A stretch of 64,000 nt of DNA from Saprospiraceae bacterium. Its GTDB lineage: Bacteria; Bacteroidota; Bacteroidia; Chitinophagales; Saprospiraceae. Below the pieces are notes generated by a model. That model was given only the letters and a program-made list of their open reading frames with translations. It did not search any database and was not told where the DNA came from. Numbering within the stretch: the first letter of the stretch is position 1; each line of letters opens with the position of its first letter. Of this stretch, positions 1-64,000 are shown in pieces. The stretch spans positions 1 to 64,000 of the forward strand of contig JAHDES010000015.1 in the NCBI GenBank assembly GCA_020628645.1. Reading direction: 5' to 3'. The translations under genes were made by a program, and so were the position numbers.

Positions 1-70
1 AAAAATTCTTTTCTTGCCTTTTTTGTTTCAAACTTTTTTATGAGAAAACCCTTTATTAACACGCTGATGG

Positions 71-101
71 TTGTGTAAACCAAAAAAAACTGTTATTTTT
101 A
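71..101 (+). promoter_or_regulatory. putative Bacteroidota-type promoter of rpsU
   Basis: A TTG at 71-73 lies 20 bases before TATTTTTA at 94-101. This is close to the Bacteroidota consensus (TTTG, about 19-21 bases, TAnnTTTG); the final G of the -7 element is replaced by A. It sits about 50 bases before the rpsU start codon, a normal leader length. The assignment rests on pattern match only. Confidence 0.35.
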
Positions 102-152
102 CGCTCCTTTTTGAGAAAAGGATAAATTATTGGAATAAATTAACTTCAAAAT

Positions 153-344
153 ATGATTATAATTGATGTAAAAGATGGGGAATCTATAGATAGAGCCCTA
201 AAACGTTACAAAAACAAACATAGACGAGTCGGTATTATCAAAGAAGTTCGTGGAAGAAAGCATTTCACCAAACCTTCTGTACGTAGAAGAGAAGAAGTGT
301 TAAAAGCTGCCTACCGTCTTCAAAAATATGGCGACCAAGACTAG
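153..344 (+). CDS. rpsU: 30S ribosomal protein S21
   Basis: This is a small basic protein of 63 residues, the usual length of bacterial S21. It begins MIIIDVKDGESIDRALKRYK and carries the family pattern GESIDRALKRYK..H...G...E.R.R..F.KPSVRRR. S21 binds the 3' domain of 16S rRNA on the 30S subunit and takes part in initiation. Bacteroidota generally have no working Shine-Dalgarno recognition and S21 is part of that picture in the phylum, but this is established knowledge and not visible here. The ATG at 153 is the only sensible start. The gene stands alone, with its own candidate promoter, and is followed by a gap of about 117 bases before the flavin reductase gene. Confidence 0.95.
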   Translation: MIIIDVKDGESIDRALKRYKNKHRRVGIIKEVRGRKHFTKPSVRRREEVLKAAYRLQKYGDQD

Positions 345-461
345 TGTATATCTAGTTATTTATAACATAGTTATTAATTATGAACAAGATTATAGAAGTA
401 CCTTTTGGTCTTTTGTAATCTTGTTTGTGTTTATAGTCTATTCAATTATTATTCTTTTGAT

Positions 462-1349
462 ATGATTATCAACCCTACCCAAATTCCTACACGTGAATTG
501 CATCAGTTTTTATTAGGATCCGTTGCGCCAAGACCTATTGCTTTCGTGAGTACAGTAGATGAAAATGAAACTCCTAATCTTGCCCCTTACAGTTTTTTTA
601 ATGCCTTTAGTTCTAATCCTCCCATTGTAGTTTTTTCTTCTAATCGTCGTGTAACGAATAATAGTACAAAAGATACTTTACATAATATCAAACAAACAAA
701 GGAGGCAGTAATAAATGTCGTCAATTATAATATTGTCCATCAAATGGCAGTAAGTGCTGTAGAATTTGATCGTGGGATTAGTGAATTTTCAAAAACTGGC
801 TTGACTCCTGTAGCATCTGAAGTAGTTAAAGCTCCTCGAATTAAGGAATCACCAGTAAATATGGAATGTGTAGTAAAAGATATAATTACATTGGGGGAAC
901 ATGGGGGAGCAGGGCATTTAATTATTTGTGAAGTTGTGCGAATGCATATTGATGATAATATTATAGGTGAAAATAATCGAATTGATCCTCATAAAATTGA
1001 TTTAATGGGCAGAATGGGACGCTCCTACTATGTAAGAGCTAGTGGAGATGCAGTGCAAACAATTTTTCAACCAGTCACGAAAATGGTAATTGGTTATGAT
1101 TCACTGCCAGATTCTGTGAAAAAAAGTACCATATTATCTGCGAATAATATTGGTCAATTGGCAGGACTTCATGAGATACCTTCTACTGAATCAATAGAAG
1201 CATTAAAGAATGATCCTACCATTAGGCAGGTGATACGATTGGAGCAAGCAGGAAATAAATTACATTTAATAGCAAAAACAACTCTAGATAATACAAAAGA
1301 TCGAATTCGTGCAGGAAGTTTAGTTTGGTTAGCAGATTCCTATTTTTAA
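462..1349 (+). CDS. flavin reductase family protein (FMN-binding split barrel)
   Basis: The protein is 295 residues when started at the ATG at 462. The frame is open further upstream (to 405), but the family's N-terminal pattern (IPTRELHQFLLGSVAPRPIA, then FVSTVD and NLAPYSFFNAFS) begins directly after this ATG, so the longer start is unlikely. The SVAPRPIAFVST and N.APYSFF motifs mark the flavin-reductase-like, FMN-binding split-barrel fold. Members reduce flavins with NAD(P)H or act as the reductase half of two-component oxygenases; the substrate here cannot be read from sequence. It is cytosolic with no signal peptide. Eleven bases separate it from the downstream SDR gene, so the two are probably co-transcribed and may act in one redox step. 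Confidence 0.8.
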   Translation: MIINPTQIPTRELHQFLLGSVAPRPIAFVSTVDENETPNLAPYSFFNAFSSNPPIVVFSSNRRVTNNSTKDTLHNIKQTKEAVINVVNYNIVHQMAVSAVEFDRGISEFSKTGLTPVASEVVKAPRIKESPVNMECVVKDIITLGEHGGAGHLIICEVVRMHIDDNIIGENNRIDPHKIDLMGRMGRSYYVRASGDAVQTIFQPVTKMVIGYDSLPDSVKKSTILSANNIGQLAGLHEIPSTESIEALKNDPTIRQVIRLEQAGNKLHLIAKTTLDNTKDRIRAGSLVWLADSYF

Positions 1350-1360
1350 ATTAGTATAAA

Positions 1361-2137
1361 ATGAACTTAGGACTTAAAGATCAATTATTTGTTATAGGCG
1401 GTGCAACTAGTGGCTTTGGTGCGGCAGTCGCACGAACTTTAGTCACCGAAGGGGCAAAAATTATAGCAGTTGCTAGAAGAGAAGCGCTTATACATGCATT
1501 TATGTCTGAGTTTCCAGATCAAATAGAAGGTATTACGGGAGATCTTACTAAATCTTCTACTATTCAAAAGGTAATTCAACAAGTAGGAGGACGCAAATTA
1601 CATGGCGTTTTAGTCAACGCAGGTGGTCCTCCAGCAAAATCCTTTTTAGAAACGACACTTGAAGACTGGGATAATGCTTACCATAATGTAATGCGTTGGA
1701 AAATAGAATTAACTCAGGCCTTATTGCCTCATTTTCAACAACAACGTTATGGAAGATTAGTTTATGTGGAAAGTTTATCTGTAAAACAACCAATAGAGAA
1801 TTTAGTTTTGAGTAACTCTATCCGCTTAGGTGTCGTAGGATTTGTAAAAACACTATCCCAAGAAGTTGCCAAAGAAGGAATTACACTTAATATTTTAGGA
1901 CCAGGCTATCACGCCACTCCAGCTATGGATCGCTTGTTTCAAAAGCAAAGTAAAAGTAAAGGGATTACGATAGATGAAGCACGTCAATCCTTTGAAAATA
2001 TTATACCGGTAGGACATCTTGGTGATCCTAATGATTTTGCTCATTTGGCATCTTGGTTATTATCAGAAAGTAGTCGATATATCACAGGACAAACCATAAG
2101 TGTAGATGGTGGGGCAGTTTATGGCATTATGGGTTAA
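1361..2137 (+). CDS. short-chain dehydrogenase/reductase with atypical active site
   Basis: This 258-residue protein has an SDR Rossmann fold. The nucleotide-binding glycine motif GGATSGFG is at residues 13-20, the NAG motif at 86-88, and the C-terminal end has the usual S..ITGQTISVDGG signature. The catalytic YxxxK is missing. Aligning on the helix that follows (LGVVGFVKTLS) puts Ser151 and Arg155 (SNSIR) in its place. SDRs with SNxxR at this position form a recognised divergent group, so the protein is probably folded and used, but the ordinary proton relay is absent. It could be a reductase with altered chemistry or a non-catalytic binder. It follows the flavin reductase by 11 bases. Confidence 0.8.
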   Translation: MNLGLKDQLFVIGGATSGFGAAVARTLVTEGAKIIAVARREALIHAFMSEFPDQIEGITGDLTKSSTIQKVIQQVGGRKLHGVLVNAGGPPAKSFLETTLEDWDNAYHNVMRWKIELTQALLPHFQQQRYGRLVYVESLSVKQPIENLVLSNSIRLGVVGFVKTLSQEVAKEGITLNILGPGYHATPAMDRLFQKQSKSKGITIDEARQSFENIIPVGHLGDPNDFAHLASWLLSESSRYITGQTISVDGGAVYGIMG

Positions 2138-2172
2138 AAGGCAATTTTTTTTATCTTTGTGTGCAAATTAAA

Positions 2173-2532
2173 ATGGAAGATTGGCAATTAGATTTTGAAT
2201 GGTTACAGGTAAGGCATTTAGTAAAAGATGCCCTAGGTAAAGAGCAATTACCTAATATGAATGCTATTTTATTTTTGGTAGGGGTGCAAGAATTGGGGCG
2301 TTGGAGAACAAAATTCACTAAAGAAGAAAAGCAAGATTTAATGCACATTGCAGTTTGTCGATTGTTAAGTTATGACGGTTATTATGAATTTGTAGGACGA
2401 GACGAAGAAGGATGGCCTCATTGGAAACAGTTAAAACAAATTCCTATAGAAGGTGTCAAAAATCAAGAAAGCTTACTAAAAGAAAAATTGGTACAATATT
2501 TCCATGATTGGAAAAAAGAAAATCATAATTAG
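2173..2532 (+). CDS. conserved-looking small protein of unknown function
   Basis: I do not recognise a named family. The product is 119 residues from the ATG at 2173; a GTG four codons upstream (2161) is possible but less likely. The protein is soluble, rich in Trp, Glu and Lys (MEDWQLDFEWLQ, GRWRTKF, EEGWPHWKQL), and has no signal peptide, membrane segment or metal motif. Its stop codon at 2530-2532 directly abuts the ATG of the cyclophilin lipoprotein gene at 2533. That suggests translational coupling inside the operon that runs from the flavin reductase to the glucokinase. Confidence 0.6.
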   Translation: MEDWQLDFEWLQVRHLVKDALGKEQLPNMNAILFLVGVQELGRWRTKFTKEEKQDLMHIAVCRLLSYDGYYEFVGRDEEGWPHWKQLKQIPIEGVKNQESLLKEKLVQYFHDWKKENHN

Positions 2533-3201
2533 ATGAAGAAGTTATTTCAATTCATTTTTATAGGCTTACTGTTCTTAACTATCCTTTCTTGCGATACGGA
2601 TAATACGACCTATGTGGAAATTATGACCGATCATGGAAGAATGGTAGCTAAATTATATGATGATACTCCTTTACATAAAGAAAACTTCATCAAATTAGCG
2701 AATGAAGGCTTTTTTGAAGATCTTTTGTTTCATCGAGTAGTAAAGGGTTTTATGATTCAAGGTGGTGATCCGAATTCTAGAGGAGCAGATCAAAATGCTC
2801 GATTGGGAAATGGGGGGCCTGGTTATAAAATTCCCCACGAAATTGGTTATCCTCATTTAAAAGGAGCTATAGCGGCAGCTCGCCAAAGTGATGCTGTAAA
2901 TCCAAATAAAGAATCTTCGGGCTCCCAGTTTTATATTGTACAAGGTAATCCAGTACCACCTAATCAATTAGATGCTATTGCTCGATCTAAAGGATTTAAT
3001 TATAATGAAGAACAGAAAAAAGCCTATACAACAATTGGAGGCACTCCTAACTTGGATGGGGATTATACTGTTTTTGGTGAAGTTATTGAAGGTTTAGATG
3101 TAATTGATGCGATTGCAGCTGTGCCTGTAAATGGAAGCCGCCCTGTGCAGGATGTAAAAATGAATGTCCGAATTATTAAAAAGAGCGAAATTAAACAATA
3201 G
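2533..3201 (+). CDS. cyclophilin-type peptidyl-prolyl isomerase lipoprotein
   Basis: The 222-residue protein opens with a lipoprotein signal (MKKLFQFIFIGLLFLTILSC), with the lipobox Cys at residue 20. The rest is one cyclophilin domain, roughly residues 28-218. Active-site signatures are visible: LFHRVVKGFMIQGGDP, with the catalytic Arg in FHR, and ESSGSQFYIV. It should catalyse cis-trans isomerisation of Xaa-Pro bonds in the periplasm, anchored to a membrane as a folding factor. It has insertions (PNKESSGSQF, LDAIARSKGFNYNEEQKKAY) typical of Bacteroidota cyclophilins. The start abuts the previous stop, and its own stop abuts the ATG of a second cyclophilin gene, which is evidently a tandem duplicate. 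Confidence 0.93.
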   Translation: MKKLFQFIFIGLLFLTILSCDTDNTTYVEIMTDHGRMVAKLYDDTPLHKENFIKLANEGFFEDLLFHRVVKGFMIQGGDPNSRGADQNARLGNGGPGYKIPHEIGYPHLKGAIAAARQSDAVNPNKESSGSQFYIVQGNPVPPNQLDAIARSKGFNYNEEQKKAYTTIGGTPNLDGDYTVFGEVIEGLDVIDAIAAVPVNGSRPVQDVKMNVRIIKKSEIKQ

Positions 3202-4092
3202 ATGTCCACGAACTATCCAATTTTTTATATACTTGTCCTTCTTCTTCTTACTGCTTGTGGAAGACCTATAGCAAAATTTAGTGTACAAGGTACCGATCAA
3301 ACCGCTCCTGCAAAAGTGCAATTTGAAAATGCTTCTGAAAAAGCAGAAGATTTTAGTTGGGATTTTGGAGATGGTACAAGTTCAGAAGAAGTTTCCCCTA
3401 ACCATACCTATAAATCTTCAGGAAATTATACCGTTATTTTAAAAGCCAAAAAAGGAAACAAAGAAACCATCAGTCAACAACAAGTCTTTATTGATGCTCC
3501 TAAAGATTGTTTAGTAGAATTATCGACAGATTATGGTAATATGATTATCAAACTTTCTAATGCTACACCATTGCATCGCGATAATTTTATCAAATTGGTA
3601 GAAGAAGGATTTTATAATGACCTTTTATTTCATCGTGTAATTAGTGGTTTTATGATTCAGGGCGGTGATCCTCGTTCTCGTAATGCCAAACCTAATGCGC
3701 CATTGGGATCAGGAGGACCCGGCTATCAAATACCTGCTGAGTTTGTCGATTCATTAGTTCATATAAAAGGCGCTATAGCAGCCGCTCGTACTGGTGATAA
3801 TGTTAATCCAAAACGAGAATCTTCAGGTTCTCAGTTTTATATTGTACATGGACAACCACAAAATGTGGCTCGTTTAGAAACATTAGAACGTCAAAAAGGA
3901 ATATCATATTCAGATGAACAACGAAAGCAATATAGTGAATTAGGAGGAACACCCTTTCTCGATCAAGACTATACCGTATTTGGTCAAGTAATAGAAGGGC
4001 TTGAAGTAATTGATAAAATAGCTGCTTCAAAAACAGGTCGTGGTGATCGTCCTGTAAAAGATGTAAAAATGACATTAAAAGTAATTGATTAA
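3202..4092 (+). CDS. PKD-domain cyclophilin lipoprotein
   Basis: The 296-residue lipoprotein has its lipobox Cys at residue 19 (LVLLLLTACG). A PKD domain follows (about residues 22-98, with the signature SWDFGDGTSSEE and the later NHTY), then a cyclophilin domain (about 103-295, with LFHRVISGFMIQGGDP and ESSGSQFYIV). The isomerase part closely resembles the upstream gene product, including the same internal insertion, so it arose by tandem duplication plus gain of the PKD module. PKD domains are beta-sandwich binding or spacer modules on surface proteins, so this copy may be held further from the membrane or directed to a partner. It abuts the preceding gene with no intergenic base. Confidence 0.92.
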   Translation: MSTNYPIFYILVLLLLTACGRPIAKFSVQGTDQTAPAKVQFENASEKAEDFSWDFGDGTSSEEVSPNHTYKSSGNYTVILKAKKGNKETISQQQVFIDAPKDCLVELSTDYGNMIIKLSNATPLHRDNFIKLVEEGFYNDLLFHRVISGFMIQGGDPRSRNAKPNAPLGSGGPGYQIPAEFVDSLVHIKGAIAAARTGDNVNPKRESSGSQFYIVHGQPQNVARLETLERQKGISYSDEQRKQYSELGGTPFLDQDYTVFGQVIEGLEVIDKIAASKTGRGDRPVKDVKMTLKVID

Positions 4093-4116
4093 GCAAATAG
4101 ATTCATACATATACAA

Positions 4117-4887
4117 ATGCAAGAAGGAGTTACGCTTGGAATTGATATTGGAGGCACTGGAATAAAAGGTGCTTTAGTAGATTGTGAAAAAGGGACCTTA
4201 ATAACGGAACGTTATCGACTGGAAACCCCTCAACCCGCTAATCCAGAATCGGTGGCCTATACCGTAAATGAATTGGTACAACATTTTAATTGGAAAGGAC
4301 AAATTGGTTGTGGTTTTCCCGCCATCGTCAAACATGGAGTAGCTAATTCAGCAGCAAATATTGATGATGCTTGGATTGGTATTAATGCAGAATCATTATT
4401 GTCTAAAATTACTTCTTGTCCTGTCGTAGTACTTAATGATGCAGATGCAGCAGGAATGGCAGAGTTGAAACATGGAGTTGGTCGTTCCAGAGAAGGAGTA
4501 GTTATGATGATTACCATTGGTTCAGGTTTGGGATCTGCTATGTTCGTTAATGGAAATTTAGTACCAAATACAGAACTAGGTCATCTTTATTTAAAAGGCC
4601 AGGAGCAAGTAGCAGAGAAATATTGCTCAAATAATGCGCGTAAAAAAGAAGGTCTAGGATGGTCGGAGTGGGCAGCTCGCTTTTCACAATATTTATGTCA
4701 TTTGGAACGATTATACACCCCAGATTTATTTATCTTAGGTGGAGGAGGAAGTAAAAAATTTGAAAAATTTTCTGACTATTTAGATGTTTCCACTAAGGTG
4801 TTACCCGCTAAATTATTAAATAATGCAGGAATCATTGGAGCAGCAATGTACGCTCATGAAGTAGATTCAGGCTTGGTAAAAGGATAA
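4117..4887 (+). CDS. ppgK: ROK-family polyphosphate glucokinase-like kinase
   Basis: The 256-residue sugar kinase belongs to the ROK/ASKHA fold. The phosphate-1 loop is DIGGTGIKG (residues 10-18), the catalytic Asp is D108 in the LNDADAAGMAE motif, and phosphate 2 is TIGSGLGSAMF followed by the segment PNTELGH. The LNDADAAG / G.LVPNTELGH combination and the absence of the ROK zinc-binding CxCGxxGC motif match polyphosphate-glucose phosphotransferases. These phosphorylate glucose from inorganic polyphosphate or ATP. A plain ATP-dependent glucokinase is the alternative. It is cytosolic. It lies 24 bases after the second cyclophilin and is probably the last gene of that run. Confidence 0.72.
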   Translation: MQEGVTLGIDIGGTGIKGALVDCEKGTLITERYRLETPQPANPESVAYTVNELVQHFNWKGQIGCGFPAIVKHGVANSAANIDDAWIGINAESLLSKITSCPVVVLNDADAAGMAELKHGVGRSREGVVMMITIGSGLGSAMFVNGNLVPNTELGHLYLKGQEQVAEKYCSNNARKKEGLGWSEWAARFSQYLCHLERLYTPDLFILGGGGSKKFEKFSDYLDVSTKVLPAKLLNNAGIIGAAMYAHEVDSGLVKG

Positions 4888-4948
4888 TTCCTTGTTTTTA
4901 AGTTTTTGCACCTATTTTCCTATCACTGATAAATGAACTGCCTTCAGT

Positions 4949-6193
4949 ATGTCCTACCTTTTACTGAAAAACATAAAGTCACTTGTACAAGTAGAAAATA
5001 GTACGCGCTCAATAATTATGGGTAGAGAGATGGATAAACTCTCTACCTTAGAAAATGCGTGGCTATTACTGAAGGATGAACAAATCCTTGACTTTGGAAG
5101 TATGGATAATTGTCCAGATCGGGCAGATGAAATACTAGATGTTGAAGGAAAAATGGTATTTCCCACATGGTGCGACTCCCATACTCATCTTGTTTTTGCA
5201 GGAAGTCGTGAAGGAGAGTTTGTTGATCGTATTAAAGGATTAACATATGAGGAAATTGCTAAACGAGGAGGTGGTATTCTCAATTCAGCTAAACGATTAC
5301 AAGCCACTTCAGAAGATGAATTATACGAACAATCTTATCAACGATTACAGGAAATTATTTCTTATGGAACTGGTGTAGTTGAGATCAAGAGTGGATATGG
5401 TTTAACGGTAGAAAGTGAATTGAAAATTCTTCGAGTCATAAAACGGCTGAAAGAAAATACGTCTGCTACAATTAAAGCGACTTTCCTAGGGGCACATGCT
5501 ATTCCTTTAAACTATAAGAGTAATAGAGTAGGGTACATTCAACTCATTATTAATGAAATGTTGCCCCGTATTGCAGCAGAAAATTTAGCCGATTATATTG
5601 ATGTTTTTTGTGAAAAAGTTGCCTTTTCTGTACAAGAAACAGAACAAATTCTCTTCGCAGGAAAACGATATGGCTTGAAACCTAAAATCCATACCAACCA
5701 ATTTAATTGTATGGGTGGAATTCAAGCAGCTATCAAAGCAGAAGCCATTTCAGTAGACCATCTAGAGGTAGTAAATGAGATAGAAATCGCAGCACTACAA
5801 CAATCTTCTACAATTGCAACCTTGCTTCCATCGGCACCATTCTTTATAAATGACCATTACCCGCCTGCTCGCCAGTTAATGAATGCTAATATTCCCATTG
5901 CTTTAGCAACAGATTTCAATCCAGGTTCAACACCTTCAGGACGTATGTCTTTTGTTTTATCCTTGGCTTGTATAAAGATGCGCATGACACCAAATGAAGT
6001 GATTAATGCAGCCACCTTAAATGGAGCTGCTGCCTTAGAGTTGGAGAAAGATTATGGAAGTATTGCGAAAGGAAAAGTCGCCAATATATTTATTACTAAA
6101 AAAATTCCTACAATTGGATATTTAATGTATGCTTTTGGCAGCGATTTAATAGATGAGGTGATCTTAAAAGGGAAAAGAATTTATAAGAGTTAA
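4949..6193 (+). CDS. hutI: imidazolonepropionase
   Basis: The 414-residue protein matches HutI in length and in its motifs. These include SHTHLVFAGSREGEF (metal-ligand HxH), GVVEIKSGYGL, FLGAHAIP, KIHTNQFN, SVDHLEVV and ATDFNPGSTPSGRM. HutI is a zinc/iron amidohydrolase that opens the ring of 4-imidazolone-5-propanoate to N-formimino-L-glutamate in histidine degradation. It acts in the cytosol. No other hut gene is in the window, so the pathway genes are either scattered or lie elsewhere. A gap of 61 bases separates it from the kinase gene; it may have its own promoter. Confidence 0.95.
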   Translation: MSYLLLKNIKSLVQVENSTRSIIMGREMDKLSTLENAWLLLKDEQILDFGSMDNCPDRADEILDVEGKMVFPTWCDSHTHLVFAGSREGEFVDRIKGLTYEEIAKRGGGILNSAKRLQATSEDELYEQSYQRLQEIISYGTGVVEIKSGYGLTVESELKILRVIKRLKENTSATIKATFLGAHAIPLNYKSNRVGYIQLIINEMLPRIAAENLADYIDVFCEKVAFSVQETEQILFAGKRYGLKPKIHTNQFNCMGGIQAAIKAEAISVDHLEVVNEIEIAALQQSSTIATLLPSAPFFINDHYPPARQLMNANIPIALATDFNPGSTPSGRMSFVLSLACIKMRMTPNEVINAATLNGAAALELEKDYGSIAKGKVANIFITKKIPTIGYLMYAFGSDLIDEVILKGKRIYKS

Positions 6194-6556
6194 GAAAGAT
6201 ATCAAGTATTAATTGTGCCTTTTATAATACTAATGAGCAAAGCAATATTTATAATATTCTATCGTTTTTTGATTGGGCTAGTCAATTCTAAATTACACTT
6301 AGAAGCGTCTCAATAACAATCATAAGCCTGATATTTCCCTTTTCAATGTAGTAAATATCCTTTTTTGCTTTATTTAAAGGAGTAAAAAAGAACAAATTAT
6401 GCTATCTAATTATATTTAATAGTTAGAGTGTAGAGATGTTTTTCAACATTATACTATTTTTGTAGATAGAAATATTACTATATCACACTATACTTTTAGC
6501 AGAAGAAGACGATATGCTCGTCTTAAATTTCACAAAACACAAATATTAACCGAAAG
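6194..6556. other. 363-base intergenic region upstream of the SprB-like gene
   Basis: No gene or RNA is recognisable here. It holds a consensus -7 element (6455-6462) and, in the presumed leader, a 7-bp hairpin (AAGACGA at 6506-6512 pairing with TCGTCTT at 6518-6524, loop of five). Otherwise it is featureless AT-rich sequence. Confidence 0.6.
6455..6462 (+). promoter_or_regulatory. putative -7 element for the SprB-like adhesin gene
   Basis: TATTTTTG matches TAnnTTTG exactly and lies about 95 bases before the start codon at 6557. No convincing TTTG -33 element was seen at the right distance, so the call rests on the -7 box alone. Confidence 0.35.
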
Positions 6557-9500
6557 ATGACTAAGCGTTTAATCCCATTTTTACTTTGTACATTATTTGC
6601 CTTGCAGGCTTATACTCAAACTCCACAAAGTCTAAACGTCAGTGATAATTATCGTCCATCCAATAATCTTTCTGAACAACGAATGATGTGTGGAGATGCT
6701 GGGTCTATTGACTTAGTACAATTTCCTGGGCAGAGTAATGATTTTGATCTAACAGGTGACAATACAATTTATCTGTGTTGTTTAGATAGTATTCAAATAG
6801 AACACAATGGAGATTATGATCTAAGTGGGGATCCTGTTTCTGGAACAGCCCCAGGTATAGGGTACTTATTTTATGATTGTTCTCCTACTATTGATGGGCC
6901 TGATCTCGATGACATTACCATGAATGATCCTTGTGTCAATACGACATCTCCCATCACGGTTAATAATGTAGATATAGAACAACAACAAGGAATTTGGGTC
7001 ACATCTAGTGATAATCAATTTGGAGATTTACTAATAAAAAATGAAAAAGGACTTCAAAATGCCTTTAATAATGGCGATCCTGTTCAATTTTGGTTTGCTC
7101 CATTCACAATACATAATTTTTCCTTATTAGAAATAGAAGGATCTTGTGTGAATTCTCGCGTAGACCAAGCCTTTTCTATAGTTTATTTGAATGAAATAGA
7201 GGTGCTATCACCTAGGGCTAGTTTAGGTGGAGGAAGTTTTAGAGTGCGAGGAGGACTTCCTGAATTTGAGGGAGCTCCTACAGATTATACCATTACGATT
7301 ACAAAGCAAGATGATCCCTCTGTTATAGGGACAGTAACTAGCGGCCCTGCATTCAATAATCAAGAAGTAACGTTCACTGTTCCAGAAGAGGGCGTTTATA
7401 ATATTTGTGTGGAAGATGGCAGAAGTTGCGGTGCTTGCACGGATATTGCCACTTTTCTAGAACCACCTTTAACCTTTAGTATGCCTGATACGACAGTTTT
7501 AGTAGGCACAAATGTTTGTTTACCTGTTACTATGTCTGGAATTAGTGGTTTACAAGGATTTCAATTTGGAATAGAATATGAAGGTGTTGACTTAACTTTT
7601 GATAATATATTGCCCAATGAAACCTATTTTATGCCAGGATTTTTTGAATTCTTTGCCCCTCCTGGTCAAAATAGAATTTCCAATTCTTTTTTCCTTACAC
7701 CGCCTTCTGTTATTGATATACCAAGTACAATTATTGCATTCGAGGTATGTTTCGATGTGACTACTGAGGATGGTGTATGCGAAGATGTATTATTTGGTAA
7801 TATACCTATACCAGAATTTGGACTAGTTATCAATGGACAAAGCTATGGCTTTCCAGAAGAGTTCATCATTTTTGAAAATGGCTCAATTTGTACCCAGTCA
7901 TCTGAATTAGATGTAACAGTTACGACAGATCCTGATTGTACGACTTCTACTTTGACTACAGGTACAGTAAACTTTATGATGAATAATGGTGTTCCGCCCT
8001 ATAGTGTTTCATGGCAGATATGCGGCAATCCTGTAGTGATAGGGCCCTTGCCTTCTCCTACAGATAATATCTCTTTTAATTCACCTGCAGGAGTATATTG
8101 TTATACTATTACGGATTCTTCCATACCTTCTTTGACAGGGATGGGGACATTCGAAATTATGCAAGGAGATAATTTGGGGTTAAATATTAATCCTACTAGT
8201 CCAATTTCTTGTTTTGGAGAAAGTGATGGAGCAGCAGAAGCAGAGTTAGTGGTTAATAATTCTGCTCCTTCGGATATATCTCAGTATACATTTGCATGGG
8301 AAGGTGAAGGAGGTACTCCTTTAGGAAATACACAATCCATTACAGGACTTGCTGCTGGTAATGTCTTTGTAACAGTTACAGATACTAATAATGGTTGTAC
8401 AGTTGAAACTTCTTTTGCATTAAGCCAACCGCTCGCAATTACTTTGGATAGTGTGCAATTAAACAATCCAGGTTGTCCAGGAGATTCAGACGGCTCTATT
8501 AATGTATTTTATAGTGGTGGTTCAAACAATTTCACTTATGCATGGAGCGATCCTTTAGGAACAGATAATCAAGTGCTGTTTGGAATAGGGCAAGGTATGT
8601 ATGCAGTATCTGTTAGTGATGATAGTGGTTGTATGGCGGTACCAGATACTTTTAATTTAGCGGATCCAGATTCTATTCGTGTAATATTTTCTGATGCCGA
8701 GGATGTAAGTTGTTTTGAAGGAGTACCTTGCGATGGACAAATTACAGCTACCGTTTCTGGTGGCGATGGCGGTCCATATGACTTTGTATGGGATAGTGGA
8801 GAAACAGCAATGGGGGTAACTACAAGTACTGCTACTATGCTTTGTCAAGGTATGCAAGGACTTACGGTTCGTGATGCAGGTTGTGGTATTATTGATTCTT
8901 TCATGATAGGTTCACCTGATCCTTTGAGTATAAGTAATTCGGGTACAGTAGCCTATCGACCGAGTTGTTGGGGATTAGAGGATGGAAGTATTAAGGTAAA
9001 TGCTACAGGAGGCACACCAGGTTATTCTTATAATTGGGATATTAATGGTATGATGGCGACAGGTGATTCTATTTCAGGTCTTGGAGCAGGAACATATGCT
9101 GTTACAGTGATGGATGTAAATGGTTGTACTATACCTGCTCAGCTGGAAGTTGTGCCAACAGATACGCTTATTGCAATGGTTGATCCTAATCCAGATACTA
9201 CTTCTCCTTCTATTTCTTGTTCTGATGCTTCAGATGGATTTATTTCGGTATTTTATACAGGAGGAAATATTGGTGGAGATATTACCTATAATTGGAGTCC
9301 CAATGTGTCTTCGTTTTCTTCTGCAACAGGTTTAACTGCAGGTACATACGAAGTAACTATAATAGATAGTAAAGGTTGTACAGATTCGACATCTTATACG
9401 ATAACTGCTCCTACACCTGTTGAATTTGAAATAGCACCTATCGCTCCCCCTAAATGTTTTGGAGATCGAACGCAGTTAGCTATTCAAAGTGCTAATGGAG

Positions 9501-10213
9501 GAGAAGCTCCTTATACTTATTCCATCAATAATGGAGTGCCTAGTTCTATTGCTAATGCGGTGGACGTTTTAGCAGGAAGCTATTTAGTTACTGTTTTTGA
9601 TGCTAATCAATGTGGTGTTGATACTTTAGTAGGTATTCAAGATGCCCCAGAATTATTATTAGATTTAGGTCCTGATATTACGATTGAATTAGGTGAATCT
9701 ACTCCTGTAAGTGCTTTTTTCTTTGGTCCCAATCCTATTGATACAGCAGCTTCCTTTTGGTCGCCTTCCATCTTATGTACAGATACAACTATGTTACTTA
9801 ATTTCTGTATGGATGGTGTGGTAGCACCAGCTGAAACAACGGAATATACGCTTACTATTGTTGATCAAGAAGGTTGTATTCAATCAGACAATATTATTAT
9901 TGAAGTAGATGCTGATCGTAATGTATTCATACCAAATATATTTACACCAAATGCAGATGGTATCAATGATTTCTTCTCGCCTTATGTAGGTAATGGAGTA
10001 GAACAAGTCAACTTTATGCGCATCTTTGATCGTTGGGGAGATTTAATTTATGAACGAACTAATTTCTTTCCGCAAAGTGATTTTGAGTTTGGTTGGGATG
10101 GCTCCTTTAGAGGTAAAAAAGCTTCTGCAGGGGTTTATGTTTATATTATAGAAGTCGAATTTGTAGACGGGCTAAGACTACTTTATCGAGGAGATATTTC
10201 ATTGATGCCCTAA
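6557..10213 (+). CDS. giant secreted SprB-repeat protein with T9SS type B sorting domain
   Basis: The 1218-residue protein has a Sec signal peptide (MTKRLIPFLLCTLFALQAYTQ). The N-terminal part is Cys-containing. A cohesin-like beta domain follows (about residues 305-450, starting TFSMPDTTVLVGTNVCLPV), then a series of SprB-type repeats. Each repeat has a C.G..DG.I.V...GG....Y.W core and ends in G.Y.V.V.D..GC. The last 90 or so residues form a gliding-motility-associated C-terminal domain: FIPNIFTPNADGINDFF, then FDRWGDLIYE, GWDG and ASAGVYVYII. This is the type B signal for T9SS export and surface attachment. The likely role is a cell-surface adhesin for gliding or attachment. The gene is monocistronic, with a strong terminator directly downstream. 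Confidence 0.9.
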   Translation: MTKRLIPFLLCTLFALQAYTQTPQSLNVSDNYRPSNNLSEQRMMCGDAGSIDLVQFPGQSNDFDLTGDNTIYLCCLDSIQIEHNGDYDLSGDPVSGTAPGIGYLFYDCSPTIDGPDLDDITMNDPCVNTTSPITVNNVDIEQQQGIWVTSSDNQFGDLLIKNEKGLQNAFNNGDPVQFWFAPFTIHNFSLLEIEGSCVNSRVDQAFSIVYLNEIEVLSPRASLGGGSFRVRGGLPEFEGAPTDYTITITKQDDPSVIGTVTSGPAFNNQEVTFTVPEEGVYNICVEDGRSCGACTDIATFLEPPLTFSMPDTTVLVGTNVCLPVTMSGISGLQGFQFGIEYEGVDLTFDNILPNETYFMPGFFEFFAPPGQNRISNSFFLTPPSVIDIPSTIIAFEVCFDVTTEDGVCEDVLFGNIPIPEFGLVINGQSYGFPEEFIIFENGSICTQSSELDVTVTTDPDCTTSTLTTGTVNFMMNNGVPPYSVSWQICGNPVVIGPLPSPTDNISFNSPAGVYCYTITDSSIPSLTGMGTFEIMQGDNLGLNINPTSPISCFGESDGAAEAELVVNNSAPSDISQYTFAWEGEGGTPLGNTQSITGLAAGNVFVTVTDTNNGCTVETSFALSQPLAITLDSVQLNNPGCPGDSDGSINVFYSGGSNNFTYAWSDPLGTDNQVLFGIGQGMYAVSVSDDSGCMAVPDTFNLADPDSIRVIFSDAEDVSCFEGVPCDGQITATVSGGDGGPYDFVWDSGETAMGVTTSTATMLCQGMQGLTVRDAGCGIIDSFMIGSPDPLSISNSGTVAYRPSCWGLEDGSIKVNATGGTPGYSYNWDINGMMATGDSISGLGAGTYAVTVMDVNGCTIPAQLEVVPTDTLIAMVDPNPDTTSPSISCSDASDGFISVFYTGGNIGGDITYNWSPNVSSFSSATGLTAGTYEVTIIDSKGCTDSTSYTITAPTPVEFEIAPIAPPKCFGDRTQLAIQSANGGEAPYTYSINNGVPSSIANAVDVLAGSYLVTVFDANQCGVDTLVGIQDAPELLLDLGPDITIELGESTPVSAFFFGPNPIDTAASFWSPSILCTDTTMLLNFCMDGVVAPAETTEYTLTIVDQEGCIQSDNIIIEVDADRNVFIPNIFTPNADGINDFFSPYVGNGVEQVNFMRIFDRWGDLIYERTNFFPQSDFEFGWDGSFRGKKASAGVYVYIIEVEFVDGLRLLYRGDISLMP

Positions 10214-10236
10214 AGATTATATTTTCTTTCTTTATG

Positions 10237-10280
10237 AAAAGAGCCTATTATCAATAAAAAGATAATAGGCTCTTTTTTTA
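10237..10280 (+). terminator. intrinsic terminator after the SprB-like gene
   Basis: A perfect stem pairs GAGCCTATTATC (10241-10252) with GATAATAGGCTC (10261-10272), with an 8-base loop. A run of seven Ts follows the stem and a run of As precedes it. It is 24 bases after the stop codon and is one of the clearest terminators in the window. Confidence 0.9.
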
Positions 10281-10300
10281 TAAGTACCAAAAAAATAGAT

Positions 10301-10308
10301 TAAATTTG
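10301..10308 (+). promoter_or_regulatory. putative -7 element for gcvH
   Basis: TAAATTTG matches TAnnTTTG exactly, about 36 bases before the gcvH start codon and just after the upstream terminator, which is where a promoter is needed. The T-run of the terminator lies about 20 bases upstream and may supply a weak -33. Confidence 0.5.
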
Positions 10309-10343
10309 GCGCGTTAGTTTAAACCAGTAAAATCATACCCAAA

Positions 10344-10736
10344 ATGGAAATACCCACTACCTTAAAATATACCGAAGATCACGAATGGATTCGAATCGAG
10401 GATAATAATATAGCATTCATTGGTATTACTGATTTTGCACAGTCAGAATTGGATGAATTAGTTTATGTGGAAGTAGATACTGTTGGAGAAACCTTAGATC
10501 AAGGAGAAGTTTTCGGAACGGTAGAAGCTGTAAAAACTACTTCTGATTTATTTATGCCAGTTTCTGGAGAAATACTTGAATTTAACCCTCTTTTGGATGA
10601 AGCAGAAGGAGATGATCCAACTATGGTTAATAAAGATCCTTATGGAGAAGGATGGATTGTAAAAGTCCAAATGAGTAAGCCAGAAGAATTAGAAGAATTA
10701 ATGGATGCAGCCGCTTATGAAGCCTTGGTTGGATAA
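10344..10736 (+). CDS. gcvH: glycine cleavage system H protein
   Basis: The 130-residue protein has the H-protein layout. It starts with the [11 protein letters not shown] segment and carries the lipoylation motif [11 protein letters not shown] with Lys64 as the expected lipoyl-lysine. The C-terminal half has GEGWIVKV and the acidic tail [17 protein letters not shown]. It carries the aminomethyl group between the P, T and L proteins of the glycine cleavage complex in the cytosol. The other gcv genes are not in the window. The gene sits between a terminator with a promoter and a VanZ-like gene that starts 61 bases later. Confidence 0.97.
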
Positions 10737-10797
10737 TTTTTTTAAAGCTACACACCAAAAAAAAGTTTAGCTGCATCTACTAAGTAGTTTCCTAAAT

Positions 10798-11160
10798 ATG
10801 AAAGCATATTTATACCCCATATCTTGGGCATTATTTATTTTATTTTTATCTGCTAATCCAGGAATAAACCTTCCAGAATCTTTCTGGGATTTGTTAGCAA
10901 TAGATAAGCTCGCACATGCTTTTGTGTATGGCGTTCTATCATGTTTGTTACTTTATTCCTTCTTTTTGAATGACCAAAAAAACATTCAGAAAATGAAAAT
11001 GATTAGCATAATAATAAGCTCTATCTATGGGATATTGATGGAAATAATGCAATATTTATTTTTTCCAAATAGATATTTTGAATTTCTAGATATTTTGGCT
11101 AATATTATCGGCGCGATAATAGGGGTCTCTATATATCGTTATTTTTTTAAATTAAAGTAA
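10798..11160 (+). CDS. VanZ-like family membrane protein
   Basis: The 120-residue protein has about four membrane-spanning stretches: residues 5-20, 42-58, 67-90 and 98-116. It contains the VanZ-type signature DKLAHAFVYGVLS, in which DK.xH is characteristic, and a later ME.MQ...FPNRYFEFLDILANIIG. The VanZ family is named for a teicoplanin-resistance accessory protein, but most members, including short Bacteroidota ones often found next to gcvH, have no known function. The stop is 11 bases before the TonB-like gene, so the two are probably one transcript. Confidence 0.8.
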   Translation: MKAYLYPISWALFILFLSANPGINLPESFWDLLAIDKLAHAFVYGVLSCLLLYSFFLNDQKNIQKMKMISIIISSIYGILMEIMQYLFFPNRYFEFLDILANIIGAIIGVSIYRYFFKLK

Positions 11161-11171
11161 ATCCGGTTTAT

Positions 11172-12098
11172 ATGTTACACCTAGCAATTGACATAGCGAT
11201 TACCGGACAGCAGTTTGCAATTTTTTCTATTTTAATTTTTGTTGCTTTAGTTGGATTGATTCTATTTTTTAGAAGTAGATATTCTGGTTTAAGTAATAAA
11301 TTATCAGATAAATATGCAGACCAGCCCGTTAAGTCGCTACTCGTAGGAAGGAACAAATACCCTGAAGTTGATGCATTCGGCTTGAGTCGTTCTTTCACGT
11401 TATTTGGGTTGATGACGGCATTAGGGTTTATTGTCTTAGCGTTCAATTGGACGAGCTACGAAGAAAAAATTGATATTTCTGGCTATTCTTTAGAGCTAGA
11501 AGAAGAAATTGAAATCGAGCCTCCTAGAACGGCTGAGCCACCACCGCCGCCGCCGCCACCACCACCACCGGTCATCGAAGAAGTACCTGAAGAAGAGATT
11601 GAGGAAGAAGAAGAGCCTGAATTCGTTGATCAATCTGTTGAAGAAGAAACTGTTGTGGAAGCTCCTCCTCCAGTAGAGAAGAAGCCACCACCACCACCAC
11701 CACCGCCGCCACCACCACCAGAGCCAGAAGTAGAGGAAATCTTCAAAATTGTAGAAGATATGCCTTACATGCCGGGTTGTGAAGGAGAAGCGGATAAAAA
11801 TGCACGTAAGAAATGTACGGATGAAAAAATTCTTCAGTTTATCTATAAGAATATTAAATATCCGTCCATTGCTCGTGAAAATGGGGTAGAAGGTACTTGT
11901 GTAGTACAGTTCGTTGTGGATAAAGGAGGAAAAATTACTGAAACTAAAGTTGTTCGTGATATTGGAGCAGGATGTGGTGCAGAAGCCCTTCGTGTAATCA
12001 ATAAAATGGCATCTGACTTAAAGTATGTTCCAGGTAAACAACGTGGACGTCCTGTAAAAGTACAGTTTAACTTACCTGTTAAATTCCGTTTAGAGTAA
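11172..12098 (+). CDS. energy transducer TonB-type protein
   Basis: The 308-residue protein has two membrane segments (about residues 14-33 and 75-92). A low-complexity region follows with two poly-proline blocks (about 123-133 and 172-183) separated by Glu-rich sequence. The C-terminal TonB domain is at about 215-308. The motif MPYMPGCEGEADK before the domain and ILQFIYKNIKYPSIARENGVEGT are typical of Bacteroidota TonB proteins. The Pro/Glu region spans the periplasm and the C-terminus contacts TonB boxes of outer-membrane transporters to pass on proton-motive energy. Most TonB proteins have one N-terminal helix; the second here places the linker after a two-helix anchor. No ExbB or ExbD gene is in the window. 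Confidence 0.9.
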   Translation: MLHLAIDIAITGQQFAIFSILIFVALVGLILFFRSRYSGLSNKLSDKYADQPVKSLLVGRNKYPEVDAFGLSRSFTLFGLMTALGFIVLAFNWTSYEEKIDISGYSLELEEEIEIEPPRTAEPPPPPPPPPPPVIEEVPEEEIEEEEEPEFVDQSVEEETVVEAPPPVEKKPPPPPPPPPPPPEPEVEEIFKIVEDMPYMPGCEGEADKNARKKCTDEKILQFIYKNIKYPSIARENGVEGTCVVQFVVDKGGKITETKVVRDIGAGCGAEALRVINKMASDLKYVPGKQRGRPVKVQFNLPVKFRLE

Positions 12099-12121
12099 GA
12101 TTTATCTTACATCTCACTAAT

Positions 12122-12162
12122 AAAAAAAGCGATTATACCTATTTGGGTATAGTCGCTTTTTT
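12122..12162 (+). terminator. intrinsic terminator after the TonB-like gene
   Basis: AAAAAAGCGATTATACC pairs with GGTATAGTCGCTTTTTT through a 17-bp stem with one G-T wobble and a 5-6 base loop, then a T-run. It lies 24 bases after the stop codon. The A-run on the other side makes it potentially bidirectional. Confidence 0.88.
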
Positions 12163-12280
12163 GTTTGTAGACAAATAGAAACAACTTTTAAAAATAAATT
12201 TCGTTTTGATAAAGAGGGTCTTCACTAGCCTTGTACCTAGTACAGTTTTTGTACTATTTTATCAACAGAAACTTTTATCC

Positions 12281-14086
12281 ATGCGATTTGTATTTCTTTT
12301 TTTGATCGGATTTTTAGCATTCAACCTCACAGCACAGGAGTCGAAATTGGCACAGCAATATTACCAAAGTGGCGAGTACGAAAAGGCAGCAAGTGTATAT
12401 GAAAAATTATATGCCAAAAATGCGAATAATGACTATTATTTTAATCGTTATATTGATTGTTTAATCAATTTAGAGCAATATGATAATTGTGAAAAAGTCA
12501 TTAAAAAACAAATTAAAAAACAACCTAAGTCAGTACAATTGTATGTTACCTATGGTAATCTTTTTGAACGCCAATTTCGTGATGCAGAGGCGAATGAGCA
12601 ATATGACCGCGCCATCAAAAAACTTTCTGCTGATCGCTATATTACTGTCAAACTAGCGAATGCCTTTGTCAGTTTGACCAAATATGATTTAGCTACTCGT
12701 ACCTATGAACGCGGAGCAGAATTATTGAAAGACAAAAATATTTTTGCTTACAATCTTGGTGATTTATATCGACGAAAAGGAGATACTAATCTGATGATTG
12801 CGAATTATTTAAACAGTTTAAAAGATAATCCAAGCCGTGTCAATTCTTTAAAAACGATGTTTCAACGTTATTTGGTGGGTGATGAACAATATGAAGAATT
12901 ACAAATTCAACTGTATGATCGGATTCAAGAAAATGAAGATTTGGTAGAATATGTAGAACTACTAACTTGGGTGTTTATCCAGAAAAAGGATTATCGAAAT
13001 GCTTTTCGCCAAGTAAAAGCACTCGACAAACGTCTGGAAGAAAATGGAGGACGAATTTATAAATTAGCAGGTATTGCAGCCAACGATAAAGACTATGATT
13101 CCGCTATTGCTGCCTATGATTATATTGTAAGTGAAAAAGGAGAAAATTCCTCTTATTATATTGAAGCGAAGCGTGAATCACTAACTTGTAGAAGAAATAA
13201 AATCGTACAGGGATTTGATTATACGCGTGAAGATTTGTTACAATTAGAACAAGCCTACGAAGGCTTTTTAGCTGAGTTTGGTTCATCTCGAGCTACTGCG
13301 TCTATTATAGCAGAATTAGCAGACTTGGAAGCTTTCTATTTAAATGATATTGACAAAGCAATTGGTCTTTTGTCAGAGATGGTTGAATTACCTGGTGTTG
13401 ATAAAAATGTAAAAGCTCGAGCTAAATTGAGTTTAGGGGATTTTTACTTAATTCAAGGCGAACGTTGGGAATCTACTTTATTGTACTCACAAGTAGATAA
13501 AGAATTTAAAGATGACATTATGGGGCATGAGGCGCGTTTGCGCAATGCAAAATTGTCTTATTATTTCGCCGATTTTCAATGGGCACAAGCCCAGTTTGAT
13601 ATTCTAAAAGCATCTACTTCTAAACTCATTTCTAATGATGCCATTGATTTGTCCGTTTTCATTATGGATAATTTAGGTTTGGATACGACTATTGTAGCCA
13701 TGCAATTGTATTCAGAAGCAGAATTATTGATTTTCCAAAACCGCTTTCCTGAAGCCTTCCAAAAACTAGATACGCTTCAATCAGGCTTTAATGAACATAG
13801 CCTAAAAGATGATGTATATTATGCGGAGGCAAAAATTTATGTCAAAAAACGGGAATACACCAAAGCCGCGGAACGCTACCAACAAATCATCGATAATCAT
13901 ATCGAAGAAATTCGTGCCGATAATGCCTTATTTGAATTGGCGCAGTTGTATGAAAATGAAGCCCAGCTCAATGACCCACAAAAAGCGCAAGAATTGTATG
14001 AGCGTCTCTTCCTCGATTTCTCTGGAAGTACCTTTGCTGTTGAAGCGCGGAAGCGATACCGCTTGTTGCGAGGGGATGATATTTAG
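12281..14086 (+). CDS. secreted TPR-repeat protein
   Basis: The protein is 601 residues from the ATG at 12281, which begins a clean signal peptide (MRFVFLFLIGFLAFNLTAQ). An earlier in-frame start at 12206 would add 25 non-signal residues and is rejected. The whole mature part is helical tetratricopeptide-like repeats: AQQYYQSGEYEKAASVYEKL near the N-terminus, YAEAKIYVKKREYTKAAERY near the end, and a last repeat with DPQKAQELYERLF. TPR arrays are protein-interaction scaffolds; this one would act in the periplasm or at the outer membrane. No enzymatic domain is visible. The gene lies between a terminator and a convergent methyltransferase gene. Confidence 0.8.
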   Translation: MRFVFLFLIGFLAFNLTAQESKLAQQYYQSGEYEKAASVYEKLYAKNANNDYYFNRYIDCLINLEQYDNCEKVIKKQIKKQPKSVQLYVTYGNLFERQFRDAEANEQYDRAIKKLSADRYITVKLANAFVSLTKYDLATRTYERGAELLKDKNIFAYNLGDLYRRKGDTNLMIANYLNSLKDNPSRVNSLKTMFQRYLVGDEQYEELQIQLYDRIQENEDLVEYVELLTWVFIQKKDYRNAFRQVKALDKRLEENGGRIYKLAGIAANDKDYDSAIAAYDYIVSEKGENSSYYIEAKRESLTCRRNKIVQGFDYTREDLLQLEQAYEGFLAEFGSSRATASIIAELADLEAFYLNDIDKAIGLLSEMVELPGVDKNVKARAKLSLGDFYLIQGERWESTLLYSQVDKEFKDDIMGHEARLRNAKLSYYFADFQWAQAQFDILKASTSKLISNDAIDLSVFIMDNLGLDTTIVAMQLYSEAELLIFQNRFPEAFQKLDTLQSGFNEHSLKDDVYYAEAKIYVKKREYTKAAERYQQIIDNHIEEIRADNALFELAQLYENEAQLNDPQKAQELYERLFLDFSGSTFAVEARKRYRLLRGDDI

Positions 14087-14197
14087 TATTGCTAAGACGG
14101 CCTACCTTCCAACTGCTATTATTAACAGTTGGGTGACAAGCCAGCCTTAAATTTGAGATTGTAAATTAATTTTTTATTCCACAAGAGATATATCCAA

Positions 14198-15262
14198 CTA
14201 TTTAAAAGCAATAGCCGCACTTGCAGGTCCCGCCAATGGCATCAACTTTGTACTTTTGAATCCTGCTTGTGATGCCCATCTATTGAAATCATCAAAGGTA
14301 TAATCAAATCCCTTACCCGTTTCGATAAGCATATTTAAGCTCATCATCATACCAAAAGGATTGACTTTTCGCTCATTATCAATTACAGCTTCAATAGCAA
14401 TAAAAACGCCGCCTTCAGGAAGGCTGTCATAGGCTTTTTGGATCAATTGAACTTTAGTAGTTTCATCCCAATCGTGCAAGATATTTCCCATTGCAATAAT
14501 ATCCGCTTTTGGAAAAGGATCGACAAAGAAATCGCCGCTCACCGCCTTTACACGCTCCGAAAGATTGAAATTTTGAATCGTTTCTGCTGCAATTGGTTCA
14601 ACTGGGGGTAAATCAAAGGTGGTACAATGCATATGAGCATTATGCTGAGCAACCATTAGGGATAAGATACCTGCCGAGCCACCTACATCTAAAAAAGTAT
14701 GGTAATCAGAAAAGTCAAATTGCTGCGCTAATGCCATGAAATTTCCCTTTTGAATACCACTCATGGCATTTACAAACTCTTTCAATACAGTTGGATCACT
14801 ATAGATCGCTTCAAATACAGGACGACCTCCATCTTTGGTTTCATTTTGGGCATTGCCTGTTTGTAAAGCTTCATCTAAATTACCCCAAAAACCATATAAA
14901 CGATTATTCATCATTTCTAATATACCACCGATATAGGAAGGTTTGTTTTTATCCAAAAAGGTATTGGTATCCGTACCATTAGAATATTGCGCTGTTTCAA
15001 GCAATCCTTCTCGTTGTAAAAAACCAAAACTGGATAGGACATCTAAAAAATCGAAAAAATGTCGATCCGTACAGTTTAATTGAAGTGAAGCTTTGATATC
15101 TTTTCCAGATAAACTTCCTTTTTGAGCTAATAAAGTGAATAGCTCAAATTTGATGGCGGTTAATAAGATTTTGGAAGCCCAAAAACCAGAACCGATTTGC
15201 ATAATGGTTTCAGGTGTAGGCATAGCGGCTGGTGCAGCTGTACCAGAGGATTGTATTTTCAT
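14198..15262 (-). CDS. O-methyltransferase (acetylserotonin/hydroxyneurosporene type)
   Basis: The 354-residue protein has an N-terminal winged-helix dimerisation domain (about residues 25-105, beginning GSGFWASKILLTAIKFELF). A class I SAM-dependent methyltransferase domain follows, with motif I FLDVGGSAGIL at 190-200. The catalytic His-Asp pair is in GNILHDWDE (H263, D264), followed by GGVFIAIEAVID. This is the layout of the O-methyltransferase family that includes acetylserotonin and hydroxyneurosporene O-methyltransferases. In bacteria these mostly modify small natural products or quinones; the substrate is unknown. It is transcribed away from an AraC-type regulator gene 194 bases off, a common regulator-target arrangement. 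Confidence 0.85.
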   Translation of the reverse strand: MKIQSSGTAAPAAMPTPETIMQIGSGFWASKILLTAIKFELFTLLAQKGSLSGKDIKASLQLNCTDRHFFDFLDVLSSFGFLQREGLLETAQYSNGTDTNTFLDKNKPSYIGGILEMMNNRLYGFWGNLDEALQTGNAQNETKDGGRPVFEAIYSDPTVLKEFVNAMSGIQKGNFMALAQQFDFSDYHTFLDVGGSAGILSLMVAQHNAHMHCTTFDLPPVEPIAAETIQNFNLSERVKAVSGDFFVDPFPKADIIAMGNILHDWDETTKVQLIQKAYDSLPEGGVFIAIEAVIDNERKVNPFGMMMSLNMLIETGKGFDYTFDDFNRWASQAGFKSTKLMPLAGPASAAIAFK

Positions 15263-15456
15263 TTGAAATTGGTTTTAATATCAAGAAATATAGTAGTTGT
15301 ATTGTCCTTGACGTTGGGTACTTTAAAGATGCTGAAAATTAGATGAAAAGAAGAATTATGCTAAATAAAAATACGTGATAAATTTAGAATTATTTTTAGC
15401 CTTGCTATAGATTGAGTAATTTTAATTATTTACGAATTTGAATCAAATGCTACGAG

Positions 15457-16497
15457 ATGGCGGAAGGCATGAGTCCTTTATTTTTGATAAGTTGTATTGG
15501 GGTGTTAAATGGATTTATATTATCCTTTTATTTCTTTTATAGCTCTATTCCCGATCAAAAGCAGAATCGATTTTTGGCGATGTTGTTTCTGGTCTTAAGC
15601 ATACGCATCGGGAAATCTGTTATTTTTTTCTTCTTGGAGGATGTTGATGCAATTGCTTTTTATATACAAATCGGTTTATCTGCCTGTTTTTTGATTGGCC
15701 CATTTTTATATTTTTATACCTGTTCTTTTTTTCAAAAGAAGCCATTTGCTACTTGGTGGGGCCAAAGTCTTTTTTTTGTGGGACTTATAAGTGTGATCGG
15801 TTATTACTATCCTTATTTTTCTTTTAGATCCTATTGGTGGGATTATTTTATTCCGATCATTCAAGCACAATGGTTGTTTTATATCGCCCTTTCCACCTGG
15901 TTGATCTGGGAGAATAGAGGTGTATTAAATGTAGAGACGTCGAATTTTATCAATAAACGAAATTGGATTATATCCATCGTACTTGGAGTAGCACTAATTT
16001 GGTTAGCGTATGTGACTTGTAGTTTAACTTCTTATATCGTAGGTGCCTTGTCCTTTACTTTTGTGGTATATATTATCATTTTTCTCTTATTGATGGGCTT
16101 TAATCGGATGAATATATTAAATCCTACACCTCAAAAATATGGTGGAAAAACAATTGAACATTCTACTTCGAAAGAAATCTACACTCAATTACTTAAAGCA
16201 TTAGAAAAACAGTATCAAAATCCAAAACTTACCTTAGGCGATTTATCTGCTTCTACCGATTATTCAAAACATCAAATTTCACAAGTCTTGAATGAACATT
16301 ACAAGATGAATTTTTCGAGTTTTTTACGCAATTTTCGTATTGAAAAAGTAAAGAGTCTAATTTTATCCAATCATAATTATACCTTAGAAGCTATCGGAAA
16401 AGAATGTGGCTTTAAAGCGAAATCTACTTTCTTCACTGCTTTTAAACAAGAAACAGGTCTCACCCCCGCCCAATTCAAGCAACAACAACTTTCTTGA
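15457..16497 (+). CDS. membrane-bound AraC-family regulator
   Basis: The 346-residue protein has an N-terminal half with seven or so hydrophobic helices (about residues 7-235). It starts MSPLFLISCIGVLNGFILSFYF after a four-residue lead, and ends in an AraC-type DNA-binding domain (about 245-343). The two helix-turn-helix segments are LGDLSASTDYSKHQISQVLN and LEAIGKECGFKAKSTFFTAF, closing with TGLTPAQFK. This 7TM plus HTH architecture is frequent in Bacteroidota; the membrane part probably senses a lipophilic or membrane signal. It is divergent from the O-methyltransferase gene and 158 bases upstream of the beta-lactamase-fold gene, so either could be its target. Confidence 0.88.
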   Translation: MAEGMSPLFLISCIGVLNGFILSFYFFYSSIPDQKQNRFLAMLFLVLSIRIGKSVIFFFLEDVDAIAFYIQIGLSACFLIGPFLYFYTCSFFQKKPFATWWGQSLFFVGLISVIGYYYPYFSFRSYWWDYFIPIIQAQWLFYIALSTWLIWENRGVLNVETSNFINKRNWIISIVLGVALIWLAYVTCSLTSYIVGALSFTFVVYIIIFLLLMGFNRMNILNPTPQKYGGKTIEHSTSKEIYTQLLKALEKQYQNPKLTLGDLSASTDYSKHQISQVLNEHYKMNFSSFLRNFRIEKVKSLILSNHNYTLEAIGKECGFKAKSTFFTAFKQETGLTPAQFKQQQLS

Positions 16498-16558
16498 GGA
16501 AATTCTCCCTTTATTTTGGTTCAAATTTATCTTTCTGAACTGATTGAGGATGCAATTA

Positions 16559-16591
16559 TTGGCAACTGTATTACATCTACAAGTACTTTTG
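16559..16591 (+). promoter_or_regulatory. putative promoter of the beta-lactamase-fold gene
   Basis: TACTTTTG at 16584-16591 matches TAnnTTTG exactly, and a TTG at 16559-16561 lies 22 bases upstream. The spacing to the ATG at 16656 is about 65 bases. Confidence 0.45.
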
Positions 16592-16655
16592 GGATAAATA
16601 ATTATCTAAATCAAATTATAAAAAAATGATCGTTTATTCCTACACTTTTAATAAA

Positions 16656-18320
16656 ATGAACCAACTCAATATTAAACAACGAGTACTACTATTTTCACTA
16701 CTATTGCTATTGATTAATCCTTCTCTTTTTGGACAAAGTATCACGCCTACTCAAAAAGAAGCCATCAATGCTATATTTGCTGACTATAAAGAAACCCCTG
16801 CAGTGGCGTATGGCGTCATTTATAAAGGAGAGCTGCTAACCAAAACGTTTCAAGATGAACAATATGCTTGTTTTTCCCAAGATCAAGAAAAATTTCGACT
16901 AGGAGGAATGGCACAGCATTTTACGGCATATGCTATTTTACATCTAATTGAGCAAGGAAAATTTCAATTAAATGACTCTATTGATTCTTATTTAGATTTT
17001 GGACATAAGGATTTATTTAAAGGGATAACGATCCATGACTTACTCAGCCATGCTAGTGGCTTGCCTGAATATTGGACCCTGAAGGAATTATATGGATATG
17101 GTGAAAATGATCCATTTTCTACGGAAGATGGCAAAAAGCTGTTTAATACTTCGTTAAATCGTCTTTTCAAAGCCAAAGAAAAATTTAGTTATTCAGGGAC
17201 AGGTGCATTTCTACTAGCTCGCATTATAGAAAACGAAACGGGTCAGGATATGGCTACTTTTACGAAAGAACATATTTTTATACCCTTAAAAATGGAGCAC
17301 ACCTATTTTGTGGAGTCAAAATCTCCTTATTCATCTCCAATAGGATATTTACAAGACGGATCAAATTATATTCCTCATTCAGAACAACACAATGATGCTG
17401 GACCTGCTGGTCTTGTTACGACGATGGAAGATATGCTTATGTGGATTCAGCATCTGGATACTAAAAAATCCAGTATTTTTAGAAAAATGGATCAATTAAT
17501 CACTTATGTTGGAGATAAAATTGTTGAGGTGCCGGATGGAAAAATGACGTACGGGCAGCAGTTTATGCATATGGAACGAGGCATCAATAAAATTTGGGAT
17601 TATGGTCATTTGGGAGGTTTTGCTTCTTCGGTTTTTCGTTTTCCTTCACAGGAGTTGAGTATTGTAATTATGAGTAAAAATGGGATGAGTTACAATGGTT
17701 TTTTGGGAATGCAAATTTCAGATGTTTTTTTGAAAGATGAATATGAAACTGAAGTAGAAACAGAAGCCCCTAAAGAAATTTCGTTGACTAAAGATTTAGT
17801 AGCCCATTTTACGGGAAATTATTTTAGCCCTGAAAGTTATAATTTTCGGCAAATCATTGTGGTCAACGATACCTTACGTTATTACAATCATTCTTATAAT
17901 ACACAATATACGCTTACGCCAATAAGCAAAACAGAAGTGCTTTTAAAATCGGGTTATGGAGAAGATTATATTTTGAAAGTACAAGAAAAAAAATTGGCGT
18001 TTCATACACCTGAACATATCTATCATTATGATAAAATCCCAGCGATAAATAAAAATCTCAAAAAGCAAAAAGCATTAGTAGGGACGTATTACAATGACGA
18101 AATCTATCGTGTGTTTAAGTTAGAATTGGAACAAGATCAATTAGTATTGATTGACAAGGATAATCGAGTCAGTTTACAAGCCATTAATTCCCATCAATAT
18201 GTAAGCGCATCTAATCAGTTTAAATTATTGACTTTAACGTACGATGAAAACCAACAAATTGAAGGTGTTCAAATTTCTAATTCAGGCTATAAAGATATTT
18301 TATTTAAAAAAGGTAGGTAA
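16656..18320 (+). CDS. secreted beta-lactamase/PBP-fold protein lacking catalytic residues
   Basis: The 554-residue protein has a signal peptide (MNQLNIKQRVLLFSLLLLLI, ending SLFGQ). It starts at the ATG at 16656; an upstream ATG at 16626 would put ten polar residues before the signal. The first 370 residues have the class C beta-lactamase fold (DSIDSYL, GITIHDLLSHASGLPEYW). Where the family has SxxK (FRIGS..KQFTA) this protein has FRLGGMAQHFTA, so Ser is Gly84 and Lys is Gln87. The second motif YxN is Y179-S-G181. The third, HxG, is kept as HLGG from His318. The C-terminal 180 residues resemble the beta-barrel appendage of such proteins. I infer a non-hydrolytic binding protein; the substitutions are read directly from the DNA. 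Confidence 0.8.
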   Translation: MNQLNIKQRVLLFSLLLLLINPSLFGQSITPTQKEAINAIFADYKETPAVAYGVIYKGELLTKTFQDEQYACFSQDQEKFRLGGMAQHFTAYAILHLIEQGKFQLNDSIDSYLDFGHKDLFKGITIHDLLSHASGLPEYWTLKELYGYGENDPFSTEDGKKLFNTSLNRLFKAKEKFSYSGTGAFLLARIIENETGQDMATFTKEHIFIPLKMEHTYFVESKSPYSSPIGYLQDGSNYIPHSEQHNDAGPAGLVTTMEDMLMWIQHLDTKKSSIFRKMDQLITYVGDKIVEVPDGKMTYGQQFMHMERGINKIWDYGHLGGFASSVFRFPSQELSIVIMSKNGMSYNGFLGMQISDVFLKDEYETEVETEAPKEISLTKDLVAHFTGNYFSPESYNFRQIIVVNDTLRYYNHSYNTQYTLTPISKTEVLLKSGYGEDYILKVQEKKLAFHTPEHIYHYDKIPAINKNLKKQKALVGTYYNDEIYRVFKLELEQDQLVLIDKDNRVSLQAINSHQYVSASNQFKLLTLTYDENQQIEGVQISNSGYKDILFKKGR

Positions 18321-18341
18321 GAAAATTTCTTCCTTCAAATA

Positions 18342-18379
18342 CAACAGTCTGAATGAAAGATGTCTCATTCAGGCTGTTG
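18342..18379. terminator. bidirectional hairpin between convergent genes
   Basis: CAACAGTCTGAATGA (18342-18356) pairs with TCATTCAGGCTGTTG (18365-18379) through 15 bp with one wobble and an 8-base loop. The flanks are T-rich on the plus side (ATTCTTTTA). It lies between the convergent beta-lactamase-fold and ctpA genes and probably stops transcription from both sides. Confidence 0.65.
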
Positions 18380-18402
18380 ATTCTTTTATAAGAAAAACTA
18401 TT

Positions 18403-20043
18403 TTACTTCAAAATTGAAGCATAGCGAGAAGGATCATTAATTAGTTGTATCGCTTCTTTGATTTCGGTATCATTGCGTAAACCAATTTCTAAACGTCCAT
18501 TTTGAAAGTGATAACGGCTTACAATTTCTTTCTCTATTAAATCAGTAATGGTTGATTTATATTTATTCAATTCATTTTGTTTTTCGGTAGCAATTTTTTG
18601 CTCCATTGTGTTCAAGTCAGCCGCTAAAAGATCGTCATACGCCTCTTTTTCAGCTTGAGTTTTCAATTTTTCAAGCAGCTTTTCACTTTCCGTTTCATAC
18701 TCATAATTGTTCTTTTCTAAAAAACTTAGGAATCCATTCCAATCTGTAAAATGAAAATCTGCTACAGATGTATCCAATGAATCTTTTCCTACACAGAATT
18801 GAGTAACATAATCGAAAATGACATATTTTTCTACCAAATAACGCACTAATTTCGCTTCGCTATCTTTTACAATGGCTACATCAGGCTTTACCCCTCCGCC
18901 ATCTAATACTTCGCGTCCATTACGCGTTTTAAATCTTGCTCGTTCTGCATCATCAATATCTACAGGTTCGCCATTATCATATTCTACACTTTGGATACAG
19001 CGACCACTAGGAATGTAATATTTCGCAGTTGTTAATTTAACTTTTGAATTATAACCGACTTCGCGCGTATTTTGCACCAAGCCTTTTCCATACGTACGTT
19101 GCCCCATTAAAACGGCACGATCTAAATCTTGTAATACCCCAGAAACAATTTCAGATGCAGATGCAGATCCTTTATCAACTAAAACCACTACAGGTAAATC
19201 ACTTTCTGTAGGTTGATTCAGAGTTTTAAAACTACGATCCCAATCTTTTACTTTTCCACGTGTAGTCACACAAAGTTCATTTTTAGGAATAAAAACATTC
19301 GATACATTGACGGCTTCTGCCAATAATCCACCACCATTTCCACGTAAATCAAAAACAATTCCTGTTAATTCGGGATTTTCAGCTTTTAATTTTTGAACGG
19401 CATCGGATACATTTTTTCCTGCATTTCGGGTAAAGGTAGTTAAGGCAACATAGCCGACATTTCCATCTAATTGACCAGAATAAGGTACATTAGGGACATT
19501 TACTTCTTCGCGCGTAAGTGTGATTTTGAAGTTTTTATCCACCCCAGGACGTTTTACGGTCAAGCCTACTTCAGTCCCTGGATAACCTTTTAAAATACTT
19601 CGTACATCGTCAGGACTACGACCTTCGGTCGATTTTCCATCTATGGCAGTGATTACATCGCCTGCTTTCAGCCCTGCTTTATGTGCAGGTTGATTTTTAT
19701 AGGGTTCAGTGATTGTAATTTTATTATTGATCACTTTAATTTGAGCTCCAATACCATTGTATTTTCCTTCTGTGATATAGCGGAAACCTTCAATTTCTGA
19801 TTCAGAAATATAATTGGTATAAGGATCAAGGGATTCCAGCATGGCATCGACACCAGTACGCATCAATTTAGCGGGATCAATATCATCTACAAAATAGGTA
19901 TTAATTTCTTTGTAGACATTGGTGAAGATTTCAATGTTCTTTGAGATTTCAAAGTACTTTCCGTGGTTAGTTGTGTTGATAGCTGCTGCTCCTCCGAGAA
20001 ACGCCACAACCAGCAGAACGACTGTTCGACTAATACGCATCAT
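18403..20043 (-). CDS. ctpA: C-terminal processing peptidase (S41)
   Basis: The 546-residue protein has an N-terminal signal or anchor (RTVVLLVVAFLGGAAAI), a PDZ domain (about residues 95-170, KAGLKAGDVITAIDG) and the S41 catalytic domain. The dyad is visible: Ser295 in KGSASASEIVSG and Lys320 in QRTYGKGLVQN, 25 residues apart as in CtpB, with Gln324 following. FDLRGNGGGLL is the family strand. S41 tail-specific proteases cut unfolded or C-terminally tagged proteins in the periplasm. The C-terminal 130 residues are helical and charged. Two ATGs are adjacent (20043 and 20040); the first is used here. It is transcribed towards the beta-lactamase-fold gene. Confidence 0.92.
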   Translation of the reverse strand: MMRISRTVVLLVVAFLGGAAAINTTNHGKYFEISKNIEIFTNVYKEINTYFVDDIDPAKLMRTGVDAMLESLDPYTNYISESEIEGFRYITEGKYNGIGAQIKVINNKITITEPYKNQPAHKAGLKAGDVITAIDGKSTEGRSPDDVRSILKGYPGTEVGLTVKRPGVDKNFKITLTREEVNVPNVPYSGQLDGNVGYVALTTFTRNAGKNVSDAVQKLKAENPELTGIVFDLRGNGGGLLAEAVNVSNVFIPKNELCVTTRGKVKDWDRSFKTLNQPTESDLPVVVLVDKGSASASEIVSGVLQDLDRAVLMGQRTYGKGLVQNTREVGYNSKVKLTTAKYYIPSGRCIQSVEYDNGEPVDIDDAERARFKTRNGREVLDGGGVKPDVAIVKDSEAKLVRYLVEKYVIFDYVTQFCVGKDSLDTSVADFHFTDWNGFLSFLEKNNYEYETESEKLLEKLKTQAEKEAYDDLLAADLNTMEQKIATEKQNELNKYKSTITDLIEKEIVSRYHFQNGRLEIGLRNDTEIKEAIQLINDPSRYASILK

Positions 20044-20486
20044 AAGCTGTGTGATGTTTTAATGTAATTTTTTCAACATTAATAAAAGACTTCAATCTAT
20101 AACGATAGTTGTCTGTATTTAATGATACTCAAACCGATAAAATTTAGTTACACCACAGATATTATTCAAAGGGATAATTTGGTTAAGTTTTTTAAAATAG
20201 ATCGAAAAACCTGCTTTTTTAATAAAATCTGTGTGACTGTAACTATTTTTATAACGAACAAACAATAATTTGAGTTTGTCAAAAGGGGGAAATTATGCAG
20301 ATATGCTATTGTATAAACTGCATAGATGTAAAAAAATTGTGCGGGAGATAAATGGGGAGATCAAGTGATTGGATTTAAAAAATCATTTTCTACTTGGTAC
20401 ACTATAGTAATAGTAAAAATAATGCCAATTCTTAGAAAATTCTTTAATGGTAAATTAAAGCCTGTCACAAGGAAGCAAATTACATG
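20044..20486. other. 443-base intergenic region
   Basis: This is the leader of ctpA and the trailer of the HTH gene, both on the minus strand. I found no ORF with coding character, no RNA gene, no repeat and no exact TAnnTTTG promoter on the minus strand. It is AT-rich, with short T and A runs. Confidence 0.5.
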
Positions 20487-21503
20487 TTAAAAATCACCAT
20501 TTATACTCATATCAACACGTTGTCTAGTGAGTTCTGCTTTTCGTTTCAAACGATTAAAATACCAATCTCTATTCTTTTCTGCGTGCGTGCTAATGGCATT
20601 TGATTTTGCCATGATTTTGGTGAACCAATCCTCCATAAAGCCGCAAATTCGTTGGTCACTACTTTTTAAAAAATTAGGATTACCAAAAGAAGAATAAATG
20701 GCTTTTCCTAGTTTTGTGTCTACAATGATGGTATTATTCGTATAAATCATTTCATTGTGAAATAATTCAAAAGTTCCTATACTTTCGTCTAAAGAAACAG
20801 AAGGTTTAAATTTGATTCCTTTAGTTGCCATATTCTTCATATGTTCAACCAAAAGCAATATTTTATCACACAGAATAAAAGCATCTTGAGGTTTAGCAAA
20901 GCCACCACTACTCGTAATGTACTCTATTTGATTGAGTGTATTATCAATGATATTGAGACTCCAAAGTTCAATAGTTGGTATGGTTAAGTATAACTCCAAT
21001 AATCGTTCAGCAGAACGTAAAACAGGATATGAGACTAAATCAAACTCAAAAGGTTTATTTTCTAAATAATCGAATTGCCAAGTGGTACGTCCCCATACGT
21101 ATAATTTAAATGCGATTAATTCTGGGAAAAATATATGGAAAAAAACAGGTATTTCAGAAGAGGCATATTTAATTTTTGTACCTGGGATTTTTGCAATCTG
21201 TTCTAGATCATTACTAATTCGATCTAGATAATCTTCAAAATTTATGACGGGACGTTCGAAAGGATTATAGGTAAAAAAAACAGTGTCCGTATTTTGATTA
21301 ATAATCGCATCTAAAGAAATATGATATGTTTTAGAAAGCTCACTTAATTCATCAGGAGTCAAAAGCGTATCGCCTCGAAATCGACGATAGACAGCATCTC
21401 TTCCTACACCCAACTGCCTAGAAAGGGCATCAACAGCCTCTGACTTCTTAGTGTACTGGGCTAAGATTTCCTCAAAAACTCGTTGTTGCAGTTGATTTCG
21501 CAT
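20487..21503 (-). CDS. helix-turn-helix regulator with unknown sensor domain
   Basis: The 338-residue protein has an N-terminal helix-turn-helix (about residues 18-62, AVDALSRQLGVGRDAVYRRF followed by LTPDELSELSKTYHISLDAI). This resembles an Xre-like or BetR-like DNA-binding domain. The remaining 270 residues are alpha/beta with many aromatic residues (FHIFFPELIAFKLYVWGR) and no motif I can name; they probably form a ligand or dimerisation domain. There is no signal or membrane segment. It stands alone, divergent from the lpxD-like gene (155 bases from end to the ORF there), which may be its target. Confidence 0.65.
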   Translation of the reverse strand: MRNQLQQRVFEEILAQYTKKSEAVDALSRQLGVGRDAVYRRFRGDTLLTPDELSELSKTYHISLDAIINQNTDTVFFTYNPFERPVINFEDYLDRISNDLEQIAKIPGTKIKYASSEIPVFFHIFFPELIAFKLYVWGRTTWQFDYLENKPFEFDLVSYPVLRSAERLLELYLTIPTIELWSLNIIDNTLNQIEYITSSGGFAKPQDAFILCDKILLLVEHMKNMATKGIKFKPSVSLDESIGTFELFHNEMIYTNNTIIVDTKLGKAIYSSFGNPNFLKSSDQRICGFMEDWFTKIMAKSNAISTHAEKNRDWYFNRLKRKAELTRQRVDMSINGDF

Positions 21504-21639
21504 AGCTTTTCGTGTGTTTTATAAACATAAATTACGATTCAGAAACTAAAATATAAAATTCAAAAGGAATCTATAGGGTAAAGACGGCAATTCTTTAAAG
21601 AAAGTTGGTTTAACTATCTACTTATTTTGATAGATCAAG

Positions 21640-21647
21640 TATTTTTG
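21640..21647 (+). promoter_or_regulatory. putative -7 element for the lpxD-like gene
   Basis: TATTTTTG is an exact TAnnTTTG match 75 bases before the ATG at 21722. A TTTG at 21626-21629 is too close (10 bases) to act as -33, so only the -7 box is claimed. Confidence 0.35.
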
Positions 21648-21721
21648 TAGGTTGCTTTTTGATATATGCCTATACTATCAATTGTAATTTTTTAAAGGAG
21701 ATAAATTTCAATCTGTATTTT

Positions 21722-22639
21722 ATGCAATTTTCGTACCCCATTCCCATCCAAAAGATAGCTCGACAAATTAATGCACAATTGATTGGAAGAGAAGATATAT
21801 TTGCATCAGGAATTAATGAAATTCACAAAGTTCAGAAAGGGGATATTACCTTTGTTGATGTAGAAAAATACTATAAAAAATCACTCCAATCGGCTGCTAC
21901 TATTATTATTATAGATAAAATAGTGGATTGCCCAAAAGGAAAAACACTTTTAATACATCCCTATCCTTTTGAGGCATATGATTCGCTCGTTCGTGCACAT
22001 CGTCCTTTTGAACCTTTAACTCAATTGATTCACCCCAATGCTCATATTCACCCATCTGTAATTATTGAACCCAATGTCATCATTGCAAATCATGTAACAA
22101 TAGGAGCAAATTGCCACATTCAAGCAAATGTTATCATTCATGAACATACTCAAATTGGAGAAGGCGTAATTATTCAATCAGGAAGTGTGATTAGTGGAGA
22201 TGCTTTTTATTTTAAAAAGAAAACAGCTAAGTATCATCCTTGGAGATCGGGCGGTCAAGTGATTATTGAAGATGACGTATTAATTGGAGCAGGCTGTACA
22301 ATTGCAAAAGGTGTTTCTGGAAATACTAGAATTGGAAAAGGAAGCAAATTGGATTGCCAAATTCATATTGGGCACGGAGTAGAAATTGGAGAGAACTGCC
22401 TATTTGCAGCACAAGTAGGAATAGGCGGCAAAACAATAATAGAAGATGAAGTAGTACTTTATGGACAAGTCGGCATTGCTCAAAGTTTGCATATTGGAAA
22501 AGGGGCAGTGGTTTTGGCAAAATCTGGTGTTTCTAAAAATTTAGAAGGAGGCAAAGTATACTTTGGTACACCTGCTACCGAAGCACGAGAGAAGTATAAA
22601 GAATTGGCTACTTTACGACGCCTAGTCCATAAAGGGTGA
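21722..22639 (+). CDS. LpxD-like UDP-3-O-acylglucosamine N-acyltransferase paralogue
   Basis: The protein is 305 residues from the ATG at 21722; an upstream TTG in frame is not needed. The N-terminal domain (MQFSYPIPIQKIARQINAQL, then INEIHKVQKGDITFVD) is the uridine-binding domain of LpxD. The rest is a left-handed beta-helix of hexapeptide repeats (HPSVIIEPNVIIANHVTIG). His218 in HIGHGVEIG matches the LpxD catalytic His, followed by FAAQVGIGG. LpxD adds the second R-3-hydroxyacyl chain to lipid A precursor. It is shorter than canonical LpxD (about 340) and stands apart from lpxA/lpxC/fabZ, so it may be a second paralogue with another UDP-sugar substrate. Confidence 0.8.
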   Translation: MQFSYPIPIQKIARQINAQLIGREDIFASGINEIHKVQKGDITFVDVEKYYKKSLQSAATIIIIDKIVDCPKGKTLLIHPYPFEAYDSLVRAHRPFEPLTQLIHPNAHIHPSVIIEPNVIIANHVTIGANCHIQANVIIHEHTQIGEGVIIQSGSVISGDAFYFKKKTAKYHPWRSGGQVIIEDDVLIGAGCTIAKGVSGNTRIGKGSKLDCQIHIGHGVEIGENCLFAAQVGIGGKTIIEDEVVLYGQVGIAQSLHIGKGAVVLAKSGVSKNLEGGKVYFGTPATEAREKYKELATLRRLVHKG

Positions 22640-22701
22640 TTTTTTTGATCCAACAACCGACAATTAAATATGTTCTTATGAACTAAAGGGCGGAAACACT
22701 G

Positions 22702-22709
22702 TATATTTG
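22702..22709 (+). promoter_or_regulatory. putative -7 element for the metalloprotease gene
   Basis: TATATTTG is an exact TAnnTTTG match 45 bases before the ATG at 22755. No clear TTTG lies 19-21 bases upstream. Confidence 0.4.
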
Positions 22710-22754
22710 TAGGTACAATTACTATTAAGAACATAAGAACAATAATCACGATAG

Positions 22755-25700
22755 ATGCAAAATAAAATTATCTTTCCCTTATTACTTTTCATTTTTTGCT
22801 CCTTCAATTTAATCGCACAATCTTTTTGGACAAAAATCGAGGAACGTAATATCGTTCTTCCAGAAAAAGCTAAGCAATTCACCATGCCTCAAAAATATAC
22901 CACTTTTGAGTTGGAGTTGACGGCATTTAGATCAGCTTTACGATCCGTACCAAAAGAGGCAAGTCAATTAACGCAGAATATTCGTATTCCAATGCCTAAT
23001 GGAACTTTACTGGAATTCGAAGTTTACGAGACGAATGTAATGCACCCTGATCTAGCGGCCCGTTATCCTATGATAAAAACGTATAAAGGTTATTCAAAGG
23101 ATAAATCTGCCATTATTCGTTTTGATCTTAGTACAAAAGGTTTTCATGCGGTGATTAATCAAGATGGGCACTCCATTTATATTGATCCACTTGCTGTTCA
23201 TCAAGATCAATATTACATGGTTTATTTCACAAAAGATTTTAAATCACCTGCCAATCATCAATTTAGTTGTGGTGTGACAAGCGATGAATTGAATGAAGAA
23301 AGCACACCTACACATGAACAAGATGTACATCAGCATGAGGATATAGTTTTTACAGGACGATCTTCTAGTGATCCAGTGAGTTTACGAAAATATAGAGCTG
23401 CGATAGCAACAACTGCTGAATACACCAATTATCACGGGGGTAAAGAAGGGGCTTTATCTGCTATTGTGAATGCTTTGAATCGTTTGAATATGATTTTTGA
23501 ACGAGATTTAGCGATTACAATGGAATTAATTCCCAATAATGATGAAATCATTTATCTAGATGCTAGTACTGATCCCTATGATAATAACAGTGGCGACCTA
23601 GGCCCTGTTATCAATGCTAATCAAACTAATTTAGATGAAGTAATAGGATTTTCTAATTATGATATAGGTCATGTTTTTGGACGTGGAGGCTATCAGGGGC
23701 TGGCGAGTTTACAATCTGTTTGTGATTTTAACCGAAAAGCATCTGCTGCATCTAAAGCAAGTGTTCCGCAAAATGATCCTTTTGTCGTATCTATTGTTGC
23801 ACATGAAATGGGACATCAAATGGGCGGTAATCATACCATGAGTGTGTGCCATAATGTAAATCCAGGTACAGCTTATGAACCTGGAAGTGGTTCTACCATT
23901 ATGTCATATGCGGGTATTTGTGGTGGAAATGCTAATATTGTCGGAGATGCAGATGATTATTATTTTAATCATTCCCTCAATGAGATGTACAATTACATGC
24001 ACTTAGCCAATGGAGATGGGTGTGCTGAAAAAATACCTGTAGAAAATACTACTCCTGAAATAAATATTCCATTTGGAAATAACTTTTACATTCCTATCCG
24101 TACGCCTTTTGAATTAGATGCTTCCGCAATAGACGCAGAAGGGGATGCAATGACCTATAGCTGGGAACAATATAATGCAGCAGAATTAGAAATTTTTGGA
24201 AAACCCATTGGTAATTGTCCGCTGTTCCGTTCTTATCCACCCTCTACTGAAACGAAACGAGTATTTCCTCGAATTTTCCGTATTCTAAATAATGTAAATG
24301 CACTTGATGAAATCCTGCCTTCTTACTCCAGAGATCTTAATTTTAGATTTACTGTTCGTGATAATAATCCCTTAGGTGGAGGTGTAGCTTGGGAAGATGT
24401 ATGGTTTAAAGTAACAGAAAATGCAGGTCCATTTGTTGTGACTGAACCCAACTGGAACGCAGAATGGGAAGTAGGTAAATATGTACCCATTAAATGGGAA
24501 GTAGCCAATACAGATATTAATCCTATCAATTGTAAAAATGTAAATATTCGATTATCAAAAGATGGAGGCTATACTTATCCAATCTTATTATTGGAAAATA
24601 CACCCAATGATGGAGAAGAGTTTATTGTCATTCCAGATGAGGTAACCACAGATGCGCGGATTCGAGTAGAAGCAGCAGATAATATTTTCTTTGATGTTTC
24701 CAATGCTGATTTTGAAATTAAAGCACCATCTGCACCAGGTTTTGCGCTACAAGTTGTAGAAGATAATGTTTATGCTTGCTTACCTAACCCAGGAATGGTT
24801 GAGTTTGAAATAATACCTTTATTGGACTACGCTGATCCTATCGAATTTAGTGTAGTGGATGGACTTCCTGATGGAGCTTTGGCTAGCTTTTCCAACAATT
24901 CAGCTCCTCCAAGCGAAGCTGTTATTATGGAAGTAGATTTTGGTTCAGTAATAGAAGAAGCAACCTATGAATTACTTGTACAAGTAACGGGAGTAAACAC
25001 CGACACATCTTATCGTACCATTACAATGACTACGATTTCCAATGATTTTTCAGAATTTGAGCCACTCATGCCTTTTGATGGCACCTCAGGAGTTTCTGGT
25101 TTACCTGAATTTAGTTGGGTGACCGTAGAAGACGCCGATTCTTATACTGTTCAAATATCCACTAATCCTAGTTTTAATCCTTCTTCAATTATAGATGAAT
25201 CATCAGGAATAGTAGAGCCTCCTTATAATCCTACAGTAACTTTAGAAGAAACAACACTTTATTATTGGCGGGTAATGCCCGAAAATGAATGTGGTAAAGG
25301 AATAGCCTCATCAATACAAGCATTTCATACACAATCGCTTAATTGTGCTTTAGAAGCAGCAACAGATACGCCTATTTTTGTTTCTTCCTCGGGAACACCT
25401 ACAATTGAATCTAAAATATCAATTCTTCCAGATGGAGAAATTAGTGATATTAATGTTACTAATTTAAAAGGTACACATGAATATATGAGTAACCTTAAAA
25501 TATATTTGGAAAGTCCAGCGGGTACTCGTGTCCTTTTACTAGATAGAGAATGTTTAAACTATAATGGTTCGTTCAATTTGGAATATGATGATGAAGCACC
25601 TGAAGTTTTTGATTGCCCTCCTACAGGTATATTTCGTCCAGAGCAGCCGCTTGCTGCTTTTAATGGCGAAACCAGTGGTGGTCTTTGGAAATTGATAATA

Positions 25701-26381
25701 GAAGATAATGAAGGAGGCGGTGGTGGAAACTTTGAAAGTTGGTCTCTAGAATTCTGCGCAAATATCAGCTTGAGTGATCCAGTTTTAGTAAAAAATGAAG
25801 TTTTAGAAGTTCTTCCCAATGAAGGTAGAAATGTCTCTGATTATTCCTTAATTACAGAAGATCCAAATGTAAATCCTTGGGACTTAGATTATACCATTGT
25901 TACTTATCCAAAACACGGGGTATTATTATTTAATGGAGAAGAATTACAAGTTGGAGATGAATTTAATCAACATAATGTAAATCTCGGAAGTATTCGTTAT
26001 GTTCATGATGGAAGTGATACAGAAGAAGATCGTTTTCGTTTTACGGTTCGAAATAACCTAGGTGGTTGGACTGGAACGCATGCTTTTATTTTTGATATTA
26101 CCCCTGATGCAACGATTACATCTTTAGACGAGGTATTAGATGAATTATTAATCGAAATTTACCCTAATCCTGTAAAAGATCAATTGACGGTTACTTTCTT
26201 AAATCAAAATAATGATTTCAAACGCATTCAATTGTATGATTTACAAGGAAAATTACTTCAATCAACTACCATAAATGCACAAAGCACGTTTTTAAATGTA
26301 AGTGATTTTGCAAAAGGAGTTTATTTAGTGAAGGTACAAATGGGTAAGCATTCGATTACTAAGAAGATTACCGTACAATAA
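22755..26381 (+). CDS. secreted M12B-type metalloprotease with P-domain and T9SS type A tail
   Basis: The 1208-residue protein has a signal peptide (MQNKIIFPLLLFIFCSFNLI, then AQ) and a propeptide of roughly 180 residues. A reprolysin-like zinc protease domain follows, with HEMGHQMGGNH (His350, Glu351, His354, His360) and the Met-turn IMSYAGICGG. After beta-sandwich modules comes a proprotein-convertase P/Homo B domain (about 870-1005, MSNLKIYLESPAGTRVLLL, GLWKLIIEDNEGG). A CSPG/cadherin-like repeat (HGVLLFNGEELQVGD) is next, and then a type A sorting domain (IYPNPVKDQLTV, then GVYLVKVQ) at the end. It is probably exported by T9SS and acts on extracellular proteins. It ends in a bidirectional terminator. 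Confidence 0.93.
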   Translation: MQNKIIFPLLLFIFCSFNLIAQSFWTKIEERNIVLPEKAKQFTMPQKYTTFELELTAFRSALRSVPKEASQLTQNIRIPMPNGTLLEFEVYETNVMHPDLAARYPMIKTYKGYSKDKSAIIRFDLSTKGFHAVINQDGHSIYIDPLAVHQDQYYMVYFTKDFKSPANHQFSCGVTSDELNEESTPTHEQDVHQHEDIVFTGRSSSDPVSLRKYRAAIATTAEYTNYHGGKEGALSAIVNALNRLNMIFERDLAITMELIPNNDEIIYLDASTDPYDNNSGDLGPVINANQTNLDEVIGFSNYDIGHVFGRGGYQGLASLQSVCDFNRKASAASKASVPQNDPFVVSIVAHEMGHQMGGNHTMSVCHNVNPGTAYEPGSGSTIMSYAGICGGNANIVGDADDYYFNHSLNEMYNYMHLANGDGCAEKIPVENTTPEINIPFGNNFYIPIRTPFELDASAIDAEGDAMTYSWEQYNAAELEIFGKPIGNCPLFRSYPPSTETKRVFPRIFRILNNVNALDEILPSYSRDLNFRFTVRDNNPLGGGVAWEDVWFKVTENAGPFVVTEPNWNAEWEVGKYVPIKWEVANTDINPINCKNVNIRLSKDGGYTYPILLLENTPNDGEEFIVIPDEVTTDARIRVEAADNIFFDVSNADFEIKAPSAPGFALQVVEDNVYACLPNPGMVEFEIIPLLDYADPIEFSVVDGLPDGALASFSNNSAPPSEAVIMEVDFGSVIEEATYELLVQVTGVNTDTSYRTITMTTISNDFSEFEPLMPFDGTSGVSGLPEFSWVTVEDADSYTVQISTNPSFNPSSIIDESSGIVEPPYNPTVTLEETTLYYWRVMPENECGKGIASSIQAFHTQSLNCALEAATDTPIFVSSSGTPTIESKISILPDGEISDINVTNLKGTHEYMSNLKIYLESPAGTRVLLLDRECLNYNGSFNLEYDDEAPEVFDCPPTGIFRPEQPLAAFNGETSGGLWKLIIEDNEGGGGGNFESWSLEFCANISLSDPVLVKNEVLEVLPNEGRNVSDYSLITEDPNVNPWDLDYTIVTYPKHGVLLFNGEELQVGDEFNQHNVNLGSIRYVHDGSDTEEDRFRFTVRNNLGGWTGTHAFIFDITPDATITSLDEVLDELLIEIYPNPVKDQLTVTFLNQNNDFKRIQLYDLQGKLLQSTTINAQSTFLNVSDFAKGVYLVKVQMGKHSITKKITVQ

Positions 26382-26396
26382 GAGAAAATATATTTT

Positions 26397-26436
26397 AATA
26401 AAAAGATGGATTTGTAAGCAAATCCATCTTTTTATT
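26397..26436. terminator. bidirectional intrinsic terminator
   Basis: AATAAAAAGATGGATTTG (26397-26414) pairs perfectly with CAAATCCATCTTTTTATT (26419-26436), with a 4-base loop. The outer A/T runs give a T tract in both directions. It lies between the convergent metalloprotease and lptD-like genes and overlaps the last codon region of the latter. Confidence 0.9.
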
Positions 26437-29170
26437 AAAACCCACTAAATCCATCTTCTCGCCGTTTTTGCCAAGGGATGTTTATGAAATTAAGGGAAGA
26501 AGATGGACTCACCCTTAAATAAAATTGATACGTCCCACGAAAAGGTTGCCATTGTACGCCCATTTCCCAGCAATGTAATTTACGGAAGAAACCCACATCT
26601 GGATAAGTCAATCGTTCACTTGCAAAATCATAACCGATGTTTCCAACCGAGACCGACCATTTATCCGTAAGGTCAATATTTCCTCTAGTACTCAAGGAAT
26701 GCGTTTGTACATAAACCGTATCTGTTCCATCGGGTAGGGCATCCCATTTTAATACAAAAACATGGTTGATATTAAAGCGTTCAAATAAACTCAAGATGTC
26801 GTCTTTCGGAGCGGGACGTTGTGGTCGATCAGTAGGATTTTCTTCTCCTTCTTCTGGCTGTTTTTGAAATAATTCTCGTATTCGCCCCACAGAAATAGAT
26901 GAATTTAAACGAGCATCTGCACGTACAAAACGTACAGGTCGCCTACTATTTGCCCAATGAAAGGTATTAATACGTCTACCTACTTCATCGCTGGCATAAG
27001 GATCAAGTGTCGCTCCAAAATTGAAAGTAGTAATACCATTAAAAAGACGATGTGTACCACGCATAGTAATTTGACTATACTTCAAACTATCCGCAGCAAA
27101 ATTATAATTACCACTAATTACAAAATTATCTAATAAGCTAACTTTATTTTCAATCGAATCTTTTTTGGAATAAAATTTCGCTTCAAAATTATTGGTAATC
27201 GAATAGCCTAGACTCGCCGACAGTCCCGATGAAGAAGGGACACCATAAATCCCCCCTTGAAAGACCGAGAAAGTCTCTTCTACAAATTCACCATTAGCAT
27301 TGAGATATTCTACAGTTTTCAAATAACCTAAATCTGGATTAGAATAATCAGGTGTATATCCAAATGAAACAGAGGGACGCATAGAATGACGCAAGCCGCG
27401 CAACCAACCTTTATTTCGAGTCCATGTACCGAAAACTTGGGTGTTTAGCGATACGCCAGCTTGAAATTGTCCATAACGAGCAAAGCCATTATTTCGAATT
27501 TCTTCTAATGTACCATAGGAAACCGTATCCAAGCGAAGTACATTATCTGTACTATCTACATTATAAATAATGGTGGTATCTACTTCTACTAAATTATCAA
27601 ATTGTTTGTCGATAGAATTTAGATACCAAACTTCTTTGTAAGTCATATTGGGATTTAGACTAAAGTATTTGAATAACTTAAAAGAGGTATTGGCATTTAC
27701 ATCATGCTTCATTCCAAACTGCGCATCATCTAAAGTTTGTTGTGTAAATAGAGTAGAATCAGAAGTGATAAATTGATTACGCAACTGATTCGAATAGCGC
27801 ATTTGAATCTGTTCATACCAGCGTTCTTTTCCTTCTTTTACTTTTCGTTTAAAAGGATAAATACTTTGTGTCTTAAAATCAATAGTGGGTAAATTGATTC
27901 GAACCTCTCCTGAACGCGTATTTTGTGAGTGATTCATACTGGCATTAAACGTAATAGGCAAATCAGGAAATGCTTTACTAAAGGATACATTTGAGGTCAA
28001 TACATTTTGTAAAACGGAGCGAGCATCATTTTGTAACTGACTTTGATAATTGTTGGTTTGAATGTTCACACTTCCACTCAAACGTATGGTAGGATGCGCG
28101 CGGCTATCTTGACTATGACTCCATCCAATCGAAAAGGAAGGCGATACCACAGGTGCACCACGACTATCTTCATCTTTTAAACGGGCATAATTAAGGCGTA
28201 AATTTCCATTGTATTTATAACGTTTCCTATAATTGGTAGTCGCGTGTAAACCAAAAGTACCATTGAAGTAAATATCTGCCGTTAAACTCAAATCCATATA
28301 ATCATTAATCGGTAGATAATATCCTATATTTCTTAATCCAAATCCATATCGCTCCGAGTATTCGTAATCTCTTGGAAATAATAAACCTTGACGACGATTT
28401 TCAGTAATAGGAAAAAAACCAAAAGGAAGCCAAAGTGGGGTAGGAATCCCCATGATTTCTAAATTAGATGGCCCTACAACGACCACATCATTAGGAACGA
28501 GTTTCTGTTTTTGACTCCGTATACCAAAGTGGGGTTCAGGATGATCGCAAGTGGTAAAAATAGCATTTTGACTATAGACAAAATCTTTGATCTCGGTAGA
28601 ATCGGTTTCTCCTTGTCCGCTAAAAAATTTTGCTTTTGAGCCTAAAATATAAATATCATTGTATTGAGAAGTTACATCGTAAATGATCCCTTTTCGGGTC
28701 ATAAAATTATAACGCATTTTATTAGAAGTAAACTCTTGATCGCCTTCTTTGAATTTGGGTAAACCAAACTTATTGCCCAAACTATCTTGTGTGAATTCTG
28801 CCAGAACCTCATTTTTTTCATAATCAAAAATAATATGATTGGCATTTAGACTAATCGTCGTGTAAGAAACAGAAGCATCTCCATACAACAGTATTTTCTT
28901 ATTAATAATATCATAGATGATGGAGTCTTTAGCAGCATATTCGATAGGATCATCAAGCGCATCTTTTGAAACGGAAACATCAATTTTTGGAGATGGAATG
29001 CGATTGGAATCTACTTGTAAAGAATCATTTAAGGAAAGCTCGGTGGTATCTTTAGCAATAGATAAAGTATCTAAAGGAGTGCCTGTTTTTTGAGCAAAAC
29101 TTGTATTTACCCCACTCATTAATAGGAGTAGAACGATTAATCGGGATAATATTTGTGAAAGAATACTCAA
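26435..29170 (-). CDS. lptD: LptD-like outer-membrane LPS assembly protein
   Basis: The 911-residue protein has a signal peptide (MSILSQILSRLIVLLLLMSG, then NTSFAQ). An OstA/LptA-like beta-jellyroll is at about residues 75-200 (DSIIYDIINKKILLYGDASV, LNANHIIFDYEKNEVLAEF). A long C-terminal beta-barrel region with aromatic strand ends follows and finishes KRREDGFSGF. LptD inserts lipopolysaccharide into the outer leaflet of the outer membrane. The start is TTG at 29170: an in-frame TAG lies 12 bases upstream with no ATG between, and the next ATG (residue 18) would destroy the signal peptide. It is divergent from an amidase and mlaD, an arrangement known from other Bacteroidota. Confidence 0.85.
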   Translation of the reverse strand: MSILSQILSRLIVLLLLMSGVNTSFAQKTGTPLDTLSIAKDTTELSLNDSLQVDSNRIPSPKIDVSVSKDALDDPIEYAAKDSIIYDIINKKILLYGDASVSYTTISLNANHIIFDYEKNEVLAEFTQDSLGNKFGLPKFKEGDQEFTSNKMRYNFMTRKGIIYDVTSQYNDIYILGSKAKFFSGQGETDSTEIKDFVYSQNAIFTTCDHPEPHFGIRSQKQKLVPNDVVVVGPSNLEIMGIPTPLWLPFGFFPITENRRQGLLFPRDYEYSERYGFGLRNIGYYLPINDYMDLSLTADIYFNGTFGLHATTNYRKRYKYNGNLRLNYARLKDEDSRGAPVVSPSFSIGWSHSQDSRAHPTIRLSGSVNIQTNNYQSQLQNDARSVLQNVLTSNVSFSKAFPDLPITFNASMNHSQNTRSGEVRINLPTIDFKTQSIYPFKRKVKEGKERWYEQIQMRYSNQLRNQFITSDSTLFTQQTLDDAQFGMKHDVNANTSFKLFKYFSLNPNMTYKEVWYLNSIDKQFDNLVEVDTTIIYNVDSTDNVLRLDTVSYGTLEEIRNNGFARYGQFQAGVSLNTQVFGTWTRNKGWLRGLRHSMRPSVSFGYTPDYSNPDLGYLKTVEYLNANGEFVEETFSVFQGGIYGVPSSSGLSASLGYSITNNFEAKFYSKKDSIENKVSLLDNFVISGNYNFAADSLKYSQITMRGTHRLFNGITTFNFGATLDPYASDEVGRRINTFHWANSRRPVRFVRADARLNSSISVGRIRELFQKQPEEGEENPTDRPQRPAPKDDILSLFERFNINHVFVLKWDALPDGTDTVYVQTHSLSTRGNIDLTDKWSVSVGNIGYDFASERLTYPDVGFFRKLHCWEMGVQWQPFRGTYQFYLRVSPSSSLNFINIPWQKRREDGFSGF

Positions 29171-29261
29171 AAAATAAAGCTAATGTTAGTAAAGTAATGA
29201 AATGATTAATAATTTAGTGATAAGATATATTGTAATTATCTTTTTTAGAATCACACACACT

Positions 29262-30467
29262 ATGAGAATTCGTTTGCTTACACTTTTAATGTGCTGTTTC
29301 AGCTTTAGTGGGTTGTATCTCCCGCCTTCCTATTCTACCTGTACTCATATGCAACAACTCAATACGTATACCGATTATACGCAACCATTTGGTGCAAAGA
29401 TGGGCAAAATTATCAAAGAAAGTGGACAGCTCCCAAGGAATTATCAGATTAAAAAAGTGGTATTGGATCCGGGGCATGGTGGAAAAGATCGGGGTTGTAA
29501 GGGAGAAGGTACACAAGAAAAGGTAATTACTTTAAGTATTGCCAAAAAATTGGGTCGTTTAATCAAATCAGTTTATCCCAATGTAGAAGTCATTTATACA
29601 CGTGATCGAGATGTTTTTGTAGAATTACATAAACGAGCAGAAATCGCCAATTCAAAAGAAGCTGATTTGTTTATCTCTATCCATTGTAATGCTTTAAGTG
29701 TTCCAGAAGTAAGAGGATCAGAAACCTATGTGATGGGTTTACATACGGCAGAAGAAAATTTAGATGTTGCCAAACGAGAAAATGCCTCGATTTTGATGGA
29801 AAATAATTATCAACAAGCTTATGGCGATTATGATCCTTATTCTTCGGAAGGGCATATTTTTCTCTCCATGTATCAAAATACTTATTTAGAACAAAGTATC
29901 CTTTTAGCGAATTCAATCGAACGACAAATTAAAAAAATAGGACGAAAAAGTAGAGGGGTCAAGCAAGCGGGCTTTGTCGTATTGCGCCAAACTGCCATGC
30001 CAAGTGTATTGGTAGAAACAGGCTATTTAACCAATGCAAATGATAATACTTATCTTTCTTCTACATCTGGTCAAGAACAGGTGGCGGCAGCCATTTTAAA
30101 GGCATTTACGGCCTATAAAAAAGAAATGGAAACCGAAGCTCCAGTTGTAGCAGTAAGCCAAAAGTCGATGTCATCTTATTCTTCTTCCACTACTTCCAGT
30201 ATTTATTTTAGAGTGCAATTAGCATCGAGTGCGAGCCGCCTTAATACCGAATCATCTCCTTGGAATAAAATTGCCAATACCATCGAACTTAGCAAAGAAG
30301 ACAATCTATACAAATACCTAACTCATTCGCTTACCACTTACAATGAAGCACAAGTATTGAAACAACAACTCCAGGCACAAGGCTTTCCTTCTGCATTTGT
30401 AGTAGCTTATGAAGGGGCGCATCGAATTCCAGTAAAAGAAGCAAAAGATCGACTTTCTCAAAACTAG
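29262..30467 (+). CDS. N-acetylmuramoyl-L-alanine amidase with SPOR-like tail
   Basis: The protein is 401 residues from the ATG at 29262, whose product begins with a signal peptide (MRIRLLTLLMCCFSFSGLYL). An earlier TTG-type start would add 20 residues. The Amidase_3 domain follows, with zinc-ligand motifs VLDPGHGGKD, the R.DVFVELHKRAEIAN segment, SIHCNA and the catalytic VLVETGYLTN. It cleaves the bond between N-acetylmuramic acid and L-alanine in periplasmic peptidoglycan during cell separation or remodelling. The C-terminal 85 residues (YFRVQLASSASR, ending FPSAFVVAYEGAHRI) look like a SPOR domain that binds denuded septal glycan. It is divergent from lptD and 120 bases upstream of mlaD. 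Confidence 0.92.
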   Translation: MRIRLLTLLMCCFSFSGLYLPPSYSTCTHMQQLNTYTDYTQPFGAKMGKIIKESGQLPRNYQIKKVVLDPGHGGKDRGCKGEGTQEKVITLSIAKKLGRLIKSVYPNVEVIYTRDRDVFVELHKRAEIANSKEADLFISIHCNALSVPEVRGSETYVMGLHTAEENLDVAKRENASILMENNYQQAYGDYDPYSSEGHIFLSMYQNTYLEQSILLANSIERQIKKIGRKSRGVKQAGFVVLRQTAMPSVLVETGYLTNANDNTYLSSTSGQEQVAAAILKAFTAYKKEMETEAPVVAVSQKSMSSYSSSTTSSIYFRVQLASSASRLNTESSPWNKIANTIELSKEDNLYKYLTHSLTTYNEAQVLKQQLQAQGFPSAFVVAYEGAHRIPVKEAKDRLSQN

Positions 30468-30530
30468 GACTTCCCTTTTCTCGTTTTTAAGAATAGGTAA
30501 TAGATAATTCTATCTAAAAAAAGATAGGGA

Positions 30531-30563
30531 TTTCTTTAACCTCTATAAAAATAACTACATTTG
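30531..30563 (+). promoter_or_regulatory. putative promoter of the mlaD-like gene
   Basis: TTTC at 30531-30534 is followed after 21 bases by TACATTTG at 30556-30563, an exact TAnnTTTG. The ATG is 25 bases further on. The gene may thus have its own promoter besides any read-through from the amidase gene. Confidence 0.5.
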
Positions 30564-30587
30564 TGTCTTCATTAACCTCATAAGTAT

Positions 30588-31646
30588 ATGTTCTCCTACG
30601 AAACTCGAATTGGTATTTTAACGGTAGTCTCTATTGTTATGTTAATCTGGGGCTATAAATTTATCAAAGGGAAAAATATTTTAAGTTCTTCTACCTTACT
30701 TTATGTTGAATACGATGATATAGATGGACTTTCTATTTCCGAACCTGTTAAATATCGAGGCTTTCAAATTGGTGTAGTAGGAGATATTACTCGTAATAAT
30801 GAGAAAGATAATCTTCTTGTTACACTTGATGTAGCTAAGGATGAACCCATTCCTAAAAATGCAGTTGCCAATATCGTAACGACAGGCTTTATGGGAGGGC
30901 ATGCTATAGAACTGACGTTTCCTAAACCTTGTACAGGAGGCGATTGTGCAAATAGTGGCGATTATATTGAAGGGCGTACGAAACGCATGTTGGCTTCAAT
31001 GGTCGGTACACCAGATGAAGTAGGGGTTTATATTGATGAGTTTAAAAATAATATTGGAGATATTGTCGATACCCTTCAAAATAAATTAGGCGGGGAAGAT
31101 GGTCAAGCGAGCCAGACAATGAATGACATTAACACCATTCTAAATAATCTCAAAAATACAACTTCTCGTTTGGATGCTATGATGGCACGATCAGGTGGAA
31201 AGATTGAAGGAATGCTTGCTAATATGGAATCCATTACTGCCAATTTAGAAGCCAGCAATGCCGATATTAAAAATATCATTAGCAATGCCAATGCCATGAC
31301 GAATGATCTTAAAAATGCTAATTTAGGAACAACCGTCACGAAAGCTAACACGGCAATGGATGGTGCTACTGATGCGATTGCTAGTTTAAAAACGACATTA
31401 GCTTCAGCAGATGGAATGGTGCAAAAACTGAATGGCTTGATCGATCAAGTAAAAAGTGATGATAATACGCTCGGTATGTTAATGAACGATAAGGCGATTT
31501 ATGATGATCTAGATGCTACCTTGAAGAATATGAACTTTTTACTCCAAGATTTACGCCTTCATCCAGAACGTTATCGTCGTATTCTTTCCAAGAAAAAAAT
31601 GCCTTACGAAGCACCTGTGAATGATCCCGCTACTTCTGGCAATTAA
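30588..31646 (+). CDS. mlaD: MlaD/MCE-family lipid transport protein
   Basis: The 352-residue protein has one N-terminal membrane anchor (residues 6-23, RIGILTVVSIVMLIWGYKFI). A single MCE domain follows (about 37-115: VEYDDIDGLSISEPVKYRGF, GVVGDI, IVTTGFMGGHAIELTFP). After it comes a long helical region with many Asn, Ala and Met (TMNDINTILNNLKNTTSRLD) and a C-terminal segment NMNFLLQDLRLHPERYRRIL that is typical of Bacteroidota MCE proteins. MlaD binds phospholipid between the inner-membrane ABC transporter MlaEF and the outer membrane. MlaE and MlaF are not in the window. It shares a cluster with lptD and the amidase, consistent with envelope biogenesis. Confidence 0.9.
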   Translation: MFSYETRIGILTVVSIVMLIWGYKFIKGKNILSSSTLLYVEYDDIDGLSISEPVKYRGFQIGVVGDITRNNEKDNLLVTLDVAKDEPIPKNAVANIVTTGFMGGHAIELTFPKPCTGGDCANSGDYIEGRTKRMLASMVGTPDEVGVYIDEFKNNIGDIVDTLQNKLGGEDGQASQTMNDINTILNNLKNTTSRLDAMMARSGGKIEGMLANMESITANLEASNADIKNIISNANAMTNDLKNANLGTTVTKANTAMDGATDAIASLKTTLASADGMVQKLNGLIDQVKSDDNTLGMLMNDKAIYDDLDATLKNMNFLLQDLRLHPERYRRILSKKKMPYEAPVNDPATSGN

Positions 31647-31652
31647 TCTTCC

Positions 31653-32201
31653 ATGAAAAAAGCCATTCGTAATCAATACAGTGAATTAGGAGTAGAAGCG
31701 TACTATGAGCAGCATGGTGCTGATTACGAAAACCCTCATTTTGAGCAGATCAAAGCCCTATTACATCAAAATCAAGAAAAAATTGATTATACGCATGTAC
31801 TTGATTTGTGCTGTGGTAGTGGAGAAGTAAGTGAAGTAGTACTAGAACTAGGAGCAAAACAAGTAACAGGACTCGATCCTTTTACGGGGATAGCGTTCAA
31901 ACGACGAATTGGTCAAGAGGCACTTTCTTTGTCATTTCAAGATATTATTCGAGGTAAATTAGAAGGGCAATTTTCTTCCATCATCTGTAGTTTTGCTATG
32001 CATCTTTGCCCTGAAAAGCAATTGTATCCATTAGTCATGCAATTATTTCAGCATGCGTCTCAATTGGTCATCCTCACACCCCACAAACGCCCCGATTTAA
32101 GTGCCCTTGATGACGTGCATCTAGCCTTTGAAGATTTTGCCTTGACGGAACGGGGAAAAAAAGTGCGATTAATGAGTTATGTACCACGAATGCACGAATA
32201 A
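31653..32201 (+). CDS. small class I SAM-dependent methyltransferase
   Basis: The 182-residue protein has the class I motif I VLDLCCGSGEVSEV (about residues 50-63), an acidic motif II (GLDPFTG) and the post-motif strand SSIICSFAMHLCPE. It starts 7 bases after mlaD, so the two are probably co-transcribed. The substrate is unknown. The last six residues (VPRMHE) and the TAA stop are encoded by the outer end of the repeat that flanks the GxxExxY cassette (32181 onwards). The natural C-terminus has therefore probably been replaced by insertion of that cassette; the core fold up to KKVRLMSY looks complete. Confidence 0.8.
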   Translation: MKKAIRNQYSELGVEAYYEQHGADYENPHFEQIKALLHQNQEKIDYTHVLDLCCGSGEVSEVVLELGAKQVTGLDPFTGIAFKRRIGQEALSLSFQDIIRGKLEGQFSSIICSFAMHLCPEKQLYPLVMQLFQHASQLVILTPHKRPDLSALDDVHLAFEDFALTERGKKVRLMSYVPRMHE

Positions 32202-32229
32202 GCCACCCGAATGCTCAGCTTTTCGAATC
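32181..32229 (+). repeat. left inverted repeat of the GxxExxY cassette, copy 1
   Basis: The 49-base unit starts GTACCACGAATGCACGAAT and ends GCTTTTCGAATC. Its first 21 bases code for the end of the upstream methyltransferase (V-P-R-M-H-E-stop). Confidence 0.75.
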
Positions 32230-32236
32230 TCCCAAA

Positions 32237-32283
32237 ACCACGAATGGACGAATGGCTTTCCGCTAAAGCTCTTCTTTTCGAAT
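32237..32283 (+). repeat. left repeat of the GxxExxY cassette, copy 2 (direct)
   Basis: A diverged direct copy of the preceding unit: ACCACGAATGGACGAATGG at the start and CTTTTCGAAT at the end, spaced 37 bases against 36 in copy 1. It shares CCGC(T)AAAGC with the right-end copy. Confidence 0.65.
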
Positions 32284-32341
32284 TTATCATTTTCAAAATA
32301 AAAATTAGTGGTATCTTCGACTATTTAATTTAGATGAGAAA

Positions 32342-32713
32342 ATGGCTATAATTTACAAAGAGGAATCCTATAAAGTTATAGGTATTTGTATGGAAATACA
32401 TAACCAACTGGGAAATGGATTTTTAGAAATTGTCTATAAAGATGCACTAGAATATGAATTTCAACAGGCTAATATTCCATTTCAACGAGAACAAAAATAT
32501 GAAGTGAACTATAAAGGAAAAATATTACCTCACCACTTCTATGCAGATTTTGTCGTTTATGATAAAATTATTCTCGAAGCGAAAGCAGTGTCTAGTTTAG
32601 TAGAGTGGCATGAAGCACAAACGCTCAATTATCTCAAAGTATCCAACTTAAAATTAGGCTTATTAGTCAATTTTGGTCAAGAATTACTCATTTATAAACG
32701 CTTGTTATTGTAA
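32342..32713 (+). CDS. GxxExxY family protein
   Basis: The 123-residue protein has the family signature GNGFLEIVYKDAL (G-x-x-E-x-x-Y) at about residues 26-38. Further conserved segments are the F..E..Y.V.YKG....H.ADF stretch and ILEAKAV, and LGLLVNFG near the end. The D..E.K arrangement (ADFVVYDKIILEAKA) resembles a PD-(D/E)xK nuclease-like core, which is the fold usually suggested for the family. The biological function is not established. The gene is the only cargo of a 590-base unit with inverted terminal repeats. It is orientated with the upstream methyltransferase but has no recognisable promoter. Confidence 0.9.
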   Translation: MAIIYKEESYKVIGICMEIHNQLGNGFLEIVYKDALEYEFQQANIPFQREQKYEVNYKGKILPHHFYADFVVYDKIILEAKAVSSLVEWHEAQTLNYLKVSNLKLGLLVNFGQELLIYKRLLL

Positions 32714-32721
32714 GTAATGAT

Positions 32722-32770
32722 GATTCGAAAAGCCATGCTTTGCGGGAGGAAATTTGTGCATTCGTGGTAC
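32722..32770 (-). repeat. right inverted repeat of the GxxExxY cassette
   Basis: Read on the minus strand it begins GTACCACGAATGCAC and ends GCTTTTCGAATC, exactly as the left copy does, with a diverged centre. The next bases are the A-run of the terminator of the GIN operon, so the cassette lies tightly between two transcription units. Confidence 0.75.
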
Positions 32771-32802
32771 AAAAAAGGAGTTACCCCTTGAGATAACTCC
32801 TT
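32771..32802 (-). terminator. intrinsic terminator of the ABC-GntR-GIN operon
   Basis: On the minus strand AAGGAGTTA pairs with TAACTCCTT (9 bp, 10-base loop) and is followed by six Ts. It lies 30 bases after the stop codon of the GIN-domain gene. Confidence 0.85.
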
Positions 32803-32831
32803 CTACAAATCAACTAATCAAATTTTTTTTT

Positions 32832-33581
32832 TTAAAAGGCTTCGATATTTCCTGCACCACCAATGTATCGGTCTACATTGCTTGGATCGCCCTTGTAGCG
32901 TATATTCCCTGCGCCAAATATTTTTGCATTAATTTGTGTGTTCGTGTGTACTTCTGCATCACCTGCACCATATATTTCGACTTTTCCATTTTCAGCAACT
33001 AAATTTTTAGCGAAAAAATTTCCTGAACCATAGCAAGAATAACTTACAAAGTTTGTCGTTCCACTTAATTCGATATCTGCGGCTCCATTCAGCGAAGTTT
33101 CAACTGTTTTTGCAGTAATATTATCTAATCGAACATTTCCCGATCCTGTAATAGCAATAGATAATTTTTCAAAAATAAATGTGCTATCTGAGTAAATATC
33201 TACCGAACCATCTATGGCTATCGATTCAAAAGTGGGAAGACTTATTTGTAATAAAGGACGTCGCGTTGTTCGAAGATGATACGTATTATCATGTTCTATC
33301 CGTAATCCATCTTTATCTTGTACGACTTTAATATGCTCTAAAATGTTTTCTTCTGCGGTGATTTTTAAAGAAGGAGCACCTTTTATAAGCTCTACTTCAA
33401 AATTGTCACCGAATGATAGGTGCTGATAATCCGTTAAGGGGATTTCTTTATTATTCATGTTTTCGTTACCATTTATTATCTCCTTTTGAACCATAGTAGC
33501 CCGTAGTGTGACCATAAATGTAAGGACACAAAGTAGAATAAGACCAATAGTGCCGAAAAATATTTTATTACTAGTTTTCAT
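32832..33581 (-). CDS. GIN-domain (DUF2807) putative auto-transporter adhesin
   Basis: The 249-residue protein has one N-terminal hydrophobic segment (residues 7-27, signal or anchor). It then has a DUF2807/head-GIN beta-helix with regular Gly-rich turns: AIDGSVDIYSDS, ITGSGNVRLDN, LNGAADIELSG, YGSGNFFAKN, YGAGDAEVHT, FGAGNIRYKG, IGGAGNIEAF. Each turn adds one strand of a parallel beta-solenoid facing outside the cytoplasm. The function is not established; such proteins are widespread in Bacteroidota. It is the last gene of an operon with a GntR regulator and an ABC exporter, so it may be the sensor or cargo-binding partner of that system. Confidence 0.88.
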   Translation of the reverse strand: MKTSNKIFFGTIGLILLCVLTFMVTLRATMVQKEIINGNENMNNKEIPLTDYQHLSFGDNFEVELIKGAPSLKITAEENILEHIKVVQDKDGLRIEHDNTYHLRTTRRPLLQISLPTFESIAIDGSVDIYSDSTFIFEKLSIAITGSGNVRLDNITAKTVETSLNGAADIELSGTTNFVSYSCYGSGNFFAKNLVAENGKVEIYGAGDAEVHTNTQINAKIFGAGNIRYKGDPSNVDRYIGGAGNIEAF

Positions 33582-33642
33582 TATTAATTAGATTGAAAAA
33601 TGAATATAAAAAGTTGGTTTTGAAGGTTTAATACAGGATGTA

Positions 33643-34011
33643 TTAAGCTTGCCCGTTTTTCTGTTCTTTATACAGTTTTTGCAATTCTTCAAAAGAAATT
33701 TCTAAAAGATCCATCATTTTGAAAAACTCAGGAAGATTCTGATTGATAAATTGTTGTTTCTTCATTTGTTTAATCTTTTTAAGGGCATCTTCTGCGATGA
33801 AATAACCAATGCCTCTTTTATTAAAAATAATATCTTGATCTTGGAGATAAGAGAAGGTACGCATCACGGTATTGGGATTCACTTGTATCGTGGAGGCCAT
33901 TTCCCGTACCGACTGTATGCGCTCTCCTTGCCGTAATTTGGAGGCTAAAATTTCCTCGCAAATGTGATCGGCAATCTGCATATAAATGGTTTGACTTTTT
34001 CTAAATTCCAT
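33643..34011 (-). CDS. YtrA-type GntR family repressor
   Basis: The 122-residue protein is a short GntR protein with an N-terminal winged helix: IYMQIADHICEEILASKLRQ, then RIQSVREMASTIQVNPNTVM. A roughly 50-residue helical tail follows. This size and lack of a ligand domain are typical of the YtrA subfamily, which represses ABC-transporter operons that respond to envelope stress. It lies between the permease and GIN genes on the same strand. The operon promoter carries a 24-base near-perfect palindrome (35834-35857) starting at the expected transcription start, which is the likely binding site. Autorepression is an inference from this layout. Confidence 0.9.
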   Translation of the reverse strand: MEFRKSQTIYMQIADHICEEILASKLRQGERIQSVREMASTIQVNPNTVMRTFSYLQDQDIIFNKRGIGYFIAEDALKKIKQMKKQQFINQNLPEFFKMMDLLEISFEELQKLYKEQKNGQA

Positions 34012-34134
34012 AATTACTTTTGTTTTAAATCACTGGGGTCAATTCATTTGGTTTTTAGAGAGAAAAGAAGATTATTGGAGATATAAATAGAAATTATTTG
34101 ACGTTCTAAGTCAATAAGTCCTATATCCAAAATC

Positions 34135-34920
34135 CTAGACTTCTTTCTCTTTGAGTTTAAAATAAGCGACGACCCAAGTAAATAATGGGATAGCGAGCCA
34201 CATTAAATATTCTAAAATAGTAGGCATTCTTTTACTCATAAAATCTTGAATCCAGGGTGCGGGTTCGCGCCCGTCATGTGGAGGATGAATTTCCCATCCA
34301 TGAAAGAAATCATAAAAAATGACTCGAAAAAAGATAAAGACGATCAATCCAAATATAGCTCCTAAAACAGCGATGGAAGCGATGGTTTTCACGGCTGAAA
34401 AATTTCCAAAAACAACAGCTCCCAGCAAAAAGATACCTGATAAACTAATATACAATTTGATGAAAAATAGGATCATTGTATTTGATGGACTAAAATCAGG
34501 AAGCGTGCAACCCATCGTAGCCATGATGATTGGCTTTATTATCATAAAAAACAGTGCATAAAGTGCTACAAATACAATTGGGAAAAGAATGATGCTTTCA
34601 ATCCATTTTGTGGTGAATTTTTCCAAATTGGAAGCTGGTAAGGTCAAGTAAAATTGACGTTCATGCTCCCGATTCAACTCATTAAAAAGGACACTAGTAA
34701 ACATAAATCCAATGAAAAGAATCGCAAATCCGAAAAAATTGAGGTGAAAAGGATCACTAGGATCAGGATTAGGAGAACTATCTCCATTTAAAGTAGCTAC
34801 AAAGACACATATGCCAAAAAATGCAGCTATGGAGCCTAAAATTTTGATGTAGTTCGTACTGATGTCAATCTTGAGTAATTGAAGCAGCCGAGCTGGATTA
34901 AGTAAAGTATTGGTATTCAT
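34135..34920 (-). CDS. ABC exporter permease subunit
   Basis: The 261-residue integral membrane protein has about six hydrophobic helices: near residues 28-46, 63-82, 112-132, 150-172, 180-205 and 240-256. It has no nucleotide-binding domain and no periplasmic loop of note. It begins with a short cytoplasmic stretch (LLNPARLLQLLKIDISTNYI). It belongs with the ATPase gene 37 bases upstream as an ABC-2-like or YtrC-like exporter. The transported substrate is unknown; related GntR-linked systems respond to cell-wall antibiotics or peptides. It is followed by the GntR regulator gene. Confidence 0.8.
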   Translation of the reverse strand: MNTNTLLNPARLLQLLKIDISTNYIKILGSIAAFFGICVFVATLNGDSSPNPDPSDPFHLNFFGFAILFIGFMFTSVLFNELNREHERQFYLTLPASNLEKFTTKWIESIILFPIVFVALYALFFMIIKPIIMATMGCTLPDFSPSNTMILFFIKLYISLSGIFLLGAVVFGNFSAVKTIASIAVLGAIFGLIVFIFFRVIFYDFFHGWEIHPPHDGREPAPWIQDFMSKRMPTILEYLMWLAIPLFTWVVAYFKLKEKEV

Positions 34921-34957
34921 AATATTTTTAATCTTCAGATGAATTAATGGAGTTTAG

Positions 34958-35815
34958 CTAGACCGTTTCATTATGGTTTACAGTAGCGAATAACTCTTGT
35001 ATTTTTGCTTTATTTGCCACTACGGCATTGAACAAGGATTCCAATTCTACCTCTGTTTCTTCTCCATTGGTATTGGGAGTGACGACTTGATAACCACCCG
35101 GAATACGTTCGTGATAAAGCGCATTAGCGGGAATCTCTGTTCCAAAATGCATGTTGAAACTCAATTTTTGGGTGATGCTTTCCAATGTTTCTTTCAATAA
35201 GATTTTGCTATCTTCCAAAATGATGATGGGATCAATCATGTTAGCAATATCACGCACTTGATGGGTAGAAATGATGAAGGTACGTTCGTCGGTGATGGCA
35301 CTCGCAATGATTTGGCGGAACAACCCTTTAGAAGGAATATCTAAGCCATTCGTCGGTTCATCCATCATGAGTAATTTACAATTGCTTGCCAAACCAAAAC
35401 TCAAGATGACCTTTTTCTTTTGTCCGTGAGAAAGCTTACTCATTACCCAGTTCTCATCAATATCAAATTGCTGGATATAGCTAGAAAATTGCTCATCACT
35501 GAAATTAGCGTAAAAAGGCGCGTATAAATCTTTGTATTGGCGAATCTTTAAAGGCGGTACGTGGAGTTCTTCGGTCACAAAGTAGAGTTCGGAGAGGAAT
35601 TGCGGGTGGCGATTCGCAGGGATATGTCCCATGACTTCGCATTCGCCAGATTTGGGGTGTAGTAAACCCGCTATAATCTTTAATAAAGTACTTTTTCCTG
35701 CACCATTTTTACCGAGCAAGCCATAAATATTGCCTTGTTCCATATTTAAATTTAAATCGGTAAACAAAGGCTTGCGCTTGCGATAGGTGAATGAAAGTTG
35801 GTTTAAGTTTATCAT
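34958..35815 (-). CDS. ABC exporter ATP-binding subunit
   Basis: The 285-residue protein is an ABC ATPase. Walker A is GLLGKNGAGKST (residues 33-43 or so), the signature is LSHGQKKKV, Walker B is KLLMMDEPTNGLD, and the switch His is in ISTHQVRD. The C-terminal 70 residues are an accessory domain. It powers the permease encoded 37 bases downstream. It is the first gene of the four-gene operon ATPase-permease-GntR-GIN, whose promoter and palindromic operator lie directly upstream. The substrate cannot be read from sequence. Confidence 0.92.
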   Translation of the reverse strand: MINLNQLSFTYRKRKPLFTDLNLNMEQGNIYGLLGKNGAGKSTLLKIIAGLLHPKSGECEVMGHIPANRHPQFLSELYFVTEELHVPPLKIRQYKDLYAPFYANFSDEQFSSYIQQFDIDENWVMSKLSHGQKKKVILSFGLASNCKLLMMDEPTNGLDIPSKGLFRQIIASAITDERTFIISTHQVRDIANMIDPIIILEDSKILLKETLESITQKLSFNMHFGTEIPANALYHERIPGGYQVVTPNTNGEETEVELESLFNAVVANKAKIQELFATVNHNETV

Positions 35816-35833
35816 AATAAGTGTTACTGATTT

Positions 35834-35857
35834 AGTGTATTACTTAACTAGTACACT
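35834..35857. promoter_or_regulatory. palindromic operator, probable GntR (YtrA-type) site
   Basis: A 24-base inverted repeat has half-site AGTGTA-n-TA-n-TT and mirror AA-n-TA-n-TACACT; 20 of 24 positions are symmetric. It begins two bases downstream of the -7 element on the minus strand, so a bound repressor would cover the transcription start. The operon encodes its own GntR protein. The match of repressor to site is inferred. Confidence 0.7.
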
Positions 35858-35858
35858 G

Positions 35859-35890
35859 CAAATGTATGACTTTTAATCTGAATAATGCAA
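35859..35890 (-). promoter_or_regulatory. promoter of the ABC-GntR-GIN operon
   Basis: On the minus strand a TTG (35890-35888) is followed after 21 bases by TACATTTG (35866-35859), an exact TAnnTTTG. The start codon of the ATPase gene is about 45 bases downstream. The spacing agrees with Bacteroidota promoters. Confidence 0.65.
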
Positions 35891-36155
35891 GTGATTAGGG
35901 AAATAAAATTAAAATAAAACAGGATTTGGAGAAAGAGAATACGTAGTTTTAAGGGTTTAAAAATCTGATTATTAGTGTTTTATGGAAATGAAGCAGATTG
36001 TGATTTTTTTTGAAAAAATTTTATTGGTTCAAGGAAAAGCCTAGCATTTTATTTGAACAGTGTATGAAAGAAGGGGAGGTGTAGTAGGGAGGTAGTACAC
36101 TTAATCCCTTTTTTAGGAGTGGATATTGTACTTATCTGTGATAGAAAAGGGATAA

Positions 36156-36204
36156 TACCGATTTCATGAAAAAGGAGTTTACGACATTTTTTATGATGTC
36201 GGTA
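36156..36204. repeat. 49-base palindrome, possibly a shortened relative of the 101-base element
   Basis: TACCGATTTCATGAAAAA pairs with TTTTTTATGATGTCGGTA, 15 of 18 positions, around a 13-base loop. It is preceded by TAA and starts TAATACCGA, exactly like the two full copies of the 101-base element, but is about half as long and has no TAA on the other side. The relationship is tentative. Confidence 0.4.
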
Positions 36205-36258
36205 GAAAGTGCAAGAGCAAGTATCAAGTGCAAGCTCAAATTTTACAGTTTTGTCCTT

Positions 36259-37379
36259 TTAACTCAACTCATATCTAAAATCAGGATGTTCGGAAACAAA
36301 ATAAGAAAGAGCAATTTCTTTTTTATCTTTTGGAATACGATTTAGATCAAATAACATTTTGGGGATTGTTAAACTACTCGTATCTACTTTGATCCATTCG
36401 TTTTCATAGACTTGAATTGATGTAAGTAGTACGAGTTTGTCATAATCTTCGTCTGGTGCAGGACGAAAAGGAAGTTGCTGACACAACTCAAAGCTTTGAT
36501 GTGTTTTCCAATTGGGAGTTTTATGGATATAGGAACAGATGAATGTTTTATCAAAATCTAAAATGGTTTTTAATTTTTTATAGCGAAATTCAGTTTTTCG
36601 TTCTAAACTTAATTGAGTACTTGTATTCATTAAGGCTAGTTCTAATCGAATAGTACTCGGTATCACTAAAACATCTTCTTTTAGTTGTTTTACCAAATTC
36701 ATCATAATGGGGACTTGTTGTTCTTTAACCAAAGCATTTTGCATCGTTTCACTTAGGAGTATGTCAATCTCTGAGGGATTTTGGAGTTTAAATTTTGTAG
36801 CATCCTCGCAATGGATGGCTTTGATATAAGCTTGTATTTTCAAATTTTTTATTACCTCTTTTAAATATGAAATGGTTTTCTCATTGACTTCTAATACCGA
36901 ATTAAAAAAATCCTTTCGTATATAATTTATGATTTTTTCAAATCGGCATTATACGTTGAAGGTGTGATTTACGAAATCACTTATTCAATTGCGTATAATA
37001 AGATAAGTTGTAGCTCTTGAGGACTAAACTTGGTCAAAATCGGAAGACTAAGAGTGGCAAAAGGACCTGTTCCTGCATAGAAAAGCGTAATAGGTTTTGA
37101 TTTTTTCAACTGAAGATCTTCGATTGCTTGATAAATGCCTCGAATAAATTGTCGTGTTCTAATAATATCATCAATACAACGGGCAGCAAAAGTGGTACTT
37201 AGCGCCATCCCATTTTCATGATGAATATCTTTTTTATTTTGTTCATTTTCTAAAACAAGTCCAGATAACTGGATTAACTCTTTACTATATTCGTTTAATT
37301 TGTCCTTTAAATCAAGAAAATGGATTTCTTCTTTTAGGATTTCATCCATGACTCCTTCTATAGTGATTATTTTTTTCAT
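36259..37379 (-). pseudogene. SAM-dependent methyltransferase-like gene split by a 101-base element
   Basis: The 5' part starts at the ATG at 37379 and reads 128 codons to the class I motif I strand (ITLFYAGTGPFATLSLPILT, then ELQLILL). It then runs into the inserted element and stops at 36981. The 3' part resumes at 36891 with EVNEKTISYLKEV and continues to 36259, ending in a normal C-terminus (DILLSETMQNALVKEQQVP is its best conserved stretch). Joining Leu (36996-36998) to Glu (36889-36891) removes 104 bases and gives a 338-residue protein. The junction falls exactly where motif II should be, with the ribose-binding Glu. The 3' part could be translated from a TTG at 36843 as a 194-residue fragment lacking the SAM site. 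The substrate of the intact protein is unknown. Confidence 0.85.
36892..36998. mobile_element. 101-base miniature inverted-repeat element, copy 1, with TAA duplication
   Basis: The core is 36895-36995 (101 bases), flanked by TAA on both sides (107 bases in all). The plus-strand left end is TACCGAATT...TTTCGTATAT. The right end read inverted is TACGCAATTG...TTTCGTAAAT, so the terminal inverted repeats are about 28 bases long and roughly three quarters identical. Copy 2 at 47025-47131 has the same length, starts TAATACCGA, and shares 26 of the last 29 bases. It interrupts a methyltransferase gene. It encodes nothing. Confidence 0.85.
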
Positions 37380-37400
37380 TTGGAGATTTTGAAAATTCAC

Positions 37401-37408
37401 CAAACATA
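37401..37408 (-). promoter_or_regulatory. putative -7 element of the split methyltransferase gene
   Basis: On the minus strand the sequence is TATGTTTG, an exact TAnnTTTG, 22 bases before the ATG at 37379. No well-spaced -33 was found. Confidence 0.35.
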
Positions 37409-37500
37409 CACATTACAAAAGAATTTTCTTCATTTCCAAAACAAAAAACCTCCCTCAAAACTTTTATATTCGTACCCAAACTAAAATTTAATAATCTAGT

Positions 37501-38604
37501 ATGTATACAAGACGCGTTTTCCCCGTGCGAGGGATGTTAACTTGGACGAAGCGATACATTATTTTCTTCTTATTAATTTCGTTTATTCCAGTTTTTTTAT
37601 TTGATATTTTAGAGTGGAAATGGTTGCACTTACCTTGGCTGCCTATTGGTTTATTGGGTACAGCGGTTGCCTTCATTGCAGGTTTTAAAAATAATGCTTC
37701 TTATGATCGAGTCTGGGAGGCACGAAAGATATGGGGAGGCATTGTCAATAGTTCGCGTTCATGGACAATTATGGTAAAAGATTTTATCACCAATATTCAT
37801 ACAGATTCACCTGTTTCAGATGATGAATTGAAAAGTATTCATCGAGAATTAGTGCATCGTCATGTAGCTTGGTTGACCGCTTTGCGTTATCAATTACGTC
37901 AGGTCAAGCCTTGGGAAGCTCATTTACGAGAACGTTCTGAAAATAAAAAATTTCGTGCTAGTCAATATGAAGTTTTAGAAGAAAAAATTCCATTGGAGGA
38001 AGCGATTGATCCTTATATTTCCGCAGCAGAAAAAGCAGAAATTTTTGCAAAAGGTAATCGAGCTTCTCAATTGTTGGGAATTCAATCTCGTCGTTTACGA
38101 GAACTTTTTCAACAAGGACTAATTGATAATTTCCGACATGTAGAAATGAAAAACATGTTGGTTGAATTTTATACCCTTGAAGGAAAAGCAGAGCGGATTA
38201 AAAACTTCCCTTATCCACGACAATTTGCATCGCTTAACTTTTATTTTGTCTGGATTTTTATTTTCCTCCTTCCTTTTGGTGTAATGGATGCCTTTGAAGT
38301 TATTGGACAATCTTTTATCCAAGATATGAAAGATCATGTACATGAAGCGGACTTTTTTCACATGATGGCAGATTTAATTGGGGCACATTTTGTATGGCTC
38401 TCTATTCCCTTCAGTGCGTTGATTTCATGGGTATTTTATGCCTTGGAACTGATCGGCGAAAGTACCGAGAATCCGTTCGAAGGAGGTGCTAACGATGTAC
38501 CAATCACCAATATGAGTCGAGGCATAGAAATTGACATTCGCCAATTAATTGATGATACCGATATTCCTGCACCGTATCAATGGAAGAATGATATTGTGAT
38601 GTAA
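37501..38604 (+). CDS. bestrophin-family ion channel
   Basis: The 367-residue protein has the bestrophin/UPF0187 layout. The N-terminal helices (IIFFLLISFIPVFLF, LPIGLLGTAVAFIAGFK) are followed by the family motif NNASYDRVWEARKIWGGIVN. A long cytosolic helical part comes next, then a second pair of helices (FYFVWIFIFLLPFGVMDAF and HFVWLSIPFSALISWVFYAL). The end is GESTENPFEGGANDVPITNM, matching the conserved NPF region. Bacterial bestrophins form pentameric channels in the inner membrane; the one studied in Klebsiella is a cation channel. The gene is monocistronic and divergent from the split methyltransferase. Confidence 0.9.
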   Translation: MYTRRVFPVRGMLTWTKRYIIFFLLISFIPVFLFDILEWKWLHLPWLPIGLLGTAVAFIAGFKNNASYDRVWEARKIWGGIVNSSRSWTIMVKDFITNIHTDSPVSDDELKSIHRELVHRHVAWLTALRYQLRQVKPWEAHLRERSENKKFRASQYEVLEEKIPLEEAIDPYISAAEKAEIFAKGNRASQLLGIQSRRLRELFQQGLIDNFRHVEMKNMLVEFYTLEGKAERIKNFPYPRQFASLNFYFVWIFIFLLPFGVMDAFEVIGQSFIQDMKDHVHEADFFHMMADLIGAHFVWLSIPFSALISWVFYALELIGESTENPFEGGANDVPITNMSRGIEIDIRQLIDDTDIPAPYQWKNDIVM

Positions 38605-38765
38605 CTAATTCATCTTTCGACGAATACACTTTCTTCTTCGAGCAATGCCGCAACTAAAGAAGGTCAAAAAAAGTTATTAAGTTACAATTAGTTAATTGTT
38701 CTAATATTTCAAGAAAAGAAGTCCTACGTCCGCAAGTCCTAGGGCTTCTATCAAAAAAAACAACC

Positions 38766-39425
38766 ATGCTCGACGTTCAGCAACTTACAAAGACTTACAA
38801 TAGTGGTAGTAAAGCCTTAACCGTTTTAGACCAAGTCTCTTTTACCATCAATCCAGGTGAAACCTTCTCTATTGTGGGCCCATCAGGGAGTGGAAAAACA
38901 ACTTTATTAGGTTTATGTGCAGGCTTGGATCGAGCGACAAGCGGTTCTGTAGTCTTAAATGGGGTACAACTCGATCATTTAAATGAAGATGAACGCGCGC
39001 AGGTTCGCAATGAACATGTAGGCTTTATTTTCCAAAATTTCCAATTGATTCCTACACTTACTGCACTAGAAAATGTAATGGTACCATTAGAATTACGAGG
39101 AGAACGTAATATCAAAAAAGCTTCGATGGAATTATTGGAGCGAGTGGGTTTGGCAGATCGACACGATCATTATCCTTCTCAATTGTCAGGTGGCGAACAA
39201 CAGCGAATCTCTTTAGCGCGAGCCTTTTCCAATCGACCTAAAATTTTATTTGCTGATGAACCTACAGGGAATTTAGATGAAGAAACGGGTCAAAAAGTAG
39301 AAAAACTCATCTTTGATCTCAATAAAGAAGCAGGGACTACGCTTGTTTTAGTGACGCATGATATGGAATTGGCACATAAAACGCAACATATTATCCGACT
39401 AAAAGGTGGAAAATTGGTGAACTAG
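38766..39425 (+). CDS. LolD/YbbA-like ABC transporter ATPase
   Basis: The 219-residue protein has Walker [13 protein letters not shown], the signature [13 protein letters not shown], Walker [16 protein letters not shown] and the switch His in VTHD. The EPTGNLD and Q-loop [18 protein letters not shown] features place it in the MacB/LolD/YbbA group, which works with permeases that carry large periplasmic domains. No such permease follows; the next gene codes for a small membrane protein of unknown type and then tspO. Its permease must be encoded elsewhere or upstream rearrangement has separated them. Confidence 0.9.
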
Positions 39426-39445
39426 TTCATCTCTTAAATAAATAT

Positions 39446-39880
39446 ATGGCTAAAGAATTTGATACATCTTGTGAAGATAATTATGGCTTTTATGATTTGT
39501 TTTTTAAAGTGATGCCTTATTGGGGAGGACTACTTCTTTTGGTAACACTCTTCAACTTAAATTCATATAGCATAAAATTTAAACAAACGTATCTAAATTT
39601 ACTGCTGGGAATTTTAGCTTTAGTATCTCCTTACATTAGGGGGAAAAAGATAAATCGAGTTTTAATTGAAGAAGACCTATTAAAAATAGATATTAGAAAC
39701 CGAAGAAAGTATACGATCCCTCTAAATCAAATCACACAATTTTCATCCTCTTCAAAACTTCATCTGCATACCAAAAAGTACGGAACAGTAGAAATAGATA
39801 ATACTCGGCATAAATTATCTACCCAAGATGTTAAAGTACTGAAATCCATCTTTCAAAAACATGGCGTCAAAGAAATTTAA
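39446..39880 (+). CDS. small membrane protein of unknown function
   Basis: I do not recognise this 144-residue protein. It has two hydrophobic segments (about residues 22-40 and 50-66) and a C-terminal cytosolic domain. That domain has alternating strands (LLKIDIRNRRKYTIPLNQI, LHTKKYGTVEID), reminiscent of small PH-like or bPH2 domains but without a decisive motif. It starts 20 bases after the ABC ATPase gene, so the two are probably co-transcribed, and precedes tspO by 92 bases. Whether it is a partner of the ATPase is unknown. Confidence 0.6.
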   Translation: MAKEFDTSCEDNYGFYDLFFKVMPYWGGLLLLVTLFNLNSYSIKFKQTYLNLLLGILALVSPYIRGKKINRVLIEEDLLKIDIRNRRKYTIPLNQITQFSSSSKLHLHTKKYGTVEIDNTRHKLSTQDVKVLKSIFQKHGVKEI

Positions 39881-39972
39881 TGGCAAGAACTATATTTTTC
39901 TCTGTGTAAATCCAACAAATCTGCTCAATCCGTGTTCCAATTATCATCAACCAACTTTTCAAAACAAACAAA

Positions 39973-40437
39973 ATGAAAAACTTTTACGTCCGCCTCGTTC
40001 TTTTCTTGATTTTAAATTTTGGAGCTTTAGCAATAGGAAGTGCCTTGATGGCAGAAGGCCCAATGGGGGAGTGGTACACGAATCTAAATAAAGCCCCTTG
40101 GACACCACCGGGCTGGGTATTTGGAGCAGCATGGACGACCATTATGATTTGCTTTTCCTTTTATATGGCCTACTGGACGGCACTAAAAAATGATACGACT
40201 ACTTATATCTTATATGGCCTACAATTGATCCTAAATATTGGTTGGAATCCAGCCTTTTTTATGTTTCATCAAATGGGATTTGCACTTGTTGTTATTATTA
40301 GTCTCACCTTATTAATTGCTTATTTTCTTTTTTCCAATAATCGTTTACTAAAAACAAAATCGCTCTTGATTGTTCCTTATCTTTTATGGCTCGTCATTGC
40401 AACTACATTAAATGCTTATGCTTTGATGAATAATTAG
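39973..40437 (+). CDS. tspO: TspO/MBR family protein
   Basis: The 154-residue, five-helix membrane protein has the TspO signatures WYTNLNKAPWTPPGWVFGAAWT near the N-terminus and LNIGWNPAFF, with ATTLNAYALM at the end. TspO proteins bind porphyrins and other tetrapyrroles or sterols and are linked with stress and photo-oxidative responses. The family Trp and Pro residues of the WTPP loop are all present. The ATG at 39973 is preferred; a longer overlapping frame upstream is out of phase and not coding. It lies in the same direction as the two preceding genes. Confidence 0.93.
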   Translation: MKNFYVRLVLFLILNFGALAIGSALMAEGPMGEWYTNLNKAPWTPPGWVFGAAWTTIMICFSFYMAYWTALKNDTTTYILYGLQLILNIGWNPAFFMFHQMGFALVVIISLTLLIAYFLFSNNRLLKTKSLLIVPYLLWLVIATTLNAYALMNN

Positions 40438-40524
40438 AGAATTAAGTACTCCTTTATTATAATGAATAAAGAGTTATCCCTATGAAGAATGGCGGAGAAG
40501 TAGAAATGTATTTTGTGCAATCAT

Positions 40525-40560
40525 AAAAAACCATTGGCTACATTACTGCTGCCAATGGTT
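40525..40560 (-). terminator. intrinsic terminator of the S74 surface-protein gene
   Basis: On the minus strand AACCATTGGC pairs with GCCAATGGTT (perfect 10 bp, 12-base loop) and is followed by TTTTTTATG. It lies about 90 bases after the stop codon at 40648. Confidence 0.8.
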
Positions 40561-40647
40561 ATAACCATACTGTAATTCTATTCTTACTTGGGGTTTATTA
40601 TGGGATTATAATTTGATCGTGAATTGGACAGAGGGTTTAATTAAAAC

Positions 40648-42258
40648 TTATTTTTTTATCAATTTTGCTTCTAATTGTTGTAAGCGCTGCTCAAAAGAAT
40701 TGGACTGCTCATCAAGTTCAGCTTGTAAGGTTTGGTTTTGTGATTGTAACTTCTCAATTTCCGCCTGTTGTGCTTTGATGCCTTCGACTAAGAGCGGTGT
40801 TAGTTTAGAATAGTCAACAGATTTATAGCCCTCTTTATTGGTAGAAACAATTTCAGGTAAGACGGCCTCAATTTCTTGAGCCATCACACCAAATTGAGTC
40901 GTTTGATCTTTTCCTTCTTTCCATTTGTAATAGTAGCCATTGATAGCGGCTATTTTATCCATCGGTTTTTCGACTTTTTGAATGTTAGTTTTCCAACGTG
41001 CATCTGAAAAGGTATCCCAAGCATTGGCAACTGCTTTTGTACCATCGCCACTTTCGCCTAATTGCAGAGCTTCATTTGGACCAAAAGTAGTAGCAATACT
41101 TAGCGTTCCATTGATTTGTACAATATTATTATCAAATTCTCCATAAATGAGCGGAGAGGGATCACTTGAATTTTCAATATATAATTTATTACTTCCTAAT
41201 TCGGAATAACCTGCATAATAACCTAAAAAGACATTGCCAGACCCTACACTTATTCCGCCTGCATAAGTTCCAATCATTGTATTGCCCACACCATTAGCAT
41301 TATCAAATGCAGAACTTCTTCCTACAAAAACATTTTCGTTTCCTGTATTATCATTACCACTTGCTCGACCAATAAAGACATTAGAATTACCTGAAGTGGA
41401 ATTATAACCTGCTATATAGCCCAGCACAACATTAGAATTACCTCCAGCATTAAAGAAGTTGGCTCCAGTACCCAATCCTACATTAGAGTTGCCAGTATCA
41501 TTGTAAAAGCCTGCATCATTTCCAAGAAATACATTATGCGTTCCAGAAGTATTTCGATTACCAGCCGTATTTCCAAAAAACACATTATTACCATTATTTT
41601 TGACATTGAACATCAAACGGCCATTATTCGATTTATATAAAGTGAGAAATTCGGTGCCTTCCACATCAAAACGGATGATATCATCATCAGATCCTTTTTC
41701 TACTTGGATTTGCGTATCGCTATCTCCATCATTTAGTGAACTTGGTGCTGCTGTCGTCGGTGTTGCCCAAGAAACAGTACCAGCGCCATTAGTTTGTAAG
41801 AATTGACCAGAAGTTCCATCTACAGTGGGTAGTTCCAGTTCATTAGTAGCATCTAGATCGCCATCTGCTGTTACATGTGCGTCGATATCATCTTCGGCTG
41901 CTTCGGCTATAATTAAGGCTACATCGGCAGTGACCTGAGCAACTTCTGAATTGAATTGCGCTTTATCATCAATCGTTTTCCAATTTGTGCCATTATAATA
42001 ATAGAAACCAGCATCATTATCCGTTTGGAAAATCAAAAGTCCCGTAGCAGGATTACTGATAAGGTCGCGTGTAGCTTTATCCATTCTAGGGATAAGTACT
42101 CCTTTATCACTTGCTTGTACATCTAGAATTGCACTTGCATCTGGTGCTGCACCATCTTGGTTGATACTAGTAGGAAGTTCTGAATTATTATGTTGAGCGA
42201 TTAGTTGTATGCTTGTCAACAAGGTAATTAAGCCAATTATAAGGTGTGTTTTTTTCAT
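40648..42258 (-). CDS. surface protein with S74 intramolecular chaperone domain
   Basis: The 536-residue protein has a signal peptide (MKKTHLIIGLITLLTSIQLI, then AQ) and an N-terminal segment ASAILDVQASDKGVLIPRMD that is standard for Bacteroidota tail-fibre-like proteins. A middle region has about nine imperfect 20-22-residue repeats of the type GNSNVFLGxxAGxxNxxG. The C-terminus is a Peptidase_S74 chaperone (FSDARWKTNIQKVEKPMDKI, then FGVMAQEIEAVLPEIV) followed by a coiled coil. S74 domains drive trimerisation and cut themselves off at the Ser-Asp bond; here that would be within SDAR. The product is probably a trimeric surface fibre. It heads a same-strand stretch with the LRR genes. Confidence 0.88.
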   Translation of the reverse strand: MKKTHLIIGLITLLTSIQLIAQHNNSELPTSINQDGAAPDASAILDVQASDKGVLIPRMDKATRDLISNPATGLLIFQTDNDAGFYYYNGTNWKTIDDKAQFNSEVAQVTADVALIIAEAAEDDIDAHVTADGDLDATNELELPTVDGTSGQFLQTNGAGTVSWATPTTAAPSSLNDGDSDTQIQVEKGSDDDIIRFDVEGTEFLTLYKSNNGRLMFNVKNNGNNVFFGNTAGNRNTSGTHNVFLGNDAGFYNDTGNSNVGLGTGANFFNAGGNSNVVLGYIAGYNSTSGNSNVFIGRASGNDNTGNENVFVGRSSAFDNANGVGNTMIGTYAGGISVGSGNVFLGYYAGYSELGSNKLYIENSSDPSPLIYGEFDNNIVQINGTLSIATTFGPNEALQLGESGDGTKAVANAWDTFSDARWKTNIQKVEKPMDKIAAINGYYYKWKEGKDQTTQFGVMAQEIEAVLPEIVSTNKEGYKSVDYSKLTPLLVEGIKAQQAEIEKLQSQNQTLQAELDEQSNSFEQRLQQLEAKLIKK

Positions 42259-42368
42259 TTTGATCTAGTGTGTTTTGGTTATGGTTTAAATAATCCTCCA
42301 GCGACAGATTTTTGCCGCTAGAAGACTGATCAGGAATATTCCAATTCTAAATTATTCTTTAATAGGTT

Positions 42369-44450
42369 TTATTGATCAGGGCAACGTACTGAGAAAGTAT
42401 TGGCTGGCACATCTAAAATAGCGCCTTCTTCTACCGTGAGGGTATAACAACTGGCTGGGATCATGCCTACTTCCACCGTGCTTCCTGCTGGAATAATTAC
42501 CTCATTGCACTCATTTGGAATAGTACCCAAACTCCAGTTGGAGGCATTGTGCCAATCGGAATCTGTAGCAGTTAGTAACCAAGTATTAGTTGTGGTGATA
42601 TAACAATTGGGACAAGATTGGCAATCGGTCAAAACTTCAGCAGCAGAGTTACAACCAGTGAGATTACTCTCGATTTCATGCGACTTATTGGGATCGTTTA
42701 AAAAATCACATACGGCTTTAATACCACAGTAGGAGAGTGCTTCTGCATAGTAGATACTCAAATAATCACCATCAATGACTTGAAGATTTTCTAAAGCAGA
42801 AATATCACTCATACCATAGTTTTCATAGATGTAAACATCGCTACCAATATATTCGAGACGCTCCAAGCCATCGAGTGAAACTAGATTATAATAACAATAA
42901 TAAATTTCTAATAAGCCGCCTATTTTTTGGAGCGAGTTCAAGCCCTCCAAATTGACAAGAGGATCTATTTCTTCAATGTATAATGTACCACCAATGGAAT
43001 CTAAATTATTTAGCCCCATCAGATTGCTTATATTTAAGACTTCTAAACCTAAAGTTCCTTGCACATAATTGAGTTTGCTTAGCGAGGCAAGGGAACTCAA
43101 TCCTGTGCAATCTTCGATATATAACATTCCTCCAACAGTTCCCAAAGATTCACATCCCGTTGCCATATCAAGTTTATTACAGTTTTTGATATTAAAATCA
43201 TTTTCAACCATCGTAATATTCGTAAATCCATCAAGATTCAATAGTTCTGGATTGTTTTCAATATGAATATCATAACAAGTATGGAGTTCTTCCAAACCAA
43301 TAGTCGTGGTCAAAGAATCGTTTGTTTCGACATTGATAAAGCTGCCTATGGATTGGAGTTGGGTAAAGGGCATAAAATCTTTAATCCGTTTATTCTTACG
43401 AAAACGAAAAGATGAACCTATGGATATCAGATTATCCAATCCACCTAAATCAAGCAAATTATCATTGTTTTCAATAATTAATTTCTCTTGGATGATTTCA
43501 ATACAACTAAGGGTACTGATGGAAGTAATATCAGAAGTGATATTGCTTTCAAAAGGATAACCAATGGTCAATTTACCAACGGTATTGGTACAACCCGAAT
43601 TGGCAACAAAGGCATCTACTTCTGCTTGCGTTTTCAACCAAAAATCGGTAGCTCCTTGACAAGCTGAATAAATTTCTGTGGCAGAGGCACAGCCTGTTCC
43701 ATTGTTTTGAATAGAAATAATTCCTTGTTCATTGACGATGGCATCACAGATCGCTTCTATAGAACAATTGCTAAGTGACAGATTATTTTGGATAAATACG
43801 TTTTCTCCGATTTTTGGTAAATTGATTAATGCACTGATATCATTGAGCTGACTATTGTTTCGGAGGTCAAAATGAACCAAGCTATCTATTCCCTCTAAAC
43901 CATTCAAATTGAGTAATGAATGATTACTTTGAATGTTAAAGGAATTAATTTTAACGGATTCCATCCCTTGGAAGTTGACGATTTGAGGGATGCCAGCACA
44001 ACTGAAGTACCCAATCCCTTCTAATTTATCCAAGCCTGCAAAACTTGACAATACATCATTGTAGCCTATTTGCAATCGGTCAATATACTCGACATTACTA
44101 AGTCCTGTAAAATCAACCAAATTCGGATTTCTTGCGATGATAACATAACCACCTGTTTTGAGACTATCCAAACCTGTAAGATCAGTAAATAGATTATCAG
44201 AAATGAAGGCAAACTCTATATGCCGTAGATAAATGAGGGAATCCAAGTTGGTAATGTCTGTTACGCTATTGCCATCTGTATTGCCAATACGTAAATCTCC
44301 TATTAGGGAATCACAATTGGGATAATTCATTGGAAAAGCATCTACTTCTGCTTGTGTATTTAATCGTATAGTAGAAGTAGGACACTGACTAAATGAATAG
44401 CTCCAGTGGAACAGCGTGATGAGTAAAAGACTTATGAGTTTAGAATACAT
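42369..44450 (-). CDS. secreted leucine-rich-repeat protein, paralogue 1
   Basis: The 693-residue protein has a signal peptide (MYSKLISLLLITLFHWSYSF, then SQ). It contains two receptor-L-like leucine-rich-repeat domains, each beginning with a CxxxxxLxTQAEVDAF-type cap (about residues 23-260 and 268-610) and ending in a Cys-containing CSIEAICDAI or CGIKAVCDFL cap. Repeats follow the pattern L..I.G.L.I..N..L..L.GL..L. The last 80 residues (DWHNASNWSLGTIPNECNEV, then CYTLTVEEGAILDVP) form a beta module but no T9SS sorting domain, so how it is retained at the surface is unclear. It is about half identical to the next gene upstream and exactly the same length. Confidence 0.8.
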   Translation of the reverse strand: MYSKLISLLLITLFHWSYSFSQCPTSTIRLNTQAEVDAFPMNYPNCDSLIGDLRIGNTDGNSVTDITNLDSLIYLRHIEFAFISDNLFTDLTGLDSLKTGGYVIIARNPNLVDFTGLSNVEYIDRLQIGYNDVLSSFAGLDKLEGIGYFSCAGIPQIVNFQGMESVKINSFNIQSNHSLLNLNGLEGIDSLVHFDLRNNSQLNDISALINLPKIGENVFIQNNLSLSNCSIEAICDAIVNEQGIISIQNNGTGCASATEIYSACQGATDFWLKTQAEVDAFVANSGCTNTVGKLTIGYPFESNITSDITSISTLSCIEIIQEKLIIENNDNLLDLGGLDNLISIGSSFRFRKNKRIKDFMPFTQLQSIGSFINVETNDSLTTTIGLEELHTCYDIHIENNPELLNLDGFTNITMVENDFNIKNCNKLDMATGCESLGTVGGMLYIEDCTGLSSLASLSKLNYVQGTLGLEVLNISNLMGLNNLDSIGGTLYIEEIDPLVNLEGLNSLQKIGGLLEIYYCYYNLVSLDGLERLEYIGSDVYIYENYGMSDISALENLQVIDGDYLSIYYAEALSYCGIKAVCDFLNDPNKSHEIESNLTGCNSAAEVLTDCQSCPNCYITTTNTWLLTATDSDWHNASNWSLGTIPNECNEVIIPAGSTVEVGMIPASCYTLTVEEGAILDVPANTFSVRCPDQ

Positions 44451-44589
44451 GCTATGGTTATTTTCAATCTATGCCAAACAAAGACTGGTCTATGATGAAT
44501 AAAATAGACTAAGGTAGTTTACTGAATCTACCTTAAAAATTACTGATGAGAAGTGTATGACAAAGGTGAAAAAAAGAAGCTTTCAATGC

Positions 44590-44625
44590 TTGCAGTATTG
44601 TTTTTTTGAATTACACTATTGTTCA
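44590..44625. promoter_or_regulatory. conserved 36-base upstream block, copy in front of LRR paralogue 1
   Basis: The sequence TTGCAGTATTG, seven Ts, then GAATTACACTATTGTTCA matches the block at 47196-47231 at 33 of 36 positions. Surrounding bases, such as TTACTGATG and ACAAAG, are also conserved. Such conservation in non-coding DNA suggests a binding site or promoter part, but it may also simply be recent duplication. Confidence 0.5.
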
Positions 44626-44704
44626 AATATTTGTAAATCAATAGATTATGTCTATCCTTTGGTGATATAAAAATCGTTAAAGGATAGACACTTGACAATT
44701 TTAT

Positions 44705-44814
44705 TTATTCTTCTTTTGCGGCTAATTGAGTTTGAACGTTTTGAAGTTCTTCAATTTCTGTAACTTGTTTTTAAGCGTATTAATTATTTCATTTTGTATC
44801 GCTATGTTTTGTTG
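44705..44814 (-). pseudogene. decayed C-terminal coiled coil of an S74-type surface protein
   Basis: On the minus strand the sequence reads QQNIAIQNEIINTLK. After a one-base frameshift it reads KQVTEIEELQNVQTQLAAKEE and then a stop. This is the kind of Gln/Glu-rich coiled coil that ends S74 chaperone proteins, such as the intact one at 40648-42258. A stop precedes it and no other part of the domain remains. It is read as a remnant left by a deletion or duplication. Confidence 0.4.
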
Positions 44815-44880
44815 TTAAGACTATACATTAGTCAGTAATAATGATTGTTTCTTAAGTAAGATGAAGAAAAAGTGTATACC

Positions 44881-46962
44881 TTAGTCTAGAGGATTGATGG
44901 TTAATACTTCTGAAGGAACATCAAATACGGCTCCTTCTTCCACCGTCAATGTATAACAATTAGCAGGTGCATTACTGATAAGGACGTCGCTTCCTGTAGG
45001 AATGATCACTTCATGACAAGTAGACGGGACAAGTTCTAGACTCCAATTGGCGGGGTTGTGCCAATCCGTATCGATGGCAGAATTGACGAGCCATGTATTA
45101 GCAATTGTGGCACAACAGCCCGAACAGGTTTGGCATTCTGCAAGAATTTCTTCTATTGAATTACAACCTGGTAAATTAAATCCAACATCATACGTTTTTG
45201 TTGGATCATTTAAAAAGTTACAGATCGGTTCGATACTACAGTTGGAAAGCGATTCACATTCATCAATTACAATATAATCGCCTTCTATGGCTTCTAAGTT
45301 ACTTAATGCTGAAATATCATTTAAGGCATAATTTTCTTCTAGATATAATACATCACCAATGTATAATAAATTTTCTAAACCGTTGAAATTGATTAAATTA
45401 TAATAGCAATAGTAGATTTCAAAAGAGGTGCCGATCCGTTTTAAAGCATTAAGACCTTGCATATTGACTAAAAACTCCAATTCCTCGATATAAAAATATC
45501 CACCAATAAACTCCAAATTATTCATTCCTGAGAAATTAGTGATTCCTATGTAATAAAAATAAAAATTGTCCCCAACGAATTTAAGCTCTCTCAAGGAAGC
45601 GAGTGAAGTAAGATTAGGACAATCGTATAAGATAAATTCTCCTCGTATAAATCGTAAGGACTCCAAACCTGTATCAAGATTAAGTAAGCCCATTTCATTG
45701 AGTTCTAAGGAAAGAATAATGGATTGTATATTGGTAAATCCATCAACATCTTCTAATTTGGGGTTGTTTTCCATAAAAATCCCATAAGCGAAAGAGATTC
45801 CTTCAAAACCAGTTGTTGAAACCAAAGAATCATTGTTGATAATTTGAAAATTTCCTCCAACTGAAGTGACTTGATCTAATGGCGTAAAGTTCTTGACTCT
45901 TTTATTTTCGTTAAAGCGAAAAGATTTTGCAATAGATTTTACATCATCTAAACCCGATAAGGAAGACAAAGAGTCATTGTTTTCAACTACCAAATGTCCC
46001 GTAATAAATTCAAGACAATCTAAGTTATCAATGGTTTTGATATTAGAGGTCACATTGGTTTGGAAGGGGAGACCAATAATTAGATTATCTACGGTATTGA
46101 TACAGCCATTATTGGTTTTAAAATCGTCAATTTCTTCTTGCGTTGTTAGCCAATAATCGTCAGCTCCTAAACAATTATTAAACACTACAGGAGCAGATTC
46201 ACATCCTGTTCCATTTCCAAAGATGGTGATATTACCCTGTGTTTCGACAATAGCATCACAAATCGCTTCTACTGAACAATTACTTAAGGCTGGATTATTA
46301 AAAATTTTGACATTATCATCAATTTGTAAGACATTGTTGAGCGCACTAATATCATTGAGTACATTATTATTATTAAGCGTTATACTGGTTAAACTGTCTA
46401 CTCCTTCCAATCCACTGAGATTAAGGAGGGCAGGGGCATAACTAACTTGAATATTTTTAACTTTAGTAGATTCTAGTCCTTGAAAATTTACTAATTCTGG
46501 ATTTTCACTAGAATCTAGGTTTTTTACAAACTCTAAACTTTCAAAACCATTGAAATTGGGTAAGATGTCATTATTGTTAACACTAAACGAGCGGATATGG
46601 CTCAAGGAATCTGCCCCTTCAAAACTGCTAATCATTGGATTACTCACCACGACAAACTGATCAGCTGTTTTTAAGCTGTCCAAGCCTGTTAAATTTTCTA
46701 TTTGAGTACTTGCGATGAAAAAAAGCTGCGCATGACGAAGATAGGTCATGGAATCTAAATTGGTAATATCCGTTAAAGTTGTTTGTGATGGATCGCCAAT
46801 AAATAAGTCTACAGTAATGGAATCACAATTGGGATACAGCGTTGGGAAATTATCCACTTCTGCTTGTGAACCAAGGATAATTTCAGCAGTTGGACATTGA
46901 CTAAATAAATAAGTTGAATTTAATAGCAATAAGAGACAAAGACGGAAGACTTTAGAATACAT
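44881..46962 (-). CDS. secreted leucine-rich-repeat protein, paralogue 2
   Basis: The 693-residue protein has a signal peptide (MYSKVFRLCLLLLLNSTYLF, then SQ) and the same two LRR domains, caps and C-terminal module (DWHNPANWSLELVPSTCHEV, CYTLTVEEGAVFDVP) as paralogue 1. The conserved order of caps and module and the equal length show a whole-gene duplication. It lacks a T9SS sorting domain. The leader carries copy 2 of the 101-base element, which moves the conserved 36-base block away from the start by about 107 bases compared with paralogue 1. Expression of this copy may therefore differ. Confidence 0.8.
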   Translation of the reverse strand: MYSKVFRLCLLLLLNSTYLFSQCPTAEIILGSQAEVDNFPTLYPNCDSITVDLFIGDPSQTTLTDITNLDSMTYLRHAQLFFIASTQIENLTGLDSLKTADQFVVVSNPMISSFEGADSLSHIRSFSVNNNDILPNFNGFESLEFVKNLDSSENPELVNFQGLESTKVKNIQVSYAPALLNLSGLEGVDSLTSITLNNNNVLNDISALNNVLQIDDNVKIFNNPALSNCSVEAICDAIVETQGNITIFGNGTGCESAPVVFNNCLGADDYWLTTQEEIDDFKTNNGCINTVDNLIIGLPFQTNVTSNIKTIDNLDCLEFITGHLVVENNDSLSSLSGLDDVKSIAKSFRFNENKRVKNFTPLDQVTSVGGNFQIINNDSLVSTTGFEGISFAYGIFMENNPKLEDVDGFTNIQSIILSLELNEMGLLNLDTGLESLRFIRGEFILYDCPNLTSLASLRELKFVGDNFYFYYIGITNFSGMNNLEFIGGYFYIEELEFLVNMQGLNALKRIGTSFEIYYCYYNLINFNGLENLLYIGDVLYLEENYALNDISALSNLEAIEGDYIVIDECESLSNCSIEPICNFLNDPTKTYDVGFNLPGCNSIEEILAECQTCSGCCATIANTWLVNSAIDTDWHNPANWSLELVPSTCHEVIIPTGSDVLISNAPANCYTLTVEEGAVFDVPSEVLTINPLD

Positions 46963-47024
46963 GGTATGGTTATTTTAGGTTATTTGGTAGAATAAGCCTA
47001 GCCTATTGAATTACAAAATAGGCG

Positions 47025-47131
47025 TAATACCGACTTGATTAATTCATTTCGTATATATTAGAATGAATCAAGTACGGCATTATACTTTTAAGGTATACTT
47101 TCTACGAAAGCATTTATTCAATTTCGTATAA
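47025..47131. mobile_element. 101-base miniature inverted-repeat element, copy 2, with TAA duplication
   Basis: The core is 47028-47128 (101 bases) with TAA on each side. It starts TACCGACTTGATT with TTTCGTATAT at 21-30, has CGGCATTATAC in the middle, and ends TACGAAAGCATTTATTC then AATTTCGTA. The same landmarks occur in copy 1. The corresponding place in front of paralogue 1 (AAAATAGACTAAGGTAGTTT, 44501-44520) has a single TAA and no element, against AAAATAGGCG-TAA-element-TAA-GTAGTTT here. Confidence 0.85.
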
Positions 47132-47195
47132 GTAGTTTGATACACTTACTGATGGGAATTGTACTACAAAGATGAATTAAAGACAAACATAATAT

Positions 47196-47231
47196 TTGCA
47201 ATATTGTTTTTTTGTTTTACACTATTGTTCA
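47196..47231. promoter_or_regulatory. conserved 36-base upstream block, copy in front of LRR paralogue 2
   Basis: TTGCAATATTG, seven Ts, then GTTTTACACTATTGTTCA is 33/36 identical to the block upstream of paralogue 1. It ends 39 bases before the stop codon of the hybrid sensor gene, whose AraC domain is one candidate for the binding protein. Confidence 0.5.
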
Positions 47232-47269
47232 CTAATGCAGAAAACAAATTTTCACCCAAAAAGTGAAGT

Positions 47270-50194
47270 CTAATTCGTTCTTATTTGACTGGGCGCAACA
47301 CCAAATTCTTCGGTAAAATATCGAGAGAAGTGGGAAGAATGTTTAAAGCCGACTTCATAGGCAACTTGTGTGATAGGAAGCTCGGTGGTTTCTAAAATTT
47401 CTTTTGCTTTTTGAAGACGAATCATTCGTACGACTAAGGAGGTGGACTTTCCCGTGAGTGCTTTTATCTTATTGTGGACTTGCGTACGACTCATTAATAA
47501 TGCTTTACACAATTGAGGAATACCAAAATTATCATTGTCAATATTTTTAATTACAATGTCTCGGACTTTTGTGATGAAATCATCTTCAATTGTTTTTTTA
47601 GCAACTTTTTTGCTGCTTTGAAAATTACTATAGCGTGCTTGTAATTTGCGGCGATTTTCTAAAAGATTGAATAAATTTAGACGTAATTCTTCCTTATTGA
47701 ACGGTTTGGCAAGATAAACATCTGCTCCTTGAGACAAACCTTTTAATTTGGATTCAATGTCTGCTCTTCCTGTTAATAATACAATTGGAATATGACTGCT
47801 TCGTTCATCTGTTTTTAACGTTTGACAAACATCAAATCCATCTCGAAGGGGCATCATTACATCACTTACAATTAAATCAGGAATTCGTTCGAGTGCTTGA
47901 TCAATGCCTTCTTGCCCATTTTGGGCAAAGAAGAGTTGATAGTCATTTTTTAAACAAGCTTTAAGATAATGTGCTACATCTGCATTGTCTTCAATGATTA
48001 ATACAGAAGGCAAATCTGTTTGCTGAGGCACTATTTCTTCAGTAGAGGTAGCATTGTCTGTTGCAATAGGTGTTGAAGTGATAATAGAGTCACTATTCGT
48101 CTCAATTTCCTCATTGAAAGGAGCAAGATTAGAAATGGGGAGTTGTAAAGAAAAGGTTGTACCTTTTCCAACTTGGCTATCCACTTGGATGTTGCCATTC
48201 ATTAATTTGGTAAATTCTTTAACAATGGTTAATCCTATACCCGTACCACTTTGGGATTGGATAGCTGAATCTAGATGGGTATCTACTTGATAATATTGAT
48301 CAAAAATATAAGCTAATTTTTCTTCGGGGATACCTTTACCTGTATCACTTACTGTAATCTCAATTTGTTTAGCCGAAACTTGTTTTACACCAAGGCTGAT
48401 TTGACCATTTTCAGGGGTGAATTTAATGGCATTGGATAGTAGATTAGTAATGATACGGCCTAACTTATCGGCATCATAATCCATAATGATTGCTTCATCT
48501 GGAGCTTGAAATTGAAGATTAATTTTTTTGGATTGTGCATAAGAATGAAAAGAATCTGTGAGATAACTCAAAAATCGAATAATATCGCCTTGATGTAGAA
48601 GCAGTGGCATTGCACCAGATTCGATTTTTCTTAAATCCAGCATTTGATTGACCAAATCTAATAATTGATTGGTATTGGATTTAATGATGTTTTTATTTTG
48701 ATCATTCCCCTTCATCATATCCGTTAAGCCTGCAATCACAGTTAAAGGAGTACGAAATTCATGGGTGATGTTTGTATATAAATTAGTTTTTACTTTATCT
48801 AAGTCTTGTAGTTTTTCATTGGCAGCATCGAGTTTTATCTTTTCTACTTCAATAATTTTTTTCTGTTGACGGGTGACGACAAATCGATTATAAATCACGC
48901 CTCCCAATAATAAAGTCAATAACAAGCCTCCAAAGAGAAAATAGTTAATATTCCTTCGACGTTTATTTTCTGAAATTTGAATGGCTAATTGTGCTGCATT
49001 TTCTATGCTATCTTGTATGGTTTTAAAACGGTATTCTTCTCGATAGAGATTTTGGGTGTTTTCTTCATTTTGTAAACTATCCGTGATTGTTTTTACGATT
49101 TCGTAATTCTGTAATGCTTGATCGTAATTACCAACTTTTTTATACCCTTTATACAAGCAATCGCAAGCAGTTTGGCGGAGAGAAAAAGGCTCTATTCTTT
49201 CAGCTATTTGAAGGGCTTCTTTACAGAGGTTAATACCTTGTTGATACTTTTGTTGTGCGATATTAAATTCTCCAAATTGTGTAAGAAGGAAAAAAAGTCT
49301 GCGATTATTCTGTACTTGTCGAGCAGCATCTATACTTTTTGTATAATAAATTCTTGCTTTTGAGAATTCTTGTTTTTTAACGGCCCAATTGGCTAGGGCT
49401 TCATACGCCATACCAATCCCTAAAGTGTAATTATTGGATTGGCTAATGGATAATGCTTCGCTGGCTTTCTCAAAAGCTTTGTCTAATTCATTAATTAAGA
49501 CATAATTATTACTAATATTGGTAAGATTGATAACCATATTGAGCGGAGAACTACCATCTCTTTGTCGAATGGCTAGACTTCGTTCATAATAGTTGAGCGC
49601 TTTTTCTGTTTCGCCTTGCTTTTCAAACAACAATCCAATATTATTAACTATGGCGGCTTCTGCATATTTTTTCTCTACATCTTGTTGAATATCTAAGCAT
49701 TGATGATAATAATAAATGGCTTTTTTATAATCATTAAGGTTTGTATAAACATTGCCTATATCGTTTAATACAGCTATTGATTGTCGAATATTATGGAGCT
49801 CTTTAAATATTTGAAGGGCTTTAGTTGAATTTTCAATGGCTTTATCATATTGATCTTTGGCGATATATACTTTTCCTAATAAACTATGCGCTCTTCCTTT
49901 TTCATATAAAATATCTTTTTTTTCTGCCTCCCTCTGATGCATTTGTGCAAAATATAGTGCAGAATCAGGCTGCGAATCCAGATAACCATAATAGGCTACT
50001 CCATACAAGGCTTTGAAACGAAAGGTATCGAGACGGGTCTCATCATGCCAAACGGACCACAATGAATCAATGTTAACTTGTGCAATTCCCCAGATCGGTA
50101 AAAAAATAAGAAGTATACAACAACTAAGGTGCTTCAAAAGAACTAATTTAGTTAATGACGTAAGTAAAGTAGTTGGAAAAGAATCCTTTTCCAA
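47270..50194 (-). CDS. hybrid two-component regulator (TPR-kinase-receiver-AraC)
   Basis: The 974-residue protein combines several modules. An N-terminal signal/anchor is followed by a TPR array (about residues 70-385) and a membrane helix (417-435). The HisKA domain has His478 in NITHEFRTPLT, and the HATPase has the N box NLLSNAIKFTP and G boxes SDTGKGIPEE and GTGIGL. The receiver domain has phospho-acceptor Asp778 in DLIVSDVMMP and Lys in LAKPF. The AraC-type DNA-binding domain is at about 875-974 (ITQVAYEVGFKHSSHFSRYF). The start is TTG at 50194: a stop lies upstream in frame and no other Met precedes the signal. It has its own consensus promoter. Targets are unknown; the adjacent LRR genes are candidates. 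Confidence 0.9.
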   Translation of the reverse strand: MEKDSFPTTLLTSLTKLVLLKHLSCCILLIFLPIWGIAQVNIDSLWSVWHDETRLDTFRFKALYGVAYYGYLDSQPDSALYFAQMHQREAEKKDILYEKGRAHSLLGKVYIAKDQYDKAIENSTKALQIFKELHNIRQSIAVLNDIGNVYTNLNDYKKAIYYYHQCLDIQQDVEKKYAEAAIVNNIGLLFEKQGETEKALNYYERSLAIRQRDGSSPLNMVINLTNISNNYVLINELDKAFEKASEALSISQSNNYTLGIGMAYEALANWAVKKQEFSKARIYYTKSIDAARQVQNNRRLFFLLTQFGEFNIAQQKYQQGINLCKEALQIAERIEPFSLRQTACDCLYKGYKKVGNYDQALQNYEIVKTITDSLQNEENTQNLYREEYRFKTIQDSIENAAQLAIQISENKRRRNINYFLFGGLLLTLLLGGVIYNRFVVTRQQKKIIEVEKIKLDAANEKLQDLDKVKTNLYTNITHEFRTPLTVIAGLTDMMKGNDQNKNIIKSNTNQLLDLVNQMLDLRKIESGAMPLLLHQGDIIRFLSYLTDSFHSYAQSKKINLQFQAPDEAIIMDYDADKLGRIITNLLSNAIKFTPENGQISLGVKQVSAKQIEITVSDTGKGIPEEKLAYIFDQYYQVDTHLDSAIQSQSGTGIGLTIVKEFTKLMNGNIQVDSQVGKGTTFSLQLPISNLAPFNEEIETNSDSIITSTPIATDNATSTEEIVPQQTDLPSVLIIEDNADVAHYLKACLKNDYQLFFAQNGQEGIDQALERIPDLIVSDVMMPLRDGFDVCQTLKTDERSSHIPIVLLTGRADIESKLKGLSQGADVYLAKPFNKEELRLNLFNLLENRRKLQARYSNFQSSKKVAKKTIEDDFITKVRDIVIKNIDNDNFGIPQLCKALLMSRTQVHNKIKALTGKSTSLVVRMIRLQKAKEILETTELPITQVAYEVGFKHSSHFSRYFTEEFGVAPSQIRTN

Positions 50195-50263
50195 AGTTGA
50201 ATTACAGTAGGTTGGGTATACTTAAGACAGTTTTAGTAGAAAATGTCTTACCGAAAGATATTT

Positions 50264-50295
50264 CAAATATAAATGATAGTATAAGGTAAAGCAAA
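50264..50295 (-). promoter_or_regulatory. promoter of the hybrid sensor gene
   Basis: On the minus strand TTTG (50295-50292), 20 bases, then TATATTTG (50271-50264): both elements match the Bacteroidota consensus exactly with ideal spacing. The start codon is about 70 bases downstream. Confidence 0.75.
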
Positions 50296-50337
50296 TTCTT
50301 CTGCTTGGATTATTAAACGATTTATAAAAGGTAAAAC

Positions 50338-50373
50338 AAAAAGCCCCCAATTCTGTCACAAAGAATTGGGGGC
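50338..50373 (-). terminator. intrinsic terminator after the T9SS cohesin/dockerin-like gene
   Basis: GCCCCCAATTCT (50343-50354) pairs perfectly with AGAATTGGGGGC (50362-50373), with a 7-base loop. On the minus strand a TTTTTG tract follows. It lies 20 bases after the stop codon at 50393. Confidence 0.88.
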
Positions 50374-50392
50374 GAATAGAGAGGTTTAGTAA

Positions 50393-53300
50393 TTAATGTT
50401 TTATAAGTCGTATACTTTCTTGAGTGTTGTTGCTTTCAATCTGCAAGAGGTAAACCCCATTGGGTAGATCATTTATATTCCATTGATAGTTATCTAAATT
50501 TTTGGTAACACACTCTTCAATTAATTGTCCTTGAATCGTATATAAACGAAGCGTCGTTTTGGCACTATTTGTTTGTGTACTGGAAATGATAAATTCTTCT
50601 TGTACAGGATTGGGAAATATCTTTATAGAAGAAGCAAAATTACTTAACTCATTGGTAGATGTACTGGTATTAAATAGCAATTCTATATCGCGGCGTTCCC
50701 CCATTTTATTATAGGCAATAGCCTCTGTATACCTAGAATTTATAGCTAGAATATCACTTAAATAAGTGTTTTCAAGTGCTGTAAAATTTAAACTAAATAA
50801 AACCTCATCTGCTGCAAGACCTTCTTCATAATAATTATTCCAAAGTGTTGTAATGATACCTTCATCTAAAAAGTGTGTACCAAAATTATCACTTCCCATA
50901 AAAGCTAAGTTTCCTGGAATGATTTCATTTAAATGTAGTTTAGTAGGGTCAAATTGAATACTCATTTGATACCCTAAAAAATTGCTTGCGTCTGCAAGTG
51001 TAAAATCTACGGTGAAATTTTCATCAGCAGAGAGCATTTGATCTTGTACCACAAATTGAAGTGGAGTATTGGATGAACGTTCGGAGGATTCACCCATAAA
51101 ATTAGGAACTGCACTAGCATTCACATCACCATATTTAAAGGCATTAAAACCTCGCGTCATCGTAACTGTACCATCGGCTGCAATAGGAATAGTATCAGCT
51201 TTTGGATAGATTTCTCCTAGTGGAGAATCAGGATTCTCAAATTCATAATCAGACCGCACAAAACCCCAACTATCACCAGAGGGTAATTCCTGAATAACAT
51301 ACAATATCAGGGCTCGTAAAATCGCTAAATCTTGAATAGAAATACTATTATTTTGACTTACATCGGCTGCTAATTTCGCATAAGGATTATCTAGTTTTTT
51401 TATATTTAAAAGGTGTTGACCCATTAATACCATATCATAAGTACTAACACCATTGGCAAAATTACGGCTAGATTTAGGGCTTAATTCTATAAAGGAATAA
51501 CCTTTTAATACACTGTTGAGTGGAAGATTATAACAATTGTTTGTGCCAATACTTTCTATAAATACAGGAGGAAATCCCGACAAGTTTAAATTATATTGGA
51601 TGTCCTCCAATGGAAGATTCATTGCTAAATTGGGGTCACCCCATATTAAAGGACATATTAAATCATGGGCAATGTAAGGAATAGGATTTCCTATCGTGAG
51701 ATTGGCTAAACAGATTTGTGTATTTCCTGCTTCATCTGTAATTTCTATGGCTAAAACATGACTACTTTCGGTGTTGTCAAGTGTGAGACTATTGGTATAA
51801 GTATGTGTGGGTAATAGAAAAGAACCGATTACTGCATTATTAGCTAGATAGCTACTATCTGTACAATTATCGCTAATAAGCTCGATAAAATCACTTGGGA
51901 ATAACTCAATGGTTGCAACAGTTTCATCATATTCCAAGAACAAATCATTACAACTTATGGTAGGGGCTTCATTATCTTTAATTTCAAATAGATAATCACA
52001 AATGATACTATTTCCACAAGCATCTGTAGCTGTAAAATAAATACGATGTGTACCTAAAATATAAATATCACTGGCATCATTATCAAATTCGATTTGATCT
52101 ATTCCACCATCATCATAAAAATCAATTTCATATTGGTAACTAATAGTAGGATCGGCACAACTTGGAGCTATAGCAATTTGATGCATACTGGCAAAACCTT
52201 CACAAGTACCTGCTTCGACGGGAAAACTCCTATTCCAACAACTTTCTTGGAAGAATATGGGTTGAGTACTACCTGTAACATTTAGCTGCACTCCCATTAA
52301 TTCTAAATTTCCATTGTAGGCTTCTGTAGGAAATAGAACGGCGTCATTCGATTGATCGTATAAACCAATGGCTTCTAAAAGAGGGCCTGATTGTAGGGCA
52401 ACAAAAGAAAATTCCATTAACGACTGAGTTTCAGAAAGATTATCTGCTATAGAAGTAATACTATTGGCAGAAACGAGGAGTAAACCATCTTCGACTAAGT
52501 TGCTAATTGGAAAAAATCCAATAGATTGATTTAAATTTATTTGTTCTATAAATTCAAGTGCAGTTGTATCATAGGATAAACCAAACTGGAATCCCAAAAT
52601 ATCTATATAATTAGGAGAATAAAAACTAACGTTTACGGTATCTCCAATTTCATATTCTCGTTCTGGGATTGTGAAATCAAGGGTGTTGGTGTTAATTGGA
52701 CTATTTCCGCTTACATCGCCTGTTTTAAGGGCTGTATAATCATATGTATGAATATTATTATTGGTGGAGATGTTAATGCTAGTTGAATTGAGGTCATCTT
52801 GAAAAAAACGCCAACTTTCTTGACTAGGAAAATCGTCTATAATGTATAATTGCAATTGTCGAGATTGAACGACATCAAAAGTCGTGATTTTTCCATCGTT
52901 ATTGACATCAGCCGCAAGTAATTGATAAAAATTTGTAAAGGTTTCTTCACCTAAAATATGTCGAGAGGTGGCAATCAAATCTTTTACAGTAATTCCTGCT
53001 CTTGGATCGTCCATATAGGTGATAGCAGGGATGTAGTTTCCATAACCCACACAATCAAACTGATAATTTCCTAATTCATCTGTATATGCCTCTAATGCAG
53101 AAATATTATTCAAGCTCATTACTGCATTCTCTAAAGGAATATTATTCCAAGTGCTAATATTACCCGTGAGTGGTGTTCCGTTGCAAGGAAGGCAGTTATT
53201 ATTGTTGTCTTGAACAATGATGTAGGTGGTACAATAATCACTATTTCCTGCTTCGTCTTCTACCCATATTTCAACGATTTGTGTTCCTAAATCGGAGCAA

Positions 53301-53575
53301 CAAATAATGATACTATCTTGTGGCGGTTCAGTGTCTCCTTCTCGTCTAATTTTCACACTATTTTCTACATATTCATTGGAAGAACAATCATCGAATGCCT
53401 CTTTTAGTAAATCTTTTGCAAAAATTTCTATACAATTGGGGGTTATATTTTCTATTGAAATTCCATTTAAGCAAACAGGAGTCGGATTAATGGTATCATT
53501 GGTACAATCTTGTGCCAATACATTTGTAGTTGTAATAAGAAGGGCAAAAAGGATATATTTATATAAAATGTTCAT
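50393..53575 (-). CDS. T9SS-secreted cohesin/dockerin-like surface protein
   Basis: The 1060-residue protein has a signal peptide (MNILYKYILFALLITTTNVL, then AQ). It has Cys-containing beta domains (HYR-like, VEIWVEDEAGNSDYC), two cohesin-like segments (near residues 300-415 and 880-960), and two dockerin-like calcium segments: LLAADVNNDGKITTFDVVQ (about 218-236) and LAADVSQNNSISIQDLAIL. It ends in a type A sorting domain (IFPNPVQEEFIIS, then LPNGVYLLQIES). Cohesin-dockerin pairs normally join separate proteins; here both types occur in one chain. It is likely a surface matrix protein. It starts 33 bases after the 53609-55783 gene, so the two form an operon. Confidence 0.85.
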   Translation of the reverse strand: MNILYKYILFALLITTTNVLAQDCTNDTINPTPVCLNGISIENITPNCIEIFAKDLLKEAFDDCSSNEYVENSVKIRREGDTEPPQDSIIICCSDLGTQIVEIWVEDEAGNSDYCTTYIIVQDNNNNCLPCNGTPLTGNISTWNNIPLENAVMSLNNISALEAYTDELGNYQFDCVGYGNYIPAITYMDDPRAGITVKDLIATSRHILGEETFTNFYQLLAADVNNDGKITTFDVVQSRQLQLYIIDDFPSQESWRFFQDDLNSTSINISTNNNIHTYDYTALKTGDVSGNSPINTNTLDFTIPEREYEIGDTVNVSFYSPNYIDILGFQFGLSYDTTALEFIEQINLNQSIGFFPISNLVEDGLLLVSANSITSIADNLSETQSLMEFSFVALQSGPLLEAIGLYDQSNDAVLFPTEAYNGNLELMGVQLNVTGSTQPIFFQESCWNRSFPVEAGTCEGFASMHQIAIAPSCADPTISYQYEIDFYDDGGIDQIEFDNDASDIYILGTHRIYFTATDACGNSIICDYLFEIKDNEAPTISCNDLFLEYDETVATIELFPSDFIELISDNCTDSSYLANNAVIGSFLLPTHTYTNSLTLDNTESSHVLAIEITDEAGNTQICLANLTIGNPIPYIAHDLICPLIWGDPNLAMNLPLEDIQYNLNLSGFPPVFIESIGTNNCYNLPLNSVLKGYSFIELSPKSSRNFANGVSTYDMVLMGQHLLNIKKLDNPYAKLAADVSQNNSISIQDLAILRALILYVIQELPSGDSWGFVRSDYEFENPDSPLGEIYPKADTIPIAADGTVTMTRGFNAFKYGDVNASAVPNFMGESSERSSNTPLQFVVQDQMLSADENFTVDFTLADASNFLGYQMSIQFDPTKLHLNEIIPGNLAFMGSDNFGTHFLDEGIITTLWNNYYEEGLAADEVLFSLNFTALENTYLSDILAINSRYTEAIAYNKMGERRDIELLFNTSTSTNELSNFASSIKIFPNPVQEEFIISSTQTNSAKTTLRLYTIQGQLIEECVTKNLDNYQWNINDLPNGVYLLQIESNNTQESIRLIKH

Positions 53576-53608
53576 AATTCATTCATTGAAGGTATTCAAA
53601 AATGGGAT

Positions 53609-55783
53609 TTATTGAGCGAGTAATTTACCATTGTATAAAAGCTGTTGTTGCTTCCTGATTTCAAAGAAATAAATACCTTTTGCCAAATTGGTGGTATACC
53701 ATTCGAGCTGTCGTTCTTTGAAATTAGTTTGGTAAACGATTTGACCATTTATATCATAAATGAAAAGATGAAGATTTTGAATACCTATTTCTTCGGGCAG
53801 TTCAAAATTGGTCTTTGTGGTGAATGGATTTGGATATACATTTAATGGATCTTGAGTTATTATAGGATCAAGTGAAGTATACACACTTACAAAATCTCTT
53901 CCAATACGATGTATTGTTGTATTGGTAATAATCGGCTCATTGAAATCAAAATAAATAGCGGCGTTGTTTTCTATGCTTGTTCCGACTTGGTTATCAAAAT
54001 TTTGTTGAATATTAAAACGTACAAATCCATGTGATTCGGCTTCATTGGTGGTGCTATCAGGGAGTAGAATATTGTCAAAATAAAAACTAACTACTTGATC
54101 TTCTATCGTATATCGCATGGGATGACTGTATGATTTTATACGTAAAGAAGATGCATTTAAATAAGATGTCAACGTATCACGTACTACGATATTGAAGGCA
54201 GTGTCCGTACCTGTATTTTGAAAACGAATAAGATAATCCAAAGGTGTTATTTCATCAATGTAATGCATATCACCATATCCTTTGGGAAAGCCTTGCTTAT
54301 CATTAGGATCGTACGACCCTATATTTTCACGACAATCCAAATCTTGATAAGGAACATCTACTCCAGCAGGAAACTGAAGGACATAGCCTGTACTGATTTC
54401 TCCTAAATCGTTTGTACTACATCCTTCTATAGCTATGCTTCTTGTTCCTGGATAGGGATGATACTCTACTTGATCAGCTTCAAGTCGATAAGTAGAACCG
54501 TTGGCTGGTACCCGAACAGTTAGGGCTTTGCCCGCAGGCAGTTGAAATGCGGTCTCCGTACGCATAATTACATCATCCTCAATGATGACATACACGCTAT
54601 TTTCGAGCATATCGCCAGTTCCATTGTTCCAAATGTAAAAGACTAATGAATCTTCTTGGCATTCTGCATCCAGTTCGATATTTGCGCCTGACCATAGTGG
54701 GGGAGGGGTTCCGCAAGGCTCATGCGGATAAATAATAGCTTCTGTACAATGTGTTTGCCCTAAAATGGTATTTTCACAATCTAAATAAGCACGTATTTTA
54801 AATGATTTACTTTCATAAGGAAGTACTGCTACATCAAATCGTAATAAATTACCGTCTATTTGAGTGGGAGTAATGGATGAAGATACATAGGTTAGATAGG
54901 GATCAAGTTCTACCTCAATATAGGCATTTTCAGAAGGTATTGTTCCTGTATTTTGATAGTTTATAGTGTAAAAATTATCAAAACATCGACGAAGAAAGGG
55001 CGTTTCTACATCTACTTCTAATTGAGCGCATGCTATAGTTGCAGTACTACCAAGATGCTGTGTAAAAATGGACTCCCCCACATCAACTGTAAAGCTATCT
55101 TCACACCCTTCCCAAAGTTCATTGGGTGGTATAAGTCGAAGTGTATGGATTCCTTGCGGAACATAAAATACATATCTACCATCAGTATTTGTACTATAAA
55201 TTTGACCGCCGTCTAACTCAACTTGCCATCCCGAAAGCTGTAATTCTGTAGAATCATAGCTACAATTCATATTTTCATCAAAATAGACATGACCAACAAT
55301 ATAAGAGGTATTTATATTGATCCCATTTTGAATGTCGATGGGGATGATCTCAAAATCTTCATCTATCAATTCGATATGCGTTGGAAAGTTACTAAGTTGA
55401 ACATCTGAAGGATTAGCAGATTGTACTTTAAAATTAATGGTAAGGAGAACCGTCGATTCATTATTTAAAACAATCGATTCAGCGGTAAGAGATGAATAAT
55501 ACAAGGCTAACATTCCTTCTTCGAGATCATTAACATATACATAGGGTAGTATTCCTATACTCTCGTTTGGAATGATCTCCGTATAAATAAGTTCTTCAGG
55601 ATTCCAATTTAGGGATAATTGAAACCCAAGCAGGTTATTAATATTATCTACCGTTATAGTAGCAAAGGCTTCATTGTCGTTGTAAGTAGTGCTAACATTA
55701 ATAGTAGCTTGTGCTTGCGAACTGATCGTACCAAATATAAGTAAATACGAACAACAGATTAATTTAAAGATAATGTCTTTCAT
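53609..55783 (-). CDS. T9SS-secreted protein with cohesin-like and DUF11/7619-type domains
   Basis: The 724-residue protein has a signal peptide (MKDIIFKLICCSYLLIFGTI, then SSQA). A cohesin-like domain follows (about residues 27-150, TVDNINNLLGFQLSLNWNPE), then a carboxypeptidase-regulatory-like fold (YVFYVPQGIHTLRLIPPNE). A DUF11-like region with YLIRFQNTGTDTAFNIVVRD and a Bacteroidota conserved segment SYDPNDKQGFPKGYGDMHYI come next, and then a type A sorting domain (VYPNPFTTKTNFELPEE, GIYFFEIR). These are typical of surface proteins exported by T9SS. It is the first gene of a two-gene unit with the larger cohesin/dockerin-like gene. Confidence 0.88.
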   Translation of the reverse strand: MKDIIFKLICCSYLLIFGTISSQAQATINVSTTYNDNEAFATITVDNINNLLGFQLSLNWNPEELIYTEIIPNESIGILPYVYVNDLEEGMLALYYSSLTAESIVLNNESTVLLTINFKVQSANPSDVQLSNFPTHIELIDEDFEIIPIDIQNGININTSYIVGHVYFDENMNCSYDSTELQLSGWQVELDGGQIYSTNTDGRYVFYVPQGIHTLRLIPPNELWEGCEDSFTVDVGESIFTQHLGSTATIACAQLEVDVETPFLRRCFDNFYTINYQNTGTIPSENAYIEVELDPYLTYVSSSITPTQIDGNLLRFDVAVLPYESKSFKIRAYLDCENTILGQTHCTEAIIYPHEPCGTPPPLWSGANIELDAECQEDSLVFYIWNNGTGDMLENSVYVIIEDDVIMRTETAFQLPAGKALTVRVPANGSTYRLEADQVEYHPYPGTRSIAIEGCSTNDLGEISTGYVLQFPAGVDVPYQDLDCRENIGSYDPNDKQGFPKGYGDMHYIDEITPLDYLIRFQNTGTDTAFNIVVRDTLTSYLNASSLRIKSYSHPMRYTIEDQVVSFYFDNILLPDSTTNEAESHGFVRFNIQQNFDNQVGTSIENNAAIYFDFNEPIITNTTIHRIGRDFVSVYTSLDPIITQDPLNVYPNPFTTKTNFELPEEIGIQNLHLFIYDINGQIVYQTNFKERQLEWYTTNLAKGIYFFEIRKQQQLLYNGKLLAQ

Positions 55784-55962
55784 GGGACGGGCGTTGGGTG
55801 TTTATAAAATAAAATCTATAAGGTGTAACCGTCTATTTTGCTTTAAAAAAGGTTTATTTCAATTGAAATCACTTTTTATGTTTACGATACTACAAATATG
55901 AAGGCTTTACATGGGCTATACAAAGACAAGTTTGAAGAATTGTAATCAATATTTGTTGTTTA

Positions 55963-55990
55963 TATTGTTTTTTATGCTGATTTACAGTAT
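55963..55990. promoter_or_regulatory. possible third, diverged copy of the upstream block
   Basis: TATTGTTTTTTATGCTGATTTACAGTAT resembles the core TATTGTTTTTTTG..TTACACTAT of the blocks at 44590 and 47196, with a 2-3 base insertion. It lies 180 bases upstream of the T9SS operon on the minus strand and 43 bases before the gene at 56033. AT-rich sequence can produce such likeness, so this is weak. Confidence 0.25.
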
Positions 55991-56032
55991 ATTATGAAAG
56001 TGTTTGTAGTCTAAATATAGATTTATAGTAAT

Positions 56033-57445
56033 ATGAAAAAGAGTCCCAATAGCCTGCTTTTTGATTTATTGTCCACTTTTTCTAATAAAGAATGGAATTC
56101 CTTTAGTCAATTTGTACAATCTCCCTTCTTCAATCAACAGGAAGACCTTGTTCACTTATTGGCATATTTGAGGGGATGTATACTTGATTTAAAACAGTTT
56201 CCAACTAAAAAAGGGATTGCTAAACATATTTTTAAGAATGTGGCTATTGAAGATGTGCGCATTCGGGTTTTGATGAGCCAATTGTATCAATTAGCAGAAG
56301 AATTTTTATGGTATGAAAAGAAAAAGAAGAATTCTTTAGAAAAGAAATATCAGTTGCTACAAATTTATTACAACCGTAAATTAGAACGTCATGCAATACG
56401 CACCCAACGCAAATTAGAAAAGCAAATGGAAGCAACTAGAATCCAAGATGCTTCCTATTTCCAAGCTTGTTATCAATTTCAAAATACTAGCTTACAACAA
56501 GCCACACAAGAAAAACGAACAACAGCACTAGAAGCACAGGAAGTTTCCGATAGTTTAGATACAGCCTTTATCGCTGAGAAATTACGGCAGACCTGTCTTA
56601 TTCTTTCCCACCAAAATGTGTACAATACAACATATGATTTTGGTTTTTTACCTACATTGTTACTTTACATAGAGCAAAAAAAACTTTTACAAATACCTGC
56701 AATAGCTATTTATTACTACAGCTATTTTTTGATGACCCAACCTGACGACGATGCTAATTTTTTGAAACTAAAATCTACCATTTTAGCCGAAGGACATCGT
56801 TTTCCAGATGGAGAATTGCGTGATATTTACCTGATTACCATCAATTTTTGTATCCGAAAATATAATACAGGAAGTGATTTACATGGTATAGAACTATATG
56901 AACTGTATAAAGAAGGTTTAGAAAAAGGCTTTCTTTTTTCCAAAGGACAACTATCTCCTTTTACTTATCGAAACATTACTACTATGGCATTGATTGCCAA
57001 AGAATATGAATGGGCAATATATTTCTTAGAGCATTATAAACGATTTTTAGACAAAAAACATCGCCAAGATGCCTATGCATTTAATAAAGCGCGTTTACTC
57101 TATGAACAAAATGCCTTTGATGAAGCTTTAATCTTACTCCAAAAAGCTGATTATAAAGACCTATTGATGACGCTTTCTGCAAAAACTGTTCAACTCAAAA
57201 TTTATTATGAATTAGCAGAAGATGAATTACTAGATGCACATATTGAAGCCATGCAAATTTATGTCAGGCGTAAGCGTATTATGAGCTACCACAAAGAGGC
57301 GTATAAGAATTTTCTTCGTTTTGCAAAGAAGATTTTAGAATTACCTTATTATGAAAAAGTAGCTCGTAAAAATATTGAGACTGCCATTCACGATACTTCC
57401 ACACTTGCTGAACGTACGTGGTTACTCAAAATTTTGAAGGAATGA
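56033..57445 (+). CDS. large helical protein of unknown function
   Basis: I do not recognise a named family. The 470-residue protein is soluble, without signal peptide, rich in Lys, Leu, Tyr and Gln, and apparently all helical. The first 30 residues (LLFDLLSTFSNKEWNSFSQF) and the central and C-terminal hairpins (ALIAKEYEWAIYFLEHYKRF, LLYEQNAFDEALILLQKADY) look like a degenerate TPR/SEL-like solenoid. Proteins of this size and opening sequence seem to be a lineage-specific family in Saprospirales, but that is from memory of similar proteins and not shown here. It is divergent from the T9SS operon and monocistronic. Confidence 0.65.
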   Translation: MKKSPNSLLFDLLSTFSNKEWNSFSQFVQSPFFNQQEDLVHLLAYLRGCILDLKQFPTKKGIAKHIFKNVAIEDVRIRVLMSQLYQLAEEFLWYEKKKKNSLEKKYQLLQIYYNRKLERHAIRTQRKLEKQMEATRIQDASYFQACYQFQNTSLQQATQEKRTTALEAQEVSDSLDTAFIAEKLRQTCLILSHQNVYNTTYDFGFLPTLLLYIEQKKLLQIPAIAIYYYSYFLMTQPDDDANFLKLKSTILAEGHRFPDGELRDIYLITINFCIRKYNTGSDLHGIELYELYKEGLEKGFLFSKGQLSPFTYRNITTMALIAKEYEWAIYFLEHYKRFLDKKHRQDAYAFNKARLLYEQNAFDEALILLQKADYKDLLMTLSAKTVQLKIYYELAEDELLDAHIEAMQIYVRRKRIMSYHKEAYKNFLRFAKKILELPYYEKVARKNIETAIHDTSTLAERTWLLKILKE

Positions 57446-57678
57446 ACTTTATAGTGGAGGTTTTCTCAGTGTTTTTCATATTTGATAATAAATTATGTAA
57501 TATTTTTCATTTATTTAAAGTGTTTAAGTAGAATGGCATACATATTGATAAATATTAGCTTGTTTGTGATTGTGTTCTAAATATTAATTCACAATAATCA
57601 CACAATTAATACATAGTGCACAATTAGTAAAGCTAGATACTATTAAATTAAATAACACTATTTAATACACTAAGCACT

Positions 57679-59088
57679 ATGAATGTCAAAATTCTATTTA
57701 CTCTATTTTGTATAGCTCTTTCTAATACTATAATAGCACAAACAGACCCTTGCTGTGATGAAAATACAGTCTCATCATTAACACAGCTTACCTTTGAAAA
57801 TGTACCCACAGATGATCTTACACAAGGACAGGTCTATACTTTATCTACCATAGATCGAGGTTGTCTATCACCACTTCAAGCAACATTTAGCTTTGTAAGT
57901 ACAGGTGGAGATATTCCTAGAGTAAACAGAGGGGGAACTTCTCAAGAAGTTCTTACAGTACAATACACTGCCACTGATGGAACTATACTAAGTGGTACTT
58001 CTGAAGTAACGTACACATTCAATAATGCTGTGGATGTAAGAATTCAATTTGGGAGTAATGATGCAGTAGAATCATTAACGTTTGTTACCCCATACGATTT
58101 TTATACAACACCAACAGGCTGCGGTGCTTTTGGTGATGGACATGTATTTACTACAAACGGACTGGGTCAGACCGTTTGGCATAATACAAATGATCAAACG
58201 TGTGCTCAAAATTCTTGCCCTAATGAAGATTGTCATGGAATATTTGAATGGAATGATGTTACATCTATTACCTTGGGATTAAGTGGTACTCGATTGGCAC
58301 AAAATCAACAAATTTGGATTAGCGATTATATAGCAGGAACAGATGTTTGTGAAAACTCACCTCGTGAATGTTTGGATGGCATCGATAGTGACGGAGATGG
58401 ACTAACGGATTGTGATGATCCACAATGTCAAGCCATTATGAAGTGTGACCCTTGTTGTGATGAAATTATTGTTACTGACCGTACGCAACTTACCTTTGGC
58501 AGCGTGCCTACAGGCAATATCAATCAAGGACAAAACTATGTATTATCGACAACGGATCGAGGTTGCGTTGATCCTTTAGTTACTAATTTTAGTTTTATTA
58601 GTACAGGTGGAGATATTCCTAGGCTATCATCAGGCGGAACATCTAATGAAGTTCTTGGTGTAAACTATACCGCTCTCGATGGGACAGTACTGAGTGGTAC
58701 ATCTCAAGTGACCTACACCTTTAGTGGAGCCGTAGATGTGGAAATTCAATTTCAGAGTAATGATGCAGTAGAATCTGTTACCTTTGTCACACCTTTTAGT
58801 GGTTATGATCCTCCTGTAGGATGTGGTATTTTGGGAGATGGTCATGTGTTTACGACGAATGGTTCTGGTCAAACCGTATGGCATAATACAAATAATGCTA
58901 CTTGTAATAATGGTGGATGTGCAACACCAGATTGTAATGGGACATTTCAATGGGAAGGGGTCACTACGCTTGTTTTAGGTTTAAGTGGTACACGATTAGC
59001 ACAAAGTCAGCAAATTTGGATTAGCAATTATGTACGAGGTTGGCAAAAAAATACCATGTGCTTACCCATATCGGTTACGAAAAATTAA
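57679..59088 (+). CDS. secreted protein with two tandem repeats, probably 3'-truncated
   Basis: The 469-residue protein has a signal peptide (MNVKILFTLFCIALSNTIIA, then QTDPCCDE) and two tandem copies of an unnamed ~190-residue beta-rich domain (about residues 24-222 and 258-455). Both contain TFSF.STGGDIPR or the second-copy form, then VEI/VRIQF.SNDAVES.TFVTP, GDGHVFTTNG.GQTVWHNT and LGLSGTRLAQ.QQIWIS.Y. A DSDGDGLTDCDDPQC calcium-type linker separates them. The first copy continues into the linker, but the second stops abruptly at NYV and is followed by 16 unrelated residues (RGWQKNTMCLPISVTK). No T9SS sorting domain follows, so the gene has probably lost its 3' end. Confidence 0.75.
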   Translation: MNVKILFTLFCIALSNTIIAQTDPCCDENTVSSLTQLTFENVPTDDLTQGQVYTLSTIDRGCLSPLQATFSFVSTGGDIPRVNRGGTSQEVLTVQYTATDGTILSGTSEVTYTFNNAVDVRIQFGSNDAVESLTFVTPYDFYTTPTGCGAFGDGHVFTTNGLGQTVWHNTNDQTCAQNSCPNEDCHGIFEWNDVTSITLGLSGTRLAQNQQIWISDYIAGTDVCENSPRECLDGIDSDGDGLTDCDDPQCQAIMKCDPCCDEIIVTDRTQLTFGSVPTGNINQGQNYVLSTTDRGCVDPLVTNFSFISTGGDIPRLSSGGTSNEVLGVNYTALDGTVLSGTSQVTYTFSGAVDVEIQFQSNDAVESVTFVTPFSGYDPPVGCGILGDGHVFTTNGSGQTVWHNTNNATCNNGGCATPDCNGTFQWEGVTTLVLGLSGTRLAQSQQIWISNYVRGWQKNTMCLPISVTKN

Positions 59089-59143
59089 AAGTAATCGTAA
59101 AATAACTAATGACTAATTATTGATAGTTGAGAAATAGGCGAGG

Positions 59144-60943
59144 TCATTCCATTCCACCTAGTTTCGCTTGATAGCTATATAAACCATCAGCTACCATGAG
59201 TTCTTGATGTTTCCCTTGTTCTTCGATTTGTCCTTCATCTAAAACATAGATACAATCCACATCTTTGATCGTTGACAAACGGTGGGCAATGATGATAGAC
59301 GTACGTCCCACCATCAGTTTATCTAAGGCATCTTGAACGACTCGCTCTGACTCCGTATCCAATGCAGAAGTGGCTTCATCTAAAAGCAAAATACTAGGAT
59401 CTTTTAATAAGGCGCGTGCAATGGCAATACGTTGGCGTTGACCGCCTGAAAGTTTTACACCGCGTTCTCCAATGATTGTTTCTAATCCATCTGGAAAAGA
59501 TTGGATAAATTCCCAAGAATTGGATTGTTTAGCAGCTTCAATAACTTCCTCTTCTGTAGCATTTTCTCGTCCGTAAAGAATATTTTCTCGAATGGTACCA
59601 CCAAATAAAATAACTTCTTGCGGAACAATAGATAAATTAGAGCGATAAGAAGAAATATTATAATCAAAAATTGATTTGCCATCTACCAAAATTTCTCCTC
59701 CGTCTATATCATAAAATCGAAGTAATAATTGCATGACCGTCGATTTACCCGCGCCACTAGTTCCAACTAAGGCAACCCGTTGTCCAGCTTTTATTTTGAG
59801 GTTTAAGCCTTTTAATACTTCTACATCCTTACGAGATGGGTAGGAAAATTGTACATTCTTAAATTCTACTTCGCCACTAAAACGCCCAACTTCCATTCCT
59901 TCTAAATCACTAATTTCCACTTCATTATCCATATTCAAAATCTCGCGAATTCGTTCTGTCGCCCCTACAGCCCCTACAAGTTCGGTATAGAAATTTCCAA
60001 GACCACCAATAGCTGCACCAATCGTCAAGGTATAACCAACAAAGGCCAGAATATCACCTGATAATAAATCACCATTTTGAAGCATTAAGGCAGCTTGCCA
60101 AATGATATAACAAATTGCTCCAAATAAAATCGTTACAATAAAGACAGAAAATATCGCTCGCCCTCGCGCAAATTTCATGGCAACAGCTACAATATCATCA
60201 TTTGAGTTGCGGTATTTATTGACTTGAAACAACTCGTTTGTAAATGCCTTGATAACTTGAATAGTCTGCACCGACTCACTCAAAATAATATTAGAATCAG
60301 CAATGGCTTTTTGACGTTGTTTAGAAAGCTTCCGAATATATCGTCCAAAAAAGAAAGCTGCCACCACTACTACTGGAAAGGAGGATAGCATAATTAAAGT
60401 CAATTTTGGACTAGTAAAGAACAGCAAAACTATACTTCCGATCAAGATGACGACCTGTCGAGTGATTTCCGCTAAAACGATGGAGAAGGTGTTGTACAGT
60501 CGTTCTACATCCGCCGTTAAACGACTAATCAATTCTCCAGATTTGTTTTGCTCAAAAAAGGTAATGGGTAAACTGACAATTTTTTGATACAACGCTTTTC
60601 GAATATCAGCAGTACCGTTTTCACTAGCATGGGCAAACAAGGTAACTCGAAAATAAGAAACGAACCCTTGAATGATCAATATACCTATAATTATAACTCC
60701 AAATTGAGACAATGAAAAATCATAAGGTACTTCAGCCCCATCAGCAGAATTGACCATCCATTTGAAAAGGGTAAAAAAGGAAAGAAAAACAACACTAGAA
60801 ATAAATAGCAAAAACATCCCTACAATCAAATACCATTTGTAGGGAGCAATATACTGGAATATCTTCATTGCTTCGAGAATATTTTCTCGACTCAATTTCG
60901 TTTTTTCTTCTTCTTGAATATTATTAGTAGAGCCTCTTGCCAT
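59144..60943 (-). CDS. MsbA-like ABC exporter (fused permease-ATPase)
   Basis: The 599-residue half-transporter has six membrane helices in the first 330 residues (LIVGMFLLFISSVVFLSFF and others). The ATPase has Walker A GTSGAGKSTV, the signature LSGGQRQRIAIARA, Walker B SILLLDEATSALDTESE and the switch His in IAHRLST. The domain order, length and coupling-helix sequence ERLYNTF match the lipid A flippase/multidrug group (MsbA, LmrA). It would dimerise and export a lipid or drug. Upstream on the minus strand is a good promoter (61009-61040). It ends 55 bases from the convergent secreted-protein gene. Confidence 0.9.
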   Translation of the reverse strand: MARGSTNNIQEEEKTKLSRENILEAMKIFQYIAPYKWYLIVGMFLLFISSVVFLSFFTLFKWMVNSADGAEVPYDFSLSQFGVIIIGILIIQGFVSYFRVTLFAHASENGTADIRKALYQKIVSLPITFFEQNKSGELISRLTADVERLYNTFSIVLAEITRQVVILIGSIVLLFFTSPKLTLIMLSSFPVVVVAAFFFGRYIRKLSKQRQKAIADSNIILSESVQTIQVIKAFTNELFQVNKYRNSNDDIVAVAMKFARGRAIFSVFIVTILFGAICYIIWQAALMLQNGDLLSGDILAFVGYTLTIGAAIGGLGNFYTELVGAVGATERIREILNMDNEVEISDLEGMEVGRFSGEVEFKNVQFSYPSRKDVEVLKGLNLKIKAGQRVALVGTSGAGKSTVMQLLLRFYDIDGGEILVDGKSIFDYNISSYRSNLSIVPQEVILFGGTIRENILYGRENATEEEVIEAAKQSNSWEFIQSFPDGLETIIGERGVKLSGGQRQRIAIARALLKDPSILLLDEATSALDTESERVVQDALDKLMVGRTSIIIAHRLSTIKDVDCIYVLDEGQIEEQGKHQELMVADGLYSYQAKLGGME

Positions 60944-61008
60944 GATGGATATATAATGCTATTGCTCAAATGGTTGTGATTATTCGACTAAAATTAGATC
61001 GAAGGTTA

Positions 61009-61040
61009 CAAAGATAGGTTTATTTTAAGGCTAAGGTAAA
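61009..61040 (-). promoter_or_regulatory. promoter of the MsbA-like exporter gene
   Basis: On the minus strand TTTA (61040-61037), 20 bases, then TATCTTTG (61016-61009), an exact TAnnTTTG. The ATG at 60943 is about 65 bases downstream. Because it lies beyond the leftward terminator at 61063, exporter transcription starts after that terminator. Confidence 0.55.
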
Positions 61041-61062
61041 GTAAGAGATGTCCTTTGTGTGT

Positions 61063-61094
61063 AAAAAAAGCCCCTTCACTTTGGAAGGGGCTTT
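61063..61094 (-). terminator. leftward intrinsic terminator without an assigned gene
   Basis: On the minus strand AAAGCCCCTTC pairs with GAAGGGGCTTT (perfect 11 bp, 6-base loop), followed by seven Ts. The plus strand has no T-run after the stem. No minus-strand gene ends here, so it should terminate an unannotated transcript starting between about 61100 and 61400. Confidence 0.8.
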
Positions 61095-61158
61095 GAGAAG
61101 GTCTTGACCTTCAATCATACTAACCCAATTTTGATATCTTAATATATTTTAAAGTCAT

Positions 61159-61183
61159 TTTACCTAGTAAATTACTAGATAAA
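61159..61183. promoter_or_regulatory. 25-base near-perfect palindrome, possible operator
   Basis: TTTA-c-CTAGTAA-a-TTACTAG-a-TAAA: every paired position except one matches around a single central base. It lies about 190 bases before the M20 gene and about 70 bases to the right of the orphan terminator. The symmetry suggests a dimeric repressor site; an RNA hairpin is less likely because of the one-base centre. Confidence 0.5.
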
Positions 61184-61371
61184 TGAACTGTTCATTCATA
61201 AAATTTGGTGGATTATGCTCAAGGCATCCCAATGTGTATTTGGGATAATTTGTTGTAGGAATCTTACAAAAATTAACAATTTATTAATCTTGCAAAATCA
61301 TAATCGAAACGTCTTAAAAGAATAATGTGCTGTCTGATAATTCATTTTTTTTCCTATTTTAACAAAAAAAA

Positions 61372-62697
61372 ATGATGAAACGACTACCAATACTGCTATT
61401 TTGTACTGCTTTTTCTTTACAAATACTGGCACAAGATGCTCTAAATCAATATTTTGAGAAAAGTATCCAAAAGAATTATTCTTATTTAGAGAAAATCTAT
61501 AAAAATTTACACCAACATCCAGAATTATCTTTCCAAGAAGAAAAAACTTCCCAAAAATTAGCTACTGAATTACGTACTTGGGGCTACGAAGTTACTGAAA
61601 AAATAGGAGGTTTTGGGATTGTCGGCGTACTCAAAAATGGAGAAGGCCCCACCGTACTTATTCGTGCTGATATGGATGCCTTGCCCATCAAAGAAGAAAC
61701 GAATCTTGCTTATGCCAGCACTGTCAGTACCAACGATATTACAGGAGATCATGTCCCTGTAATGCATGCTTGTGGACATGATATGCATATGACGGTATGG
61801 TTAGGAACGGCACATGCTTTAGCAACGAACAAAAAAAACTGGTCGGGAACAGTAGTATTTATCGGACAACCAGCAGAAGAACGCTCAGGTGGAGCAAAAG
61901 CAATGCTTAAAGATGGCTTGTATGAGCAATTCCCTCAACCTGATTATGCCATTGCCTTACATGTTAGTGCAAATCTCCCCGCAGGTACCATTGGCTATTG
62001 TCCTGAATATGCTATGGCAAATGTTGATATGCTCAATATTACTATTTACGGCGAAGGAGGGCATGGCGCTTATCCACATACGACCATCGATCCAATTGTG
62101 GTTGCCGCGAAATTAATTTTAGATTTACAAACCATTGTTAGTCGAGAAGTTTCTCCACTTGATCCTGCGGTGGTTACCGTAGGTTCTATTCATGGTGGTG
62201 CAAAGGGAAATGTTATTCCGAATGAAGTGGAATTAAAATTAACCATGCGCTCTTATTCGGATGAAGTACGTGATTTATTAATCAAACGGATTGAAGAAAA
62301 GTGCATAGCAGCGGCAGAATCGGCAGATTTGCATAAAGAATTATATCCTAAAGTAGAATTACTTAATGAATTTACTCCTTCTCTTTATAATGATCCTTCT
62401 CTTACGGAACGAATGGCAAACGTATTTATACAAACGATCGGTGCGGAAAATGTAAAAGAAGTACCACCTGTGATGGCAGGCGAAGATTTTGGTCGTTATG
62501 GACGTACCGAAGAAGATGTCCCCATCATGCTTTATTGGTTAGGAGCGGTTGATCCTGTTAAAGTAGAAGAAGCTGCGCGAACAGAAATGCCTTTACCTTC
62601 TTTGCATTCTTCGAAATTTGCACCCTTACCAGAACCAACGATCAAAACAGGCGTTCGTTCGATGACAGCAGCCGTTTTACATTTATTGAAAGGGTAG
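61372..62697 (+). CDS. secreted M20-family amidohydrolase
   Basis: The 441-residue protein has a signal peptide (MMKRLPILLFCTAFSLQILA, then QDA), so it should act in the periplasm or outside. The M20D amidohydrolase motifs are NLHQHPELSFQEEKT, VLIRADMDALPIKEE, the metal ligands in MHACGHDMHM, GQPAEERSGGAKAM with the catalytic Glu, and the C-terminal MAGEDFGRYG. The lid domain has GEGGHGAYPH. The family includes hippurate, N-acyl amino acid and IAA-amino acid hydrolases; the substrate here is unknown. Two ATGs are adjacent (61372 and 61375). The gene is divergent from the ABC exporter. Confidence 0.92.
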   Translation: MMKRLPILLFCTAFSLQILAQDALNQYFEKSIQKNYSYLEKIYKNLHQHPELSFQEEKTSQKLATELRTWGYEVTEKIGGFGIVGVLKNGEGPTVLIRADMDALPIKEETNLAYASTVSTNDITGDHVPVMHACGHDMHMTVWLGTAHALATNKKNWSGTVVFIGQPAEERSGGAKAMLKDGLYEQFPQPDYAIALHVSANLPAGTIGYCPEYAMANVDMLNITIYGEGGHGAYPHTTIDPIVVAAKLILDLQTIVSREVSPLDPAVVTVGSIHGGAKGNVIPNEVELKLTMRSYSDEVRDLLIKRIEEKCIAAAESADLHKELYPKVELLNEFTPSLYNDPSLTERMANVFIQTIGAENVKEVPPVMAGEDFGRYGRTEEDVPIMLYWLGAVDPVKVEEAARTEMPLPSLHSSKFAPLPEPTIKTGVRSMTAAVLHLLKG

Positions 62698-62745
62698 TGA
62701 TTTTTAAGGCACACGGAGTAAATTTATTCGTGCCCCACTACTAAA

Positions 62746-64000
62746 TTATATTTTACCTTCAAATAAATGAGTAAATATATCAACTACCTCCGCTACAGCT
62801 AAATGAGGTTGTAAGGCTGTATCGGAAATTCCAGATACGACTCTAGAAATATCATGATCTACTTTGCCTGCTTGACTCCATGTGTGTTGAGCAGGCGCAG
62901 ATAGATAGGCAGAGAAATTATGATGCCCTGAACCTGGGCGTTCTCCAATGACATGAATAATGCCTTTTGATGTTTGAGAAGTCGCTTCACCAAATAAAAT
63001 TTCACCACACTGATAACCTGCGCGTACCCGACCATGCGTGATCAAAAGATGCTCTTTTGCTACGGTATAGCTTTTTTCGTTTAGTGCCTTTTGTAAAAGG
63101 TCTAAAAAAGGAAGCACATGCCCTTCATCCATAATTGCTTTAGCATTTAAACCATCTGAAATCAGTATTTGAACATCAGGAATGTTATTGCCCCAACTTT
63201 CGCGTACCTTTTCTAAAGCTTGTCGTGAATATGTATTGAGTTGTTCTCCAGAAGATGGATGATAGACATAATCTTTTCTGTCCTTAGATTGTGTTTGAAT
63301 AGGAAAAATATTCGGAATTTGTTGGATAAATACAGGATTCAAACTGGTCCACAAACTAACTTTTGCATCTTCGTATAAATACCGAATTTCTTGATCTAAA
63401 GCAGGCGAAAGATCCCAATAATTTTCTCCATATCCTTCAGCAATGGGTACGCCACGCTCTCGAACTTCTTTAATAACCTGTCGTCCTTCTTCGTAAATAG
63501 CAGCTTTGGTTCGAGTATCGTTTTTTGCGCGTTTGTATTGATAATATACCCAAAGCGGATCGCCGAAATGCTCTGTTGGTTGCCCATTTTGATCAATGAT
63601 TTGTAGTTTTTGAAAGAATGCCCACATCGCATCATTGACTTTATAGCCAAATTGCTCCCGTATTTTGACATGATTATTAAAAGCTGTGGTCAAATAACTG
63701 AGCATCGGATCATTCTTCGTTGGTAAAGCCATTAAATAAGCAGGATTGGCAGGCATGACTTGTTCAATACACCAGTCTAAATCATCTAAAGTAACATCCA
63801 TGTGAAGGGTAGAACAAATATCAAGACCAATGGTCAATCCATGCAATTTTCCCATGACGGTATCTTCCAGACAACAGCGCACCAATTGTTCTTTTGTCTT
63901 AAATACTTCTGGACCAATAAATCCTGCTACATCATTTACATGTACCCAAGGGGCTTTTTCTGGTGGATGTCCTTGACTCAAGCTTTGTTTTAAAGCACGA
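62746..64000 (-). CDS. eutBC: ethanolamine ammonia-lyase, fused EutB-EutC (partial, 5' end outside)
   Basis: The frame is open to the window edge, so the start lies outside. The visible 417 codons begin in the second half of EutB (APWVHVNDVAGFIGPEVF, TVMGKLHGLTIGLDICSTLH, YLMALPTKNDPMLSYLT) and pass without a break into EutC (VQILISDGLNAKAIM, then HGRVRAGYQCGEILFG and IHVIGERPGSGHH). In enterobacteria these are separate subunits of the adenosylcobalamin-dependent lyase that splits ethanolamine to acetaldehyde and ammonia. Here they form one chain, and the EutC part is short (about 165 residues against nearly 300 in E. coli) because its N-terminal region is missing. It is convergent with the M20 gene. 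Confidence 0.92.
   Translation of the reverse strand, partial: RALKQSLSQGHPPEKAPWVHVNDVAGFIGPEVFKTKEQLVRCCLEDTVMGKLHGLTIGLDICSTLHMDVTLDDLDWCIEQVMPANPAYLMALPTKNDPMLSYLTTAFNNHVKIREQFGYKVNDAMWAFFQKLQIIDQNGQPTEHFGDPLWVYYQYKRAKNDTRTKAAIYEEGRQVIKEVRERGVPIAEGYGENYWDLSPALDQEIRYLYEDAKVSLWTSLNPVFIQQIPNIFPIQTQSKDRKDYVYHPSSGEQLNTYSRQALEKVRESWGNNIPDVQILISDGLNAKAIMDEGHVLPFLDLLQKALNEKSYTVAKEHLLITHGRVRAGYQCGEILFGEATSQTSKGIIHVIGERPGSGHHNFSAYLSAPAQHTWSQAGKVDHDISRVVSGISDTALQPHLAVAEVVDIFTHLFEGKI

Follow-up and report, generated by a model that had tools for sequence, protein, structure and literature searches.

What interrupts an otherwise open minus-strand reading frame in a Saprospiraceae genome, and how did the interrupting DNA get there? 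The frame lies in the window, by which we mean the whole 64,000-nucleotide stretch of DNA that was analysed. Its 5′ fragment (36996–37379, minus strand; 128 codons from the ATG) contains FYAGTGPFATL and, by direct reading, runs ...LQLILL up to position 36996 before continuing as YAIE and a stop in the interrupting DNA. The 3′ fragment (36259–36891, minus strand; 210 codons plus the stop) restarts in another frame at the Glu codon 36889–36891 as EVNEKT.... Between the two lies a 101-bp core (36895–36995, plus strand; TACCG...GCGTA), recognised by sequence reading, BLAST and a covariance model as a miniature inverted-repeat transposable element (MITE) of what we call subfamily A. It is flanked by identical TAA triplets at 36892–36894 and 36996–36998, of which the right-hand one, read as TTA on the minus strand, encodes the final Leu ahead of the break. 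Taking out 104 bases, namely the core together with a single TAA, joins the fragments into 338 codons, all of them open. An earlier note on this DNA had placed the break at that Leu and the resumption at that Glu, and had attributed the frame shift to a 101-base element plus one TAA; the reading proved right to the base.

Homologues of the 3′ fragment were detected in 8 of 59 other genomes searched, all from other genera. Every one of the eight frames is open over at least 328 codons, the best (L122) being 48% identical, and all eight continue uninterrupted across the junction, collinear with the rejoined frame that the note had described as open throughout; at the junction, for example, L122 reads ALQFIFLEVNTST against ELQLILL|EVNEKT. 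The extra bases, which the earlier note's account required intact homologues to lack, are absent from all eight, and the insertion point falls inside the core common to them. The interrupted gene had no match in either of two same-genus genomes, and therefore no empty site was seen within the genus.

The name methyltransferase, which the earlier note gave to this gene, fared less well. It goes back to conserved motifs: YAGTGPFATL, followed about 25 residues on by LLE[IV]N, which we take to resemble motifs I and II of class I SAM-dependent methyltransferases. Pfam, NCBIfam and PDB profile searches returned no methyltransferase match for the gene or its homologues, and we accordingly treat its function as unproven. 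One homologue weakly matched the ErmC leader-peptide family (E 0.089), the 3′ fragment, with its structure predicted by itself, reached a mean pLDDT of 37, and synteny around the bestrophin neighbour in five related contigs was uninformative.

The interrupting DNA belongs to a large repeat family. BLAST with the region found at least 40 places in the same genome at 85–100% identity, the query counted, and also listed 11 shorter opposite-strand matches. A covariance model built from 31 copies (E up to 0.001) gave 92 matches, which reduce to at least 87 loci in the 6.18-Mb draft genome once four opposite-strand echoes of stronger matches and the two halves of one element are allowed for; this figure is a minimum because scoring covered 150 of 9935 candidates from the first look. 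Allowing three mismatches at most, a 32-letter end pattern marked 154 ends in this genome and, when reversed as a control, none. The copies are dispersed, their flanks are unrelated, and they contain no transposase gene. Median nearest-sibling identity is 97% among 51 aligned own-genome copies, and between the reported copy and its nearest sibling identity reaches 99%. In the 78 copies that remain for triplet analysis after nine truncated or solo loci are left out, length ranges from 95 to 257 bp, with 44 copies at 101 bp. The earlier note had pointed to one other copy, at 47025–47131 (plus strand, between genes), and had called for a search of the host and its relatives with the core. That copy is indeed a family member with TAA on both sides, but it belongs to a clearly diverged subfamily B (84 against 134 bits), and beyond it the search yielded the many host copies counted above together with five divergent ones in the same-genus genome G001. 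Close by in the window, two neighbouring minus-strand frames of 693 aa each (42369–44450 and 44881–46962), with Pfam matches of leucine-rich-repeat type, are perhaps a tandem pair.

The ends and flanks of the copies indicate how the element inserts. In the reported copy, the left arm of the terminal inverted repeat (36894–36923) pairs imperfectly with the right arm (36967–36996; both plus strand), whose minus strand holds the 26-bp end TACGCAATTGAATAAGTGATTTCGTA; the arms measure 30 nt and are 73% complementary, close to the 28 bases estimated earlier. Flanking triplets were equal in all 31 first-aligned copies (24 TAA, 7 TTA) and in 69 of the 78, every equal triplet being TWA. The nine copies with unequal triplets all score at most 101 bits, compared with 135 bits for the best copy. 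That the middle base of TWA varies between copies and yet agrees on both sides of each is what target duplication predicts, and the mirrored preferences outside the triplet (A or C in front of it, T or G behind it, and A/T-rich sequence farther out) are as expected of a symmetric double-strand cut. Read in the element's orientation, TAA outnumbers TTA by 46 to 23 (binomial P 0.008), an excess that a symmetric mechanism leaves unexplained. A TA duplication of the IS630/mariner type was rejected: the frame needs 104, not 99, bases taken out, and the two flanks share the W of TWA.

Taken together, copy number, equal TWA triplets and uninterrupted homologues support the miniature inverted-repeat insertion that had been proposed from this sequence. 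This is a new MITE family of a known kind, visible in its repeat copies, its ends, its TWA triplets and the disruption of a gene. We assign a probability of roughly 85% to the full reading, in which a member of this family, inserted with TWA duplication by a putative DDE transposase acting in trans, broke an otherwise open frame. Such an enzyme would recognise the ends of about 26 bp (approximately TACSVAATTGANNAANNNNTKTCGTA) and make cuts staggered by 3 bp at TWA in the target, which would duplicate the triplet at every insertion; selection would then remove most insertions into genes. We infer a DDE enzyme because the duplication resembles those of two known groups. The IS1031 group of the IS5 family duplicates 3 bp at TNA, according to PMC12016507, and TWA is a subset of TNA; the ISLrh ends given there are unlike the present ones, however, and neither PF01609 nor PF13586 has a match in the host draft. 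PIF/Harbinger elements likewise duplicate TWA, as PMC4482050 describes, but they are eukaryotic, whereas the present host is a bacterium whose draft has no match to PF13359, and the DDE_Tnp_4 (PF13359) loci of relatives, three in number, do not carry the present ends.

A parent element was sought more widely. Searches of the 98-contig host draft assembly with PF01609, PF13586, PF13359 and PF13358 gave zero matches, and paired element ends were found at none of the 40 transposase loci checked in relatives (30 of 58 PF01609 matches, 3 of 3 PF13359 and 7 of 7 PF13358). No parent bearing these ends was seen among the lone ends of the host's own draft assembly. Two candidates were rejected: an IS982 copy (L252, in G270) is flanked by TTA but has different ends, and the broken DDE_Tnp_4 transposase gene of G001 (L211; G001:C32:19526-19936), which contains three stops, has no matching ends. 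Perhaps no enzyme is left to move the family, or perhaps the enzyme is missing from the draft or belongs to a transposase family other than these four.

The copies also fold. Each strand of the reported copy is predicted to form two hairpins, the first with an AT-rich stem (36897–36946) and the second at 36949–36998, and pairing was then counted over the copies. All 53 aligned copies (51 from the host, 2 from G001) fold below their shuffle mean on both strands, with mean z values of −5.2 and −4.1 for the two strands (30 shuffles each). When the two-hairpin structure of the reported copy is laid over the alignment, 88.5% of cells pair, compared with 35–48% when it is slid, although a structure taken from one of the tested sequences is favoured over its slid versions and one of its helices pairs in 70% of cells only. 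Both-side changes occur in 14 of 36 pairs, against a shuffle mean of 7.4 and with none of 500 shuffles reaching 14, although many stem changes separate the two subfamilies and so represent fewer events than cells. RNAalifold, run on the first 31 copies, preferred another right-hand fold, with a covariation term of +0.04 and paired changes in 3 of 24 pairs, which gives its own consensus no covariation support. Because of the weak helix, the self-derived structure, the subfamily split and the RNAalifold result, stem conservation across copies is suggestive only.

Around the double hairpin, the family varies in modules. Copies of 120, 128–132, 150, 157 and 173 bp bear extra GC-rich hairpins at fixed places in the element, namely CCCGTACCTGCAAGGTCGGG and GCCTGCCCGACTCTGGCGGG (carriers L063, L067, L068, L070, L073–L078, L080–L083, L085–L091, L097, L099 and L110). 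With up to three substitutions, these two modules matched 23 and 7 times in 115 own-genome loci plus the window, always inside element copies or truncated remnants. One copy, L066:1001-1107, is chimeric, with one half from subfamily A and the other from subfamily B, which suggests recombination between copies. Another, L102:1001-1263 (G000:C85:275828-276090), has been entered by a second insert, about 150 bp long and bounded by inverted ends of its own, GTATGTCTAAA...TTTAGACATAC; this is perhaps another MITE family, and no further intact copy of it occurs in the examined own-genome loci. Units of 44–47 bp similar to hairpin 2 also stand alone elsewhere in the genome: at 44 bp, L103 and L109 with equal TAA and L112 with unequal triplets; at 47 bp, L114 with TTA on both sides. 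Solo units of 26 bp likewise have equal triplets at L223, L235 and L236 and unequal ones at L116 and L238. The double-hairpin form, the GC-hairpin modules, the half-swapped copy and the solo units of 26–47 bp are unusual. On the DDE reading, the hairpins would be a consequence of internal repetition of the ends, the short solo units would derive from deletions that join one TWATAC or CGTATWA repeat to another, and the half-swapped and GC-hairpin variants would stem from recombination or template switching.

The same features could instead be read as the mark of an enzyme that recognises the fold: a Y1 (RAYT/HUH) transposase would move the repeats, as hairpins of the REP/REPIN type, in single-stranded form. 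PMC3116915 describes REPINs as small paired hairpins, extragenic, with compensatory stem changes and two alternative folds. The present elements share the two hairpins, the folding of all 53 aligned sequences below the shuffle mean, the paired stem changes, the scarcity of copies in genes and the existence of solo hairpins of 26–47 bp. They differ from REP and REPIN sequences in their long conserved ends and clear target duplication, the two flanks sharing the middle base of TWA at 69 of 78 copies; this makes a Y1 origin improbable in our judgement. We know of no REP/RAYT system that makes a target duplication. An equally doubtful variant takes the folded form itself as the transposing unit, so that an enzyme recognising the hairpin ends would move the 101-bp double hairpins, foldback relatives of 155–175 bp and single 26–47-bp hairpins alike. 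Six single hairpins have equal TWA triplets of their own (L103, L109, L114, L223, L235, L236) and three do not (L112, L116, L238); a 3-bp duplication is not known to us from hairpin-directed transposition. If such fold-directed movement were true, few transposing DNA units would be smaller than these hairpins of 26–47 bp.

A functional RNA or regulatory element (a terminator, RNase III site or mRNA stabiliser), spread by its usefulness and only secondarily mobile, would also account for the paired stem changes that one test showed and for copies lying mostly outside genes. The genomic context of the copies bears on this. After exact excision, two of the 78 copies, those in the reported gene and at L015, leave a frame of no fewer than 100 codons that extends at least 20 codons to either side. 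Most copies thus lie outside genes, in a window of which about 90% is open frame. A count of zero copies inside a longer frame is uninformative here because the element itself holds stops. At the 72 of 78 copies that could be placed, ignoring frames that overlap the element by more than 15 bases, neighbouring genes are codirectional in 44 cases, convergent in 17 and divergent in 11, compared with 23, 7 and 6 for gaps in the window; no preference is evident in this comparison, which was made without a formal test. The window contains no Rfam match at the gathering score, and a known Rfam RNA was not supported, the matches being sub-threshold and the strongest of them (E 1.4e-6) lying outside the element. 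The reported copy has one promoter-like match, fewer than its shuffles, and no terminator-like site; moreover, the RNAalifold consensus is without covariation support, and quasi-palindrome correction can also give paired changes. We consider a primarily regulatory origin very unlikely.

One other gene has probably, and a further one possibly, been hit by the same family. Removal of one or two bases more than the exact excision gives spanning frames at 2 and 5 of 78 copies; the three removals together involve eight different copies, five of them with 20–35 codons on the shorter side. Frame length alone is therefore indecisive, and the two split genes rest on homologues and a profile match. At L015:1501-1607 (G000:C85:160750-160856), a copy sits right after the QGKGYGK motif of a GNAT-like frame. 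Up to that motif, the part of the frame upstream of the copy matches PF13508 (E 1.1e-4, under that family's cut-off) and PF00583 (E 2.5e-4, above its cut-off); the downstream piece alone gave no GNAT match. This copy likely, though not provably, splits a GNAT-like acetyltransferase gene. At L053 (C80:16507), a 116-codon frame runs into a copy, with a downstream frame that looks like chance, and may represent a third damaged gene.

As for the reported gene, the insertion has most likely left a pseudogene. The rest of its 338-codon frame is undamaged, which would suit expression of the fragments as separate or recoded polypeptides, yet the break within the core of the eight homologues makes this highly improbable, and the little further decay follows from a recent insertion, as the 99% identity of the element to its closest sibling suggests.

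The host is probably a member of the Saprospiraceae: for one neighbouring protein, metagenome assemblies of that family come first among the matches, at 78 and 76%. Among 39 other relatives, the covariance model matched in G001 only, at the five divergent loci. An exact 18-letter end pattern occurs in 45 of 398 genomes of the host's family, the host included, and its reversed control in 19, so that the single matches, which are many, may be background; the host has 87 matches, G348 13, G368 5, G248 3, and G346, G270 and a few others 2 each. Longer relatives of 155–175 bp with similar 26-bp ends occur in four genomes of three other genera. All seven relatives with paired ends (L225, L226, L231, L232, L233, L237 and L239) have equal TWA triplets; six of the 155–175-bp relatives were folded and gave one long hairpin each, and five are 58–87% identical in one alignment. 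Carriage as phage or plasmid cargo was unsupported: the exact end patterns were absent from viral contigs, and blastn against phages and plasmids was empty. The core of one relative weakly matched 53 bp between two genes of an Aureimonas plasmid.

Bacterial MITEs, as described in PMC10969869, PMC9769881 and PMC4596501, are short, non-coding, many-copy elements with inverted ends, target direct repeats and stable stem-loops, and are mostly intergenic. QMITE2 of Coxiella, MITECca01 of Cardinium and BrickBuilt of Porphyromonas have these traits in common with the present family, to which Correia, RUP and ERIC elements are likened here by name only. It is set apart by its TWA duplication, its two-hairpin modular core and the fact that no parent insertion sequence was found; MITECca01, by those accounts, has an IS982 parent, and the BrickBuilt ends resemble those of the IS5-family ISPg1 and ISPg9, unlike the present ends. 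No name for the family was found in MITE literature on Saprospiraceae, Bacteroidetes or Bacteroidota, although word searches cannot find a sequence and it may go under another name.

With these results, a bacterial family that has been little studied gains a well-defined MITE family. Its precise ends and duplication rule allow copies to be sought in any genome and the transposase to be hunted, and they improve how split genes are annotated. Together, the double hairpin, the module changes and the solo units form a natural series for asking whether folding has a part in MITE movement or in decay only.
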